Of a stretch of DNA of 50,353 bases, positions 1-50,353 are shown in pieces. Location of the stretch: positions 1 to 50,353 of the forward strand of contig CALMST010000283.1 of assembly GCA_937872315.1 (NCBI GenBank), read 5' to 3'. The notes below the pieces were generated by a model, which ran no database searches, was not told the DNA's origin, and worked only from the letters and a program-made list of their open reading frames with translations. This DNA is from an uncultured Ignavibacteria bacterium. Lineage in GTDB: Bacteria; Bacteroidota; Ignavibacteria; Tepidaquicellales; Tepidaquicellaceae. A program made the position numbers and the translations under genes. Numbering within the stretch: the first letter of the stretch is position 1; every line of letters starts with the position of its first letter.

Positions 1-341
1 GCCATATAGATCTGATTCGAACTCCATTCAGATTTACCTTCATTACTGTCTCTGCTTAATGCTGTTCTGAAGATTGTGAACTGATATCCAAATTGTTTAT
101 TGTCTTCTGAAATGAGATTGCCTGTAAAATACCACCACTCAGTTCTGAATCCCGGATGCGGTCCGTGGTCTTCTGGAAAGACAAATTTCCTTATCTCTGT
201 TGCTTTATCAAAATTTCCATCCGTATCATCTGACATGGCTTTTGATAACTGCAGACTGTTACCATTATCTGTTTTTTCTGAATGTTCACCACACCCGTTA
301 ATAAAGAAAATCAAATATAATATGATAAATAAATTTTTCAT
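1..341 (-). CDS. AttH/CrtC-like lipocalin-fold lipoprotein, 5' part only
   Basis: Only the first 113 or so codons are inside the window; the gene runs off the left edge. The start ATG at 341-339 overlaps the TGA of the upstream permease as ATGA, so the two are probably translationally coupled. Residues 1-17 form a lipoprotein signal peptide ending in I-N-G-C17. From about residue 57 the protein reads DHGPHPGFRTEWWYFTGN, followed by a GYQFTIFR block and NQIYMA. These are hallmarks of the AttH/CrtC (hydroxyneurosporene synthase-like, carotenoid 1,2-hydratase-like) family. In other bacteria such proteins are encoded beside an ABC ATPase and FtsX-type permeases, as here. The family name does not prove carotenoid chemistry; an envelope role tied to the transporter is the inference. 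Confidence 0.85.
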   Translation of the reverse strand, partial: MKNLFIILYLIFFINGCGEHSEKTDNGNSLQLSKAMSDDTDGNFDKATEIRKFVFPEDHGPHPGFRTEWWYFTGNLISEDNKQFGYQFTIFRTALSRDSNEGKSEWSSNQIYM

Positions 342-2872
342 TCTTCTCTTAAGGCATTTGCCGGTGAAGTTTTTGACATTTTATATCCGGGATAAATTCC
401 TGCAAGAAGTGCGGCAACTATGGAAAGTATCATCGCTTCTATGAGTATTGAAGGCATTATTTCAAACTGCATCGTCCATCCGAAAGATCTTTTATTGATT
501 ATATAAACTAGTATTGTTGCGAGAATACAACCCAATGGCAATGCTAGGATTCCGGCTGTTAATCCCATTAAAAAAGTCTGAAGATTTACTATCTTAAATA
601 ACTGAGAAGGCAGCAAACCGTTTGCTCTCAGTATTCCGAGCTCCCTTCTGCGCTCAAGCTGTAATGACATAAGCGAACTCAATATACCGATAAAAGCTAC
701 TATTACGGATAGTATCTGCAAAACCTTGGCAATAAGAAAAGTCCTGTCAAATACTTCAATTGAAGAATCCAGAATGTACTTGTAAGTTCTGACCAACAGC
801 TGCTGTCCGTTTGTTTCCAGTGACTGTATCTTATCCTTTACAGAACTGACCGGTATTCCGTCTTTGACAAACACTGCTATGCCGGAATATCCTTTTGCGT
901 TCCAGTGTTTTCTGAACTGATCATACTGAATGGTTACCAGACCCTGATCGGATGCATAGTCATAATAAATTCCCGCCACATTAAAATCCTTCATTCCGTT
1001 ATCAGTCTTTAATTTCAGGACTGAACCTGCGCTAAGATCATTTCTGAATGCAAATGGTTCTGAAAGAATTACATCTCCGGCTTCAAATTTATTCCATATC
1101 TCATCCGGGTCGCCTTCCTTAAATTTAAAACCCGGATAACTTCTTTTACTCAGACCTGATGCTATAAGATGATATTCTTTACCTTCCTGATTCAGAATTA
1201 GTTCGCGGTAATAGTTATAATCTTCCACTTCATCAATCATTTTAATTTTGTCCAATAACTCTTCAGGCAATACAGCATCATTTCTCCTTGATATCAGACT
1301 TGGCGCAGATACAAAAATATCGGCGTTCAGACGGGCTTCCAGCCAGTTTATTACTGTGGACCTGAAACTGCTTATCATTATTCCGACTCCGACTGTTGCG
1401 GCAACTGCAAGAGCAAGCGCTGCAATTGCAATATATGTCCTGCTGATATTCTGCAGAATAGATCCTGAAGCCATTTTTCCCGTTATACCGAAAAGTTTTT
1501 TATAAACAGGTGAAAATACTTTTTCTACAATAATGATCATCAGAGGAGTTGTCAGCGAAAATCCAATTATCACGGGAAGTATTCCTATGTAACTGAGCCA
1601 TATATTTTTTGACGGGATAAAAAGTATAATTGCTCCGGAGACCATAATTGCTATACCGGTTATAGTCATTCGTGGTACTTTTTTCAGAACTGATGACTCC
1701 TGCTCTGATCTTATCATGGCAGATCTCGGATTAATTTTTGATGCCTCTCTTGCAGGATATACTGCTGATATCAAAGTTGCAAATACACCTAATCCGATTC
1801 CCTTCAGGATTATTTCAGGAGATATATATATCTCCCTCACTGATACAACAAAATAAAGATCATTAATTGTCTGAGAAAGGAAAACTATTAATATCTTTGA
1901 AATGAAATAAGCAAACACAAAACCGGCTATAGTTCCTATTATGCCCATCACCAGTGCTTCCAGTATTATCATTCCTGTGATCTCATTTGAGGTTACTCCT
2001 ATCGAACGAAGTGTTCCTATAAGAACCTTCCTTTGTACTACTGAGAAAGTCATTGTGTTATATATCAGAAACAATCCCACTATCAGCGCAAGCAGACTCA
2101 GGGATGTTAAATTAATATTGAACGCATCCATCATCTGCTCTGCCGTTTCTGATCTTGAACCTGATTTTTGAAGTACAAATCCTTCGGGTAATATACTTTT
2201 AAGAGATTGTTCATCCGATTCATTACTTAGTATCAGATCGATGTAATCGATCTTGTTTCCCTTTTCGGTTAACTCCTGTGCAGAGGCAATGTCCGTTATG
2301 AATAGATTTTCAAGCGCGGATTTGTTGTCGGATGTCTCATTGATCAGACCTGCCAGGTAAAGAGTTTTCATTTTACCGTTGATAAGTACTGATAATGTAT
2401 CCCCTGTTTTCTTTTTTAATTTAACAATACTTTCCTCAGATAGAAGTGCTGAATTTGGCCGGGTAAGGAAATCTTTTAATCCGCCTTCAAGAGAAATACC
2501 TGTTTGCGAAAGATAATCCCTGAAAGGTTTCTCCGCAAAAATATCCACACCTAAAAGTTTAAATACTTCCCTGCCGGTATCCGGAATGCTGACATATGAT
2601 TCTATCACCGGCGCAATATTTCTTAAACCTTTTCCGATCCTCAGATTTGTGTAGAGTGAATCTGGAATTCCTTCGGAAGTACCTGTGATCTGATGAGTTG
2701 ATTTCCCTGCAACTGCATCCATGGACAGATTAAAAGCTGTTGCCGAACTGTAATTCGCTATATCGATTGATACAACTATTGCCACACCCATGGCAATTCC
2801 AAGAACTGATAATCCGAACTGCCATGGATGCCGGAATAAATATCTTAAACTTGATCTGGCAAGACTATTCAA
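338..2872 (-). CDS. FtsX/MacB-type ABC transporter permease (fused double unit, 844 aa)
   Basis: This is a large inner-membrane permease of the MacB/LolC/FtsX superfamily. One transmembrane helix lies near residues 16-40, followed by a long extracytoplasmic domain. A first FtsX core of several helices covers roughly residues 255-380. More helices follow around 400-510, then a second extracytoplasmic domain, and a second FtsX core makes up about 725-840. The duplicated organisation matches AttF/AttG-type permeases fused into one chain. The start overlaps the end of the ATPase gene by 8 bases, and the stop overlaps the AttH-like lipoprotein start, so the three form one operon. Family members usually move lipophilic substrates or lipoproteins or do mechanical work across the envelope. 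The substrate here is not evident. Confidence 0.9.
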   Translation of the reverse strand: MNSLARSSLRYLFRHPWQFGLSVLGIAMGVAIVVSIDIANYSSATAFNLSMDAVAGKSTHQITGTSEGIPDSLYTNLRIGKGLRNIAPVIESYVSIPDTGREVFKLLGVDIFAEKPFRDYLSQTGISLEGGLKDFLTRPNSALLSEESIVKLKKKTGDTLSVLINGKMKTLYLAGLINETSDNKSALENLFITDIASAQELTEKGNKIDYIDLILSNESDEQSLKSILPEGFVLQKSGSRSETAEQMMDAFNINLTSLSLLALIVGLFLIYNTMTFSVVQRKVLIGTLRSIGVTSNEITGMIILEALVMGIIGTIAGFVFAYFISKILIVFLSQTINDLYFVVSVREIYISPEIILKGIGLGVFATLISAVYPAREASKINPRSAMIRSEQESSVLKKVPRMTITGIAIMVSGAIILFIPSKNIWLSYIGILPVIIGFSLTTPLMIIIVEKVFSPVYKKLFGITGKMASGSILQNISRTYIAIAALALAVAATVGVGIMISSFRSTVINWLEARLNADIFVSAPSLISRRNDAVLPEELLDKIKMIDEVEDYNYYRELILNQEGKEYHLIASGLSKRSYPGFKFKEGDPDEIWNKFEAGDVILSEPFAFRNDLSAGSVLKLKTDNGMKDFNVAGIYYDYASDQGLVTIQYDQFRKHWNAKGYSGIAVFVKDGIPVSSVKDKIQSLETNGQQLLVRTYKYILDSSIEVFDRTFLIAKVLQILSVIVAFIGILSSLMSLQLERRRELGILRANGLLPSQLFKIVNLQTFLMGLTAGILALPLGCILATILVYIINKRSFGWTMQFEIMPSILIEAMILSIVAALLAGIYPGYKMSKTSPANALREE

Positions 2873-3548
2873 ATGCTGATTCCTTTTTTGTTTCTGCCAC
2901 TTTGTCTTCCTTTAGTGAAAAAATCCTGTCGGCAAGACCGATCACATCTTTACTGTGAGTTACCATTATCATGGTTTTACCTTTTTGCTTTACAACTCTG
3001 TCAAGAAGATCAACTATCTGAATTCCCGTTTCATAATCCAGATTACCAGTCGGTTCGTCGGCAAGAATAATGTCAGGTTCATGTATGAGTGCTCTTGCAA
3101 TTGCAATACGCTGCTGCTCTCCTCCTGACAGTTTATCAGGGTAAGTGTTTGCTCTTTCCGGAAGACCAACCTCTTTTAAAATTGAATTTATCCTTTCTTC
3201 CTGATCAGTGTCGTTGTTGAGTTCCAGTGGAAGCTGAAGATTTTCCCTAACTGTAAGAGTAGGAATTAAATTGAAGAACTGAAATATGAATCCGATCTTA
3301 TGTCTCCTGACAAGAGTTCTTTCTTTTTCGGTAAGTTTTGTAATATCCGTACCTGCGATCTTTACAGAGCCGCTGTCAGGTATATCAATTCCGCTGATAA
3401 TGTTAAGCAGCGTGGATTTGCCTGAACCGCTTTTACCAAGAAGAATTATAATTTCACCTTCATTTATTCTAAGCTCAAAATCATTAAGTACTGTATGTTT
3501 GGTATTCCCTTCAATGTAATTCTTACTGACATTTATTAATTCAAGCAT
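2865..3548 (-). CDS. ABC transporter ATP-binding protein (LolD/MacB class)
   Basis: A 227-residue nucleotide-binding subunit with every motif in place. Walker A is GKSGSGKST at residues 38-46, the Q-loop glutamine is Q90, the signature LSGGEQQ is at 140-146, Walker B ILADEP at 161-166 is followed by TGNLD, and the switch histidine is H198. The [15 protein letters not shown] and DEPTGNLD wording places it in the LolD/MacB/FtsE branch, which pairs with FtsX-type permeases. It is the first gene of the three-gene minus-strand operon, and its 3' end overlaps the permease. It energises that permease from the cytoplasm. Confidence 0.95.
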
Positions 3549-3848
3549 CTTCTAAAGTTAAATTCAAACAGAGATACTGCATAATGAAGATCATACAGAT
3601 TCAATATTCCTGATTATGTAATTTTCCTGCAAATTAACTATTAAGTATAAACTAAAACAGGATAAGTAAAGAACCTGATTCGAGAAATGATCACTGCGGA
3701 TTCTCTCAATTAGATTAACTCCGCATATTTGAATATATTTACATCTGATCATTTCAATTTTCCAGGCATCTTTATGATACATCCAAACTTAATTAATATT
3801 TTTTCTAAATAAATTTATAAGAATTCTCATAAAAAATTCTTTTGCTTT
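3549..3848. other. Intergenic region, 300 bp
   Basis: AT-rich spacer between the ABC operon (leaving on the minus strand) and the decayed plus-strand hydrolase. A short minus-strand reading frame exists at 3591-3782, but it has no recognisable motif and looks like chance. The promoter of the ABC operon should lie here; no clear promoter match was seen. Confidence 0.5.
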
Positions 3849-4440
3849 TTGCTTTCTTTAATGCTTTTATCCTGCCCGTCATTTATGTATGCTGTCGATT
3901 ATATGCTCAGGGAGTTTTCCAAACCTGCAATGATATATAACAAAGTAGAAAAGCCGGTAAGAGACAATGTAAAATTGTCTGCATTATTGGTTGGACATGC
4001 GACATATTATTGCAGATCTATGACAAAAAAATTTTACAGAGCCTCTGATTCAAATAACGTTGCACAGATTCTCAGAAGACATTCAGACCTTTCATAGATC
4101 TCGATGCAATGGACAGTTTAAATTTGACACTCATTTCAAATTCACATATGGATCTTGTCAGTCACGGTTCTATTTCACAAATTGAATCAAGGTATCCAGG
4201 TACTCATCCTTTATCTCCTCAGGGCGCAGAAAAATTTTTACGGGATTATGATCTTGAATGTCATCATTTAACATTACCTTCAGAAAGGCAAAATATATTG
4301 GTGAATCAAAGATCATCGAAAGTGTATAGGTTACTGCAGTTTCATCTTTTTACTCAGATAAAAAATACTCAATCATTGATCGTTCCTGTGCTCAATTACT
4401 GTAACTCAATGGAGGATTTAAAATCCGGTTTTACTCTGTG
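3849..4440 (+). pseudogene. Decayed MBL-fold metal-dependent hydrolase
   Basis: Two adjacent plus-strand frames together resemble one metallo-beta-lactamase-fold hydrolase of the UlaG/NAPE-PLD type. The first (3849-4097) carries VKLSALLVGHAT, the usual beta-strand and WIGHAT-like start. Right after HAT the family pattern continues in another frame as ILLQIYDKKIL, which shows a frameshift near 4008-4015. The first frame then runs to a stop at 4095-4097. The second (from 4109) continues with MDSLNLTLISNSHMDLVSHGSISQ. The metal-binding signature should read S-H-x-H-x-D-H; here the first His is Asn and the His after Asp is Leu. Homology fades after about 4300, and the 3' end runs into the convergent amidase gene. 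A dead gene is the simplest reading. Confidence 0.75.
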
Positions 4441-6015
4441 CTTAACTGCCTGTTCAAATGAATATCCCATAGCTATCAACTCCCCTTCTTTGAATGCTCC
4501 GCTGAAAAATGACAACCCTACAGGCAATCCGAATACTTTTCCAGCCGGAACAGTTATATGAGGATAACCGCTCATTGCTGCCGGCGCAGTCAAAAATACA
4601 TCGCCCCATCTGTCTCCGTAAATGATATCCGTACTGCACGCCGGTCCCATCGTCAATCCGCAGAGTGCATCAAGATCATTATTCTTCATAGTTTCATCTA
4701 TAATTGTCTTTGAACCTGCATGACTTTTCTCAAGAGCTTCTTTATATGCTGCGCTTTCAAGACCTTCCAGTTCATTACTCTCAATAAATATTTCCTGTTT
4801 GAAAGTAGGCATAACTTTATCTTGATTCTCTGCATTGAAATCTATGACCTCTTTCAGATTTCTCACTTTTGCATTCGATGCTGATAAATATTTATCGAGC
4901 CCGTATTTGAATTCATATTTCAATACGTCAAATTCAGCTTCTCCGAGAGCATTTAATTTGTCAAGATATTCAAGCTCAATGAGGACAGCGCCTTGCAGCT
5001 TCATTGTTTCAAGCGCTTTCTGAAAAAGTCTTCCCATGAACTGATTCTCATATTTCTTTTTTTCAATGCCGATCCGTTTTCCTTTAAGTCCGTTTATATT
5101 CAGAAATTCCGAATAATCAGTAATATACTTTCCCTTAATTTCATTAGTCTTTTCATCATACGGATCAGGACCCGACATTGCAGCTAATAATATCGCCGCA
5201 TCCGTGACAGTTCGCGCAAGTGGTCCCGCAGTATCCTGAGTAAAAGATATTGGAATTATACCTGTTCTGCTGACAAGTCCAACTGTTGGCTTTATACCAA
5301 CCAAACCGCAGACTGAAGCTGGACAAGTTACCGAACCGTCTGTTTCAGTACCGACTGCTGCCGCACATAAATTTGCCGACACCGCTACTCCCGATCCCGA
5401 ACTCGATCCGCAGGGATTATGATCCAATACATAAGGGTTATTAGTCTGTCCTCCCCTGCTGCTCCATCCAGAACATGATTTCGATGAACGAAAATTTGCC
5501 CATTCACTTAAATTTGTTTTACCGAGCAGTACCGCTCCGGCATCTCTTAACTTCTCCACAATGAATGCATCATTTGATGCAATGTTACCTTCCAAAGCGA
5601 GGGAACCGGCAGTTGTCATCATCTTATCTGCCGTATCAATATTGTCCTTTATCAAAATCGGAATGCCATGCAGCGGACCTCTTATCTTTCCCGAATTTCT
5701 TTCAGCATCCATTTCTTTAGCAACTGACAGCGCATCAGGATTTAATTCGATTACAGAATTTAGGTTTGGTCCGTCTTTATCAATTTCTCCTATTCTTTGA
5801 ATGTATAATGCAGTGACAGCTTCCGAAGTATAAGTTCCTTTTTTAAAATTTTCCTGAAGCTCTGAAATTGTGATCTCGTCCAGTTCAAAATCAAAAGAAA
5901 ACTCTGCCATAGCTTCTTCTCCTTTCTTTTTATCTGTTTTAAATGATGATCCGATGAGTGAGGGCATTGTAACTGCAGCTATAGCTGTGTTTCTGATAAA
6001 ATCTTTACGTTTCAT
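4396..6015 (-). CDS. Amidase signature (AS) family amidase, exported
   Basis: A 539-residue enzyme of the amidase-signature family, which hydrolyses carboxamides by a Ser-cisSer-Lys triad. The triad is visible: Lys123 in PILIKDNIDT, the Ser204 region in PCGSSSGSG, and Ser228 in ETDGSVTCPA. The N-terminus (MKRKDFIRNTAIAAVTMPSL) resembles a Tat-type or general export signal common in Bacteroidota amidases, with K-R-K-D-F in place of RRxF. The length fits secreted or periplasmic AS amidases rather than GatA, and no gatB or gatC is nearby. The gene stands alone. The substrate is unknown. Its 3' end overlaps the end of the decayed MBL-fold gene on the opposite strand. Confidence 0.9.
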   Translation of the reverse strand: MKRKDFIRNTAIAAVTMPSLIGSSFKTDKKKGEEAMAEFSFDFELDEITISELQENFKKGTYTSEAVTALYIQRIGEIDKDGPNLNSVIELNPDALSVAKEMDAERNSGKIRGPLHGIPILIKDNIDTADKMMTTAGSLALEGNIASNDAFIVEKLRDAGAVLLGKTNLSEWANFRSSKSCSGWSSRGGQTNNPYVLDHNPCGSSSGSGVAVSANLCAAAVGTETDGSVTCPASVCGLVGIKPTVGLVSRTGIIPISFTQDTAGPLARTVTDAAILLAAMSGPDPYDEKTNEIKGKYITDYSEFLNINGLKGKRIGIEKKKYENQFMGRLFQKALETMKLQGAVLIELEYLDKLNALGEAEFDVLKYEFKYGLDKYLSASNAKVRNLKEVIDFNAENQDKVMPTFKQEIFIESNELEGLESAAYKEALEKSHAGSKTIIDETMKNNDLDALCGLTMGPACSTDIIYGDRWGDVFLTAPAAMSGYPHITVPAGKVFGLPVGLSFFSGAFKEGELIAMGYSFEQAVKHRVKPDFKSSIELQ

Positions 6016-6166
6016 TATTGAAAAATATATTGAAAGAAACTAATCTAAATGTTTGAGATGATTTTTAACAGCAGGAATTGTAACTTTTGAAAATATAAAA
6101 TTAAATTCACCTGAAATATATTGATGATAAATATAATAGTAATTTTTTTTCTGCAGAGAATTTAAA

Positions 6167-7825
6167 TCATACAGTTTCGAGATACTTATGTACCATTCCA
6201 ATCGTAGCCGAACCTTCACCTACAGCAGCAGCTACACGCTTTCCGGATCCTGAACGAATATCTCCCGCCGCAAAAAGTCCGGGAACGTTTGTTTCCAGAA
6301 GAAACGGATCCCGGTCAAGTGTCCAGCCTTTTATTTTGTTATTTTCTCGAGGAAGATCCAAACCCGTGTATATGAATCCTTTTTCATCAGTTTCAATTAA
6401 ACCTTTCAGAATGTCCGTTCTTGGTGCAGCTCCTATGAATATGAATACAGCGCAGGTATCCAATTCCCAGTCTTTATTTTCATCTATGCTGTGCAGTGAT
6501 ATTTTTTCGAGTTTTTCACTTCCTATCACTGAATTCACTTCGGTCTTTGTTAAAATTTTTATGTTTGGCGCAGCTTCAATTCTTTCTACAAGATAGCTGG
6601 ACATTGCTTTTCCAAGATTATCAGCTCTTACAATCATTGTGACAGTTCTTGCATATCGTGAAAAGAATAATGCACCCTGCCCTGCTGAATTTGCTCCTCC
6701 CAGTACGCAAATATCCTGATCCTTGTATAAAGCAGCTTCTGTCATTGCAGCTCCGTAATAAACACCCGTTCCTACAAATTTTTCAATTCCTTCTTTTTCC
6801 AGCATTCTGACAGAAACACCTGCGGTAAAGACTACAGCATAGGAAGAAACTTCATTGCCGTTTGCTAATCTAAGAGTTTTATACGGCTGTTTAACTTTAA
6901 CGGAAACCACTTCCTGAGTTAGAATCTCAGCACCAAATCTTTTTACCTGTGTCGCAGCTCTTCTAGCCAGATCCGCTCCAGTGATTCCGGATGGAAATCC
7001 CAGATAGTTTTCTATCTGCGAACTTGTACCTGCCTGCCCTCCGGGCGCATTCTGCTCTATGATCAGTGTTTTAAGACCTTCTGAAGCTCCGTAAACTGCC
7101 GCTGCAAGTCCGGCCGGTCCGGCTCCTACAATAATAAGATCATAAAAATCAAGTTTGGCTTTTGTCTGTAATCCAACTTTTTCGGCGATCTCATTATTGG
7201 AAGGTTTTAAAAGTGTGGTACCGTCAGGGAATGTAACAACTGGTAAATTTGCAATCTCACCTGCGGCTTTAAGAGCAAGCTCCTTCATTGATTCATCCGT
7301 ATCTATATCTATCCACTGATAAGGGATCAGATTCCTTGAAAGAAATTCTTTCAATGAATAGCAGCTTGAAGACCATCTGGTTCCGAAGACCCTTATCCCG
7401 TCATATGGAAGTTTTATGTTTGCGGACCATTCATATAACAGATCATCAAGTACGGGATACAGTTTTTCTTCCGGAGGATTCCACGGTTTAAGCAAATAGA
7501 AATCCAATTTGATATCATTTATAGCCCTTATAGCTGCTTCTATATCTGAGTATGCAGTCAGAAGAACCATTTTTGCTTCCGGAAAGATTTCTTTCGCTTT
7601 TTCAAGAAATTCAATGCCTTCCATTTCAGGCATTCTCTGATCAGAAATAAATAAAGCTACTGTTTCATTTTTCTTTTTAAGCTCCTGAATCAGTTCAAGA
7701 CAGCCAACAGCTGAATCAGCTCCGCTAATCCTGTATTCTTCGCGGTATTTGTTTCTTACATCCCTTTGAATTGATCTGAGGACCTGTTCATCGTCATCAA
7801 CAATTATTATAAAAGGCAGTTTCAT
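6167..7825 (-). CDS. Response regulator fused to glutaredoxin-like and thioredoxin reductase-like domains
   Basis: A 552-residue three-part fusion. Residues 1-120 are a receiver domain with acidic pocket D10-D12, phosphoacceptor D62 (ISDQRMPEMEG) and K113. Residues about 143-220 resemble a glutaredoxin/thioredoxin fold (IRVFGTRWSSSC, then NLPVVTF) in which the first cysteine of the active pair is serine (S152-x-x-C155). Residues 229-552 are an FAD/NAD(P) oxidoreductase of the thioredoxin reductase type: GAGPAGLAAA for FAD, GGANSAGQ for the nucleotide, and GLFAAGDIR near the end. The usual redox CxxC of thioredoxin reductase is replaced by GAAM at 358-361. It follows the histidine kinase gene by 9 bases, so the kinase probably phosphorylates it. 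What the flavin domain reduces, if anything, is unknown. Confidence 0.93.
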   Translation of the reverse strand: MKLPFIIIVDDDEQVLRSIQRDVRNKYREEYRISGADSAVGCLELIQELKKKNETVALFISDQRMPEMEGIEFLEKAKEIFPEAKMVLLTAYSDIEAAIRAINDIKLDFYLLKPWNPPEEKLYPVLDDLLYEWSANIKLPYDGIRVFGTRWSSSCYSLKEFLSRNLIPYQWIDIDTDESMKELALKAAGEIANLPVVTFPDGTTLLKPSNNEIAEKVGLQTKAKLDFYDLIIVGAGPAGLAAAVYGASEGLKTLIIEQNAPGGQAGTSSQIENYLGFPSGITGADLARRAATQVKRFGAEILTQEVVSVKVKQPYKTLRLANGNEVSSYAVVFTAGVSVRMLEKEGIEKFVGTGVYYGAAMTEAALYKDQDICVLGGANSAGQGALFFSRYARTVTMIVRADNLGKAMSSYLVERIEAAPNIKILTKTEVNSVIGSEKLEKISLHSIDENKDWELDTCAVFIFIGAAPRTDILKGLIETDEKGFIYTGLDLPRENNKIKGWTLDRDPFLLETNVPGLFAAGDIRSGSGKRVAAAVGEGSATIGMVHKYLETV

Positions 7826-7834
7826 ATATTATTT

Positions 7835-9256
7835 TTATTTAATTTCAGAAATAGGGAGATTAATTATAAACTCAGTTCTTCCCGGCTTGGAGTTTACGGA
7901 TATTTCTCCGTTATGTCTTTTTACAATCCTGTTTACAAGATCCAGACCGATTCCTGTTCCATCGCCTACTTTTTTGGTTGTAAAAAACGGATCAAAAATC
8001 CTTGACTGAATATCCTCAGGTATCCCAACTCCATTATCAATAAACTTAACAGTAACCGAATTATCATTGCAAATTGTCTCAATCGACAGTTCACCGTTTT
8101 TTTCCAAAGCATATACTGCATTGTCAATAATATTTGTCCATACCTGATTGAGCTCTCCTATATATGCAGGGACTTCAGTTAAATTTTCACAATATAATTT
8201 TTTTACCTGAATATTCTTTTCACGGAGTTTATGTCCCAGAAGAGTAAGCGTATTTTCAATATCCTTATTAAGATCTGTTGGCTGCAGTTCATTTGTTTTG
8301 TCCATGTGTACGTGACTTTTTATTGCACCTACAAGATGGGATATCCGGGATGATGCTTCTTCCAGATCCTGCAGGATCTTCTTTGAACTTAATAAATTTT
8401 CGAGCCAGTTCATTATATATTTTAAAGAATCCTTTTCAAAAACACTGCAAAACCCGTCCAGATCTTCTGAAGTAAATCCCGCATCTACAAATGTCTCTCC
8501 GGTAATGAGATCTTCGGATAATCCTTTCTTATCCAGCCAGTCAAATATTTCATCTTCACGATTCATGCGTTCAATTGCCGTGATCTTTTTTTTACCGTCG
8601 CTATCTTTATTCTTTGCATCAACTATATAGCCAATGAATTTTAACTGGTCTGTATTAATGTTATTAGCGATCAGATCTTCTGTAAGCTGGTAATTTTTTT
8701 CAAGACGTTTGGTAAGCTCTGAAGATATCCTGTTAATGGCAGATGCTGGATTATTCAATTCGTGAGCTATTCCTGCTGCAAGTTTTCCAAGGGCACTTAC
8801 TTTTTCGTGCTGGAGTTTGACAGTTGCAAAAGATCTGGCTCTTTCAGTCATATATCCTACGATCCTTTGCACAAGTTCAGGATTCATATGTTCCAGTTCT
8901 AGAAAATGATCTTTGTGTATTTCAAGTCTTCTGACATTTCCAAGCGCGTAAGCATAGCCCGGAGAATTTTTCATCCTTGAATAAGGCAGTAATCCCCCTA
9001 CTCCACCTGTGGTCTCTTCATTCTCAAAAGTATAAAAATGTACCTTTGATCCGTTTTCATCCATGTAAAAAGTTATTTTTCCCTCAAGAAGTATCCACAT
9101 CATATCCATTGGATCACCTTTTTTAAAAATCAGTGTCCCGTCATCATATTCATTATATATAGAATGATCAAGTATCCATTGCAGATGCTCATCCGGCAAT
9201 CCTTTCAGGACAACTACTTTTTTAAGATCTTCGATTGTAATGTTCTCTATTTTCAT
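7835..9256 (-). CDS. Sensor histidine kinase with N-terminal cyclic nucleotide-binding-like domain
   Basis: A 473-residue soluble kinase. Residues about 14-130 form a cNMP-binding/CRP-type beta-barrel (LIFKKGDPMDMMWILLEGK). The HisKA segment has the phosphoacceptor H165 in AAGIAHELNNP. The catalytic ATPase domain covers roughly 360-470, with an N box (NQVWTNIIDNAVYAL), a G1 box (DNGVGIPEDI), an F box (FDPFFTTK) and a G2 box (GDGTGIGLDL). No transmembrane segment is seen, so it should sense a cytoplasmic signal; whether the barrel binds cAMP or another ligand cannot be told. It is the promoter-proximal gene of a two-gene operon with the receiver-reductase fusion and is the likely partner kinase. 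Confidence 0.93.
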   Translation of the reverse strand: MKIENITIEDLKKVVVLKGLPDEHLQWILDHSIYNEYDDGTLIFKKGDPMDMMWILLEGKITFYMDENGSKVHFYTFENEETTGGVGGLLPYSRMKNSPGYAYALGNVRRLEIHKDHFLELEHMNPELVQRIVGYMTERARSFATVKLQHEKVSALGKLAAGIAHELNNPASAINRISSELTKRLEKNYQLTEDLIANNINTDQLKFIGYIVDAKNKDSDGKKKITAIERMNREDEIFDWLDKKGLSEDLITGETFVDAGFTSEDLDGFCSVFEKDSLKYIMNWLENLLSSKKILQDLEEASSRISHLVGAIKSHVHMDKTNELQPTDLNKDIENTLTLLGHKLREKNIQVKKLYCENLTEVPAYIGELNQVWTNIIDNAVYALEKNGELSIETICNDNSVTVKFIDNGVGIPEDIQSRIFDPFFTTKKVGDGTGIGLDLVNRIVKRHNGEISVNSKPGRTEFIINLPISEIK

Positions 9257-9669
9257 GTAAATATAATTAATATATATTCAGAATTTCAACCTGATGAAAA
9301 ATTTACAAACTGTAAGAAAAATAAGTTAATTAAACCGAGTATGAAATATATTCTTTTTAACTGAACAAAAAAAATAATTAAACAGATATCTGCATTTACA
9401 GGATCGATAATAAGTATGATCATGTCTCCGATGTGTCACTTCAATTTTTTTATGTGAGTTAAAATTCATGAGAAGGACTAAGCATGTATTTCGGGCAACA
9501 TTGCAGAGTCGCTGAACGGAAGTGTCTCTTCGGAAATGGTAATAAAAAAGTATTATGACCGTAAATAATAAAATTACGGTCATAATACAGTTATGTAATA
9601 ATTGATACAGAACAAAATTAAAAATTTATGTTAACCTGTCTGAATTAAAAAATTGAAAAAACTATATGA
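9257..9669. other. Intergenic region, 413 bp, with one terminator
   Basis: Between the oxidoreductase operon and the kinase operon, both on the minus strand. It holds the strong terminator at 9551-9587 and should hold the kinase promoter. Short reading frames on both strands have no recognisable motifs, and one begins inside the terminator stem. No gene is called. Confidence 0.5.
9551..9587 (-). terminator. Intrinsic terminator after the 2-oxoacid oxidoreductase operon
   Basis: A perfect 14-bp stem (tattatgaccgtaa paired with ttacggtcataata) around a 9-base loop. On the minus strand it is followed by a run of six T (complement of 9544-9549). It lies about 80 bases past the last gene of the operon that ends at 9670. 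Confidence 0.88.
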
Positions 9670-10224
9670 TTAAGAATTTACTTCTGCATTTTCAGCAAGC
9701 TCCATACCCCGCTCCATTGCCTTTTTATTCAACGGAATCAGATCATGATATCTTTCTGGCAGTACTTTCTTCAGACCTTCCATCACATTTTCAAGTTCGA
9801 TAACAGGTTTTTTTCTGAGGAATGCTCCAAGTATTATCATGTTCATAACTTTTTTATTCTCCAGCTTCGTAGCTTCATTCGCCGCTTCGATCGGGACGAT
9901 CTCTATATCCGTCCTTGCAGGAGGTTTCAGTATAGTGCTGGCTTCATAGATTAGCAATCCGCCGGGTTTAACTGATTTTTCAAATTTATCCAGTGAAGGC
10001 TGATTTAAAGCGATCACAGTATCAAACAATGTAAGTATAGGTGAACTGATCGGAGTGTCGCTAATAATCACCATACAATTTGCAGTTCCGCCCCGCATCT
10101 CAGGTCCGTATGACGGCATCCAGCTTACTTCCTTGTTTTCTATTACTCCGGAATAACAAAGGATCTGACCCATTGTCAAAACTCCCTGCCCTCCGAATCC
10201 TGCTATTATAATCTCTTCTGTCAT
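9670..10224 (-). CDS. 2-oxoacid:ferredoxin oxidoreductase, gamma subunit
   Basis: A 184-residue gamma subunit of the pyruvate/2-oxoglutarate/2-oxoisovalerate:ferredoxin oxidoreductase superfamily. It opens with IIIAGFGGQGVLTMGQIL and has the conserved SYGPEMRGG stretch, which contacts coenzyme A and the other subunits in known structures. It is the last gene of a four-gene operon, one base after the beta subunit. The complex oxidatively decarboxylates a 2-oxoacid to its acyl-CoA and passes electrons to ferredoxin in the cytoplasm. Which 2-oxoacid is used cannot be decided from this subunit. Confidence 0.93.
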   Translation of the reverse strand: MTEEIIIAGFGGQGVLTMGQILCYSGVIENKEVSWMPSYGPEMRGGTANCMVIISDTPISSPILTLFDTVIALNQPSLDKFEKSVKPGGLLIYEASTILKPPARTDIEIVPIEAANEATKLENKKVMNMIILGAFLRKKPVIELENVMEGLKKVLPERYHDLIPLNKKAMERGMELAENAEVNS

Positions 10225-10225
10225 T

Positions 10226-11050
10226 TTAATTTAGATTTTCCTTTCCCGGAACTTTCAGATCACCAAGCTGATAAAACGGAAGCATATGCTCTTCCAGCCA
10301 TTTGTTCGATTCAACAGGTGTCATTTTCCAGTTTGATGGGCAGTTAGTAACTATCTCAACAAAACTTAACCCTTTATTTAATTCCTGATATTTAAATCCA
10401 TTATAAATAGCCTTTTTAGCTCTGCGCACATGAACAGGAGAATTAACTGCGACTCTTGCACAGTAATAAACTCCCGGCAGCTGAGCTATAAGTTCAGTGA
10501 TCTTCAATGGATATCCCATTTCCTGTGTATCTCTTCCAAAAGGTGAAGTGGTTGTCTTCATACCTTCAAGTGATGTTGGTGCCATCTGACCGCCGGTCAT
10601 TCCGTAAATACCATTATTTATAAATATAATCAAAATATTCTCTCCCCTGTTACAGGTATGAATAGTCTCGCCTGTTCCGATCGCAGCAAGATCTCCGTCA
10701 CCCTGATAGGAAAAAACATATCTCTCCGGAAGAACACGCTTGATACCTGTTGCAACTGCTGAAGCTCTTCCATGCGCCGCTTCGCTCATATCAATATTGA
10801 AATAATTATAAGCGAATACCGCGCAGCCTACAGGAGCTACTCCTATTGTCTTGTCCTGAATACCCATCTCATCTATCACTTCCGCTATAAGTCTGTGAGC
10901 TACACCGTGTCCGCACCCCGGACAATAATGCATTGGCGTGCTTGTAAGCGTTTCAGGTTTGTCATAGATCAGATTATCATTTATACAGATACTTTCTTCC
11001 GCTAATATATTTTCATAATGATCATCATCGATCATTCTTCTTTCGTTCAT
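10226..11050 (-). CDS. 2-oxoacid:ferredoxin oxidoreductase, beta subunit (thiamine diphosphate-binding)
   Basis: A 274-residue beta subunit. The CPGCGHG motif is at C43/C46. The thiamine diphosphate/Mg motif GDGD at 117-120 is followed about 25 residues later by N145-N146 (FINNGIYGMTGGQ). The start codon overlaps the alpha-subunit stop by four bases (ATGA), so the subunits should be made in step. The sequence does not look like the extended pyruvate-specific single-chain enzyme. It fits the VOR/KOR type, in which separate D, A, B and C subunits assemble. Confidence 0.94.
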   Translation of the reverse strand: MNERRMIDDDHYENILAEESICINDNLIYDKPETLTSTPMHYCPGCGHGVAHRLIAEVIDEMGIQDKTIGVAPVGCAVFAYNYFNIDMSEAAHGRASAVATGIKRVLPERYVFSYQGDGDLAAIGTGETIHTCNRGENILIIFINNGIYGMTGGQMAPTSLEGMKTTTSPFGRDTQEMGYPLKITELIAQLPGVYYCARVAVNSPVHVRRAKKAIYNGFKYQELNKGLSFVEIVTNCPSNWKMTPVESNKWLEEHMLPFYQLGDLKVPGKENLN

Positions 11051-12117
11051 GCTAATACTCCTTCGCTGATTTCTTCAATTTTTAAAAGTATTTCTTCCGG
11101 TGTAGGAATAATTCCACCCATCCTGCCGATAAACTCCACAGGTATTTTTCCGTTTGCAGCTAATTTTATATCTTCCACCATCTGACCTGCGTTCATTTCC
11201 ACGGTCAAAAAGATCTTCGTTCTGTCTGCAAGAGAATTAATTTCCTCATATGGAAACGGGAATAAAGTTATGGGTCTGAATACACCAACCCTTATCCCCT
11301 TATCTTTTGCAAGCTCTGCGGCTTTTTTACAGATCCTTGCCACAAGTCCGAAAGCCATTAGTACAACATCGGCATCTTCACAATTGGTCATCTCATATCT
11401 GATCTCTTCGCTTTCTATTTCCCTGTATTTTCTCTGAAGATGAAGGTTCGTTTCCTGCATTGCTTCCGGCTGAATATGTAAAGAAGTAATGATAGCTCTT
11501 TCACGGGTTTTTGGTTTACCTGTTGTTGCCCAGTCAAATAATTCAAAAGACCTTTCCATCTGAGGAAAGAGTTCAACCTTTTCCATCATCTGCCCGAGAG
11601 CTCCGTCAGTAAGTATCATTACAGGATTTCGCCATTTGAATGCCAGCTCGAAACCGAGTTTTACATGATCCACCATTTCCTGAATAGTAGAAGGAGCAAG
11701 TACTATCAGTTTATAATCTCCGTGACCGCCGCCTTTGACAGCCTGAAAATAATCCGACTGGGAAGGTTGAATCGTCCCCAGACCGGGACCTGCTCTCACT
11801 ACATTAACTAAAAGACAAGGCAGTTCTGCGCATGCAATATAAGAAATACCTTCCTGCATCAGACTTATACCCGGCGATGAGGATGATGTCATGACTTTTT
11901 TACCGGTACCTGCGGCGCCGTAGATCATATTGATCGAAGCAATTTCACTTTCCGCCTGAAGCACTACCATACCAGTTCTGGCATGGGCTTCTTTGGCAAG
12001 ATACTCAAGCACTTCAGATTGCGGAGTGATCGGATATCCGAAATAAGCGTCACAGCCGCAACGTATAGCAGCTTCAGCGAGCGCTTCATTTCCTTTCATT
12101 AATTTAAATTCTTTCAT
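11047..12117 (-). CDS. vorB: 2-oxoacid:ferredoxin oxidoreductase, alpha subunit (VorB/KorA-like)
   Basis: A 356-residue alpha subunit. It begins with LMKGNEALAEAAIRCGCDAYFGYPITPQSEVLEYL, in which the GNEA and GYPITPQ elements are typical. It has the conserved pyrimidine-side thiamine-binding fold and a C-terminal transketolase-C-like part (RVGVFRPITLFPFP). Proteins with this opening are usually annotated as VorB, the 2-oxoisovalerate (branched-chain) enzyme, and the D-A-B-C gene order supports that. The 2-oxoglutarate enzyme is close, so the substrate is uncertain and the symbol provisional. It overlaps the ferredoxin subunit upstream and the beta subunit downstream by four bases each. Confidence 0.9.
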   Translation of the reverse strand: MKEFKLMKGNEALAEAAIRCGCDAYFGYPITPQSEVLEYLAKEAHARTGMVVLQAESEIASINMIYGAAGTGKKVMTSSSSPGISLMQEGISYIACAELPCLLVNVVRAGPGLGTIQPSQSDYFQAVKGGGHGDYKLIVLAPSTIQEMVDHVKLGFELAFKWRNPVMILTDGALGQMMEKVELFPQMERSFELFDWATTGKPKTRERAIITSLHIQPEAMQETNLHLQRKYREIESEEIRYEMTNCEDADVVLMAFGLVARICKKAAELAKDKGIRVGVFRPITLFPFPYEEINSLADRTKIFLTVEMNAGQMVEDIKLAANGKIPVEFIGRMGGIIPTPEEILLKIEEISEGVLA

Positions 12118-12401
12118 GAGTTTAAGTTTACTGTTATATCACCTGTTACGTTAGTTATAGTTGCTACCTGTTCATTTTTTTTGACAGTTCTGCGGTAGAC
12201 TTTTATTACACTGTCCGGACAAACTAAAGCGCAGTTCGTACAGCCTGTACAATTATCTTCTATTTTAACAATATAATGATATCCCTTCGAATTAAGTTTT
12301 CTCGTCAATTCAAGAGACTGCTGAGGGCATGCCGAAGCGCAAAGTTCACATCCTTTGCATTTCTCAATGTCAATTACAATATCACCTTTTACTTTTGCCA
12401 T
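12114..12401 (-). CDS. 2-oxoacid:ferredoxin oxidoreductase, delta subunit (2x[4Fe-4S] ferredoxin)
   Basis: A 95-residue bacterial-type ferredoxin subunit with two complete cluster motifs: C15, C18, C21, C25 (CKGCELCASACP) and C51, C54, C57, C61 (CTGCTNCALVCP). It is the first gene of the operon and carries electrons from the catalytic subunits to soluble ferredoxin. A hairpin with a T-run lies only 28 bases upstream of its start, which leaves little room for an ordinary promoter. No Shine-Dalgarno sequence is evident. Confidence 0.93.
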   Translation of the reverse strand: MAKVKGDIVIDIEKCKGCELCASACPQQSLELTRKLNSKGYHYIVKIEDNCTGCTNCALVCPDSVIKVYRRTVKKNEQVATITNVTGDITVNLNS

Positions 12402-12428
12402 TTTTCTGTTCTGTTTATATAATAAAAA

Positions 12429-12453
12429 AAGGTTACAATATAATTGTAACCTT
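12429..12453 (-). terminator. Terminator-like hairpin between the GATase gene and the ferredoxin-subunit gene
   Basis: An 11-bp perfect stem (aaggttacaat / attgtaacctt) with a 3-base loop. On the minus strand a T-rich run follows (complement of 12421-12428). It probably ends the amidotransferase transcript from 12615-13430. Because it is so close to the oxidoreductase start at 12401, it could also act as an attenuator in that operon's leader. Confidence 0.75.
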
Positions 12454-12614
12454 GAAGTTTAAAATTCTTTTTTGGTTTGGCTGATCAAAAAATATATTTA
12501 GTAAGTGTCCCATTAGTGTCAGGAATTCATTTTCCGCTTTTAATTATTTAATCTTTTGTTCATTACAAAAATAACGATTTTTTAAGAATTACGAAGTATA
12601 CTTATGAATCTTTA

Positions 12615-13430
12615 TTAAAGCTTAAATGGAGCAGCAGTAATATTATTATTACTTACTTTGATCATAGAATTCTCAGGTACCGAGTGCCATTTTTCCATGT
12701 AATCGCCTATCGGTTCCGAAACAAGACATGCAGCAAAATCACCGAATTTCCTGTCAATGTGAGGATTTAATCTTTTAAGCTCATCAATGCTGGGGCTTAA
12801 GTATAAAGATGGTCCTTTGCCGTTACTTCCGTATCTGAAACCCCAGACAGAAACACCGTCTGAAATTCCGAGTGTCATCCAGAGTGATTCCTCCACTCCT
12901 TCTTCTTTTGCCGCTCTTTCTATAATTCGTACCATTTCCGAAATTGCAGCTGGTACATCTTTTTCAAGTCCCAATGTCAGAGCAAGATGAAACATTACTT
13001 CTGAATCTGTAGATCCTATTATGTTTTTAAAATATTCCTTCTTGATCAGGGCAAGTAATTTCTGATGTATCAATTCAAATTTAGCAATCTGTCCGTTATG
13101 AACAAACAGCCATTTTCCGAATCTGAAAGGATGACAGTTGGTTTCCTGAATAGTTGCAAGAGAAGCCGCGCGTATATGAGCCAGGAATAAATGTGAGTCA
13201 ATATGAGATGCCAGATCTTTTAGATTCAGATCATTCCAGGCTGGACGTATACTCCTGAATAATCCCGGAAAAGGATGCCTGTCATACCAGCCTAGTCCGA
13301 ATCCGTCTCCGTTAGTAGGAGTAGTTGTCGAATTAGAATGCAAACTCTGATCTATAAGATTATGCTTTGGCTTTAAAATCAGATCACTCATAAATATCGG
13401 ATCACCGGTATAAGCTAACCATCTGCACAT
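12615..13430 (-). CDS. Class II glutamine amidotransferase (YafJ/EgtC-like)
   Basis: A 271-residue N-terminal-nucleophile amidotransferase. Cys2 follows the initiator Met (MCRWLAYTG) and becomes the catalytic N-terminus once Met is removed. The GDGFGLGWY, FLAHIRAAS and CHPFRFGKWLFVHNG elements form the glutamine pocket of the GATase_4 family. There is no synthase domain, so it either hydrolyses a gamma-glutamyl amide, as EgtC does, or feeds ammonia to a separate partner. No ergothioneine genes are nearby. It is a single-gene unit with a terminator-like hairpin at 12429-12453. Confidence 0.9.
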   Translation of the reverse strand: MCRWLAYTGDPIFMSDLILKPKHNLIDQSLHSNSTTTPTNGDGFGLGWYDRHPFPGLFRSIRPAWNDLNLKDLASHIDSHLFLAHIRAASLATIQETNCHPFRFGKWLFVHNGQIAKFELIHQKLLALIKKEYFKNIIGSTDSEVMFHLALTLGLEKDVPAAISEMVRIIERAAKEEGVEESLWMTLGISDGVSVWGFRYGSNGKGPSLYLSPSIDELKRLNPHIDRKFGDFAACLVSEPIGDYMEKWHSVPENSMIKVSNNNITAAPFKL

Positions 13431-14072
13431 TTTAAAATATTAAAATTTTATTATCAAAAATACTGGTCTGAATTTTATACTTCAATTTACAATTTATTAT
13501 ATTGCAATTTTCTATATCCTTTTTAAAGATCTGAACTAAATTATCGTTGAAGTATTACTGCATTTACTGCATATACTATGCCATATTATAACGGAACAGC
13601 TGCAAATATCTTTACTTTATCGATAAATTTATAATTAACTTATTCAGTAATTTTTACATTTTTAATATAGGCTATTTCTAAAGCCGTCCTGTCCTTAAAA
13701 ATTTCCGGTTTTAAAAAGCCGGCTTGCATATTAAAATGCTTAACTGCATCAAGTTTATCCCGGTTTACTGGTTCTGACATCAACCGCTACAAAGGCAATT
13801 TATAATTTCCAGCTTTTAGCGGAGATAAAAACCTGAACGAACCTGAGTTTATCAATCAATAAACAGGATCAGCATTATACTGAATATTTGAAATCAGCAA
13901 TATTTTTAAAAAAATTTTCAGCTGCGGCATTTATAATTCTTATTCCAAAAAATTTATATTCTTTTTTAAAACAATTTCATATTATCTCCGTAAAGATTGC
14001 TAAATTAATATTCAAAAAATCAACCGGAAAATTAATCTTTAAAAACGTATTTAAAAATCAAAAGGAGAAAAA
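13431..14072. other. Intergenic region, 642 bp
   Basis: Very AT-rich in its second half (13830-14060). It contains a possible ankyrin-like fragment at 13640-13780. A TTG-started 62-codon frame at 13888-14076 touches the next gene's start but looks like low-complexity chance. The promoter of the secreted-protein gene should be near its right end; no clear promoter match was seen. Confidence 0.45.
13640..13780 (-). pseudogene. Possible remnant of an ankyrin-repeat gene
   Basis: A 46-codon ATG-started frame whose end reads DRTALEIAYIKNVKITE before a stop. This resembles the DGRTALxIAxxxNxxEIVE core of an ankyrin repeat, with KLDAVKHFNMQAG before it like the preceding helix. A stop lies directly upstream in frame. 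A single repeat cannot fold alone, so if the likeness is real this is a gene fragment. It could also be chance. Confidence 0.25.
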
Positions 14073-14498
14073 ATGAAAATGCTTCAAAAATTTGCCGTAA
14101 CGTTATTATTATTGATGATCATTTTAACATCAGCCGGCATTAACAAAGTATCAGCTCAGGATAAACCCGATTATTCAGGAACCTGGAGTTTTACTTTTTA
14201 TAATCCTGAAGGTAAAGTTGTTGGCTTAAGAACTCTTGAAGTTTCCGGAGACGGGTTGATATCAGATCAGGCAAACATGTATCTTGGTGAAATTGTTTAT
14301 CTTACTGACATCGAAGCAGATCTTTCTGATAATGGAATGGTAAGAGACGGTACATTGACTGATCATGATAAAATTGAAGTTACCGGAACTATGACTGGTA
14401 TATTCACAATATCTGAAGGAAATGGTGAATGGACAGATTATCACGGCAAAAGCGGATCATGGAAAGCTGTAAGATCCGATAAAAAAGTAAAAAATTAG
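14073..14498 (+). CDS. Small secreted protein of unknown function
   Basis: A 141-residue protein with a clear signal peptide: a basic start, a run of L, M and I, and a cleavage site near VSA-Q, at about residue 28. The remainder is about 110 residues with many alternating hydrophobic positions (GTWSFTFYNPEGKVVG), suggesting a small beta-rich domain such as a lipocalin-like barrel, but no family is recognised. It has one of the better ribosome binding sites in the window (aaaggag, about 6 bases before ATG). It is a single-gene unit with its own terminator. The mature protein has no cysteine, so no lipidation or disulfides are expected. Confidence 0.85.
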   Translation: MKMLQKFAVTLLLLMIILTSAGINKVSAQDKPDYSGTWSFTFYNPEGKVVGLRTLEVSGDGLISDQANMYLGEIVYLTDIEADLSDNGMVRDGTLTDHDKIEVTGTMTGIFTISEGNGEWTDYHGKSGSWKAVRSDKKVKN

Positions 14499-14537
14499 TC
14501 CTTCACAAAAAAGTAATAAATTGTTTACCCTCTAAAA

Positions 14538-14574
14538 AAAATGGTGTATGGATTTTATATCCATACACCATTTT
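14538..14574. terminator. Bidirectional intrinsic terminator
   Basis: A 16-bp perfect stem (aaaatggtgtatggat / atccatacaccatttt) with a 5-base loop, flanked by an A-run on the left and T on the right. It lies between two converging units, the secreted-protein gene (plus) and the aldehyde dehydrogenase (minus), and can serve both. Confidence 0.9.
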
Positions 14575-14619
14575 AAATTAAGACTTTGACGGCTTTAATA
14601 ACTTTACAATCATAAAAGA

Positions 14620-15975
14620 TTATTTTATATAAACTGTCTTCCTGTTTATAAACTCCATTATTCCGTCTTTCGAAAGCTCACGGCCGTATCCGGAGATCTT
14701 TGTTCCTCCAAATGGAAGTCTCGGATCAGATTTTACGAGTTCATTTACAAAATAAGCTCCGTCACTTACTTTATATGCCATAGAAATTGCCTTCTCAATA
14801 TTTGTTGTACATACAGTTAATCCAAGTCCGAATGGTGACAGTTCTGATAGTCTGAAAGCATCATCCTCATCTTTAGCTTTTATCATAGCAGCAAGTGGAC
14901 CGAAAGTCTCTTCATCGAATGCCGGCATGCCGGGCTTTACGTTTCCTAAAACGGTCGGATCATGATAAGCTCCGTTTTGCTTTCCACCTGATAACAATTC
15001 AGCTCCCTGTTCAATGGATATCTTGACCTGTTTCTGAAGTTCATCTGCCAGATCAACTCTTGCAAGAGGACCGATCTGAGTGGTCTCATCTAAGGGATCA
15101 CCGGATTTGAGCTTGCTGACAGCTTCCGAGAATTTAGAAACAAATTCATCATATATTCCTTCTGTAAGTATAAAGCGTTTTGCTGCAATGCAGCTTTGTC
15201 CGCAGTTCAGCATACGGGCTGTTAAAGCGGTTTTAACCGCTTTATCTATATCCGCATCTTCCCAGACTATGAATGCGTTACTTCCTCCCAGTTCGAGCAG
15301 TGAACGTTTTATATTACGCCCGGCTATGGCTGCTACGGATGAACCTGCTTTTTCACTTCCGGTAAGGGAAACTGCCTGAACAGCCTTGTGTGACATAATT
15401 GTTTCTGTCTTATCGTGATGTATTATTAAATTTTGAAATACATTTTCCGGAAATCCGGCTTTTATAAATACCTGTTCGATTTGTTTCGAACATCCGAATA
15501 CATTTGATGAATGTTTAAGTAAACCTGTATTTCCTGCAACTAATGTTGGCGCGGCAAATCTGAATACCTGCCAGAAAGGAAAGTTCCACGGCATTACTGC
15601 AAGTACACAACCTATGGGATCATGCCTTACAAAACTTTTCTGCGCATCTGTTTCTATGATCTGGTCTGCAAGAAACTCTGCTGCATTATCCGCATAATAA
15701 TCGCAAACCCACGCGCATTTATTTATTTCCGCTCTTGACTCTGAAACAGGTTTACCCATTTCCATAGTTATCATTCCCGCATAGTCCTCTGTATTATCCC
15801 TGAGCACCTGACCTGCTTTTTTTAAAAAATCACATCGCTTTTCAACAGGTACTTTGCTCCAGCTTTTGAATGCAACTCCTGCATTGTCAAGTATTGATAT
15901 TAGTTCACTGTCCGAATGTTCCTTGTGACTTTCTATTTCTTTTCCGTTATATGGATTTATAGATTTGAATTCCAT
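14620..15975 (-). CDS. NAD(P)-dependent aldehyde dehydrogenase (succinate-semialdehyde dehydrogenase-like)
   Basis: A 451-residue aldehyde dehydrogenase, slightly shorter than the usual 460-480. Catalytic residues are present: N131 in MPWNFPFW, E228 in LELGGSN, and C262 in NCGQSCIAAKRF. The GQSCIAAKRF wording is typical of succinate-semialdehyde dehydrogenases and related enzymes, which oxidise C4-C5 semialdehydes. It is the last of five minus-strand genes, 93 bases after the ATP-grasp gene. With the GabT-like aminotransferase at the head of the cluster, it could complete GABA to succinate. Other omega-amino aldehydes are possible substrates. Confidence 0.9.
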   Translation of the reverse strand: MEFKSINPYNGKEIESHKEHSDSELISILDNAGVAFKSWSKVPVEKRCDFLKKAGQVLRDNTEDYAGMITMEMGKPVSESRAEINKCAWVCDYYADNAAEFLADQIIETDAQKSFVRHDPIGCVLAVMPWNFPFWQVFRFAAPTLVAGNTGLLKHSSNVFGCSKQIEQVFIKAGFPENVFQNLIIHHDKTETIMSHKAVQAVSLTGSEKAGSSVAAIAGRNIKRSLLELGGSNAFIVWEDADIDKAVKTALTARMLNCGQSCIAAKRFILTEGIYDEFVSKFSEAVSKLKSGDPLDETTQIGPLARVDLADELQKQVKISIEQGAELLSGGKQNGAYHDPTVLGNVKPGMPAFDEETFGPLAAMIKAKDEDDAFRLSELSPFGLGLTVCTTNIEKAISMAYKVSDGAYFVNELVKSDPRLPFGGTKISGYGRELSKDGIMEFINRKTVYIK

Positions 15976-16068
15976 CTTATATTTTGTTTTAATAATTAAT
16001 ACTAAAATTATCCGCTAAACAATAAAACTATTTACTGCATATATCAAGCTGTTTTTAAATACAATGAT

Positions 16069-17544
16069 CTATTTTGTAAGAGTACCGGTTAATTCAGGTT
16101 TTTTCCTTTTATCTTCTATCAAAGTTGACTCATACTTGTTTCGGATGGCATTTATCCATCTCTTCGCTCTTGCAGTTAATTCAAAATCATCTGTCATCAT
16201 ACGTCCCCTGGCTACGAGTATTCCCATATCAGCACCTTCATATAAATAATCTCCTTTTCTTGTTATTCTTAAAAAGAAGGCTTCATTTTCATTCTCAACT
16301 GCTCTTCTGTGTGTATCCATTCTGTCAAATTGAATATGTCCGTTATCATACATTCTCCAGATTCCTGATCTTGGTGCTTCATTGACATACTCTACAGTAT
16401 CTTTTGTATGCTTTATTATGATCTGACTCCAGCCGTCTATGTTTTCCTGCTTTGCCCACCTGCTGTTTAAATCTTCAATGTCCAGAGCATAATTCACGTT
16501 CATCCATTCAAGTATGTGAAAAACAAAAAGAGGTGCATCTGCAAGAGCAAACACAGCGTGATTTGTTATAGAACTGGCTCCCGTAACTCTGGGATTTAAT
16601 TCACCAAGATAGATCTTACCATTATCCTGATCAATTAAAAAATCGAGTTCAAAATAACCTTTGTATCCTTCCTTTCTCAGTTGATTACCAAACAACTGCG
16701 CATATTCACCTGCTTTTTTTCTTATCGAAGGAGTGAACGCATCAGGATAAATCTCATTTCCACACCATCCGCCTTTATATGGAGTTAATTCACTGAAGCC
16801 CACTAGCTCTGTCATGAGAGGAGCTACTACTGTTCCGTGTCTTGTAACACATGCTTCAATAGCTGATCCTCTGCAATTGATCCGCTTCATGATCTTGACT
16901 TCTTTTTCCTTTACAATTTCTTCTTCATACTTTTTAAACTCCTTTTCATTTGAAATGAAAAAAGTTGTATGTCCTGAATCTCCATAAGGTGTCTGTATCA
17001 CAAGGTCATTTCCCAGACTTTTTGAAATGGCTCTGAGATGCCTGAAATCTTTTACTCTTGATAATACATAAGGCACACATGGTACACCTGCTTTTTCTGC
17101 GATACGGTTTGTATTAACTTTATTGTCCATAAAATTTCTCATCTTCGCAGTCGGAAACATTATCTCGAGTCCAAGTTTCCCGGCAAGCTCTTCGGTCTTA
17201 TCATCAAACATCAGAAACATTGCTTTGCTTTTTACATTTTCCTTATTTCGCGTCTTTAAGTAATCCTGAACTTCCGGATGCTGAAGCAGATAATTATTTA
17301 TGTCTTCAATGCCGGTAAATTCATCATGCGGAATCTCCGTCTTTGGAGAGAATACATTCGGATGCAATCCGTCAAAACATTCTATATAACAAATATACTT
17401 AAAACCTTTTATCCATTCATCTGCTCCGAGCAGATTGAAATTGGTTGCGCTGATAAAATATATAGGTGTTTCATTTTTATAAAAATATCTTCTGATATCG
17501 GGTATTCCATCCAGCTTGCTTACTTTCTCTTTCTTAATAGCCAT
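16069..17544 (-). CDS. ATP-grasp ligase of unknown specificity
   Basis: A 491-residue ATP-grasp protein. Residues about 1-110 form a pre-ATP-grasp-like domain (TPIYFISATNFNLLG). The ATP-grasp fold covers about 135-345, with DLVIQTPYGDSGHTTFF as the flexible glycine-containing loop, and E299, D301, E315 and N317 (GELNPRVTGASS) as likely Mg-ATP ligands. Residues 350-491 are an unrecognised C-terminal domain ending in a basic tail. It is not a biotin carboxylase: no biotin carrier or carboxyltransferase is nearby. It lies 26 bases after the decarboxylase gene, so it may ligate a carboxylate to an amine in the same pathway. The substrate cannot be named from sequence. Confidence 0.85.
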   Translation of the reverse strand: MAIKKEKVSKLDGIPDIRRYFYKNETPIYFISATNFNLLGADEWIKGFKYICYIECFDGLHPNVFSPKTEIPHDEFTGIEDINNYLLQHPEVQDYLKTRNKENVKSKAMFLMFDDKTEELAGKLGLEIMFPTAKMRNFMDNKVNTNRIAEKAGVPCVPYVLSRVKDFRHLRAISKSLGNDLVIQTPYGDSGHTTFFISNEKEFKKYEEEIVKEKEVKIMKRINCRGSAIEACVTRHGTVVAPLMTELVGFSELTPYKGGWCGNEIYPDAFTPSIRKKAGEYAQLFGNQLRKEGYKGYFELDFLIDQDNGKIYLGELNPRVTGASSITNHAVFALADAPLFVFHILEWMNVNYALDIEDLNSRWAKQENIDGWSQIIIKHTKDTVEYVNEAPRSGIWRMYDNGHIQFDRMDTHRRAVENENEAFFLRITRKGDYLYEGADMGILVARGRMMTDDFELTARAKRWINAIRNKYESTLIEDKRKKPELTGTLTK

Positions 17545-17570
17545 ATTTTATTGTTATATTTTATTTATAA

Positions 17571-20405
17571 TTATTTTTTTAATCTCTTCGTTTTACTTTT
17601 AACCGGAACAGATGATATTCTTTTACTTTTTTTACTTACTGCCCCGTTGTTACGGGTCGTATTTCCTAAGTCTGTTGTGCTTTTCTTATATTTCCCGTTC
17701 TCATCTGATAATGCAGTTTTGTTACGGTCAAGTATGCTTTTCCTGAATACTCTTAATCCAAGATCAGCCCTGAATCCGTGAATTTCAGAATCATCTATCG
17801 CATTTAAAAATTGGATTATCTCTTTGCTTACCACCTGACCCGGCACCAGTACAGGAAATCCCGGAGGGTACGGTATGATAAATGACGAAGCAACAAGCTC
17901 CCTTCCTTTTTTTAATTCCGGAAGACAGTCTATAAGCGGTATGTATTCATAATTGTCTTCATTATATGCGAGAAAATATGCTTCACGTAGATTACCTCCG
18001 GGTACACCGGGAACTGCCTGAAATGATGAATGGAAATAACTGAAATCCGGTAATGGCGGAACATCCTTTGTAAGTGATTTTATCTTTTTAATATGTATCT
18101 CCTTCTCTCGTTTGTTTAATGCTCCGATCTCTTCATCCAATTCATCCGCAATCTTCAATAATGCATTTAAAAGATATGTTACACTTCCTCTGGTAGTTCC
18201 TATGTTTGTCATAAACAGAACAGTATTTCGTGATGTCTTATTTATCTGAATATTGAATTTATCCATCAGATACTTGTTCTTGAATGTATCACCGTCAACT
18301 CCTGTCCGTCCAATATTTAATGTTATCTTGGTCGGATCAAGAACAAATTCATCCAGCTCCCATGCTTCATCCATCTTATTCCAGCCTGTAGATTTATCAT
18401 AATATCCGGAAAGTCCGGTTTGCCTGTATTCTTTAGGTATGAAATCATTTATGGTCAGTACATCAAAATATTTACTGAGCTGTGGATTATCTGCTATCTT
18501 TGCTCTTAAAACCATTGCAAGTTCAATGCTCTTTTCGACAAGTTCATATCCCTCAAACTGCACCTGCCTTCTTCCTATATCAAGTGAAGCCAGCATCTGG
18601 TAATTAGGTGAAGTCGAAGTATGTGTCATGTAAGCTTCTAGAAAAGTACTTTCACATTTTCTTCTGTAATCTTCATCCCATATATGTATCATGGAACCTT
18701 GCCTGAAACTGCTTAAAGTTTTGTGTGTGCTTTGAGTGGAATATACCCTTATCCGGACTTTATCAGGATCAGGCATTTTTGGTTGCTCACCTCTTTTTAG
18801 TCCTTTTATATATTTTTTATACTCTTCCCTGTATCCGGCTGATTTGTATTTTTTACAGAGTTTATTTGCGGAAAACATTCCTGTCCGCTGTTTGTAGTTA
18901 TAAGTAAAGCTGGCAAATGCAAACCATGCTTCATCCCATAAAAATATCATGTCGGGTTTTATTGCAAGTATTTCCTCCATTACCCTTTGCACATTGTAAA
19001 CAAATCCGTCAAATGTACAGTTAGTAAGTAAAAGCATTTTTACTTTATCCAGACGGCCCGCATCCTTAAGCTGTAACAATTTTCTCTTTATCTGCTCAAG
19101 AGGAACAGCTCCGTACATTGAATATTCTTCAATCGGATATGAATCAAGATAAACCGGAAATGCTCCGGCCAGCACAAGACCGTAATGATGGGATTTATGA
19201 CAATCCCTGTCGATCAATACTAGATCACCCGGTTCTACCAGCGCCTGCAATACAATTTTATTTGCTGTTGATGTCCCGTTTGTCACAAAAAAAGTATGCT
19301 GGGATCCATAAGCCTTACCTGCCATCTCCTGAGCTTTTTTTAATGGTCCGGTTGGCTGAAGCAAAGAATCGAGTCCGCCTGTGGTTGCGGAAGTTTCAGC
19401 AAGAAACATGTTCCTTCCGTAAAATTCACCAAAATCAGTTATCCATCTTGACTTAAATACCGAATTACCTCTTGATATCGGCATAGCATGAAAGATTCCG
19501 GTAGGCTTCTGACTGTATTTGACAAGTGCAGAAAAAAACGGCGTTTCAAATCTTTCCCTGATACCCCTTATTATCATTAAATGAAGCTCCTGAAGATCTT
19601 CCTTCCTGTAAAATATTCTTCTGAAATTTTTTATTGTACTGTCTTTAAGATCGGTAAGAGATGTATGTGTCATGTAATATTTATCAACTTCGGGACGGAA
19701 CTGACTTATCAGCTGACCAAGTATTGGCGCTAATTCTGTATCCTGTTTGGATGACATATCCAGATTCAAAACACTCTGCACATAGGGTCTGATAAGAGAT
19801 GAAATATTTTTCGATAAATACGGCGGTGCATATCGTAATACAACAGCTTGTATGTTATAGTTAAATAATAAAGCGATCAGTGCATCCTGAAAAGATCTTT
19901 GTACAATCACTCCGTATGTAAACTGTTCTTTGGGTCCTCTCAACTCTAATAATTTGTTCTTTAATTGTATCTCTTCTTCTTCAGACATGTCTTCCACAAA
20001 CATTACGACAAAATGATTTTTTTTCTGAGTTAATGTTTCAGATTTTTTTTCAGGATTATCAGTACTTTGATCTTTACCTTTTAAGAAATCAGGATGATTT
20101 CGGTAACCGTCACTTACAAGCAAGCCTGTTGTTTCAGTTACCTGATTTGCAAGTGTAACATATTCCTTCCGGTTTACGGCTTTCTTTAATGCCTCAATAC
20201 GGGTTTTACCCGGGAATGAAAAATAAATTTCAATTCCTTCAAGTTCTTTTAAAGCTAAATGAACAGACTTTAAAATTCTTTCTTCATTTTCAGTCCCTTT
20301 CTGACACAGTGATAATTTCCTGGTTTCCTTTTTAAAAAAATTCCAGAGATCTACCCTGAGCTGGCTTATGTTATAATATTGTGATGTTTTTTTTATTTTA
20401 GTCAT
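17571..20405 (-). CDS. Orn/Lys/Arg decarboxylase, fold type I, large (944 aa)
   Basis: A PLP enzyme of the ornithine/lysine/arginine decarboxylase class. Residues about 1-290 are an N-terminal region including a wing-like segment near 130-195. The PLP domain follows, with H403/H406 in DRDCHKSHHYG, D491 in LWDEAW, and the Schiff-base lysine K562 in STQSTHKTLSSF. A C-terminal domain of about 200 residues follows, ending in a lysine-rich tail (residues about 905-944). Family members are usually 700-760 residues, so this one is unusually long. Whether it acts on ornithine, lysine or arginine cannot be read from these motifs. Neighbouring genes suggest the amine product is further metabolised. Confidence 0.9.
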   Translation of the reverse strand: MTKIKKTSQYYNISQLRVDLWNFFKKETRKLSLCQKGTENEERILKSVHLALKELEGIEIYFSFPGKTRIEALKKAVNRKEYVTLANQVTETTGLLVSDGYRNHPDFLKGKDQSTDNPEKKSETLTQKKNHFVVMFVEDMSEEEEIQLKNKLLELRGPKEQFTYGVIVQRSFQDALIALLFNYNIQAVVLRYAPPYLSKNISSLIRPYVQSVLNLDMSSKQDTELAPILGQLISQFRPEVDKYYMTHTSLTDLKDSTIKNFRRIFYRKEDLQELHLMIIRGIRERFETPFFSALVKYSQKPTGIFHAMPISRGNSVFKSRWITDFGEFYGRNMFLAETSATTGGLDSLLQPTGPLKKAQEMAGKAYGSQHTFFVTNGTSTANKIVLQALVEPGDLVLIDRDCHKSHHYGLVLAGAFPVYLDSYPIEEYSMYGAVPLEQIKRKLLQLKDAGRLDKVKMLLLTNCTFDGFVYNVQRVMEEILAIKPDMIFLWDEAWFAFASFTYNYKQRTGMFSANKLCKKYKSAGYREEYKKYIKGLKRGEQPKMPDPDKVRIRVYSTQSTHKTLSSFRQGSMIHIWDEDYRRKCESTFLEAYMTHTSTSPNYQMLASLDIGRRQVQFEGYELVEKSIELAMVLRAKIADNPQLSKYFDVLTINDFIPKEYRQTGLSGYYDKSTGWNKMDEAWELDEFVLDPTKITLNIGRTGVDGDTFKNKYLMDKFNIQINKTSRNTVLFMTNIGTTRGSVTYLLNALLKIADELDEEIGALNKREKEIHIKKIKSLTKDVPPLPDFSYFHSSFQAVPGVPGGNLREAYFLAYNEDNYEYIPLIDCLPELKKGRELVASSFIIPYPPGFPVLVPGQVVSKEIIQFLNAIDDSEIHGFRADLGLRVFRKSILDRNKTALSDENGKYKKSTTDLGNTTRNNGAVSKKSKRISSVPVKSKTKRLKK

Positions 20406-20509
20406 TTATAACTTTTAAATTTTAGAAAAGCGTCATAATGTCTGTATTGAAAAAATTCTATTGCCAAATTTTTCTTTCAGAATAATATTAAAAAAGATCA
20501 GAAAGATCA

Positions 20510-21415
20510 TTACTGCGGATCTTTAGAAAGTTCACTTTCTTTGATCCTGAGTTTTGTAAGTTTATCCAGCTTTGTTGGTTTTATCAATTGTCCGAGAGAG
20601 TCTAGATACGGATGTTTTGCTCCTTTCTCGTATATGTGAAAATAGCCGAGATGGTCCCGGAAACTTTTCAGGGTCTGACCTAGTCTCAGCACACCTAATT
20701 CCCTGCTTCGGCTGACACGGGACAAATCAAGCTCAAGCGGGAAGATCTCTTCCGTTGCGCCGGCATTGTATATTACCCTTCCGTCCGGTCCGGCTACAAT
20801 GGATAATCCGCTTCCTCCAGTGTCAAGTCCGTTTACATCAAACAAAAAACACTGGTTTACTGCTGCCATCGAGCGGGCAATAGAAAGTTCAATTTCCCTG
20901 TCAATGGTTCCGGTCAGCGTGGGATGTAATATCACTTCAGCTCCCATTACTGCAAGTGTCCTGATAGTTTCAGGAAACCACATATCATAACAGATCGATA
21001 TTCCGAATCTGCCAATGTCCGGTATATCAAATACACAGAAATCATGTCCGGCGGATACTCCTTCTTCATAAGGATAAAAAGGGAACATTTTACTGTATCT
21101 TGAAACGACTTCACCGTCAGGATTTATTACAGAAGCGGTGTTATAAATTTTTTCATCCCGTTTTTCAAATATTGAGCCGGGTATAAGCCAGATGCCGTAT
21201 TTCTCTGCCATCTCCCGCATCTCCTGTTCAAATACTCCCGGTATTTCCTGAGCTGTATGTGTTAAAGGTCCGTATCCGCACAATTCGCTGAAGACAACCA
21301 TTTCTATCCATGGATATAAATTCATTGCTATATCAAGTTTCAGTTTCATCATTTCCACATTTGGAACGACTGCCGAGACTTTCATCTGGATTCCCGCAAT
21401 TGCAAAAGGTTTCAT
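20510..21415 (-). CDS. Carbon-nitrogen hydrolase (nitrilase superfamily amidase)
   Basis: A 301-residue nitrilase-superfamily hydrolase with the Glu-Lys-Cys triad visible: E44 (VFSELCGYG), K109 (RYSKMFPF) and C142 (ISICYDMWFPE). Such enzymes cleave amides or carbamoyl groups; relatives include N-carbamoylputrescine amidohydrolase, omega-amidase and aliphatic amidase. It starts one base after the GabT-like stop codon, so the two are tightly coupled, and the decarboxylase follows after 104 bases. In this setting it could remove an amide or carbamoyl group from an amine intermediate, which is inference. No signal peptide is seen, so it is cytoplasmic. Confidence 0.9.
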   Translation of the reverse strand: MKPFAIAGIQMKVSAVVPNVEMMKLKLDIAMNLYPWIEMVVFSELCGYGPLTHTAQEIPGVFEQEMREMAEKYGIWLIPGSIFEKRDEKIYNTASVINPDGEVVSRYSKMFPFYPYEEGVSAGHDFCVFDIPDIGRFGISICYDMWFPETIRTLAVMGAEVILHPTLTGTIDREIELSIARSMAAVNQCFLFDVNGLDTGGSGLSIVAGPDGRVIYNAGATEEIFPLELDLSRVSRSRELGVLRLGQTLKSFRDHLGYFHIYEKGAKHPYLDSLGQLIKPTKLDKLTKLRIKESELSKDPQ

Positions 21416-21416
21416 T

Positions 21417-22736
21417 TTATTTTCTATTTTTAATTGTTTTGTGAATTTCTTCTTCCAGTATGTTAAGGCCTTTTTCTAACTGTTCATCCGTGATCACTAA
21501 TGGTGAAAGAATTCTGATCACGTTTTTAAACGTACCTGCGCTTATAATTATCAAACCGTTTTCTGCGCAACCGTTTATGATTTCAGTACAGATCTCTCCG
21601 TCAGGCTGATGAGGATCTCCATCTTTTACAAATTCAATAGCTGTCATTGCTCCGGTACTTCGAACGTCTCCTATTTCGGGATGTAAATTTTTCAGTTTAT
21701 CAAATCTTTCCTTTACTGTTTCGCCGATTTTTATTGCTCTTTCATTAAGTTTATTATCTTGCATGAATTGAATAGTAGCCAGAGCAGCTGCGCATGATAC
21801 GGGATTTCCGATATATGTTCCTCCGATCGTTCCCGGTATGGCTTTATCCATTATATGTGCTTTGCCAAGTACGGCTGCAATGGGCATTCCGGAACCCATT
21901 GATTTTGCATAAGTGCTGATATCAGGTTGAACTCCGTAATTCTGCCAGGAAGCCCAGTTTCCTGTTCTGCAAAACCCGCTTTGTATCTCATCAAAAATTA
22001 AAATTATACCGTGCTCGTCACAGAATTCACGAAGACCTACAAGATATTCCTCAGGTGCAGAATAAAATCCTCCTTCACCCTGTATTGGTTCAATGATAAT
22101 GGCAGCTATGTTATCCGGATTCACTATATTTTTTCCGCATTCCCTGAGCTTCTTCAATTCCATTTTTACAAATTCATCATGATCCATTTTTCCGTGATAT
22201 CTGTAAAAATTCGGGAACGCCAATCTGTAAACTTCCGGAGCAAAAGGTCCACAGCTGATTTTATAATCTATCTTACTTGTTAGTGTCATCGCCATCATTG
22301 TTCTGCCGTGGAAAGCATCTGTATATGCAAGTATTGCCGGTCTTCCTGTTGCCTGTCTTGCGATCTTGATCGCATTTTCTACAGCTTCAGCACCTGTACT
22401 GACTATCATGGCTTTTGTTTTTTCTCCGTGAGGTAATATCTCCGCAAGCTTCTCACATAGTTCTATGTAAGGTTCGTATGTAACTACATTAAAACTGGTG
22501 TGAATATATTTGCCTGCCTGCTCACAGATTGCTTTTACAACCGGCTCCGGACAATGTCCGGCGTTTACAACTCCGATACCTCCGGCAAAATCTATGAGTT
22601 CCCTGCCGTCTTCATCAATTATAACAGCGCCTTTGGCATTCTTTGCAGTTGCTATGTTGAAAATACCAACACCGTTTGCAACAATGTTTTTTCTTCTTTC
22701 TAGAAGTTCTTTTGATTTTATCTGGCTGGTTTCCAT
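21417..22736 (-). CDS. gabT: Class III aminotransferase, 4-aminobutyrate transaminase-like
   Basis: A 439-residue PLP aminotransferase of class III. STGAEAVENAIKIAR binds the phosphate, D249 lies in IFDEIQSGFCRTG, and the PLP lysine K278 lies in STYAKSMGSGMP. The wording and length closely fit GABA transaminases (GabT/PuuE), which move the amino group of 4-aminobutyrate to 2-oxoglutarate, giving succinic semialdehyde. Putrescine, 5-aminovalerate or acetylornithine transaminases are alternatives. It is the first gene of the five-gene cluster; the aldehyde dehydrogenase at the other end could oxidise its product. Confidence 0.85.
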   Translation of the reverse strand: METSQIKSKELLERRKNIVANGVGIFNIATAKNAKGAVIIDEDGRELIDFAGGIGVVNAGHCPEPVVKAICEQAGKYIHTSFNVVTYEPYIELCEKLAEILPHGEKTKAMIVSTGAEAVENAIKIARQATGRPAILAYTDAFHGRTMMAMTLTSKIDYKISCGPFAPEVYRLAFPNFYRYHGKMDHDEFVKMELKKLRECGKNIVNPDNIAAIIIEPIQGEGGFYSAPEEYLVGLREFCDEHGIILIFDEIQSGFCRTGNWASWQNYGVQPDISTYAKSMGSGMPIAAVLGKAHIMDKAIPGTIGGTYIGNPVSCAAALATIQFMQDNKLNERAIKIGETVKERFDKLKNLHPEIGDVRSTGAMTAIEFVKDGDPHQPDGEICTEIINGCAENGLIIISAGTFKNVIRILSPLVITDEQLEKGLNILEEEIHKTIKNRK

Positions 22737-23389
22737 GTTTATCAGATTCTAATATAGTTTTAAGTTCTGGAATATATTTTTTGGAATAGTAATTTGACTC
22801 TTTACCCGGAAGTTAAATCTTTTAATAAATGAGCTTTTGAAAGTTTACTGCTTGCAAATGTAATTTGAGAAAATTTTACTACTAGAAGACTTGCAGTAAA
22901 AAGTATTTAATACCAATATTAATAATAAAACAGATAAATTGTATAAATACTCTTTTTATAATATAAGGATTATTATCATAAATCCAAAATTTGCGGTTGA
23001 TTATTTTCTATTTGAGCGAAGGGGTAAAACCCGCGCGTTCGATTTGCAAGCGTCTGCTTTTTGTAATTGCTAAAGGCGGAGGTAAACACTTTACGTATGA
23101 TTTGACTGAGGTTGTAAACAGGTAAACAAATTTCTAAAGTTGACCGTCTAAATCCGAAAATGTTGTTGAGCCAATGATTTAGCCAGATTAACTCAGATTA
23201 ATAAATTTATCACCGTTAAGAAAAAAAATAATTTATTATAATATATAATTTGCAATAATTTTTGCCGGTCAGTGCCAAATATAATTATTAACCACCTGCG
23301 GCTTATCATATCAGGACAATTTTATTAAACCAACAAAAATTTTATCCGGATTATATTTTTATTCAAAAAAAATTAAGAATAAATTTATA
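22737..23389. other. Intergenic region, 653 bp
   Basis: Between the amine-cluster promoter side and the end of the sortase gene. It contains an isolated GC-richer patch around 22998-23110 that belongs to no recognised gene, and a repeat-like block at 23141-23202 shared with 45206-45266. The rest is AT-rich. No gene is supported. Confidence 0.5.
23141..23202. repeat. Dispersed repeat, copy 1
   Basis: The block begins tgaccgtctaaatcc and ends atttagccagattaactcag. A second, diverged copy at 45206-45266 begins tgaccgtctgattcc and ends with tttagccgcagatt. The order of the two shared blocks is the same in both, with a variable middle. Both copies are intergenic. Confidence 0.55.
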
Positions 23390-26300
23390 TTATCGAAGCA
23401 CAACAAGTTTTTGAGTGGCAGTTTCCTTATAACCTCCGTCTTCAACAATAAATTTATAAAGGTAAGTGCCGTTTGCTATGTAATCTCCGTCATTATCCCT
23501 TCCGTCCCACGGGATCTGATTATAACCGATTGCAGGTGAGTAAATTATTTCTTTTATCAGTCTCCCTGCTAATGTGTAAATTCTGATCTTGCATACGGAA
23601 GGAACTTCCGAGCCTAGTAAATTGAAAACAAACTGTGTCTCCCCTTTCATTGGATTCGGGAAATTATAAAGATCTTTTACAAGGATTTCATCACTAACAG
23701 AGAAATCATAAACTGTAGTATCATAACTTTCAGATCCGTTCCGGTAGCTGATCTTTAATCTGTTCTGTCCGCTTAATAGCTCCGGCTTGAAAATAAATGA
23801 TCTGATATTATCAGATGCATTGTCATAACCTAAATCTGTTTTTTTGAGAATTGAATTTTCTGATCCGTTATTATAAAACGGAATATATTTATCATTAAGT
23901 ATAATGGATACATCAGAAGTATCTGTTTTATTGAACTTATTATCATTGTTCTGCTCCGCATTAATGTTGATCCTGAGCTCAGGTTTAAGACTCACAAAAT
24001 CCCCGCTGGATAGTTTCTGACCGTCGCTGAATATTTCCACAGCAGGATTATTGTTTAACAGATTAATAAGTATCTGAAGATAATTTAAATTATTAAAGCT
24101 GTAAAATTCATTTACTTTGTTTTTTGCTTTTACTTCAAGTACAAATACTGCAAATTGTCCGTCTCCTCTTATATAAGGAACTCTGAATTTTCCTTTATAA
24201 AAAGAAGTTTTTCCGGGCAGAAGATCTGCATTTAGTGTGTCTGACAATATTAGATTCTGAGAGGAAACATAAGATTTATAAATATTTATAACTGTTCCTG
24301 AAGCTTTTTCAAATCCTGCATTATCATAATTCAGGGTAAACTTAACCTCCTCTCCTAACTTTACCGCCGTATCACTTTGTGTAATGGAATTTGATTCTGT
24401 CACGAGTTCGGCAGGAAGTGTGTAATTGATCCTGAAAGAATTCAGCACCGGTGAATTCAAACCTGAAAGCGAATCAATTCTTAATTTTGCGACAAGATTC
24501 AGTTTAGGATAATTATATGCATATACATCATTCAGATCCGTAAAATTATTTGTCGTGATATTATTGTATAATAATACTGCGTCTTCGTTTTTTGTAATTC
24601 CGAAAACATCAAATTTAATATCCGAACCGGGAGGAATGCTATTGCTCCATGAAAAAGATTTCCAGGTGTTTGCAGGACCGATGAGATAGCTTACCGTTCC
24701 TTCCATACTTTTAAATGTCCTGTTCATTGAACTGACCGATTCGATCCATGCATTATTATAAGGATGAACTTCTTCAGATACCTCTCCGGGAGGAGCATTG
24801 AGATAACCAATAAAACTCCATGTATCAAAGAATCCAACCCTGAATAACTGGATCTTTGTGCTTCCGAACTGATTGAATTTCGCTATCACCGCAGAGCTTA
24901 ATAACTGTGCGCCGGCTGAATATGCAGCATTTAATCCCATCAGATAATGAGTGGAATCAAAAGTATTTAAAAAATTTAAAACTGAATCGGATGATTGAGG
25001 AACCAGGATTTTAAAATTTTTATGCTGAAGGATCTTGCCGTCCAGTTTTCTGACTTTCAGAAGATTAAGTCCTGTATTTGTTCCTGCATCCATGTGAATG
25101 CTTTGATTAAGAACACTGAAATATGATGCTTCTGCTCCGTTACTGCCAAGCGATCTTACATAAAGATTTCCGGTATATTCGCTTAATTTAATTCCATCCT
25201 GACCATAATAAGTATTATTATAATCAGAGACAGAATACTGGTTCACATTGTTTTTGAAAAGCGAAGTGTTAACATCTATGTTATCAGCCGGGATACCCGT
25301 TTCGTTTACTGCAATACCCGGATTATACCGGAGTGAGAAATGACGTGACCATCCTGCGGTATCTGATCCGTAAGAATAATTAATTCTCCAGTAAGTTAAA
25401 CGCGTGGTATCAGTGCTGATTACATTTGTTTTAAATTCAGAAGTTACACCTGAGATATTTTGTAAGACAAATGTTTTCTTCAATGGTGAATTAAAATTAA
25501 CAGTCGTATCATATTCCATGTAAAGTTTTGCCTGATCTTTTACTTTAAAAGGATTTAATATTATGAATGTTGCTGAATCCTTTGAGTTATATGAATTATC
25601 CACCGGATATAATTTCACAAATGATGCTTCTTTAGTTTCAATATTCAGTAATAAAGTATTGTCACTTCTGTTTTCATTCGGATTTGAATTATCCTGATCC
25701 AATACCAGAGATAGGTTATATATACCCGCCTTCTTGATCCTGAAGACAAATTTTACAGTGTCGGAAAATTTAAAATTTCTTAAAGTAGTATCTCTGATAA
25801 CAGTCTCAGCTGCATTAGATGAAAGCGTAAATCTAATTTTGCATGAATCGCCGTGTGTACCGAAATTTTTCGGAAATGCTTTGAATATTACATCTTCATA
25901 TATTGCGGGAGATTTATCGGAGATCGTGTAATCATTATTGCTGATCGAATATTCCGGGATCCTCGGTAATAAAAGCCTGACTGCAGGATCTCCCTGAAGT
26001 GTATAGCAATTTAGCGTATGCCTTGCCGAGAACAGACTGGAATCCTTTTTTACTACATTCAAAGCGCTGGATATTATGTCTCCTATTCTTCTGACCGAAT
26101 CAACTGCAATTGATTGATACAATTGTTTATTAAGAACACTACCGGCATAAACAAATCCCCAGCCTGAAGTACCCAGATAGCCTATGGCTCCCCTGTTCTG
26201 CATTTTCATGAATTTCTCTCCAAATGCCCTGGCTGTAGGTTCACCAACTTTTCCTGTATAGCAGGTCATGCTGAATATAAGAGGAAATTTACCGTTATAG

Positions 26301-28243
26301 TTAGTCAGTACATCCGGATCTCTCATGCCAATCTCCCAGTCCTGACTTCCGGCATGACCCATAAAATTTACTGTTGACGTTCCCCTGTTGATCTGATTTT
26401 TTATCGAATCAGAATAATTGAATGTCTGACCTCCGTTAAGATCTTCTCTTATTATCCTGACAGGATTTCCCGAAACAGACGGAGGAATAATATATGGATT
26501 TATCAGTGTATCAATCAAAGGAAGAAAGATCGCCTGTTCGACAGAGTCCGCACCGCCGCCGATAAAAGTAAATGACTTGTTCCATTCTGCGCGCGGCTGG
26601 GTTTCATATGTAATAATATTATCTACCATGTACTGGGCTTCAGTCGGTGTATATGCCGGTAATCTGCCTATTGATACCTGTGTGTAAAAAGCAAATCCGG
26701 ATGTATTCATGTTAGCAAAATAATTATCGCTTGATGGATTTCCAATTACAGGTATAAGATTCTTTTCGTATTGTGTCGTTGAAGAATTCTTTTTGGGATC
26801 TAATGAACCTCTGCCGAATAAGCATATATACCTTACCCGTGGAAGCTGCCAGTTGTTATAAACATAACGTGTGAAATTTCTCAAGGCTACGGGATCTTCT
26901 ATACCGTAATTGAATATATCATAGATATCCCTTATATCAGCTATTGTTACTCTGAAATTATCAATTGCTTCCCTGTGACTTGCAAGCTGATTTGCCTGTG
27001 ATTGGAACAAAGAGTTGTAAATTAAAAGATAATCCGTATTGTTTCCCGAAGATACATAATCCGGAACCTGTCTCTGAATTATCCGAAATGGCTTCTTTAC
27101 AATATTCTTATTAATGACCTCAAACTTCCCTGAAAGCTTACCTGAATAAATTAATGTGTCTGATACATTACTGAACGAATTTATCTTTACACCGTTTTTT
27201 ACATCATAAATAAATACGGGATTTGCCTGGTTATATCCGCTGACTTTGAATTTATAAGATGCGGTGTCATTTTGATTTGTATTGATCAGAGTCTGATTAC
27301 TTCTGAATCTGTACTGCTTAGGATAACTGATCTCAAAAAGATCAAAAAACATTAATCCTCCAAATCCACCATTGGCAATATATTTTGCAGTAACAGTATT
27401 TACCGATGAATTGCTTAGTAATGAACTTGAAAATGTAAGCGTTGTATCAATTCTTACATAATCATTTACAGTGACAGTATTTATCAGATTACCGTTAACC
27501 CTGATCTCAATGGTATGCTCGTTGAGCACCGAAGTAGAAACATTCTGAGGATAAGCTGAAACTCTTACCGTAGAATTTTGAGGCGGAGCATAAAGATACG
27601 GGATTGAAAAAGTATCTGAAAGACTTTGCTGTGAACTCAAAAGAGCCCAGTACCATGACTCTCCCCTGAACTTTTCATTTGTAAAATTTCTGAAATCCGT
27701 TCCGTTGAGATACTCTCCTATCCAGTATATTTTATCTTTTTCAAAATGGAGAGTTTCATCATAATAAGGAAGCGGGTTGTTTAATGCAGAATTAAAATTT
27801 GATATGGACATTCTTGATCCGTTACTGCCGTCCCACTCTATCCAGTATGCATTTGTGTCGGAATAAAAATTATAATATTCGTTTGACTGATAAACTACAG
27901 TATTGTTCTCATTATATGTTGGAATGATCCCTCCGTAATTTCTTGTACCGTAAAAATCGAAATAATCAGTTGAATTAAATACACCGTCATTTTCACCTTC
28001 AAAATATATTGGGATCTGTTGTCCTTTATTCATTACTTTAACTGTTCTCGGATCAATACCGGTAGTGTTAATACCGGCTGAATTAAAATCTGATGATGTG
28101 ATCCTGTAAATTCCGTCATCAGCGACAGACATTTTCATATAAGTTTTATTTGGAATGATCCAGTTATAGTTTTGTGAATATGATCTGCCCGTAAAAAATA
28201 CAGCAAGAAATAAAATAAGCGGGATATATATTGATCTTCTCAT
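23390..28243 (-). CDS. porU: Type IX secretion sortase, PorU-like (C25 peptidase family)
   Basis: A 1617-residue exported protein with a signal peptide at about residues 1-23 (MRRSIYIPLILFLAVFFTGR). The gingipain-type C25 domain spans roughly 400-770: VRYICLFGRGSLDP, then catalytic His630 in NFMGHAGSQDWE and Cys661 in FSMTCYTG. The remainder is repeated beta-rich (CARDB/Ig-like) segments. The C-terminus (NFPNPMKGETQFVF, then WDGRDNDGDYIANGTYLYKF) is a FlgD-like/type A sorting-like domain. PorU removes the C-terminal signal from secreted proteins at the cell surface and attaches them to lipid-borne sugar, in complex with PorV. It is longer than the approximately 1100-1300 residues of characterised PorU. 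A secreted C25 peptidase is the alternative. Confidence 0.85.
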   Translation of the reverse strand: MRRSIYIPLILFLAVFFTGRSYSQNYNWIIPNKTYMKMSVADDGIYRITSSDFNSAGINTTGIDPRTVKVMNKGQQIPIYFEGENDGVFNSTDYFDFYGTRNYGGIIPTYNENNTVVYQSNEYYNFYSDTNAYWIEWDGSNGSRMSISNFNSALNNPLPYYDETLHFEKDKIYWIGEYLNGTDFRNFTNEKFRGESWYWALLSSQQSLSDTFSIPYLYAPPQNSTVRVSAYPQNVSTSVLNEHTIEIRVNGNLINTVTVNDYVRIDTTLTFSSSLLSNSSVNTVTAKYIANGGFGGLMFFDLFEISYPKQYRFRSNQTLINTNQNDTASYKFKVSGYNQANPVFIYDVKNGVKINSFSNVSDTLIYSGKLSGKFEVINKNIVKKPFRIIQRQVPDYVSSGNNTDYLLIYNSLFQSQANQLASHREAIDNFRVTIADIRDIYDIFNYGIEDPVALRNFTRYVYNNWQLPRVRYICLFGRGSLDPKKNSSTTQYEKNLIPVIGNPSSDNYFANMNTSGFAFYTQVSIGRLPAYTPTEAQYMVDNIITYETQPRAEWNKSFTFIGGGADSVEQAIFLPLIDTLINPYIIPPSVSGNPVRIIREDLNGGQTFNYSDSIKNQINRGTSTVNFMGHAGSQDWEIGMRDPDVLTNYNGKFPLIFSMTCYTGKVGEPTARAFGEKFMKMQNRGAIGYLGTSGWGFVYAGSVLNKQLYQSIAVDSVRRIGDIISSALNVVKKDSSLFSARHTLNCYTLQGDPAVRLLLPRIPEYSISNNDYTISDKSPAIYEDVIFKAFPKNFGTHGDSCKIRFTLSSNAAETVIRDTTLRNFKFSDTVKFVFRIKKAGIYNLSLVLDQDNSNPNENRSDNTLLLNIETKEASFVKLYPVDNSYNSKDSATFIILNPFKVKDQAKLYMEYDTTVNFNSPLKKTFVLQNISGVTSEFKTNVISTDTTRLTYWRINYSYGSDTAGWSRHFSLRYNPGIAVNETGIPADNIDVNTSLFKNNVNQYSVSDYNNTYYGQDGIKLSEYTGNLYVRSLGSNGAEASYFSVLNQSIHMDAGTNTGLNLLKVRKLDGKILQHKNFKILVPQSSDSVLNFLNTFDSTHYLMGLNAAYSAGAQLLSSAVIAKFNQFGSTKIQLFRVGFFDTWSFIGYLNAPPGEVSEEVHPYNNAWIESVSSMNRTFKSMEGTVSYLIGPANTWKSFSWSNSIPPGSDIKFDVFGITKNEDAVLLYNNITTNNFTDLNDVYAYNYPKLNLVAKLRIDSLSGLNSPVLNSFRINYTLPAELVTESNSITQSDTAVKLGEEVKFTLNYDNAGFEKASGTVINIYKSYVSSQNLILSDTLNADLLPGKTSFYKGKFRVPYIRGDGQFAVFVLEVKAKNKVNEFYSFNNLNYLQILINLLNNNPAVEIFSDGQKLSSGDFVSLKPELRININAEQNNDNKFNKTDTSDVSIILNDKYIPFYNNGSENSILKKTDLGYDNASDNIRSFIFKPELLSGQNRLKISYRNGSESYDTTVYDFSVSDEILVKDLYNFPNPMKGETQFVFNLLGSEVPSVCKIRIYTLAGRLIKEIIYSPAIGYNQIPWDGRDNDGDYIANGTYLYKFIVEDGGYKETATQKLVVLR

Positions 28244-28773
28244 TGAAATTGAAATTTGTATGTAAATAGATCTTTTCGTGGTTAATTAGATAATGACTTT
28301 TTCGATTAAATTTGCAACATAATTTTTAAACAACCTGTAACCGCATAAAATTTCTTAGAATTTTAATAAGATAATTTGCATGATTTGTAAAAAAAACTTC
28401 TAAATGAATCACCTGATTTTTTACAATTTACTTATTCAATGTCATAAATTAAAATCAGATCCCGGGAAGTTAAATCTGATCTGTGCAACTTCTGTCCAAA
28501 TTCTTATAATGCTTTATATTCAACTCTGCAAAATGTTACTTTCTTTCTTTTTAATTTTAAAAATAGCAGCAAAGAAAATCCGCCTGCTGATGATAAATTG
28601 TCTGAGATCCGTTCACCGGGAAGCAAGGATGGGGTTTCTTTATTGAGTATAATTTTTTTTATCTCTTTAAATAGTTTTTGACAGCACAGAATTTGCGCAG
28701 ATATAAAAAATCAAATGTGAATTTCTATATTTGATATGTTTCCGTATTTTTCCAAAATTTAAATTAATCAAAT
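28244..28773. other. Divergent intergenic region, 530 bp
   Basis: Lies between the outward-facing porU-like and amine oxidase genes and should hold both promoters. A good sigma70-type promoter for the oxidase is at 28678-28706. An 80-codon frame at 28404-28646 and an overlapping frame containing ENPPADDKLSEIRSPG were examined; neither resembles a known protein, and both may be chance or relics. Confidence 0.5.
28678..28706 (+). promoter_or_regulatory. Predicted sigma70-type promoter of the amine oxidase/lipid A operon
   Basis: TTGACA at 28678-28683, a 17-base spacer, and ATATAA at 28701-28706. The -35 is a perfect match and the spacer is ideal. The predicted transcript would begin near 28713, about 60 bases before the ATG at 28774. 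Primary promoters in Bacteroidota often differ from this consensus, so use in vivo is not certain. Confidence 0.5.
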
Positions 28774-30162
28774 ATGAATAAAACTACCCGTCGTGAATTT
28801 CTTAAACAAACTTCTATTCTTGCTGCAGGTACTGTTTTAGCCAAGAACAGTTTTGCGGTAAATCTTTTAAGCAAACAAAAAATAGTGATCTTAGGCGCAG
28901 GTTTATCAGGTCTTGCCGCCGGAAAGATGCTGAAAGAAAATAATTATGATGTAACAATTCTTGAAGCAAGAAACAGGATCGGTGGAAGAGTTTTCTCTCA
29001 CACCTTTGATTCTCAGAATTCAAATGACAGCGAAGATTATATTGTGATCGAGCTTGGAGCTGAATGGATTGGTAAATCCCACGAAAGATTGTTAGCTCTT
29101 TGCAAAGAACTTAATATTGAACTGTTAAATAATCAGTTTGATGACAGACTTATTTATGATAATAAATACTTCAAACCTGATGAATGGGATTATTCTCCCG
29201 AATGGAAAATAAAATTTGAAAAGATAATCAAAGATTATGCGAATTATACGGAAGCAGATAAGAAACGTCTCGATAAGACTGACTGGTGGAGATTTCTGAT
29301 GAACAACGGTATTTCACAGAAAGATCTTGATCTCAGAGAATATGCTGACAGTACGGATTTCGGTGAATCTATCCGGTTTGTTTCCGCCTATGCTGCGCTT
29401 GCAGAATATGCAGAATCGGATGAAACAAATGAAATGGATTATAAAGCCAAAGGCGGTAATCAGATGATCGCAAAGGGTCTGGCTGAAAAGATCGGATATG
29501 ATAATATAAAGCTTGACAGTAAAGTTGTTTCAGTAGATTACAGCGGAACTGATATCAGAGTTACTTGCAGTGACGGTACAGTTTTTAACTGCGATAGTCT
29601 GATCTGCTCATTACCGACATATTCAATAAGCAAAATAAACTGGGATCCGGTATTACCTCTTTACAAAAGAGATGCTATTGACCAGCTTCAGTATAGCAGA
29701 ATTAATAAATCAGCAACCCTCTTCAAAGAGAAGTTCTGGAAAGATGAATCATTCAGCATCATCACCGATACATTTTCGCATTATTTTTATCATGCCACCA
29801 AGCAGCAGAATAACAACAAAGGCGTATTGATATCTTATGCAATTGGTGATAAAGCGGATATACTCGCGAGGCTTAAAAAAGAAGAACGGGAAAAAGTTGT
29901 TGCCGAATCACTTAGCTCGGCATTCGGTAACAATGTAATGGATCTTATCGAAACCAATGTGAATTATTACTGGGGAACAGATGAATATTCAAAAGGAGCA
30001 TATGCGCTTTATGGAAAAAGCCAGTGGTTTGATGTGATGCCTTTACTTAAAGAAAAAGTTAATAACATTTATTTTTCAGGTGAGCATGTTGCGGACTGGC
30101 AGGGATTCATGGAAGGCGCAATCAATACTGGCGAAGAAGCTGCTGTTCAGATAATGAGCTGA
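28774..30162 (+). CDS. Tat-exported flavin monoamine oxidase
   Basis: A 462-residue FAD amine oxidase. The N-terminus is a Tat signal (TTRREFLKQTSILAAG, twin R6-R7), so it should be folded with FAD in the cytoplasm and then exported. The dinucleotide fold follows at about residues 33-47 (IVILGAGLSGLAAG), with EARNRIGGRV after it. The C-terminal FAD-contacting segment NIYFSGEHVADWQGFMEGA is intact. These enzymes oxidise primary or secondary amines to aldehydes with release of hydrogen peroxide. The substrate is not evident. It heads a plus-strand run; lpxB starts 63 bases later. Confidence 0.9.
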   Translation: MNKTTRREFLKQTSILAAGTVLAKNSFAVNLLSKQKIVILGAGLSGLAAGKMLKENNYDVTILEARNRIGGRVFSHTFDSQNSNDSEDYIVIELGAEWIGKSHERLLALCKELNIELLNNQFDDRLIYDNKYFKPDEWDYSPEWKIKFEKIIKDYANYTEADKKRLDKTDWWRFLMNNGISQKDLDLREYADSTDFGESIRFVSAYAALAEYAESDETNEMDYKAKGGNQMIAKGLAEKIGYDNIKLDSKVVSVDYSGTDIRVTCSDGTVFNCDSLICSLPTYSISKINWDPVLPLYKRDAIDQLQYSRINKSATLFKEKFWKDESFSIITDTFSHYFYHATKQQNNNKGVLISYAIGDKADILARLKKEEREKVVAESLSSAFGNNVMDLIETNVNYYWGTDEYSKGAYALYGKSQWFDVMPLLKEKVNNIYFSGEHVADWQGFMEGAINTGEEAAVQIMS

Positions 30163-30225
30163 GAAATACTTAATTTAAATATGGAATTTATATAAAAAGG
30201 TCATGCAGAAATCATATAAGAACAA

Positions 30226-31374
30226 TTGAAAAATAAAAAGATATTTGTGTTTGCAGGTGAATCCTCGGGAGATATGCATGCGGCTTCGCTTATACGGGAG
30301 TTGAAAGATCTTCTACCTGAGATCTCCATAACCGGAATTGGTGGTCCTGAAATGTTAAAGGAAAATGTTGATCTTTTATATGATCTTAAACAGGTTAATT
30401 TTATCGGTTTCTCTTCTGTGATTAAAAACATCAGGAAAATAAAATCAATTCTGAATAAGTGCATTTCTGAAATTAAGAAGAACGATCCGGATGCTGTCAT
30501 ACTTATTGATTACCCTGGATTTAACTTAAAACTGATCAGAGAGATCAGAAAATTTTATACCGGAAAGATCATCTATTACATTTCCCCTCAGCTATGGGCC
30601 TGGCATAAAAGTCGTGTAAAAATCATTCAAAAATTTGTTGATCTGATGCTCGTGGTATTTCCTTTTGAAGTTGATTTTTATTCAAAGGAAAATGTAAAAG
30701 CTGTATTTGTCGGTCATCCTCTGATTAAAAGAATTGATAAATTTATCGCTTCAAATTCAAAGACGAGTTCGGATAAAACTGTAATCAGCATTCTTCCAGG
30801 CAGCAGAAAAGATGAAATAGAAAGAATGCTGCCTGTTTTGGTTAATGCTGCTTCACTTTTAAAGAAAGAATTCAATGCTGAAATTAATTTTATCTGTTCT
30901 TCCAATTTCAATAAGAGTTTTTATGAGGAAAAGATAACCAATAAGGATTTCATTATAATATATGATGAAAATAATTCTGACCTTAACTACAGGACCATAC
31001 TAAATTCAGATCTTGTGATCACAAAGTCCGGAACTTCAACCATGGAATGCGCACTTATCGGAACACCGTTCTGTGTGGTTTATAAAACCGGAAATTTAAA
31101 CTATGCCATTGGCAAAAGACTTGTTGATGTAGAACACATAGCTATGGTAAATATTCTGCTTAAAAGAAAAGCGGTTAAGGAATTCCTTCAGGATGAAATG
31201 ACTGCAGAAAATATTTTTGAAGAGGCAGAGAGATTAATAAATGATAAAGAATATTCAGAAAAGATCAGATCCGGTTTCACGGAATTAAGAGAAATACTTG
31301 GCAATAAGGATGCTTCATTGATTGCGGCAAAAGAAATAGTTGGTTTATTAAATATCAAAAATCAAAGTAATTGA
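30226..31374 (+). CDS. lpxB: Lipid-A-disaccharide synthase
   Basis: A 382-residue GT19 glycosyltransferase that joins UDP-2,3-diacylglucosamine to lipid X to form the lipid A disaccharide at the inner face of the membrane. Signature stretches are IFVFAGESSGDMHA at the start, GIGGPEM, YYISPQLWAW, VGHPL, ILPGSRKDEI and TKSGTSTMECA. The start is TTG at 30226; no in-frame ATG precedes GESSGD. An 8-codon upstream frame (30203-30229) ends with its TGA overlapping this TTG, which may couple translation. It is followed by the acyltransferase gene with a 4-base overlap. Confidence 0.95.
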   Translation: MKNKKIFVFAGESSGDMHAASLIRELKDLLPEISITGIGGPEMLKENVDLLYDLKQVNFIGFSSVIKNIRKIKSILNKCISEIKKNDPDAVILIDYPGFNLKLIREIRKFYTGKIIYYISPQLWAWHKSRVKIIQKFVDLMLVVFPFEVDFYSKENVKAVFVGHPLIKRIDKFIASNSKTSSDKTVISILPGSRKDEIERMLPVLVNAASLLKKEFNAEINFICSSNFNKSFYEEKITNKDFIIIYDENNSDLNYRTILNSDLVITKSGTSTMECALIGTPFCVVYKTGNLNYAIGKRLVDVEHIAMVNILLKRKAVKEFLQDEMTAENIFEEAERLINDKEYSEKIRSGFTELREILGNKDASLIAAKEIVGLLNIKNQSN

Positions 31375-31961
31375 ATAATTTAAAGACACGGATTGCTAAT
31401 ATGTTTCTTCCGGTATTGCTGAACTTACTTATAAAGACTTTGAGAATAAGATACATTAATTTTCCAACAGAGAATAAACGATCGGTCTATATTTTCTGGC
31501 ATTCAAAAATGCTTTTAGGCTGGTGGATTTTTAAAGATAAGAATTATTCCGCTCTTGTTTCCCAGAGTAAGGATGGAGAGATCTTGGCAAATGTCCTGAA
31601 TAAATGGGGTTACAATGTGATGAGAGGTTCAAGTTCAAAAGGCGGAAAAGAAGCTCTGGAAGAATTAATCACTGCCTCAGGAAAAAGCTCTGTTGCGCTG
31701 ACTCCAGATGGTCCAAGAGGACCGGCAAAAGAATTGAAAAACGGTGCGCTGATCATCTCAAATAAATGCGGCATTCCCGTAATTCCTGTCAGAATAAATT
31801 ACGGAAACCGGAAAATACTTTCCCGGAGCTGGGATAAATTTGAGATCCCTTATCCATTTTCAAATTGCGAAGTCAGTTTTGGCAGTGAAGTATTTTATGA
31901 AAAATATCTTGAAAATGATGAACTGGAAAATTTCAAAAAATCACTTTCACAAATGATGTAA
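31371..31961 (+). CDS. DUF374-type lysophospholipid/lipid A acyltransferase
   Basis: A 196-residue membrane-associated acyltransferase of the DUF374 family. IFWHSKMLLGWW carries the conserved histidine region, VSQSKDGEILANVLNKWGY follows, and TPDGPRGPAKELK is the family hallmark. It starts at a TTG overlapping the lpxB stop (TTGA) and is followed by lpxK, so a role in acylating lipid A or its precursor is likely. Classical LpxL/LpxM acyltransferases belong to another family, so this could be the late acyltransferase of this lineage, which is inference. Confidence 0.88.
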   Translation: MNNLKTRIANMFLPVLLNLLIKTLRIRYINFPTENKRSVYIFWHSKMLLGWWIFKDKNYSALVSQSKDGEILANVLNKWGYNVMRGSSSKGGKEALEELITASGKSSVALTPDGPRGPAKELKNGALIISNKCGIPVIPVRINYGNRKILSRSWDKFEIPYPFSNCEVSFGSEVFYEKYLENDELENFKKSLSQMM

Positions 31962-31994
31962 AATTGTTTTTTTTATGCTGCACTTTTTACAATA

Positions 31995-33035
31995 ATGATC
32001 TTTTTAAGAATTATATTAATTCCGGTTTCAGTTCTCTATGCGGGAATAATTTATCTGAGAAATAAACTTTACGATTCGGATATTTTAAAAACTGTTAAAG
32101 TTACCAAACCTGTGATCTCCATCGGGAATATTTCTACCGGCGGAACGGGCAAAACTCCTTTTACCATTTTTACCGCCGAGTATTTTCTTGAAAAAGGATT
32201 TTCAGTCGGGATTATTTCAAGAGGCTATAAAAGAAAATCGGAAGGACTTGTGATTGTATGTGACGGAAAGAATATTATCGGTTCTTCAGAACAATCGGGT
32301 GACGAACTTGCTATGACCGCAAATGCATTATCAGAATATAAGAACAAACTTTTTATAGCAGCCTGTATTGACAGATCCGGCGCTGCAAAATATATAATAG
32401 AAAATTTCAATCCCGACATAATAATTCTGGATGACGGATTTCAGCACAGAAAGCTTTCCCGGGATCTTGATATTGTCATAGCAGATGCAGGCAGCATAAT
32501 AAAGAATAAATTCCTGAATCATTTTACATTGCCGTCAGGTATTTTACGTGAAAACTACGGAAGTCTGAACAGAGCAGATATTATCATTCAGAATAATAAA
32601 GATAAAACCTTTGAAGTATTATCTGTTTTGAAAAAATATGGCAAAGAAATAATATCAATGAGATATAAAACGGAATATTTAAAAGATTTTAAAAACATTA
32701 TTTTAAATACAGACACATTTTCAAATAAAGCAATTATTTTTTCAGGCCTGGCAGATGATTCATCTTTTTTGCAAATGGTGAAAGATCTGAATATCAATGT
32801 TTCAGAAAATATAAATTATAATGATCATCATGATTATACTGAAACGGATATTGATCATCTGAAAAGCAGATTCAGGAAAAATACAATTTTTATAACAACC
32901 GAAAAAGACTTTGTCAAAATAAAGAATTTCAAAAACTTCATGGAGGAATTTCCTGTGTATTATCTGAAAATAAATATTGAGATAGAAAAAAATACTCAGC
33001 TTCTGTTTAACAATTATGACAAATTATTAAAATGA
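31995..33035 (+). CDS. lpxK: Tetraacyldisaccharide 4'-kinase
   Basis: A 346-residue lipid A 4'-kinase that phosphorylates the tetraacyl disaccharide to lipid IVA at the membrane. It has an N-terminal amphipathic/membrane segment (residues 1-20), the Walker A-like IGNISTGGTGKTP near residue 42, IISRGYKRKS, GDELAM, and DIIILDDGFQHRKL with the conserved DDGFQH. Its end overlaps the following PuuD-like gene by four bases. With lpxB and the acyltransferase it makes a lipid A sub-operon. Confidence 0.96.
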   Translation: MIFLRIILIPVSVLYAGIIYLRNKLYDSDILKTVKVTKPVISIGNISTGGTGKTPFTIFTAEYFLEKGFSVGIISRGYKRKSEGLVIVCDGKNIIGSSEQSGDELAMTANALSEYKNKLFIAACIDRSGAAKYIIENFNPDIIILDDGFQHRKLSRDLDIVIADAGSIIKNKFLNHFTLPSGILRENYGSLNRADIIIQNNKDKTFEVLSVLKKYGKEIISMRYKTEYLKDFKNIILNTDTFSNKAIIFSGLADDSSFLQMVKDLNINVSENINYNDHHDYTETDIDHLKSRFRKNTIFITTEKDFVKIKNFKNFMEEFPVYYLKINIEIEKNTQLLFNNYDKLLK

Positions 33036-33721
33036 AAATAGCTCTTACAAGATCCGATACTACTTTTGAAAGATATGAAAAGTGGCTGAAACATTATAAT
33101 GTTGAATTTAAAGTCCTTGATTATAAAGGTGATGAAAAAGAAATTTCAAAACTTGAAGAATGTTCGGGATTGATCCTCAGCGGCGGAGTTGATATTTACC
33201 CTGATCTTTATTGCGAAGGAGGTAATGTGAATAGCCTTGAGACATACACACCAGAGCGTGATGATTTTGAATTAAGGGTTATTGATTTGGCTATGAATAA
33301 AAAACTTCCAATCCTTGCCATCTGCCGGGGCTGTCAGCTTATGAATGTATATTTTAAAGGAAGTATTATATATGATCTTATGGATGTTTGCGGAGTGAAT
33401 CACGATCGTATCTCAGAAACGGAGGGACGCATTCATGAAGTTAACATTATAAAGGGCACGATGCTTTACGAAATTATACAAACTGATTCCTCCAAGGTAA
33501 ACAGCTATCATCATCAGGCAATTGACCTGTTGGGTGATGGTTTGATTGTAAATGCAAAGTCAGATGACGGCATAATAGAAGGAATAGAATATTCAGATAA
33601 AAAAAACAAACCCTTTTTCCTGGGCATTCAATGGCATCCGGAAAGATTTAAGGATCTCAATGATCCGGCTTCAGAAAATATTTTAAATTATTTTATTAAT
33701 GAGTGCAAGAAAGTCAACTGA
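33032..33721 (+). CDS. Class I glutamine amidotransferase-like (peptidase C26, PuuD-like)
   Basis: A 229-residue enzyme of the gamma-glutamyl-gamma-aminobutyrate hydrolase family. The triad is visible: C98 in AICRGCQLMN, and H202 and E204 in IQWHPERF. LILSGGVDIYP is typical of the family. Homologues cleave gamma-glutamyl amides such as gamma-glutamyl-GABA in the Puu putrescine pathway. Here it sits inside a lipid A operon, with a 4-base overlap with lpxK and a 23-base overlap with the next gene, so its substrate may be unrelated. A link to the amine cluster at 14620-22736 is possible but unproven. Confidence 0.88.
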   Translation: MKIALTRSDTTFERYEKWLKHYNVEFKVLDYKGDEKEISKLEECSGLILSGGVDIYPDLYCEGGNVNSLETYTPERDDFELRVIDLAMNKKLPILAICRGCQLMNVYFKGSIIYDLMDVCGVNHDRISETEGRIHEVNIIKGTMLYEIIQTDSSKVNSYHHQAIDLLGDGLIVNAKSDDGIIEGIEYSDKKNKPFFLGIQWHPERFKDLNDPASENILNYFINECKKVN

Positions 33722-34502
33722 ATTTATCAGAAAAATTATTTTTTTAATTTTTACCTGCACGGTGTTTTATTCCTGTTCGGCATCACAAAATAATAATGCT
33801 AAAATCGAGGAACTTACTTTTTCAGAATTGAAATCGCTTGTAAATAATAATTCGAAAAAATTAAGTTCACTTGATGCTGACGGAGAAATATCCATAGATT
33901 CACCCGAGCTGAGTAATTCAGGTTCCATTACAGTCAGTATCAACAAACCTGACAGTGTATATACAAAACTGGAAGGTCCATTCGGAATTGATATTGCTGA
34001 TCTTCTCATTACAAGAGATAATTTTATTTATTACAAACCGATGGATAATACCGTAATCAAGGGTCCGTCCAATTCGCATTATCTCGGAATCATTATGAAA
34101 ATACAAATAGACTTTGATGATATAGTAAATGCTTTTTCGGGAAAGTTCATATTCAGGGATGAGAATTATCCTGATGCAAAAATATTAACTGAAAACGGTA
34201 ATTATCTGATGAACATAAATACAGGTAAAGAGATCAAAAAATTCTGGATCGATCCTGATAATTTTTTTGTGAGAAAAGCAGGTACTTATGAACTCAACGG
34301 GGAAACAAAGATCGAAATTATGTATGATAATTTTTATGAAGCCGAAGGCATCTATTTTCCGAAAAAAATCACTATCGAAAGACCTAAGGAAAAGCAATAT
34401 ATCTGGCTTACATATTATAATGAGGAATTCAATAATAACAAGCTGACTTACAGACTAAAGATCCCGAAGAGCGCTAAGGAAGTTATCTGGGAAGGATATT
34501 AA
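33699..34502 (+). CDS. DUF4292/LolB-like outer-membrane lipoprotein
   Basis: A 267-residue predicted lipoprotein. The N-terminus has basic residues, a hydrophobic run and C26 in FYSCSAS, an acceptable Bacteroidota lipobox. The mature part (SELKSLVNNNSKKLSSLDADGEISI, then PDSVYTKLEGPFGIDIADL) fits the DUF4292/LolA-LolB-like beta-barrel fold that holds lipids or lipoprotein tails. In a run of lipid A genes, a role in lipoprotein or lipid delivery to the outer membrane is plausible. The start at 33699 overlaps the preceding gene; a slightly later start would remove part of the basic n-region. Confidence 0.75.
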   Translation: MSARKSTEFIRKIIFLIFTCTVFYSCSASQNNNAKIEELTFSELKSLVNNNSKKLSSLDADGEISIDSPELSNSGSITVSINKPDSVYTKLEGPFGIDIADLLITRDNFIYYKPMDNTVIKGPSNSHYLGIIMKIQIDFDDIVNAFSGKFIFRDENYPDAKILTENGNYLMNINTGKEIKKFWIDPDNFFVRKAGTYELNGETKIEIMYDNFYEAEGIYFPKKITIERPKEKQYIWLTYYNEEFNNNKLTYRLKIPKSAKEVIWEGY

Positions 34503-34504
34503 AT

Positions 34505-35176
34505 ATGCCCAATTCAATTGTAACCGGTATCAGAGACTATGATGTTTCGGTTATACTTACTATGTACAACAGCAGAAAATTTTTCCTGAGAGCTTTGAAT
34601 TCGGTACTTAATCAGACTTATAAAAAGATTGAATTGATCATAGTTGATGACGGAAGTACAGACGGAACTGAATCAGTTCTTTTCCCTGTATTAAAGGAAA
34701 ATGATTTTATAAAATACATCAGACACTCCAACAGGAAACATCCCCTTTCACTTAATGCTGGAATAATTAACTCAAGTGGCAAATTCATTACATTTATTGA
34801 TTCCGATGATGAATACAGATCAAATCATCTTGAAGAAAGAATAAAATATTTTTCAGTGAATAAAGACATTGATCTGATCTACTCCCCCGCTGATCTGATT
34901 GGCAATGAAGATGATATGTATGTTCCGGATGCTCACGATAAAGAAAAACTCATTCATCTGAATGACTGTATCATAGGCGGTACTTTTTTTGGAAAAAGAA
35001 ATGTTTTTGAAACTTTGAACGGTTTTAAAAATATATATTCACACGATTCCGAATTTTATAAAAGAGCTGTTGAAATTTTTAATGTGAAAGAGTTTGAATT
35101 ACCTACTTACGTATATTACCGTGATAATCCTGACAGTGTAATAAGCAAGCTCAAAAGTAAAATGAACGGGCATTGA
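34505..35176 (+). CDS. Family 2 glycosyltransferase
   Basis: A 223-residue GT-A glycosyltransferase with a single catalytic domain. VSVILTMYNSRKFF opens the fold, LIIVDDGSTDGTE binds the nucleotide sugar, and TFIDSDDEYR carries the DxD metal motif. GGTFFGKRNVFE and a late histidine region resemble the acceptor side. No transmembrane segment is seen. Its place directly after the LolB-like gene and before ribD suggests an envelope sugar such as the lipopolysaccharide core, but the donor and acceptor are unknown. Confidence 0.9.
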   Translation: MPNSIVTGIRDYDVSVILTMYNSRKFFLRALNSVLNQTYKKIELIIVDDGSTDGTESVLFPVLKENDFIKYIRHSNRKHPLSLNAGIINSSGKFITFIDSDDEYRSNHLEERIKYFSVNKDIDLIYSPADLIGNEDDMYVPDAHDKEKLIHLNDCIIGGTFFGKRNVFETLNGFKNIYSHDSEFYKRAVEIFNVKEFELPTYVYYRDNPDSVISKLKSKMNGH

Positions 35177-35197
35177 TGCAAAACTATTATTAGAAAT

Positions 35198-36286
35198 ATG
35201 AATAGAGATGAATTATTAATGTCGGAATGCATTAAACTTGCGCTAAAAGGCAAAGGCTGTGTTTCCCCAAATCCACTCGTCGGAAGTGTTGTTGTCAAAG
35301 ATGATAAAATTATCGGGAAGGGATTTCATAAAAAGTTTGGTAAAGCTCATGCGGAAGTTAATGCAATTTCAGATGCGGAAAAAAACGGTTATGATGTAAA
35401 AGACACCTCTCTTTATGTAAATCTTGAACCCTGTTCTCATACCGGCAAGACACTGCCCTGCGCTGACCGGATAATTAATAAAAAAATAAGTAAAGTGTTT
35501 ATCGGAATGAAAGATCCTTTTGAAGAAGTTAACGGAAAAGGAATTCGAAAACTCAAAGCTGCAGGCATAGATGTTAAAACCGGTATATTAAAAAGTGAGT
35601 GTGAAGAACTTAATAAATTCTTCATAAAATATGTTACCCGAAAACTTCCCTACGTAAGTTTAAAAATAGCTCAGAGTATCGACGGGAAAATTGCATTAAA
35701 CAATTTCAGTTCAAAGTGGATCACCGGAAAGGAGTCCCGGAAATTTGTTCATCAGCTCAGAAGTGAATATGATGCGGTTTTAATTGGTAAGAATACTGCT
35801 CATTATGACAATCCTTCTCTGACTGTCAGGGATGTCAGAGGCAGAGATCCGTATAGAATTGTGATCGATAGAAATTCTGAACTATCACAAACTTTGAATG
35901 TGTTTAAAGATTCAAATAATCATAAGACATACATTGTAAAAGATCATTCCGGAAAGCAAAGTTACGCGAATGAGATATTGCTGAACTCTGAAAACGGCAA
36001 AATTAAGGTACCGGATATTTTGAAAGAACTTTATAAAATGAATATAAACAGTGTTCTGGTGGAAGGCGGCGCAAATCTTTATTCACAATTTGCAGGAACT
36101 GATCTTTTTGATGAAATCTATCTGTTTATTGCTCCAAAGATCATCGGAACAGGTATTTCATCTTTTGGAGATTATTCAATAAGGGATTTATCGGGTAGAA
36201 ATACTTTAAAAATAAACTATACCGGGCAATTTGCTCAGGATCTTTTAATTAATTATAAAAATGTTTACAGGAATAATACAGGATAA
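35198..36286 (+). CDS. ribD: Bifunctional riboflavin deaminase/reductase
   Basis: A 362-residue RibD. The N-terminal cytidine-deaminase-like domain (about 1-145) has the zinc site H51-x-E53 (KAHAEVNA) with C79 and C88 (EPCSHTGKTLPCAD). The C-terminal reductase domain (about 148-362) has SIDGKIALN and LVEGGANLYSQF. It converts the GTP-derived pyrimidine in two steps to 5-amino-6-ribitylamino-uracil phosphate. Its end overlaps ribE by 26 bases. No FMN riboswitch is seen upstream; the gene is in the middle of a longer operon. Confidence 0.96.
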   Translation: MNRDELLMSECIKLALKGKGCVSPNPLVGSVVVKDDKIIGKGFHKKFGKAHAEVNAISDAEKNGYDVKDTSLYVNLEPCSHTGKTLPCADRIINKKISKVFIGMKDPFEEVNGKGIRKLKAAGIDVKTGILKSECEELNKFFIKYVTRKLPYVSLKIAQSIDGKIALNNFSSKWITGKESRKFVHQLRSEYDAVLIGKNTAHYDNPSLTVRDVRGRDPYRIVIDRNSELSQTLNVFKDSNNHKTYIVKDHSGKQSYANEILLNSENGKIKVPDILKELYKMNINSVLVEGGANLYSQFAGTDLFDEIYLFIAPKIIGTGISSFGDYSIRDLSGRNTLKINYTGQFAQDLLINYKNVYRNNTG

Positions 36287-36875
36287 AGGTAAAATAGTTA
36301 AAAGAACTGTTAACAAAGATAGTATCAGATTTACTGTAAAACCGGAAAGCAAGATTTTCACAAAGAATTTAAAAATCGGTGACAGTATATCAATAAATGG
36401 TGCCTGCATGACCGTAGAAAATATTATTTCCGGTGAATTCAGCTTCACTACAATTAAAGAATCTTTGAGCAAAACCAATCTAAGTGCATTAAAGTCAGAT
36501 GACTTAGTTAATCTGGAAGAAGCAATGACTTTAAGATCAAAACTCGATGGTCATATCGTTCAGGGTCATGTAGATTGTACCGGAACAGTAAAAAAAATCA
36601 CTAAATTAAAAGACAGCTGGGAATATTTCATTGAATTCAGTTCAGAATTCAGTCAGAACATTATACCGATCGGTTCCATAGCCATTAACGGTGTTAGCCT
36701 TACAATAGCAGCAATTCCTAAAGAAAACGCAAAGAATGTGCTTATTAAAGTTGCAATAATCCCTCACACATTTAAACATACTAATTTCAGCAAATTAAAA
36801 GCCGGAGATACAGTGAATATAGAATTTGATATACTTGGAAAGTATGTTAACAGGATATTTAAAAATCATATATAG
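36261..36875 (+). CDS. ribE: Riboflavin synthase, alpha chain
   Basis: A 204-residue riboflavin synthase. It starts MFTGIIQDKGKI and has two similar lumazine-binding halves; each half carries a GDSISINGACMT/GSIAINGVSLT-type motif. It dismutates two 6,7-dimethyl-8-ribityllumazine molecules to riboflavin. It is the last gene of the plus-strand operon and is followed directly by a strong terminator. No ribH (lumazine synthase) is in the window. Confidence 0.96.
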   Translation: MFTGIIQDKGKIVKRTVNKDSIRFTVKPESKIFTKNLKIGDSISINGACMTVENIISGEFSFTTIKESLSKTNLSALKSDDLVNLEEAMTLRSKLDGHIVQGHVDCTGTVKKITKLKDSWEYFIEFSSEFSQNIIPIGSIAINGVSLTIAAIPKENAKNVLIKVAIIPHTFKHTNFSKLKAGDTVNIEFDILGKYVNRIFKNHI

Positions 36876-36881
36876 AAAAAA

Positions 36882-36917
36882 ATACCGGAAGATAAATTAG
36901 AAATTATCTTCCGGTAT
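36882..36917. terminator. Bidirectional intrinsic terminator between ribE and the thioredoxin/TPR gene
   Basis: A 14-bp perfect stem (ataccggaagataa / ttatcttccggtat) with an 8-base loop. A T-run follows on the plus strand (36920-36925), and a matching A-run precedes it, so it works for both convergent genes. Confidence 0.9.
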
Positions 36918-36951
36918 CTGTTTTTGCGGGGTTGAAAAATATCTGTAAGTA

Positions 36952-38040
36952 TTATTTATTTGCTTCCTGCTTGTTTATCTTTATCTTTTGATCCTGATAA
37001 GCTTTTTTATCATATATCTTAATTGACATGTCAATACTTTCATTGGCTTTATTTATGTCCTTATTCTGAAAATAAAGATCAGATAAAATGTAATAAACAC
37101 TTGCCTCATTAACCGTTCCCTGCACATAAGGCAGACATTTTTCCATTAAAATTATGGCTTTTTCTCTGTCAGAGTCGGTTGCTTTTTCATCTTTCATTAC
37201 GCCGTAAGCTGTTCCTATCAGATATCCTCCGTAGCTTTGTGAAACTTCAAAATCAGCGCTTCCGAATTTTGTAAATGCTTCCTGAAATGTTTTTTCCGCA
37301 GTTTCATTATCGCCTTTATCAGCATAAAATGAAGCGAGCGTCAGATAAGCGTCTTTAACTTTCCCGCTGTTAGGATATTCATTAATAAGGGACTGAATTG
37401 TAACAGGATCTTCTTTTATATAAGCCAGCATGAATTTTGCATCATCGGTATAACCTTTTTCATTTGAAGGATCCAGTGAAATTGTTTTTTCCAGATAAAC
37501 CTTCACATCGCCGTCAAGTCCATTTGATGATATTTTCTCAGCCATTAAATAATTAGCGGCGGCATCATCAGGATCAGATTCAAGCATTTTGGATATAGCT
37601 CCGTAAGTATTAACGCCATTATTGTAATCCTTCATTTTAGCAAGAAACTGTTCGGCAGGTAAATATCCATATATTCTGTCTATCTCCACACCATTTGCAT
37701 CAGCAAAGACAATTGTCGGAAATCCTTTCACTCCGTATTTTTTTGCAAGATCAGGACCTTCGCCTTTTTCGGCATCTATTTTCCAGTTGATCTGATTTGC
37801 ATTTGCAAAATCTGAAACTTCCTGATTGGTATATACTTTTCGGTCTGTTTCGACACACCATTTACACCAGTCTGTAATAAAATCTATCATTACGATCTTA
37901 TTCTCATTTTGCGCCTTTGCAAGTACTTCCTGATATGTACCGGTAGCAAAAATTACCTCTTCGGCTAATGCGGTTTTATTATATGTTATCAGCAATGCTA
38001 CCAATAACAAACTCTTAGATAAAAATGATATTAATTTCAT
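36952..38040 (-). CDS. Exported thioredoxin-fold protein with TPR repeats
   Basis: A 362-residue exported protein. The signal peptide covers residues 1-26 (cleavage after ALA). The thioredoxin-like domain covers about 30-145, with the active site W58-C59-K-W-C62, and GFPTIVFADANG supplies the cis-proline. From about 150 to 355 helical repeats are consistent with tetratricopeptide motifs (for example SDPDDAAANYLMAEK and KVKDAYLTLASFYADKGD). It should act in the periplasm as a disulfide reductase or carrier, with the TPR part binding a partner. It stands alone between terminators and intergenic spacer. Confidence 0.9.
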   Translation of the reverse strand: MKLISFLSKSLLLVALLITYNKTALAEEVIFATGTYQEVLAKAQNENKIVMIDFITDWCKWCVETDRKVYTNQEVSDFANANQINWKIDAEKGEGPDLAKKYGVKGFPTIVFADANGVEIDRIYGYLPAEQFLAKMKDYNNGVNTYGAISKMLESDPDDAAANYLMAEKISSNGLDGDVKVYLEKTISLDPSNEKGYTDDAKFMLAYIKEDPVTIQSLINEYPNSGKVKDAYLTLASFYADKGDNETAEKTFQEAFTKFGSADFEVSQSYGGYLIGTAYGVMKDEKATDSDREKAIILMEKCLPYVQGTVNEASVYYILSDLYFQNKDINKANESIDMSIKIYDKKAYQDQKIKINKQEANK

Positions 38041-38515
38041 TTTAAGGCTCCGTTTTTTATTTAGTTAAAGTAGTAATATTGATTAAATTGTTCAATGTTA
38101 AACTTAGCGTTTATCTGTATATTTATCCGGTACTGTCAGAACATTTTTTACTTAACATTTGATTTAAATCCAATTCATAAACAAAAATTTCAGATTGTGA
38201 AATAAAACAAACCTGCCTGTAAAAAATTGCTGGAAGAAATTCGGATCATAGGCGGAAATTATCTTTAAAAAAATCGGCAATTATTCTTTTCATCTTACAC
38301 CTTATAATTCAAAAGAATGAATGTAAGCCTTAAGGATATATTCTATATTTCATTAAATCGTTTTGGACGGAGTTGGTAATTGAATTATATAAAGGTTAAT
38401 AATGTTCTTGAAAATCACAATCTATTATTTTATTATTGTTCAACTTATTTTTATCAAAATTAAAAAGACCATATGATAACTAGTTATAGATTTATTTATA
38501 ACTAAAACTCAGAAA
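38041..38515. other. Divergent intergenic region, 475 bp
   Basis: Separates the thioredoxin/TPR gene (minus) from the PorV/PorQ-family gene (plus). No coding potential is seen. A nested inverted repeat is at 38476-38503, just before the plus-strand start. The remainder is AT-rich with no recognised element. Confidence 0.5.
38476..38503. promoter_or_regulatory. Nested inverted repeats before the PorV/PorQ-family gene
   Basis: ataactagttat (38476-38487) is a 12-base palindrome. Its right half also pairs with tataact at 38497-38503 (agttata-N8-tataact). The two share one arm, which gives two alternative hairpins or operator dyads ending 12 bases before the ATG at 38516. Function is unknown. Confidence 0.35.
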
Positions 38516-39475
38516 ATGAAAATAAAAAAATCTCTCCACCCGTTTCTAGTTCTTTTATTTGTAGTTTTAGCATCAAATCAGTTAAGATCCCAGACAAATA
38601 CAACTTACGATTTTTTAAAATTAGACGTCAGCGCCAGGGCTAATGCGCTTGCGGGAAGTTATATCTCCGCTACAAATGACGTAAATTCGATTTTTTATAA
38701 TCCGGCCGGAATGTCAACTCTTACCGGAACTCAGGCGGCTGCAGGCTTTTATAAATATCTACTTGATATTAATGCCGGAATTATTTCTTACGGTCAAAGA
38801 TATAAAGATGCAGGATATTTCAGCGGAGCCATCCGTTATATAAATTACGGCAGTTTTGAAAAATATGATGAAGAATCCAACAGTGTCGGGACATTTTCAG
38901 CTAATGAGATGGCGCTGTCTTTAGGCTATTCCAATACGTATAAAAATAATTTTCACTACGGAGTTAATCTGAAATTTATTTATTCGGGAATAGACGAATA
39001 TTCTTCTACTGCATTAGCCGGAGATTTCGGAGTTATGTACATATTGCCCGAATCCCATTGGAATTTTGCTCTCAGTCTTCTTAATGCCGGTTTTCAGCTG
39101 TCTCAGTATAATACCACCACAGAAGACCTTCCGCTTGATCTGAGAATTGGTCTGAGTAAAAAACTGGAACACCTTCCGCTTACAGTGCGATTTGAATTTG
39201 ACGACCTGACCGATGATACAGGTGATTTCATTGACAGATTCAAGAATCTTTCGGTCGGCGGTGAATTTGATTTCAGTGAAAATGTAAAATTCAGAATAGG
39301 ATATGATAATGGTCAGAGAGTTAATCTTGAAACAGGCAGTTCACTCGGACTGGCAGGATTTTCTACAGGTATTGGATTTAAATTCCTGGATGATTATACA
39401 GTTGATTATGCTTTTAATTCACTCGGAAATGTCGGTACTACCAATACCATAGATATTCACTTTGCAATAAAATAA
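38516..39475 (+). CDS. PorV/PorQ-family outer-membrane beta-barrel protein
   Basis: A 319-residue outer-membrane protein. The signal peptide covers about residues 1-25 (ending LRSQ). The conserved opening FLKLDVSARANALAGSYIS and NDVNSIFYNPAGMS are hallmarks of the PorV/PorQ branch of FadL-like barrels. Alternating aromatic beta-strands run to the C-terminus, which ends FAIK. PorV shuttles type IX substrates to the PorU sortase; PorQ helps attach them. The length fits PorQ better than classical PorV, but the family is broad. With the PorU-like gene in the same window, a T9SS role is likely. Confidence 0.8.
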   Translation: MKIKKSLHPFLVLLFVVLASNQLRSQTNTTYDFLKLDVSARANALAGSYISATNDVNSIFYNPAGMSTLTGTQAAAGFYKYLLDINAGIISYGQRYKDAGYFSGAIRYINYGSFEKYDEESNSVGTFSANEMALSLGYSNTYKNNFHYGVNLKFIYSGIDEYSSTALAGDFGVMYILPESHWNFALSLLNAGFQLSQYNTTTEDLPLDLRIGLSKKLEHLPLTVRFEFDDLTDDTGDFIDRFKNLSVGGEFDFSENVKFRIGYDNGQRVNLETGSSLGLAGFSTGIGFKFLDDYTVDYAFNSLGNVGTTNTIDIHFAIK

Positions 39476-39493
39476 TCATACAATTTTATATAA

Positions 39494-39527
39494 AAAAAAA
39501 CCGGATCATTGCTGAACCGGTTTTTTT
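39494..39527. terminator. Bidirectional intrinsic terminator
   Basis: An 11-bp stem (aaaaaaaccgg / ccggttttttt) with a 12-base loop, with A and T runs on both sides. It lies 19 bases after the PorV/PorQ-family stop and 20 bases beyond the end of the convergent MCE gene. Confidence 0.9.
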
Positions 39528-39546
39528 ATTTAAAAATTTTTAAGTA

Positions 39547-40458
39547 TTAAAATATATTCAGTTTAACACCGTTTTTTCTGATATTCTTTGAAAGCTTTTC
39601 TATCTGCACCAGTGTCTCATTCATGTTGTTGAAGAATTCATCATCCGAGAGAAATTTTCCAATTCCTTTATCTTTGTTCTGAAACTGTCCGACTACGACA
39701 TTAAGATTACCAACAAGTGTATCCACTGAAGTTGTAAGTGTCTGAATATCCTGAAGCGTGCTCTTCAGTTCATTTCCGTTTTCAATGACTACATTATCAA
39801 CATTACCAACAGTGTTTTCGAGTTTGGAAGTAATTCTGTTGAGTCCGTTTCTGCTGTCATTCAGCAATGAATTCAGATTCTGTGAAGATGTTGCAAGATT
39901 TGACATTGTTGTTTTAATGTTTCCCTTAAGATTTCCATCCCCTACTATATCATTTACATTCATGATAACTGAATTAAGATTATCCGTAGATGTTTTAAAC
40001 TGACCTATCAGACTTTTTACATCTGAGGTAATATCCGCAAAGGAATTCATAAGTGAAGCAAAATCAGCTCCGGGATTACCTCTCAGAGGAGTGGATGGGT
40101 CCAAGTCAGCTGTACTTTTGCCCGGTTCTATGTAAAGCACTTTACCGCCCGTTAGCTCGGTTGCTGCAATGTAAATATCATAATCTTTTTTGATCTTTAT
40201 ATTCCTGTCAATGCTGAACAATATCTTTACGGAATCTCCTGTCAGTTCTATTTTATCGATCTTACCCTTTCTTACTCCGTTAACGCTTACCATGTCGCCT
40301 TCATTTATTCCGCTCACTTTCGGAAAGTAAACGGCATATTCCTGCATTTCAAGTCCCACACTGAAACCTTTAGCCCAGAATATTGACAACAATACCACAA
40401 GCGCTGCAATAAACACAAACAATCCTACTTTAAAATCAGCATAATTCTTTTTAGCCAT
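39547..40458 (-). CDS. MCE/MlaD-family lipid-transport protein
   Basis: A 303-residue membrane-anchored protein. A single N-terminal helix lies at about residues 11-30 (VGLFVFIAALVVLLSIFWAKGF). The MCE domain covers about 36-115 (YFPKVSGINEGDMVSVNGVRKG, LTGGKVLYIEPG). A long helical, Asn/Ser/Thr-rich tail runs from about 130 to 300. MCE proteins form hexamers in the periplasm that move phospholipids between the membranes. The usual partners MlaE and MlaF are not in this window. It starts one base after greA. Confidence 0.9.
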   Translation of the reverse strand: MAKKNYADFKVGLFVFIAALVVLLSIFWAKGFSVGLEMQEYAVYFPKVSGINEGDMVSVNGVRKGKIDKIELTGDSVKILFSIDRNIKIKKDYDIYIAATELTGGKVLYIEPGKSTADLDPSTPLRGNPGADFASLMNSFADITSDVKSLIGQFKTSTDNLNSVIMNVNDIVGDGNLKGNIKTTMSNLATSSQNLNSLLNDSRNGLNRITSKLENTVGNVDNVVIENGNELKSTLQDIQTLTTSVDTLVGNLNVVVGQFQNKDKGIGKFLSDDEFFNNMNETLVQIEKLSKNIRKNGVKLNIF

Positions 40459-40459
40459 T

Positions 40460-40948
40460 TTATATTAATTTAGATATGTTAAGAATTTTATATTTTATCA
40501 TCCCGTCCGGTACATCCACTTCCACTATCTCATTTTTCTTCTTTCCCAAAAGCGCTTTCCCGATCGGTGACGTGACTGAGATCTTATCCATTTCAAAATC
40601 AGCTTCTTCAGGTGAGACAAGCGTAAAGGTAATTTCCTCTTTTGCTTTTATGTCGAGTACTTTTACAACTGATAAAATGTAAACTTCATTATCAGGCATG
40701 TCTTCAGGCGCAATTATCTTTACCTTTGACAGCATTACTTCGAGTTTTCCGATCTTGAATTCATGATGACTCTGCGCTTCTTTGGCTGCATCATATTCGG
40801 CATTCTCACTGAGATCACCGTGAGCCCTTGCTTCCGCAATTTTTTCGGCTATCTCTTTCCTTCCCTGAGTCTTTAATTCTATCAACTCATTCTCTATTTC
40901 CACTAGTCTTGATTTTGTTAAATAAACTACATCAGATGTTTTCATCAT
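40460..40948 (-). CDS. greA: Transcription elongation factor GreA
   Basis: A 162-residue GreA/GreB-type factor. The N-terminal coiled coil (LVEIENELIELKTQGRKEIAEKI) has the acidic tip region in ARAHGDLSENAEYDAAKE, which enters the RNA polymerase secondary channel and promotes cleavage of backtracked RNA. The C-terminal FKBP-like domain ends ISVTSPIGKALLGKKKNEIVEV. Its start overlaps the ribBA stop by one base (TAATG), so translation is probably coupled. The chain begins with two Met codons; either could be used. Confidence 0.96.
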   Translation of the reverse strand: MMKTSDVVYLTKSRLVEIENELIELKTQGRKEIAEKIAEARAHGDLSENAEYDAAKEAQSHHEFKIGKLEVMLSKVKIIAPEDMPDNEVYILSVVKVLDIKAKEEITFTLVSPEEADFEMDKISVTSPIGKALLGKKKNEIVEVDVPDGMIKYKILNISKLI

Positions 40949-42219
40949 TAATTAATTTTTTTCCTTTTTTTAATATTTCTGTTATTTAATTCCCGGGAAT
41001 TTATCAATAATAAATGTCCCAGTTTATCTTTTTTTGTTTGTAAATAATTTTCATTATCCGGATTTGAGGATATCTCAATCGGCACTCTTTCCGTAATTTC
41101 CAGTCCGTAAGCATTCAGACCGACTACCTTTTTCGGATTATTTGTAAGCAATCTCATTTTCCTGACTCCAAGATCCCTTAATATCTGTGCACCTACTCCG
41201 TAATCCCTCAGATCAGCTTTAAATCCGAGTTCTAAATTTGCTTCTACTGTATCCCTGCCTTCTTCCTGAAGATTGTATGCTTTGAGTTTGTTGTGAAGTC
41301 CTATTCCCCTGCCTTCCTGCCTCATATACAGTACAACACCGTTTCCCTCCTTCTCTATCATTCTTAATGACTCAAGTAACTGAGGTCTGCAGTCACATCT
41401 AAGTGAACCGAAGATGTCGCCTGTAAGACATTCCGAGTGAACTCTCACAAGTACCGGATTATCAGGATATATCTTTCCTTTAACTATGGCTATGTGTTCC
41501 TTTGAATCTACTTTACTCCTGTATAATACGATCTTGAATTTTCCAAATTCGCTTGGAAGCCCTGCATCGACTAGTCTTTCTACTAACTTTTCTTTCTTTA
41601 ATCTGTACTGGATCAGATCCTGAATGGATATCACTTTCAAATTCAATTTGTCTGCAATCTCAAAAAGATCAGGCAATCTTGCCATTTCGCCGTTGTCCTT
41701 CATTACTTCGCATAAAACTCCTGCAGGGAAATGTCCTGCCAGTTTTGCCAGATCCACTGTTGCTTCCGTATGTCCTGCTCTTCTTAATACACCTCCAGGT
41801 ACAGACTTCAAAGGAAAAATATGACCGGGTCTGCCCAGATCTTCAGGTTTCGTTTTTTTTGAAATCAATGACAGAATTGTCTTATTTCTGTCCGATGCTG
41901 AAATACCTGTGGTTGTTCCGTGCCGGTAATCAACACTCATTGTAAAAGGTGTCTCATGGAGTGATGTATTCTTTTTTGTCATGAGTGCAAGATCAAGTTC
42001 ATCAAGTCTGTCCTCTTCCATTGGCACACACATCAATCCTCTCCCGTTCTTAGACAGAAAATTGATGAGCTCCGGTGTTGACTTCTCTGCTGAGAAGATC
42101 ATATCACCTTCATTTTCTCTGTCCTCATCATCTACTACGATAACAACTTTTCCATTCTTAAAATCTGTAACCGCAGATTCGATGCTGCTTAACTTAAAAT
42201 TTTTGTTTTTTGATTTCAT
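40948..42219 (-). CDS. ribBA: Bifunctional 3,4-dihydroxy-2-butanone-4-phosphate synthase/GTP cyclohydrolase II
   Basis: A 423-residue two-domain enzyme feeding both branches of riboflavin synthesis. The DHBP synthase domain covers about 1-210, with the acidic [10 protein letters not shown] loop and [24 protein letters not shown] cyclohydrolase II follows at about 215-400, with the zinc-binding [19 protein letters not shown] and [15 protein letters not shown] basic tail ([11 protein letters not shown]) extends the C-terminus. Only 43 bases separate it from yajC, too short for an FMN riboswitch. The partner genes ribD and ribE are about 4-6 kb away on the other strand. Confidence 0.96.
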
Positions 42220-42261
42220 GTTTTCTGACTGTAATTATACATTCTCTTATCCCGGTTTTTA

Positions 42262-42600
42262 TTAACCGCCTAATAAAGATTTTCTCTCAGGCTCTACATC
42301 TGTTACTCCGATAATTGTTGATACAGCCGATCTTTCCATCTTCAACTTTAAATTGTCCGATACCTTTATTAGTAAAGTCTTGTCTTCGATTCCCTCAACT
42401 GTACCGTGAATTCCTCCTGATGTAATTACCTTATCTCCTTTTTTTATGGATTCCAGAAGCTGTGCTCTTTCTTTCTGTCTTTTTTGCTGAGGTCTTAATA
42501 TCAGAAAATAAAAGATGACAATGATCAGTAAAAACGGAACTATGGAAGATAAAATTGACTCTATTCCTCCCGGTGCCTGTTGTAATAATATTAAATTCAT
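42262..42600 (-). CDS. yajC: Sec translocase auxiliary subunit YajC
   Basis: A 112-residue inner-membrane protein with a single helix at about residues 17-37, directly followed by FLILRPQQKRQKER, the YajC hallmark. The cytoplasmic part has KGDKVITSGGIHGTVEGIEDKTLLIKV. YajC associates with SecDF-YidC in protein export. It lies 70 bases downstream of tgt on the same strand, a common bacterial pairing. Confidence 0.95.
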   Translation of the reverse strand: MNLILLQQAPGGIESILSSIVPFLLIIVIFYFLILRPQQKRQKERAQLLESIKKGDKVITSGGIHGTVEGIEDKTLLIKVSDNLKLKMERSAVSTIIGVTDVEPERKSLLGG

Positions 42601-42669
42601 TATTTATTTATTTCCTTTCTGTATTATTTAAATGTTAATTGTTTGTTGAAATTTAAACCTTATAATTTC

Positions 42670-43818
42670 TTATTTGCTGTTACAGTATTTATCTATAAAA
42701 TCATTTCTGAATTCCTTAAAATTGTCATTAATTATCGATTCTCTGATCTTTTTCATTAACCATAAATAAAAACCTGTGTTATGAAGCGAAGCAAGCTGAA
42801 CTCCGAGAATTTCCCTGCTTATGAACAAATGTCTGAGATAAGACAGAGAAAAATTTTCAGATGTATAAGTTTTGCATTCTTCATCAGGCGAATTGAAATC
42901 ATTTTTATATCTGGCGCTTTTAATATTTATCTCTCCTCTTGCTGTAAATATTCTCCCGTGTCTTGCATTCCGTGTAGGCATTACGCAATCAAACATGTCT
43001 ATACCCCGTTCCACGCAATTGATAAGATCAATTGGTGTGCCTACTCCCATTAAATATCTCGGCTTTTCTGAACTCATTATGTCTGTTGAAAAATCAACTG
43101 TGTCATACATAAGATTTATATCTTCACCGACTGCAAGTCCTCCTATCGCATTTCCGTCAAAATCAATTTCTCCAAGATCTTCAATGCTCTTTTTTCTCAG
43201 ATCAGGAAATGTGCTTCCCTGATTTATCGAAAATAATCTCTGTCTGTGACCGTATCTGTCTTCAGTGTTTTTCAAATGTTCATAACATCTTTTTTCCCAT
43301 CTGGTTGTAAGGTCAATTGATCTCCGGACAATGCTCTTTTCAGAAGGATGCGGCAGACATTCGTCAAGCGGCATCATTATATCTGATCCTATAATTCTCT
43401 GAATATCAATTACTCTCTCCGGCGTAAAAAAATACTTATCACCGTTGAGATGCGATGAAAATTCAACTCCGTCATCATTATTCTTATTTAATTTTGACAG
43501 ACTGAAAAACTGAAAGCCGCCGCTGTCAGTTAACAGGCTTTTGTTCCAGTTCATGAATTTATGAAGTCCGCCTGCATTTTCTAGCACGCCGGTTCCTGGT
43601 CTCAGAAATAAATGATAAGTATTGCCGAGAATTATTCTGGTATCAAACTCATGCAGCTCCCGCTGTTCGACAGCTTTGACCGTTCCCAGTGTTCCGACTG
43701 GCATAAAAACGGGTGTCAGGATTTCAGAATGATCTGTCCGAATAATACCGGCTCTTGCCTTCAGACCGTCTTTACTTTTATGTGAAAGAACTTCAAAAAA
43801 CCTTTCCTTTATCATCAA
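42670..43818 (-). CDS. tgt: tRNA-guanine transglycosylase with incomplete zinc site
   Basis: A 382-residue bacterial Tgt, which replaces G34 with preQ1 in Asn, Asp, His and Tyr tRNAs. Catalytic D98 (LLTDSGGFQ) and nucleophile D277 (FDCVMPTRNARHG) are intact, as is the GGLAVGE loop. The usual structural zinc site is Cys-x-Cys-x-x-Cys plus His 31 residues after the first Cys. Here it reads C315-K-T317-Y-T-S320 with H346, so two of the three cysteines are lost while the spacing is kept. Flavobacterial and Bacteroides Tgt proteins, as I recall, also lack these cysteines. The fold is otherwise complete, so activity is likely. Confidence 0.94.
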   Translation of the reverse strand: MMIKERFFEVLSHKSKDGLKARAGIIRTDHSEILTPVFMPVGTLGTVKAVEQRELHEFDTRIILGNTYHLFLRPGTGVLENAGGLHKFMNWNKSLLTDSGGFQFFSLSKLNKNNDDGVEFSSHLNGDKYFFTPERVIDIQRIIGSDIMMPLDECLPHPSEKSIVRRSIDLTTRWEKRCYEHLKNTEDRYGHRQRLFSINQGSTFPDLRKKSIEDLGEIDFDGNAIGGLAVGEDINLMYDTVDFSTDIMSSEKPRYLMGVGTPIDLINCVERGIDMFDCVMPTRNARHGRIFTARGEINIKSARYKNDFNSPDEECKTYTSENFSLSYLRHLFISREILGVQLASLHNTGFYLWLMKKIRESIINDNFKEFRNDFIDKYCNSK

Positions 43819-43911
43819 TATCAGAATATAATTATCATTTACAATCTATATTTTATAACGTGTCTAAACTTTTTTTATTAAATTACTGATCTCCGGCATT
43901 TTACTTTTTTA

Positions 43912-44661
43912 CTATCTTATCGCTTCCCATTCTTTAGATATCGATTTTTTAAACAAAAAAACCGAGACCGAATTTTTTCCCCAGTCCCAGATCACTCTTG
44001 GATAACCGAATCTTCTGTATCGTCTCGGGGATTCATAAATTACCAGATCCCGTCTGAATTTTATCTTTCCGAATTTTCTTAATCTCTTATATAAATCAAA
44101 ATCTTCTCCCGCTGCCAGATTCTCATCATATCCATTTACCATCAGAAAATATTTCCTCGGTATTATATGACATTCACCTCTTCCCATGCCCATAAAAAAC
44201 TTATTGAGCATTGCAGTATAATTATTGTAAAATCCGTGAAAAATTGTATCCGAAAGTTTTCTTTCTTCCGGAAAGACTTCTATTTTACATGCAACTGCTG
44301 AGATACCATCATCCGAAATTTCTTTGATTATTTCATTAAAGAACAATTCAGGATCTCTTATGATCGTATCCGCATTTAAAAAAATAAGAACATCTCTCTG
44401 AGAATCCATAGCACCGGCATTTCTTCCCTGAGAGATGTTCTGCGGAAAATTCTCTCTGTAATCCACTATCCTGTCAGCATATTTTCCCGCTATTGAAAGT
44501 GTCGAATCTCTGCTTCCTCCGTCACTGACAATGATCTCAAGATCATATCTGTTTCTGACTTCTTTTGTGAACTGACTTAATGTTCTTTCTATTAATTTTT
44601 CTTCATTGAGTGCCGGAATAATTATGCTTATTCCTTTTCTGACATTCTGAAGATCATGCAT
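43912..44661 (-). CDS. Family 2 glycosyltransferase
   Basis: A 249-residue GT-A glycosyltransferase. [18 protein letters not shown] opens it, with [10 protein letters not shown] as the nucleotide-binding motif and FLNADTII as the DxD-like motif. [20 protein letters not shown] and [15 protein letters not shown] are typical of the acceptor side of DPM1-like family 2 enzymes. A C-terminal segment ([17 protein letters not shown]) may associate with the membrane. It overlaps rpmB by 8 bases, which is unusual company and gives no clue to the acceptor. Confidence 0.88.
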
Positions 44662-44866
44662 TTATAAGTATTCCGGTACCTTTTTTATCTATGGTTTTTA
44701 ATCCGTTTGCGGATACTTTTATTGTGACCCATCTTTTTTCTTCTTCTATCCAGATTCTTTTCTTCTGAAGATTGGGAAGTTGTCTTCTCTTTGATTTGTT
44801 ATTGGCGTGAGAGACGTTGTTTCCTGTTAATGGTCTTTTGCCGGTAACTTTACATACCTTTGACAT
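44654..44866 (-). CDS. rpmB: 50S ribosomal protein L28
   Basis: A 70-residue basic protein beginning [28 protein letters not shown], the L28 signature, and continuing PNLQKKRIW with [18 protein letters not shown] at the C-terminus. A Shine-Dalgarno sequence (AAAAGGAG) lies about 10 bases upstream, clearer than most sites here. It follows the small 68-residue gene by 25 bases. Confidence 0.97.
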
Positions 44867-44891
44867 TTAATATTTCTCCTTTTAGTTTTTC

Positions 44892-45098
44892 TTATTTTTT
44901 GTAAGGTTTATAGGTAGATTCGTAAACTTTCATATTTCTGTCGAGAAATTTGAATGTCCCTCTGTCTGTTTTTATGGTATCAACTATCCTCACATTTATG
45001 AGTTTGGTTTCTACATTTGTATCCGGACACATTACGATGTTATCCGATTTCTTTCCTAATTTATTCGCTTTATCGGCAAATGTTTGTTGTTTGGCCAT
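44892..45098 (-). CDS. Small conserved-looking basic protein upstream of rpmB
   Basis: A 68-residue lysine-rich protein (MAKQQTFADKANKLGKK...). Its later part reads LINVRIVDTIKTDRGTFKFLDRNMKV, suggesting two or three beta-strands. Position next to rpmB, a good start codon and codon use like its neighbours support a real gene. It is not a recognised ribosomal protein; the single cysteine (C24) gives no zinc motif. A ribosome-associated role is only a guess from context. Confidence 0.75.
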   Translation of the reverse strand: MAKQQTFADKANKLGKKSDNIVMCPDTNVETKLINVRIVDTIKTDRGTFKFLDRNMKVYESTYKPYKK

Positions 45099-45205
45099 TT
45101 GTAGTTATTTCTTTTTAATTTAATTTGCAAATATACTTCTAACTGCTTTAATAATAAAGACAGTTCATAAAGTTAAAATTTTAAAGTTATTATAATTATA
45201 TAAGC

Positions 45206-45266
45206 TGACCGTCTGATTCCTGATATGCTATTTAGCCGCAGATTGAAACGGATTTTCACAGATCAG
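45206..45266. repeat. Dispersed repeat, copy 2
   Basis: Starts tgaccgtctgattcc, then tttagccgcagatt, and ends acagatcag. It matches the order and core bases of the copy at 23141-23202. It lies in the 276-bp spacer between plsX and the small gene at 44892-45098. The cagatt/cagatc units hint at an internal short tandem motif. Confidence 0.55.
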
Positions 45267-45374
45267 CAAAAAAATTAAATTGTGATAATATAAAATTCGT
45301 GACATATCGTGTCAAAAAAATTATTTATAATTTACTGCTGATAATAAGCGGTAAAATTAAATAAATTTAAATTC

Positions 45375-46379
45375 TTATTTACCGATTGAATCCCTGATCT
45401 TTTCGTTCACATTCTTGATCACCATTTCCTCAGCTTTCAGGATCATATTTTTAATGGCAATAGGTGAAGATTTACCGTGGCCTATGATCGTAATTCCGTT
45501 TATTCCAAGTAACGGTACTCCACCGTATTCCTGATAATCAAAATCCTTCAGCACAACATTCTTCAATGTTCCGTACATCATCCCAATCCATAGCTTCTTA
45601 AAAAATCCCTGAGCTGCATATGCTTTGAATTTTCCTTTGATCACATCCAGAACTCCTTCGGCAAACTTCAGTATAACGTTTCCGACAAATCCGTCACATA
45701 CTATCACTTCAGCTTTTCCTCTTAATATGTCTCTTCCTTCTACATTACCAATAAAATTCAATCCTGATCTTTCAAGCAATTCATAGGTTTCAATGGTAAG
45801 CGAATCACCTTTTGATTTTTCTTCACCGACACTTAAAAGTCCTATCCTCGGATTACTTACATTGTATATGTTCTTCATATAAATATTACCCATTATTGCA
45901 TACTCTAGCAAATGTTTGGGTTTGCAGTCAACTGATGCCCCTACATCAAACACCATAGTGGTTCCCACATCAGACGGAAATAACGAACCTATGGTAGGTC
46001 TCCCTACTCCTTCGATTCTTCCCAGTTTTAAAATTGACGCGGTCATTACGGCGCCGGTATTTCCCGCGCTTATAAATGCATCAGCCTTTTTTTCCTTAAC
46101 TAAATTAATTCCGGCGCTTATTGAAGAATCAGGTTTTGATTTCAGAGACTCCGTAGGAGAATCTCCCATTGTTACTACATCTTCAGCATTTAAAACACTG
46201 ATGTTCTTAAGCTTTACCTTATGCTTAAAAAGTTCATCTTCGATGAGCTTTTGCTTACCGACAAGTATAATCTCAAGCTGATCCGGTTTTAACTCTGCTG
46301 CTATAATGGCTCCTGATACATCATTAAGTGGAGCTTCATCACTTCCCATTGCATCAACCGCTATTTTAATCTTTTCCAT
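45375..46379 (-). CDS. plsX: Phosphate acyltransferase PlsX
   Basis: A 334-residue PlsX, which makes acyl-phosphate from acyl-ACP for phospholipid synthesis. IAVDAMGSDEAP opens the chain, with VISAGNTGAVM-like DAFISAGNTGAVMTAS, GVGRPTIGSLFP, and DGFVGNVILKFAEG further on. It follows rpmF by 96 bases, giving the common yceD-rpmF-plsX order. fabH, which often comes next, is absent here. Confidence 0.96.
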   Translation of the reverse strand: MEKIKIAVDAMGSDEAPLNDVSGAIIAAELKPDQLEIILVGKQKLIEDELFKHKVKLKNISVLNAEDVVTMGDSPTESLKSKPDSSISAGINLVKEKKADAFISAGNTGAVMTASILKLGRIEGVGRPTIGSLFPSDVGTTMVFDVGASVDCKPKHLLEYAIMGNIYMKNIYNVSNPRIGLLSVGEEKSKGDSLTIETYELLERSGLNFIGNVEGRDILRGKAEVIVCDGFVGNVILKFAEGVLDVIKGKFKAYAAQGFFKKLWIGMMYGTLKNVVLKDFDYQEYGGVPLLGINGITIIGHGKSSPIAIKNMILKAEEMVIKNVNEKIRDSIGK

Positions 46380-46475
46380 ACGCTGATCAGAATTATCAAT
46401 GAATTAATTTCCGTGAAAATTTTTTTATGGAATCTAAAGAGATGAACTTAATTGTACTTCCGTATTAAATATTAA

Positions 46476-46655
46476 TTATTTTTTTGGAATTACAATACTT
46501 CTGCTGTCATAAAAACCGCAGGACGGACATACTCTGTGTGATAATTTCATTTCACTGCAGTTTGGACATGACATTAATGTCGGCGCAGTAGCCTTGTAGT
46601 GAGTTCTTCTCTTTCGGCCTCTGGCTTTTGAATGTCTTCTTTTTGGATTTGGCAT
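46476..46655 (-). CDS. rpmF: 50S ribosomal protein L32
   Basis: A 59-residue protein found by translating 46655 to 46476 on the minus strand. It begins MPNPKRRHSKARGRKRR, the L32 signature. Its zinc ribbon has C30-x-x-C33 (SCPNCSE) and C43-x-x-C46 (VCPSCGFY), and it ends SIVIPKK. It sits 22 bases after yceD and before plsX, the classic order. Full zinc ligands indicate the C+ form. Confidence 0.97.
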   Translation of the reverse strand: MPNPKRRHSKARGRKRRTHYKATAPTLMSCPNCSEMKLSHRVCPSCGFYDSRSIVIPKK

Positions 46656-46677
46656 TTTATTATATTTTTATTTTTTT

Positions 46678-47193
46678 TTATTTTGTTTTTGTTTTGATCA
46701 GTTTTTCCCAGACAGGATTTACTTCTTCCTGCTCGCGTATATTTAAAATTTCATTTATATTTTTATTGCAAAAAGAACATCTTCCATCTGTCTCTTCCGG
46801 CGCTTTTCTTAACGGGATTGAAAGCAGTATAAAATCACGAAGATCCTCTTTAAGATCCACATAAACTGTGCTGGGTGAAATAAACTTTATTTCTTCATCC
46901 TGATTGTCCGGATCATCATTAAACTCCCGGAATTCATACTTATAGATCAGGTCGTTTTCCGTATCAATTTCATCTGTATATTTTTCGAGGCATCTGTCAC
47001 AGTTATATTCTATTTTTCCTTTGAGAAAGACCTTCAGTGAGATCTGATTGTCAATCTTATATAATTCAACAATGACCTTGAATGATTCCGGTATGGAAAA
47101 ATCAACATCTCCAAGATCAAGGTCTTCCTGTTTTGCCGTGAACTCGTATTTTTGTTCACCTTCTTTAAGATTATGAATGTTGATCTTAAACAT
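46678..47193 (-). CDS. yceD: YceD/DUF177 family protein
   Basis: A 171-residue DUF177 protein, which in other bacteria affects 23S rRNA accumulation. The conserved core reads IEYNCDRCLEKY with C65 and C68. A second pair, C139 and C142 (GRCSFCNKN), lies near the end, so four cysteines could bind a metal. It precedes rpmF and plsX, the standard neighbourhood for this family. The C-terminal tail is lysine-rich. Confidence 0.92.
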   Translation of the reverse strand: MFKINIHNLKEGEQKYEFTAKQEDLDLGDVDFSIPESFKVIVELYKIDNQISLKVFLKGKIEYNCDRCLEKYTDEIDTENDLIYKYEFREFNDDPDNQDEEIKFISPSTVYVDLKEDLRDFILLSIPLRKAPEETDGRCSFCNKNINEILNIREQEEVNPVWEKLIKTKTK

Positions 47194-47332
47194 CTTTAAA
47201 CTCCTTTACAATAATTACAATTATTATAATGTTTTAAATAATTTCAAAGAACATTTGTAAATATCATTTACAAACTAATATTCAGAAATAAGTATTTATT
47301 CGAGATGGTTATTCAGATCTGAAAAGTTCTGA

Positions 47333-47716
47333 TCAGGCTCCTGTCAGTTCTTTATATGCTTCAGAATCCAATAAATTACTGATCTCATCCGCATTATTGT
47401 ATTCGATCTTTACGATCCAGCCGCCTTCATACGGTTCTGTATTTACAACAGATGGATTATCATTTATAGAATTATTTACTTCTGTAATTTTTCCGGAAAC
47501 CGGTGAGTATACTTCTGAAACTGTTTTTACTGCTTCAATGGAACCAATACTGTCGCCCATCTTAACTTCCATTCCGATTTCTGAAGTTATATCAAGATAA
47601 ATAATATCTCCAAGTTCTCCCTGAGCATAATCCGTAACTCCGATAATGCAAATATTATCTTCTACTTTTACCCATTCGTGTTCCTTTGTATATTTTAATG
47701 AAGCTGGATATTTCAT
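47333..47716 (-). CDS. gcvH: Glycine cleavage system H protein
   Basis: A 127-residue lipoyl carrier. The lipoylation site is K64 in SIGSIEAVKTVSEVYSP, and the start (LKYTKEHEWVKVED) is typical. It carries the aminomethyl group between the P, T and L proteins of the glycine cleavage system. gcvT and gcvP are not in the window. No glycine riboswitch is seen in the short upstream spacer. Confidence 0.97.
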   Translation of the reverse strand: MKYPASLKYTKEHEWVKVEDNICIIGVTDYAQGELGDIIYLDITSEIGMEVKMGDSIGSIEAVKTVSEVYSPVSGKITEVNNSINDNPSVVNTEPYEGGWIVKIEYNNADEISNLLDSEAYKELTGA

Positions 47717-47805
47717 TTTACTGTAATTTAAATTTTAAAAGGAAATTGCAATTTAACGGATTTAATCGTTGGATTCAATTGAGAAATTGGGTGTGATTAA
47801 ATTAT

Positions 47806-48884
47806 CTAAGTACATGACAATAATTTAGTAACGTTAATAAATTCAAGATCATTGTAGATATTCCCGGATAAGAGCTTTCTAACAAAGGTAGTTAGATAAT
47901 CAAAACCACATCTGAAAGTGCTTCTTTGCTTTCTTCCGTGGTTCATGATTCTGATCTTAATTGATTTACTTACCCATAATCCGGCCAATACATACAATGT
48001 GTAATCAATACTTATAATGGCAATTAGCATTTTTATTTTATTTAAGTCTGTCATGTGTGTATCTTCAAAATTAAATCCTTCTGTCTTAAATGCTCCAAAC
48101 ATATTTTCTATTGTCCATCTCATCTGATGTTTTTTTAAAGAATTTAGATTGCTCCAGCTGCTGACAACCATACAAATACCTTTACTGGATTTCATTGCTT
48201 AAATATATAACTTAAATCCTAAGATGTTCACAGGTTTTGGATAATCCATTTTCACATTCTCTCTACAATTGCGAAATAAATATTCTATTGTCCTGCAGTG
48301 TTTTTGTAGAGTGCTTCCTGCTTTTATTTGCTTTGGGATTCTTATGTGAAATTCAATTTGATTTGTAATTAAATATCTAAACCAGTGAACTCAGATAAAC
48401 TCACGATCACCCAATAACCCCAGGATTCGCTCCTTCCCAAGTAGGTTAATCGCCTTCTGCAATAATTCTTTTCTTTCCTGAGTGCTTCATGATCCTCACT
48501 TGTCCAGCAACTCCCAATATAGTGGAAAACTGTTATTTCTGAAAATTATACTTAACATTAAAATATATATCTTGGATTTACCAAATTTCCAGTTCGTCCT
48601 ACCCATCACTAAATATTATTTCGACTGTCTTGACAGCAACATAAGAACAAATCGTGAATAATCATCATAATTCATTTCATAGATCTTAAAAAATCTTTGT
48701 CTCGTTCTGTAATTTGATTCACTCTTGATACCGGTATTCATTTATAATGAAATACGGCTTAACTTTATTGAAGCTGTTAGAATCATGAGTGTAACAAAAT
48801 CTGTTAAAAATTTTATTCGACTTTTGTTCCATTTAAAACTTAATTGAAATGTTGATCTTAATTTGTTAAATAATACCGTTTCAT
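47806..48884 (-). pseudogene. Decayed IS4-family transposase
   Basis: The minus strand from 48884 (ATG with an AAGGAG upstream) to 47806 holds one transposase broken by stops. Early codons are degraded. The downstream reading frame shows MGRTNWKFGKSKIYIL, PLYWELLDK, KERILGLLGDREFI (second catalytic Asp) and RWTIENMFGAFKTEGFNFEDTH (third catalytic acidic region), and ends KLLSCT. All of these later segments lie in one frame. In-frame stops include TGA at 48391-48393, TAA at 48199-48201 and two more after ELLDK. No clear terminal inverted repeats or target duplication were found. The last 129 codons (47806-48195) remain open but are only a C-terminal fragment. Confidence 0.88.
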
Positions 48885-49072
48885 AATCTGGCTCCTTTTA
48901 AATATTATTAATTTTAAGCGGTTAATTAATATTTAAATTAAAGAGTCAGATTTTGTTTTTTAACGCAAATTTTTGTCGTGTACAGAGTTAAATTTTATAG
49001 TGTATACTTTTCAGCAATATTTTCATAACTTTTCAAAATTAACAGCTCTTTAAAATACAGCCAATTAAAGCC
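48885..49072. other. Spacer between the IS relic and the final gene
   Basis: AT-rich 188-bp stretch. It presumably holds the promoter of the T9SS cargo gene and the outer end of the IS relic; no inverted repeat or promoter could be assigned. Confidence 0.4.
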
Positions 49073-50353
49073 TTGAACAAACTATACCTTTTTATCTTTT
49101 TTCTCGCATTTACATTTCCACAAAATATAGTCAACGCGCAGACCCAGCCCGAATGGCCGACATTTACTATGACGGCAACAAATATTCAGTCTTATCCTTC
49201 CGGTCCTCCGGGACCAAATCAGCAGGATAGCATTATTACATTTGAAGTTTATCTTCAGCAAACCAATCAGGGTCAGCCAGGAGTTCATGACCTTGAATTC
49301 TGCTGCGCGCAGTATAACTGGTATTTCGATGAAGATATTTTCAGAAATCCAAGTGTTGGAAATTTAGTTCTAACAAATCTTGGAAATCAAACAGATCTTC
49401 CTGTTGCTTTAAGACCTCCTACATTCCAGGTCGATTCTACAACAGTTTGGCCGAATGTAGGTTCAGATAGAAGATTGTTAAAGACATCCGGAAATCTTCC
49501 CAACTCAAACATAAACTTTTTTATTAGCGGTTCATACCCCGGTACAAAAATTTTAAAAATGAAACTTACAACCAATGGGAGAAAATTTAACGAACTTTAT
49601 TATCATATTATAAGATGGAAATTAGGAGGAGCTCCAAATACTTTCTTAGCTTACTTTGTTCCTAATCCTCCGGGACCTGATTCAGCCAGACCACAGTTTG
49701 CGCAATCTCTCCTGGATACTAATGTAAATCAATACGTTCCTGTATACTATTATGATCCGGTTGAAATGGCAAGTTTCGTATCAACTGTTGTAAAAAATAA
49801 TGTTGAACTTAACTGGTCAACTGCTACAGAAACTAATAATCAGATGTTTGAAATAGAAAGAGCAGTTGCTAATTCTACTTCAACTGAATGGACAAAAGTA
49901 GGAACTGTGCCAGGTAATGGTACCACTACTGAGATCCGGAATTTTAATTTCACTGACAGAAGAGTAAGTACAGGCCACTACATCTACAGATTAAAACAAA
50001 TAGATTTTAATGGAACAGTTAACTATCATGATTTAAGCGATGAAGTAATTGTTGGAGTACCAACCGCATATGCATTATCACAAAACTATCCAAATCCATT
50101 TAACCCTACAACAAAGATTGATTATGAGTTACCTTATGATGGTAAAGTTAGTATTTTGCTGTATGATATTTCCGGAAGAGAAGTTGCTACATTAGTGAAT
50201 GAAGTTAAAACTGCCGGGTATTATACAATTCAGTTTTCAGCTTCAGGCGGAGTAGTAAACTTATCCAGTGGTATGTACTTTTACAGAATTATTGCTTCAG
50301 GTTCAGAAGTAAAAGACTTCGTTGCAACTAAGAAAATGCTTCTAATAAAATAG
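49073..50353 (+). CDS. Secreted protein with type IX type A sorting domain
   Basis: A complete 426-residue protein; its stop codon is the last triplet of the window. The start is TTG at 49073, followed by a signal peptide (NKLYLFIFFLAFTF, cleavage near VNA-Q). Residues about 25-230 form a domain of unknown function. Residues about 235-320 resemble a fibronectin-type segment (VELNWSTATETNNQMFEIER). Residues 333-426 are the sorting domain: QNYPNPFNPTTKI, LLYDISGREVATLV, and LSSGMYFYRI, ending KKMLLIK. The C-terminal domain directs export by the type IX system and is normally removed by PorU at the cell surface. Binding or enzyme activity is not evident. Confidence 0.93.
   Translation: MNKLYLFIFFLAFTFPQNIVNAQTQPEWPTFTMTATNIQSYPSGPPGPNQQDSIITFEVYLQQTNQGQPGVHDLEFCCAQYNWYFDEDIFRNPSVGNLVLTNLGNQTDLPVALRPPTFQVDSTTVWPNVGSDRRLLKTSGNLPNSNINFFISGSYPGTKILKMKLTTNGRKFNELYYHIIRWKLGGAPNTFLAYFVPNPPGPDSARPQFAQSLLDTNVNQYVPVYYYDPVEMASFVSTVVKNNVELNWSTATETNNQMFEIERAVANSTSTEWTKVGTVPGNGTTTEIRNFNFTDRRVSTGHYIYRLKQIDFNGTVNYHDLSDEVIVGVPTAYALSQNYPNPFNPTTKIDYELPYDGKVSILLYDISGREVATLVNEVKTAGYYTIQFSASGGVVNLSSGMYFYRIIASGSEVKDFVATKKMLLIK

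Follow-up and report, generated by a model that had tools for sequence, protein, structure and literature searches.

A receiver-linked thioredoxin reductase-like protein family without redox cysteines is paired with a histidine kinase across bacterial phyla

Results

The locus encodes a soluble histidine kinase and a three-domain fusion protein

The window analysed here is the whole of a 50,353-nucleotide stretch of DNA from an uncultured Ignavibacteria bacterium (contig CALMST010000283.1). Two neighbouring genes on its reverse strand, to which all protein features below also belong, form the locus under study and lie within 6167-9256, as initially annotated. The upstream gene (7835..9256) encodes a soluble histidine kinase of 473 amino acids and ends 9 bp before the start of the second gene. 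The latter (6167..7825) encodes a 552-residue fusion of a receiver (REC) domain, a glutaredoxin-like domain and a thioredoxin reductase (TrxR)-like putative flavoprotein domain.

Residues 36-121 of the kinase (8894..9151) form a CRP/cyclic-nucleotide-type barrel, which scores 36.2 bits against cNMP_binding (PF00027; cut-off 27.5) and confirms the barrel assigned in the initial annotation. The phospho-acceptor H165 (8762..8764), located in the H-box HELNNP, is near-invariant in 66 kinases. The HATPase domain (residues 368-469; 7850..8155; PF02518, 2e-23) contains N, G1, F and G2 boxes, so that the protein carries the full set of boxes of a histidine kinase. It gave no Pfam match to HisKA and has no obvious membrane segment. 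The barrel retains R94, an arginine of the phosphate-binding type found in 76% of the kinases. Since the position of the ribose-contacting glutamate is occupied by glycine in the window kinase and is variable in the family, cAMP is not assured as the ligand. The initial suggestion that a small ligand bound there could set the redox output is plausible.

The REC domain of the fusion (residues 5-117; 7475..7813; Response_reg PF00072, 7e-15) has the complete pocket of a response regulator, comprising the phospho-acceptor D62, the acidic residues D10-D12, T90 and K113. The glutaredoxin-like domain (residues 143-216; 7178..7399) matches the mycoredoxin model TIGR02200 at 1e-11, under the model cut-off. 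Sequence comparison places its redox-motif position at GTRWSSSCY (7358..7384), where the site is spelled W-S152-S-S-C155-Y; SSSC thus stands in place of the CxxC or CxxS of glutaredoxins and mycoredoxins. The TrxR-like FAD/NAD(P) domain spans residues 227-549 (6179..7147; Pyr_redox_2 PF07992, 2e-31; fold match with Z of 36 and rmsd of 1.5), or 227-548 by the Pfam and NCBIfam boundaries (Pyr_redox_2/TRX_reduct). Within it lie the FAD-binding GAGPAG (GxGxxG, residues 234-239; 7109..7126) and the NAD(P)-binding GGANSA (residues 376-381; 6683..6700), and the initial annotation was right that both motifs are kept. Between them is the cysteine-less redox site GTGVYYGAAMTEA (residues 352-364; 6734..6772). 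Alignment also revealed a family-specific insertion at residues 489-507 (6305..6361) with invariant W501 and R505. The fusion has the dinucleotide-binding motifs and the fold of TIGR01292 (TRX_reduct) enzymes, and scores 247.7 bits against that NCBIfam model, below the curated cut-off of 343.45. No solved REC-TrxR fusion structure was present among the 60 best PDB sequence-search matches.

The remainder of the window contains several recognizable gene groups. A ferredoxin-dependent 2-oxoacid oxidoreductase operon (9670-12401) lies directly upstream of the kinase on the same strand. A link to this operon was rejected: in L038, the one relative of the same order with 6-kb flanks, no such operon adjoins the pair. 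Consecutive genes for an Orn/Lys/Arg decarboxylase, a carbon-nitrogen hydrolase and a class III aminotransferase (17571-22736) possibly serve polyamine metabolism. A C25 (gingipain-type) peptidase of 1617 amino acids (23390-28243) and a Por_Secre_tail sorting domain (49073-50353) suggest type IX secretion.

The redox cysteines are absent throughout the family

The initial annotation placed GAAM where the redox CxxC of TrxR belongs, and comparison within the genome bears this out: the fusion reads GVYYGAAMTEA, versus GVSSCATCDGF in a separate, canonical TrxR. An additional residue that the family carries at this site leaves a one-position ambiguity in the alignment, and either GAAM or AAMT stands for CATC. 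Cysteine is found at residues 358-362 in none of 63 aligned fusions from many phyla (0/63), while Y357, G358 and E363 are invariant. In the same alignment most FAD-binding glycines are invariant and the FAD motif is nearly so, and the REC pocket is retained (D62 in 62/63, T90 and K113 in 63/63). P195 of the glutaredoxin-like domain is also invariant, and may be the cis-Pro of the thioredoxin fold.

The S-x-x-C initially noted in the glutaredoxin-like linker is correct for the window protein and does not hold for the family. Position 155 is cysteine in 5 of the 63 fusions and serine in 47, the usual family form being S-x-x-S-H, and among the copies examined within the order C155 is confined to the window's genus. 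From these counts we take S-x-x-C to be an incidental genus-level trait.

Measured against copies from the same genus, the fusion has a dN/dS of about 0.05 and the kinase one of about 0.08. These values, together with a redox site that is invariant in 63 fusions, argue that the loss of the cysteines is more than chance. Pseudogene decay is ruled out by the dN/dS of about 0.05 and the invariant sites, and a sequencing error at the CxxC by the occurrence of the same motif in every relative. As far as the alignment can tell, the loss of the TrxR cysteines is a property of the whole family and not a local accident.

Without its redox dithiol the fusion would be no thioredoxin reductase. The overall TrxR fold could speak for ordinary thioredoxin reductase activity using other cysteines, a reading that we find barely credible: no cysteine pair is conserved anywhere in the 63 aligned fusions, one member lacks cysteine altogether, any CxxC at all occurs in 1/63 and lies outside the redox site, and the genome already has its canonical TrxR. 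TrxR-like ferredoxin-NADP reductases (FNRs) also lack the dithiol. This shared absence, and the ferredoxin-dependent operon that adjoins the pair in the window, would fit a phospho-controlled, TrxR-like NAD(P)H:ferredoxin/flavodoxin reductase. We regard such an activity as very improbable, as the TRX_reduct score of the fusion far exceeds its score with the YpdA/FNR-like group and the operon does not accompany the pair in L038.

The fusion is widespread and is paired with the kinase across phyla

Among 296 genomes sampled from across the phylum, 45 contain a close relative, which in 41 of them is the full receiver fusion. Scanning species-representative genomes returned at least 80 fusion loci in many phyla; the loci listed come from Bacteroidota including Ignavibacteria, Cyanobacteria, Chloroflexota, Acidobacteriota, Actinomycetota, Pseudomonadota and others, and the closest among them (74%) is L038, from an Ignavibacteria bacterium. 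In a tree that combines the fusions and their receiver-less relatives with 25 canonical TrxRs, the cysteine-less forms split from the canonical enzymes on a long branch (support 99/95), and the receiver-less forms are nested among the fusions (support 98/98). This tree, the root of which is not fixed, is most simply explained if the dithiol was lost once.

A search for co-occurring kinase-reductase pairs, as the initial annotation had recommended, was positive. We examined 108 fusion loci, a few of which represent the same organism entered twice. At least 81 of them have a kinase homolog within 600 bp of the fusion, on the same strand in 77, and 7 further loci have one within 6 kb. The adjacent kinase is missing at about a quarter of the loci. 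The pairing of kinase and fusion holds across phyla. This adjacency and the conserved REC pocket lend support, at the level of sequence, to the initial proposal of a phosphorylation-controlled flavoenzyme or a flavoprotein attached to a receiver.

The phospho-acceptor is lost in one fusion of the 63 (L041:6001-7662), which has D62E, DNH in place of DDD, and no kinase in its flanks. The glutamate in this single case is a possible phosphomimic. In a Gloeobacterales bacterium (L058), CRP-kinase homologs flank the fusion on both sides.

Relatives were also found that have no receiver and carry a CRP barrel joined straight to the core of glutaredoxin-like and TrxR-like domains; these proteins likewise lack the TrxR CxxC. 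The same kind of input module therefore reaches the same putative flavoprotein in one of two ways, in cis or, at the window locus, apparently via a kinase and a receiver. Because the barrel takes the place of the receiver in these relatives, the flavoprotein looks like an output. The initial annotation had also raised the idea of a flavin-based redox sensor attached to a receiver. In such a reverse flow the redox state of the flavin would govern the receiver or kinase, and the fusion would serve the kinase as a redox sensor or as a sink for phosphate. Known flavin sensors such as NifL provide a precedent. We nevertheless think that a signal in this direction is improbable, given that the flavoprotein carries its receiver at the N-terminus, that the kinase has a sensor barrel of its own, and that the barrel swap marks the flavoprotein as the likely output.

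The TrxR-like domain is predicted to adopt a flavin-reducing conformation

An AlphaFold model of the fusion based on the 63-sequence alignment had a mean pLDDT of 90 and a pTM of 0.72. The modelled TrxR-like domain fits flavin-reducing structures at 1.5 Å (4up3), 2.2 Å (5mh4) and 2.5 Å (1f6m) and differs from flavin-oxidising structures by about 7-8 Å, where the conformation is named in the title of some PDB entries only and the others were assigned by the group that they fitted. The canonical TrxR of the same genome, modelled alike as a control, gave about 3 Å to flavin-oxidising and about 8 Å to flavin-reducing structures. The fusion is therefore predicted to be in the flavin-reducing conformation and the canonical TrxR in the flavin-oxidising one. 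Receiver and glutaredoxin-like domains are present in the fusion model but not in the control, and these extra domains might contribute to the modelled conformation or even force it. In the flavin-reducing state NAD(P)H should be able to reach the flavin, and the usual domain rotation would be needless because there is no dithiol. The HRRxxxR motif of TrxR, which binds the 2'-phosphate, is down to one arginine (R400) in the fusion; a weaker preference for NADPH is therefore predicted.

Both redox sites are gone while the folds and ligand motifs stay, a combination that would suit a pseudoenzyme regulator using FAD and NAD(P)H only as a gauge of redox or energy state, whose phosphorylated form binds a partner without turnover. 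There is precedent in KefF, a flavoprotein needed for full activation of KefC, whose own quinone reductase activity is not required and which activates KefC even when that activity is mutated away (PMC10224563). We consider a pseudoenzyme rather unlikely on the evidence of the active site, as E363, a possible counterpart of the TrxR catalytic acid, is invariant and the nicotinamide-facing site is conserved. Together these features hint at hydride transfer.

In relatives the fusion is linked to zf-UBP proteins and Kef-type antiporters

Small zf-UBP proteins are recurrent beside fusion loci. Among 296 genomes, the cysteine-less reductase is present in 27 of the 30 that have a zf-UBP over the cut-off, where about 5 would be expected (p 4e-23); counted by genus, co-occurrence is 16/19 (p 2e-10). 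A Kef-type antiporter (Na_H_Exchanger plus TrkA_N) is fused or adjacent at 17 of 20 zf-UBP loci. Three genomes (L128, L131 and L133) have a zf-UBP and no reductase, and there too the antiporter is fused or adjacent. Because of these three genomes, the zf-UBP association could be driven by the antiporter instead of the flavoprotein.

Operons in L151, L152 and L153 comprise the fusion, a Kef-zf-UBP protein and the kinase, and that of L157 comprises the fusion, the kinase, a zf-UBP, a DsbA-like protein and Kef. This five-gene set is of the kind carried by a Balneola-type bacterium. Antiporters with a C-terminal zf-UBP are encoded at L151:4578-6602, L152:3267-5312, L153:5668-7698 and L154:1971-4097, the last in a locus without the reductase and beside ORFs of 155 and 301 amino acids that received no tool assignment. 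A gene for a DsbA-like thioredoxin-fold protein lies beside Kef at L157:7219-7740 (by Pfam) and L146:8819-9196 (by sequence likeness).

No zf-UBP was detected in the window's genome, a draft of 386 contigs that is 96% complete, and no Kef partner lies near the window pair. The genome has three antiporter-like genes, all on other contigs. With zf-UBP absent and the antiporter genes unlinked, the antiporter link belongs to the relatives and extends to the window by inference only.

Discussion

On balance we favour a two-component system whose output is not a transcription factor but a dithiol-free flavoprotein, which would pass electrons or a shape change to a non-thiol partner, often a Kef-type antiporter. 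In this scheme the kinase would sense a ligand or state through its CRP barrel and set its autophosphorylation at H165 accordingly, and we infer that the phosphoryl group moves from there to D62 of the receiver. Phosphorylated D62 would in turn shift the TrxR-like domain or change how accessible its flavin is. This domain putatively binds FAD and NAD(P)H, with NAD(P)H reducing the FAD directly, and the reduced flavoprotein would then deliver electrons or a redox-linked shape change to its non-thiol partner. By analogy with the KefF system, the likeliest partner in many relatives would be a K+/H+ antiporter of the Kef type that has zf-UBP as a domain or as a subunit, which suggests a phospho-controlled flavoprotein that acts on the antiporter much as KefF does. 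It is tempting, if quite tentative, to extend this to a general role across many phyla, in which the dithiol-free, phosphorelay-gated flavoprotein would regulate Kef-type K+/H+ antiporters as one of their subunits, the zf-UBP would provide docking or a zinc-based link between flavoprotein and transporter, and the CRP barrel would act in cis or via the kinase.

A redox enzyme is a rare response regulator output, and the architecture described here is common across bacterial phyla. If our reading is correct, it would provide a direct phosphorylation switch on a flavoprotein, give the orphan bacterial zf-UBP domain a role, and tie two-component signalling to K+/H+ antiport.

The REC-thioredoxin reductase fusion already appears in the response regulator census of Galperin et al. 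2018 (PMC5847659), and the window protein has the REC-fused-to-TrxR-like architecture given in the accessible part of that census. In that part of the census neither the missing cysteines nor the CRP-kinase partner nor the association with zf-UBP and antiporters comes up. In the literature searched we found no functional study of a response regulator fused to TrxR, the fusion being mentioned only in this archaeal census, and none of a bacterial zf-UBP with Kef or TrxR. The pair is widespread in bacteria and apparently uncharacterised. A search of a library with few subscription journals brought up no report on the absent cysteines, the kinase partner, the swapped barrel or the tie to zf-UBP and Kef. 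Our analysis goes beyond the initial annotation in the family-wide nature of the cysteine loss, the place of the fusion type in a published census, the zf-UBP/Kef tie and the barrel fused in cis.

The Kef antiporter subunits KefF and KefG resemble the fusion of the relatives in being cytosolic flavoproteins encoded with a Kef-type antiporter, and a shared role is suggested by analogy only. KefF is of the FMN quinone-reductase type and has no receiver, whereas the window fusion has a TrxR-like FAD fold and no Kef gene at its locus. Low-Mr TrxB and AhpF have the FAD/NAD(P)H fold in common with the fusion, at about 30% identity and with Z up to 36. The fusion differs from both in lacking the redox CxxC, in its reduced HRRxxxR motif and in its predicted flavin-reducing conformation. 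The RefSeq proteins called 'cyclic nucleotide-binding domain-containing thioredoxin-disulfide reductase' have the same glutaredoxin-like and cysteine-less TrxR-like core as the window fusion, with a CRP barrel in front. The activity in that name is unlikely because the cysteines are missing. These proteins carry the barrel in cis, whereas the window pair has a receiver and a kinase instead.
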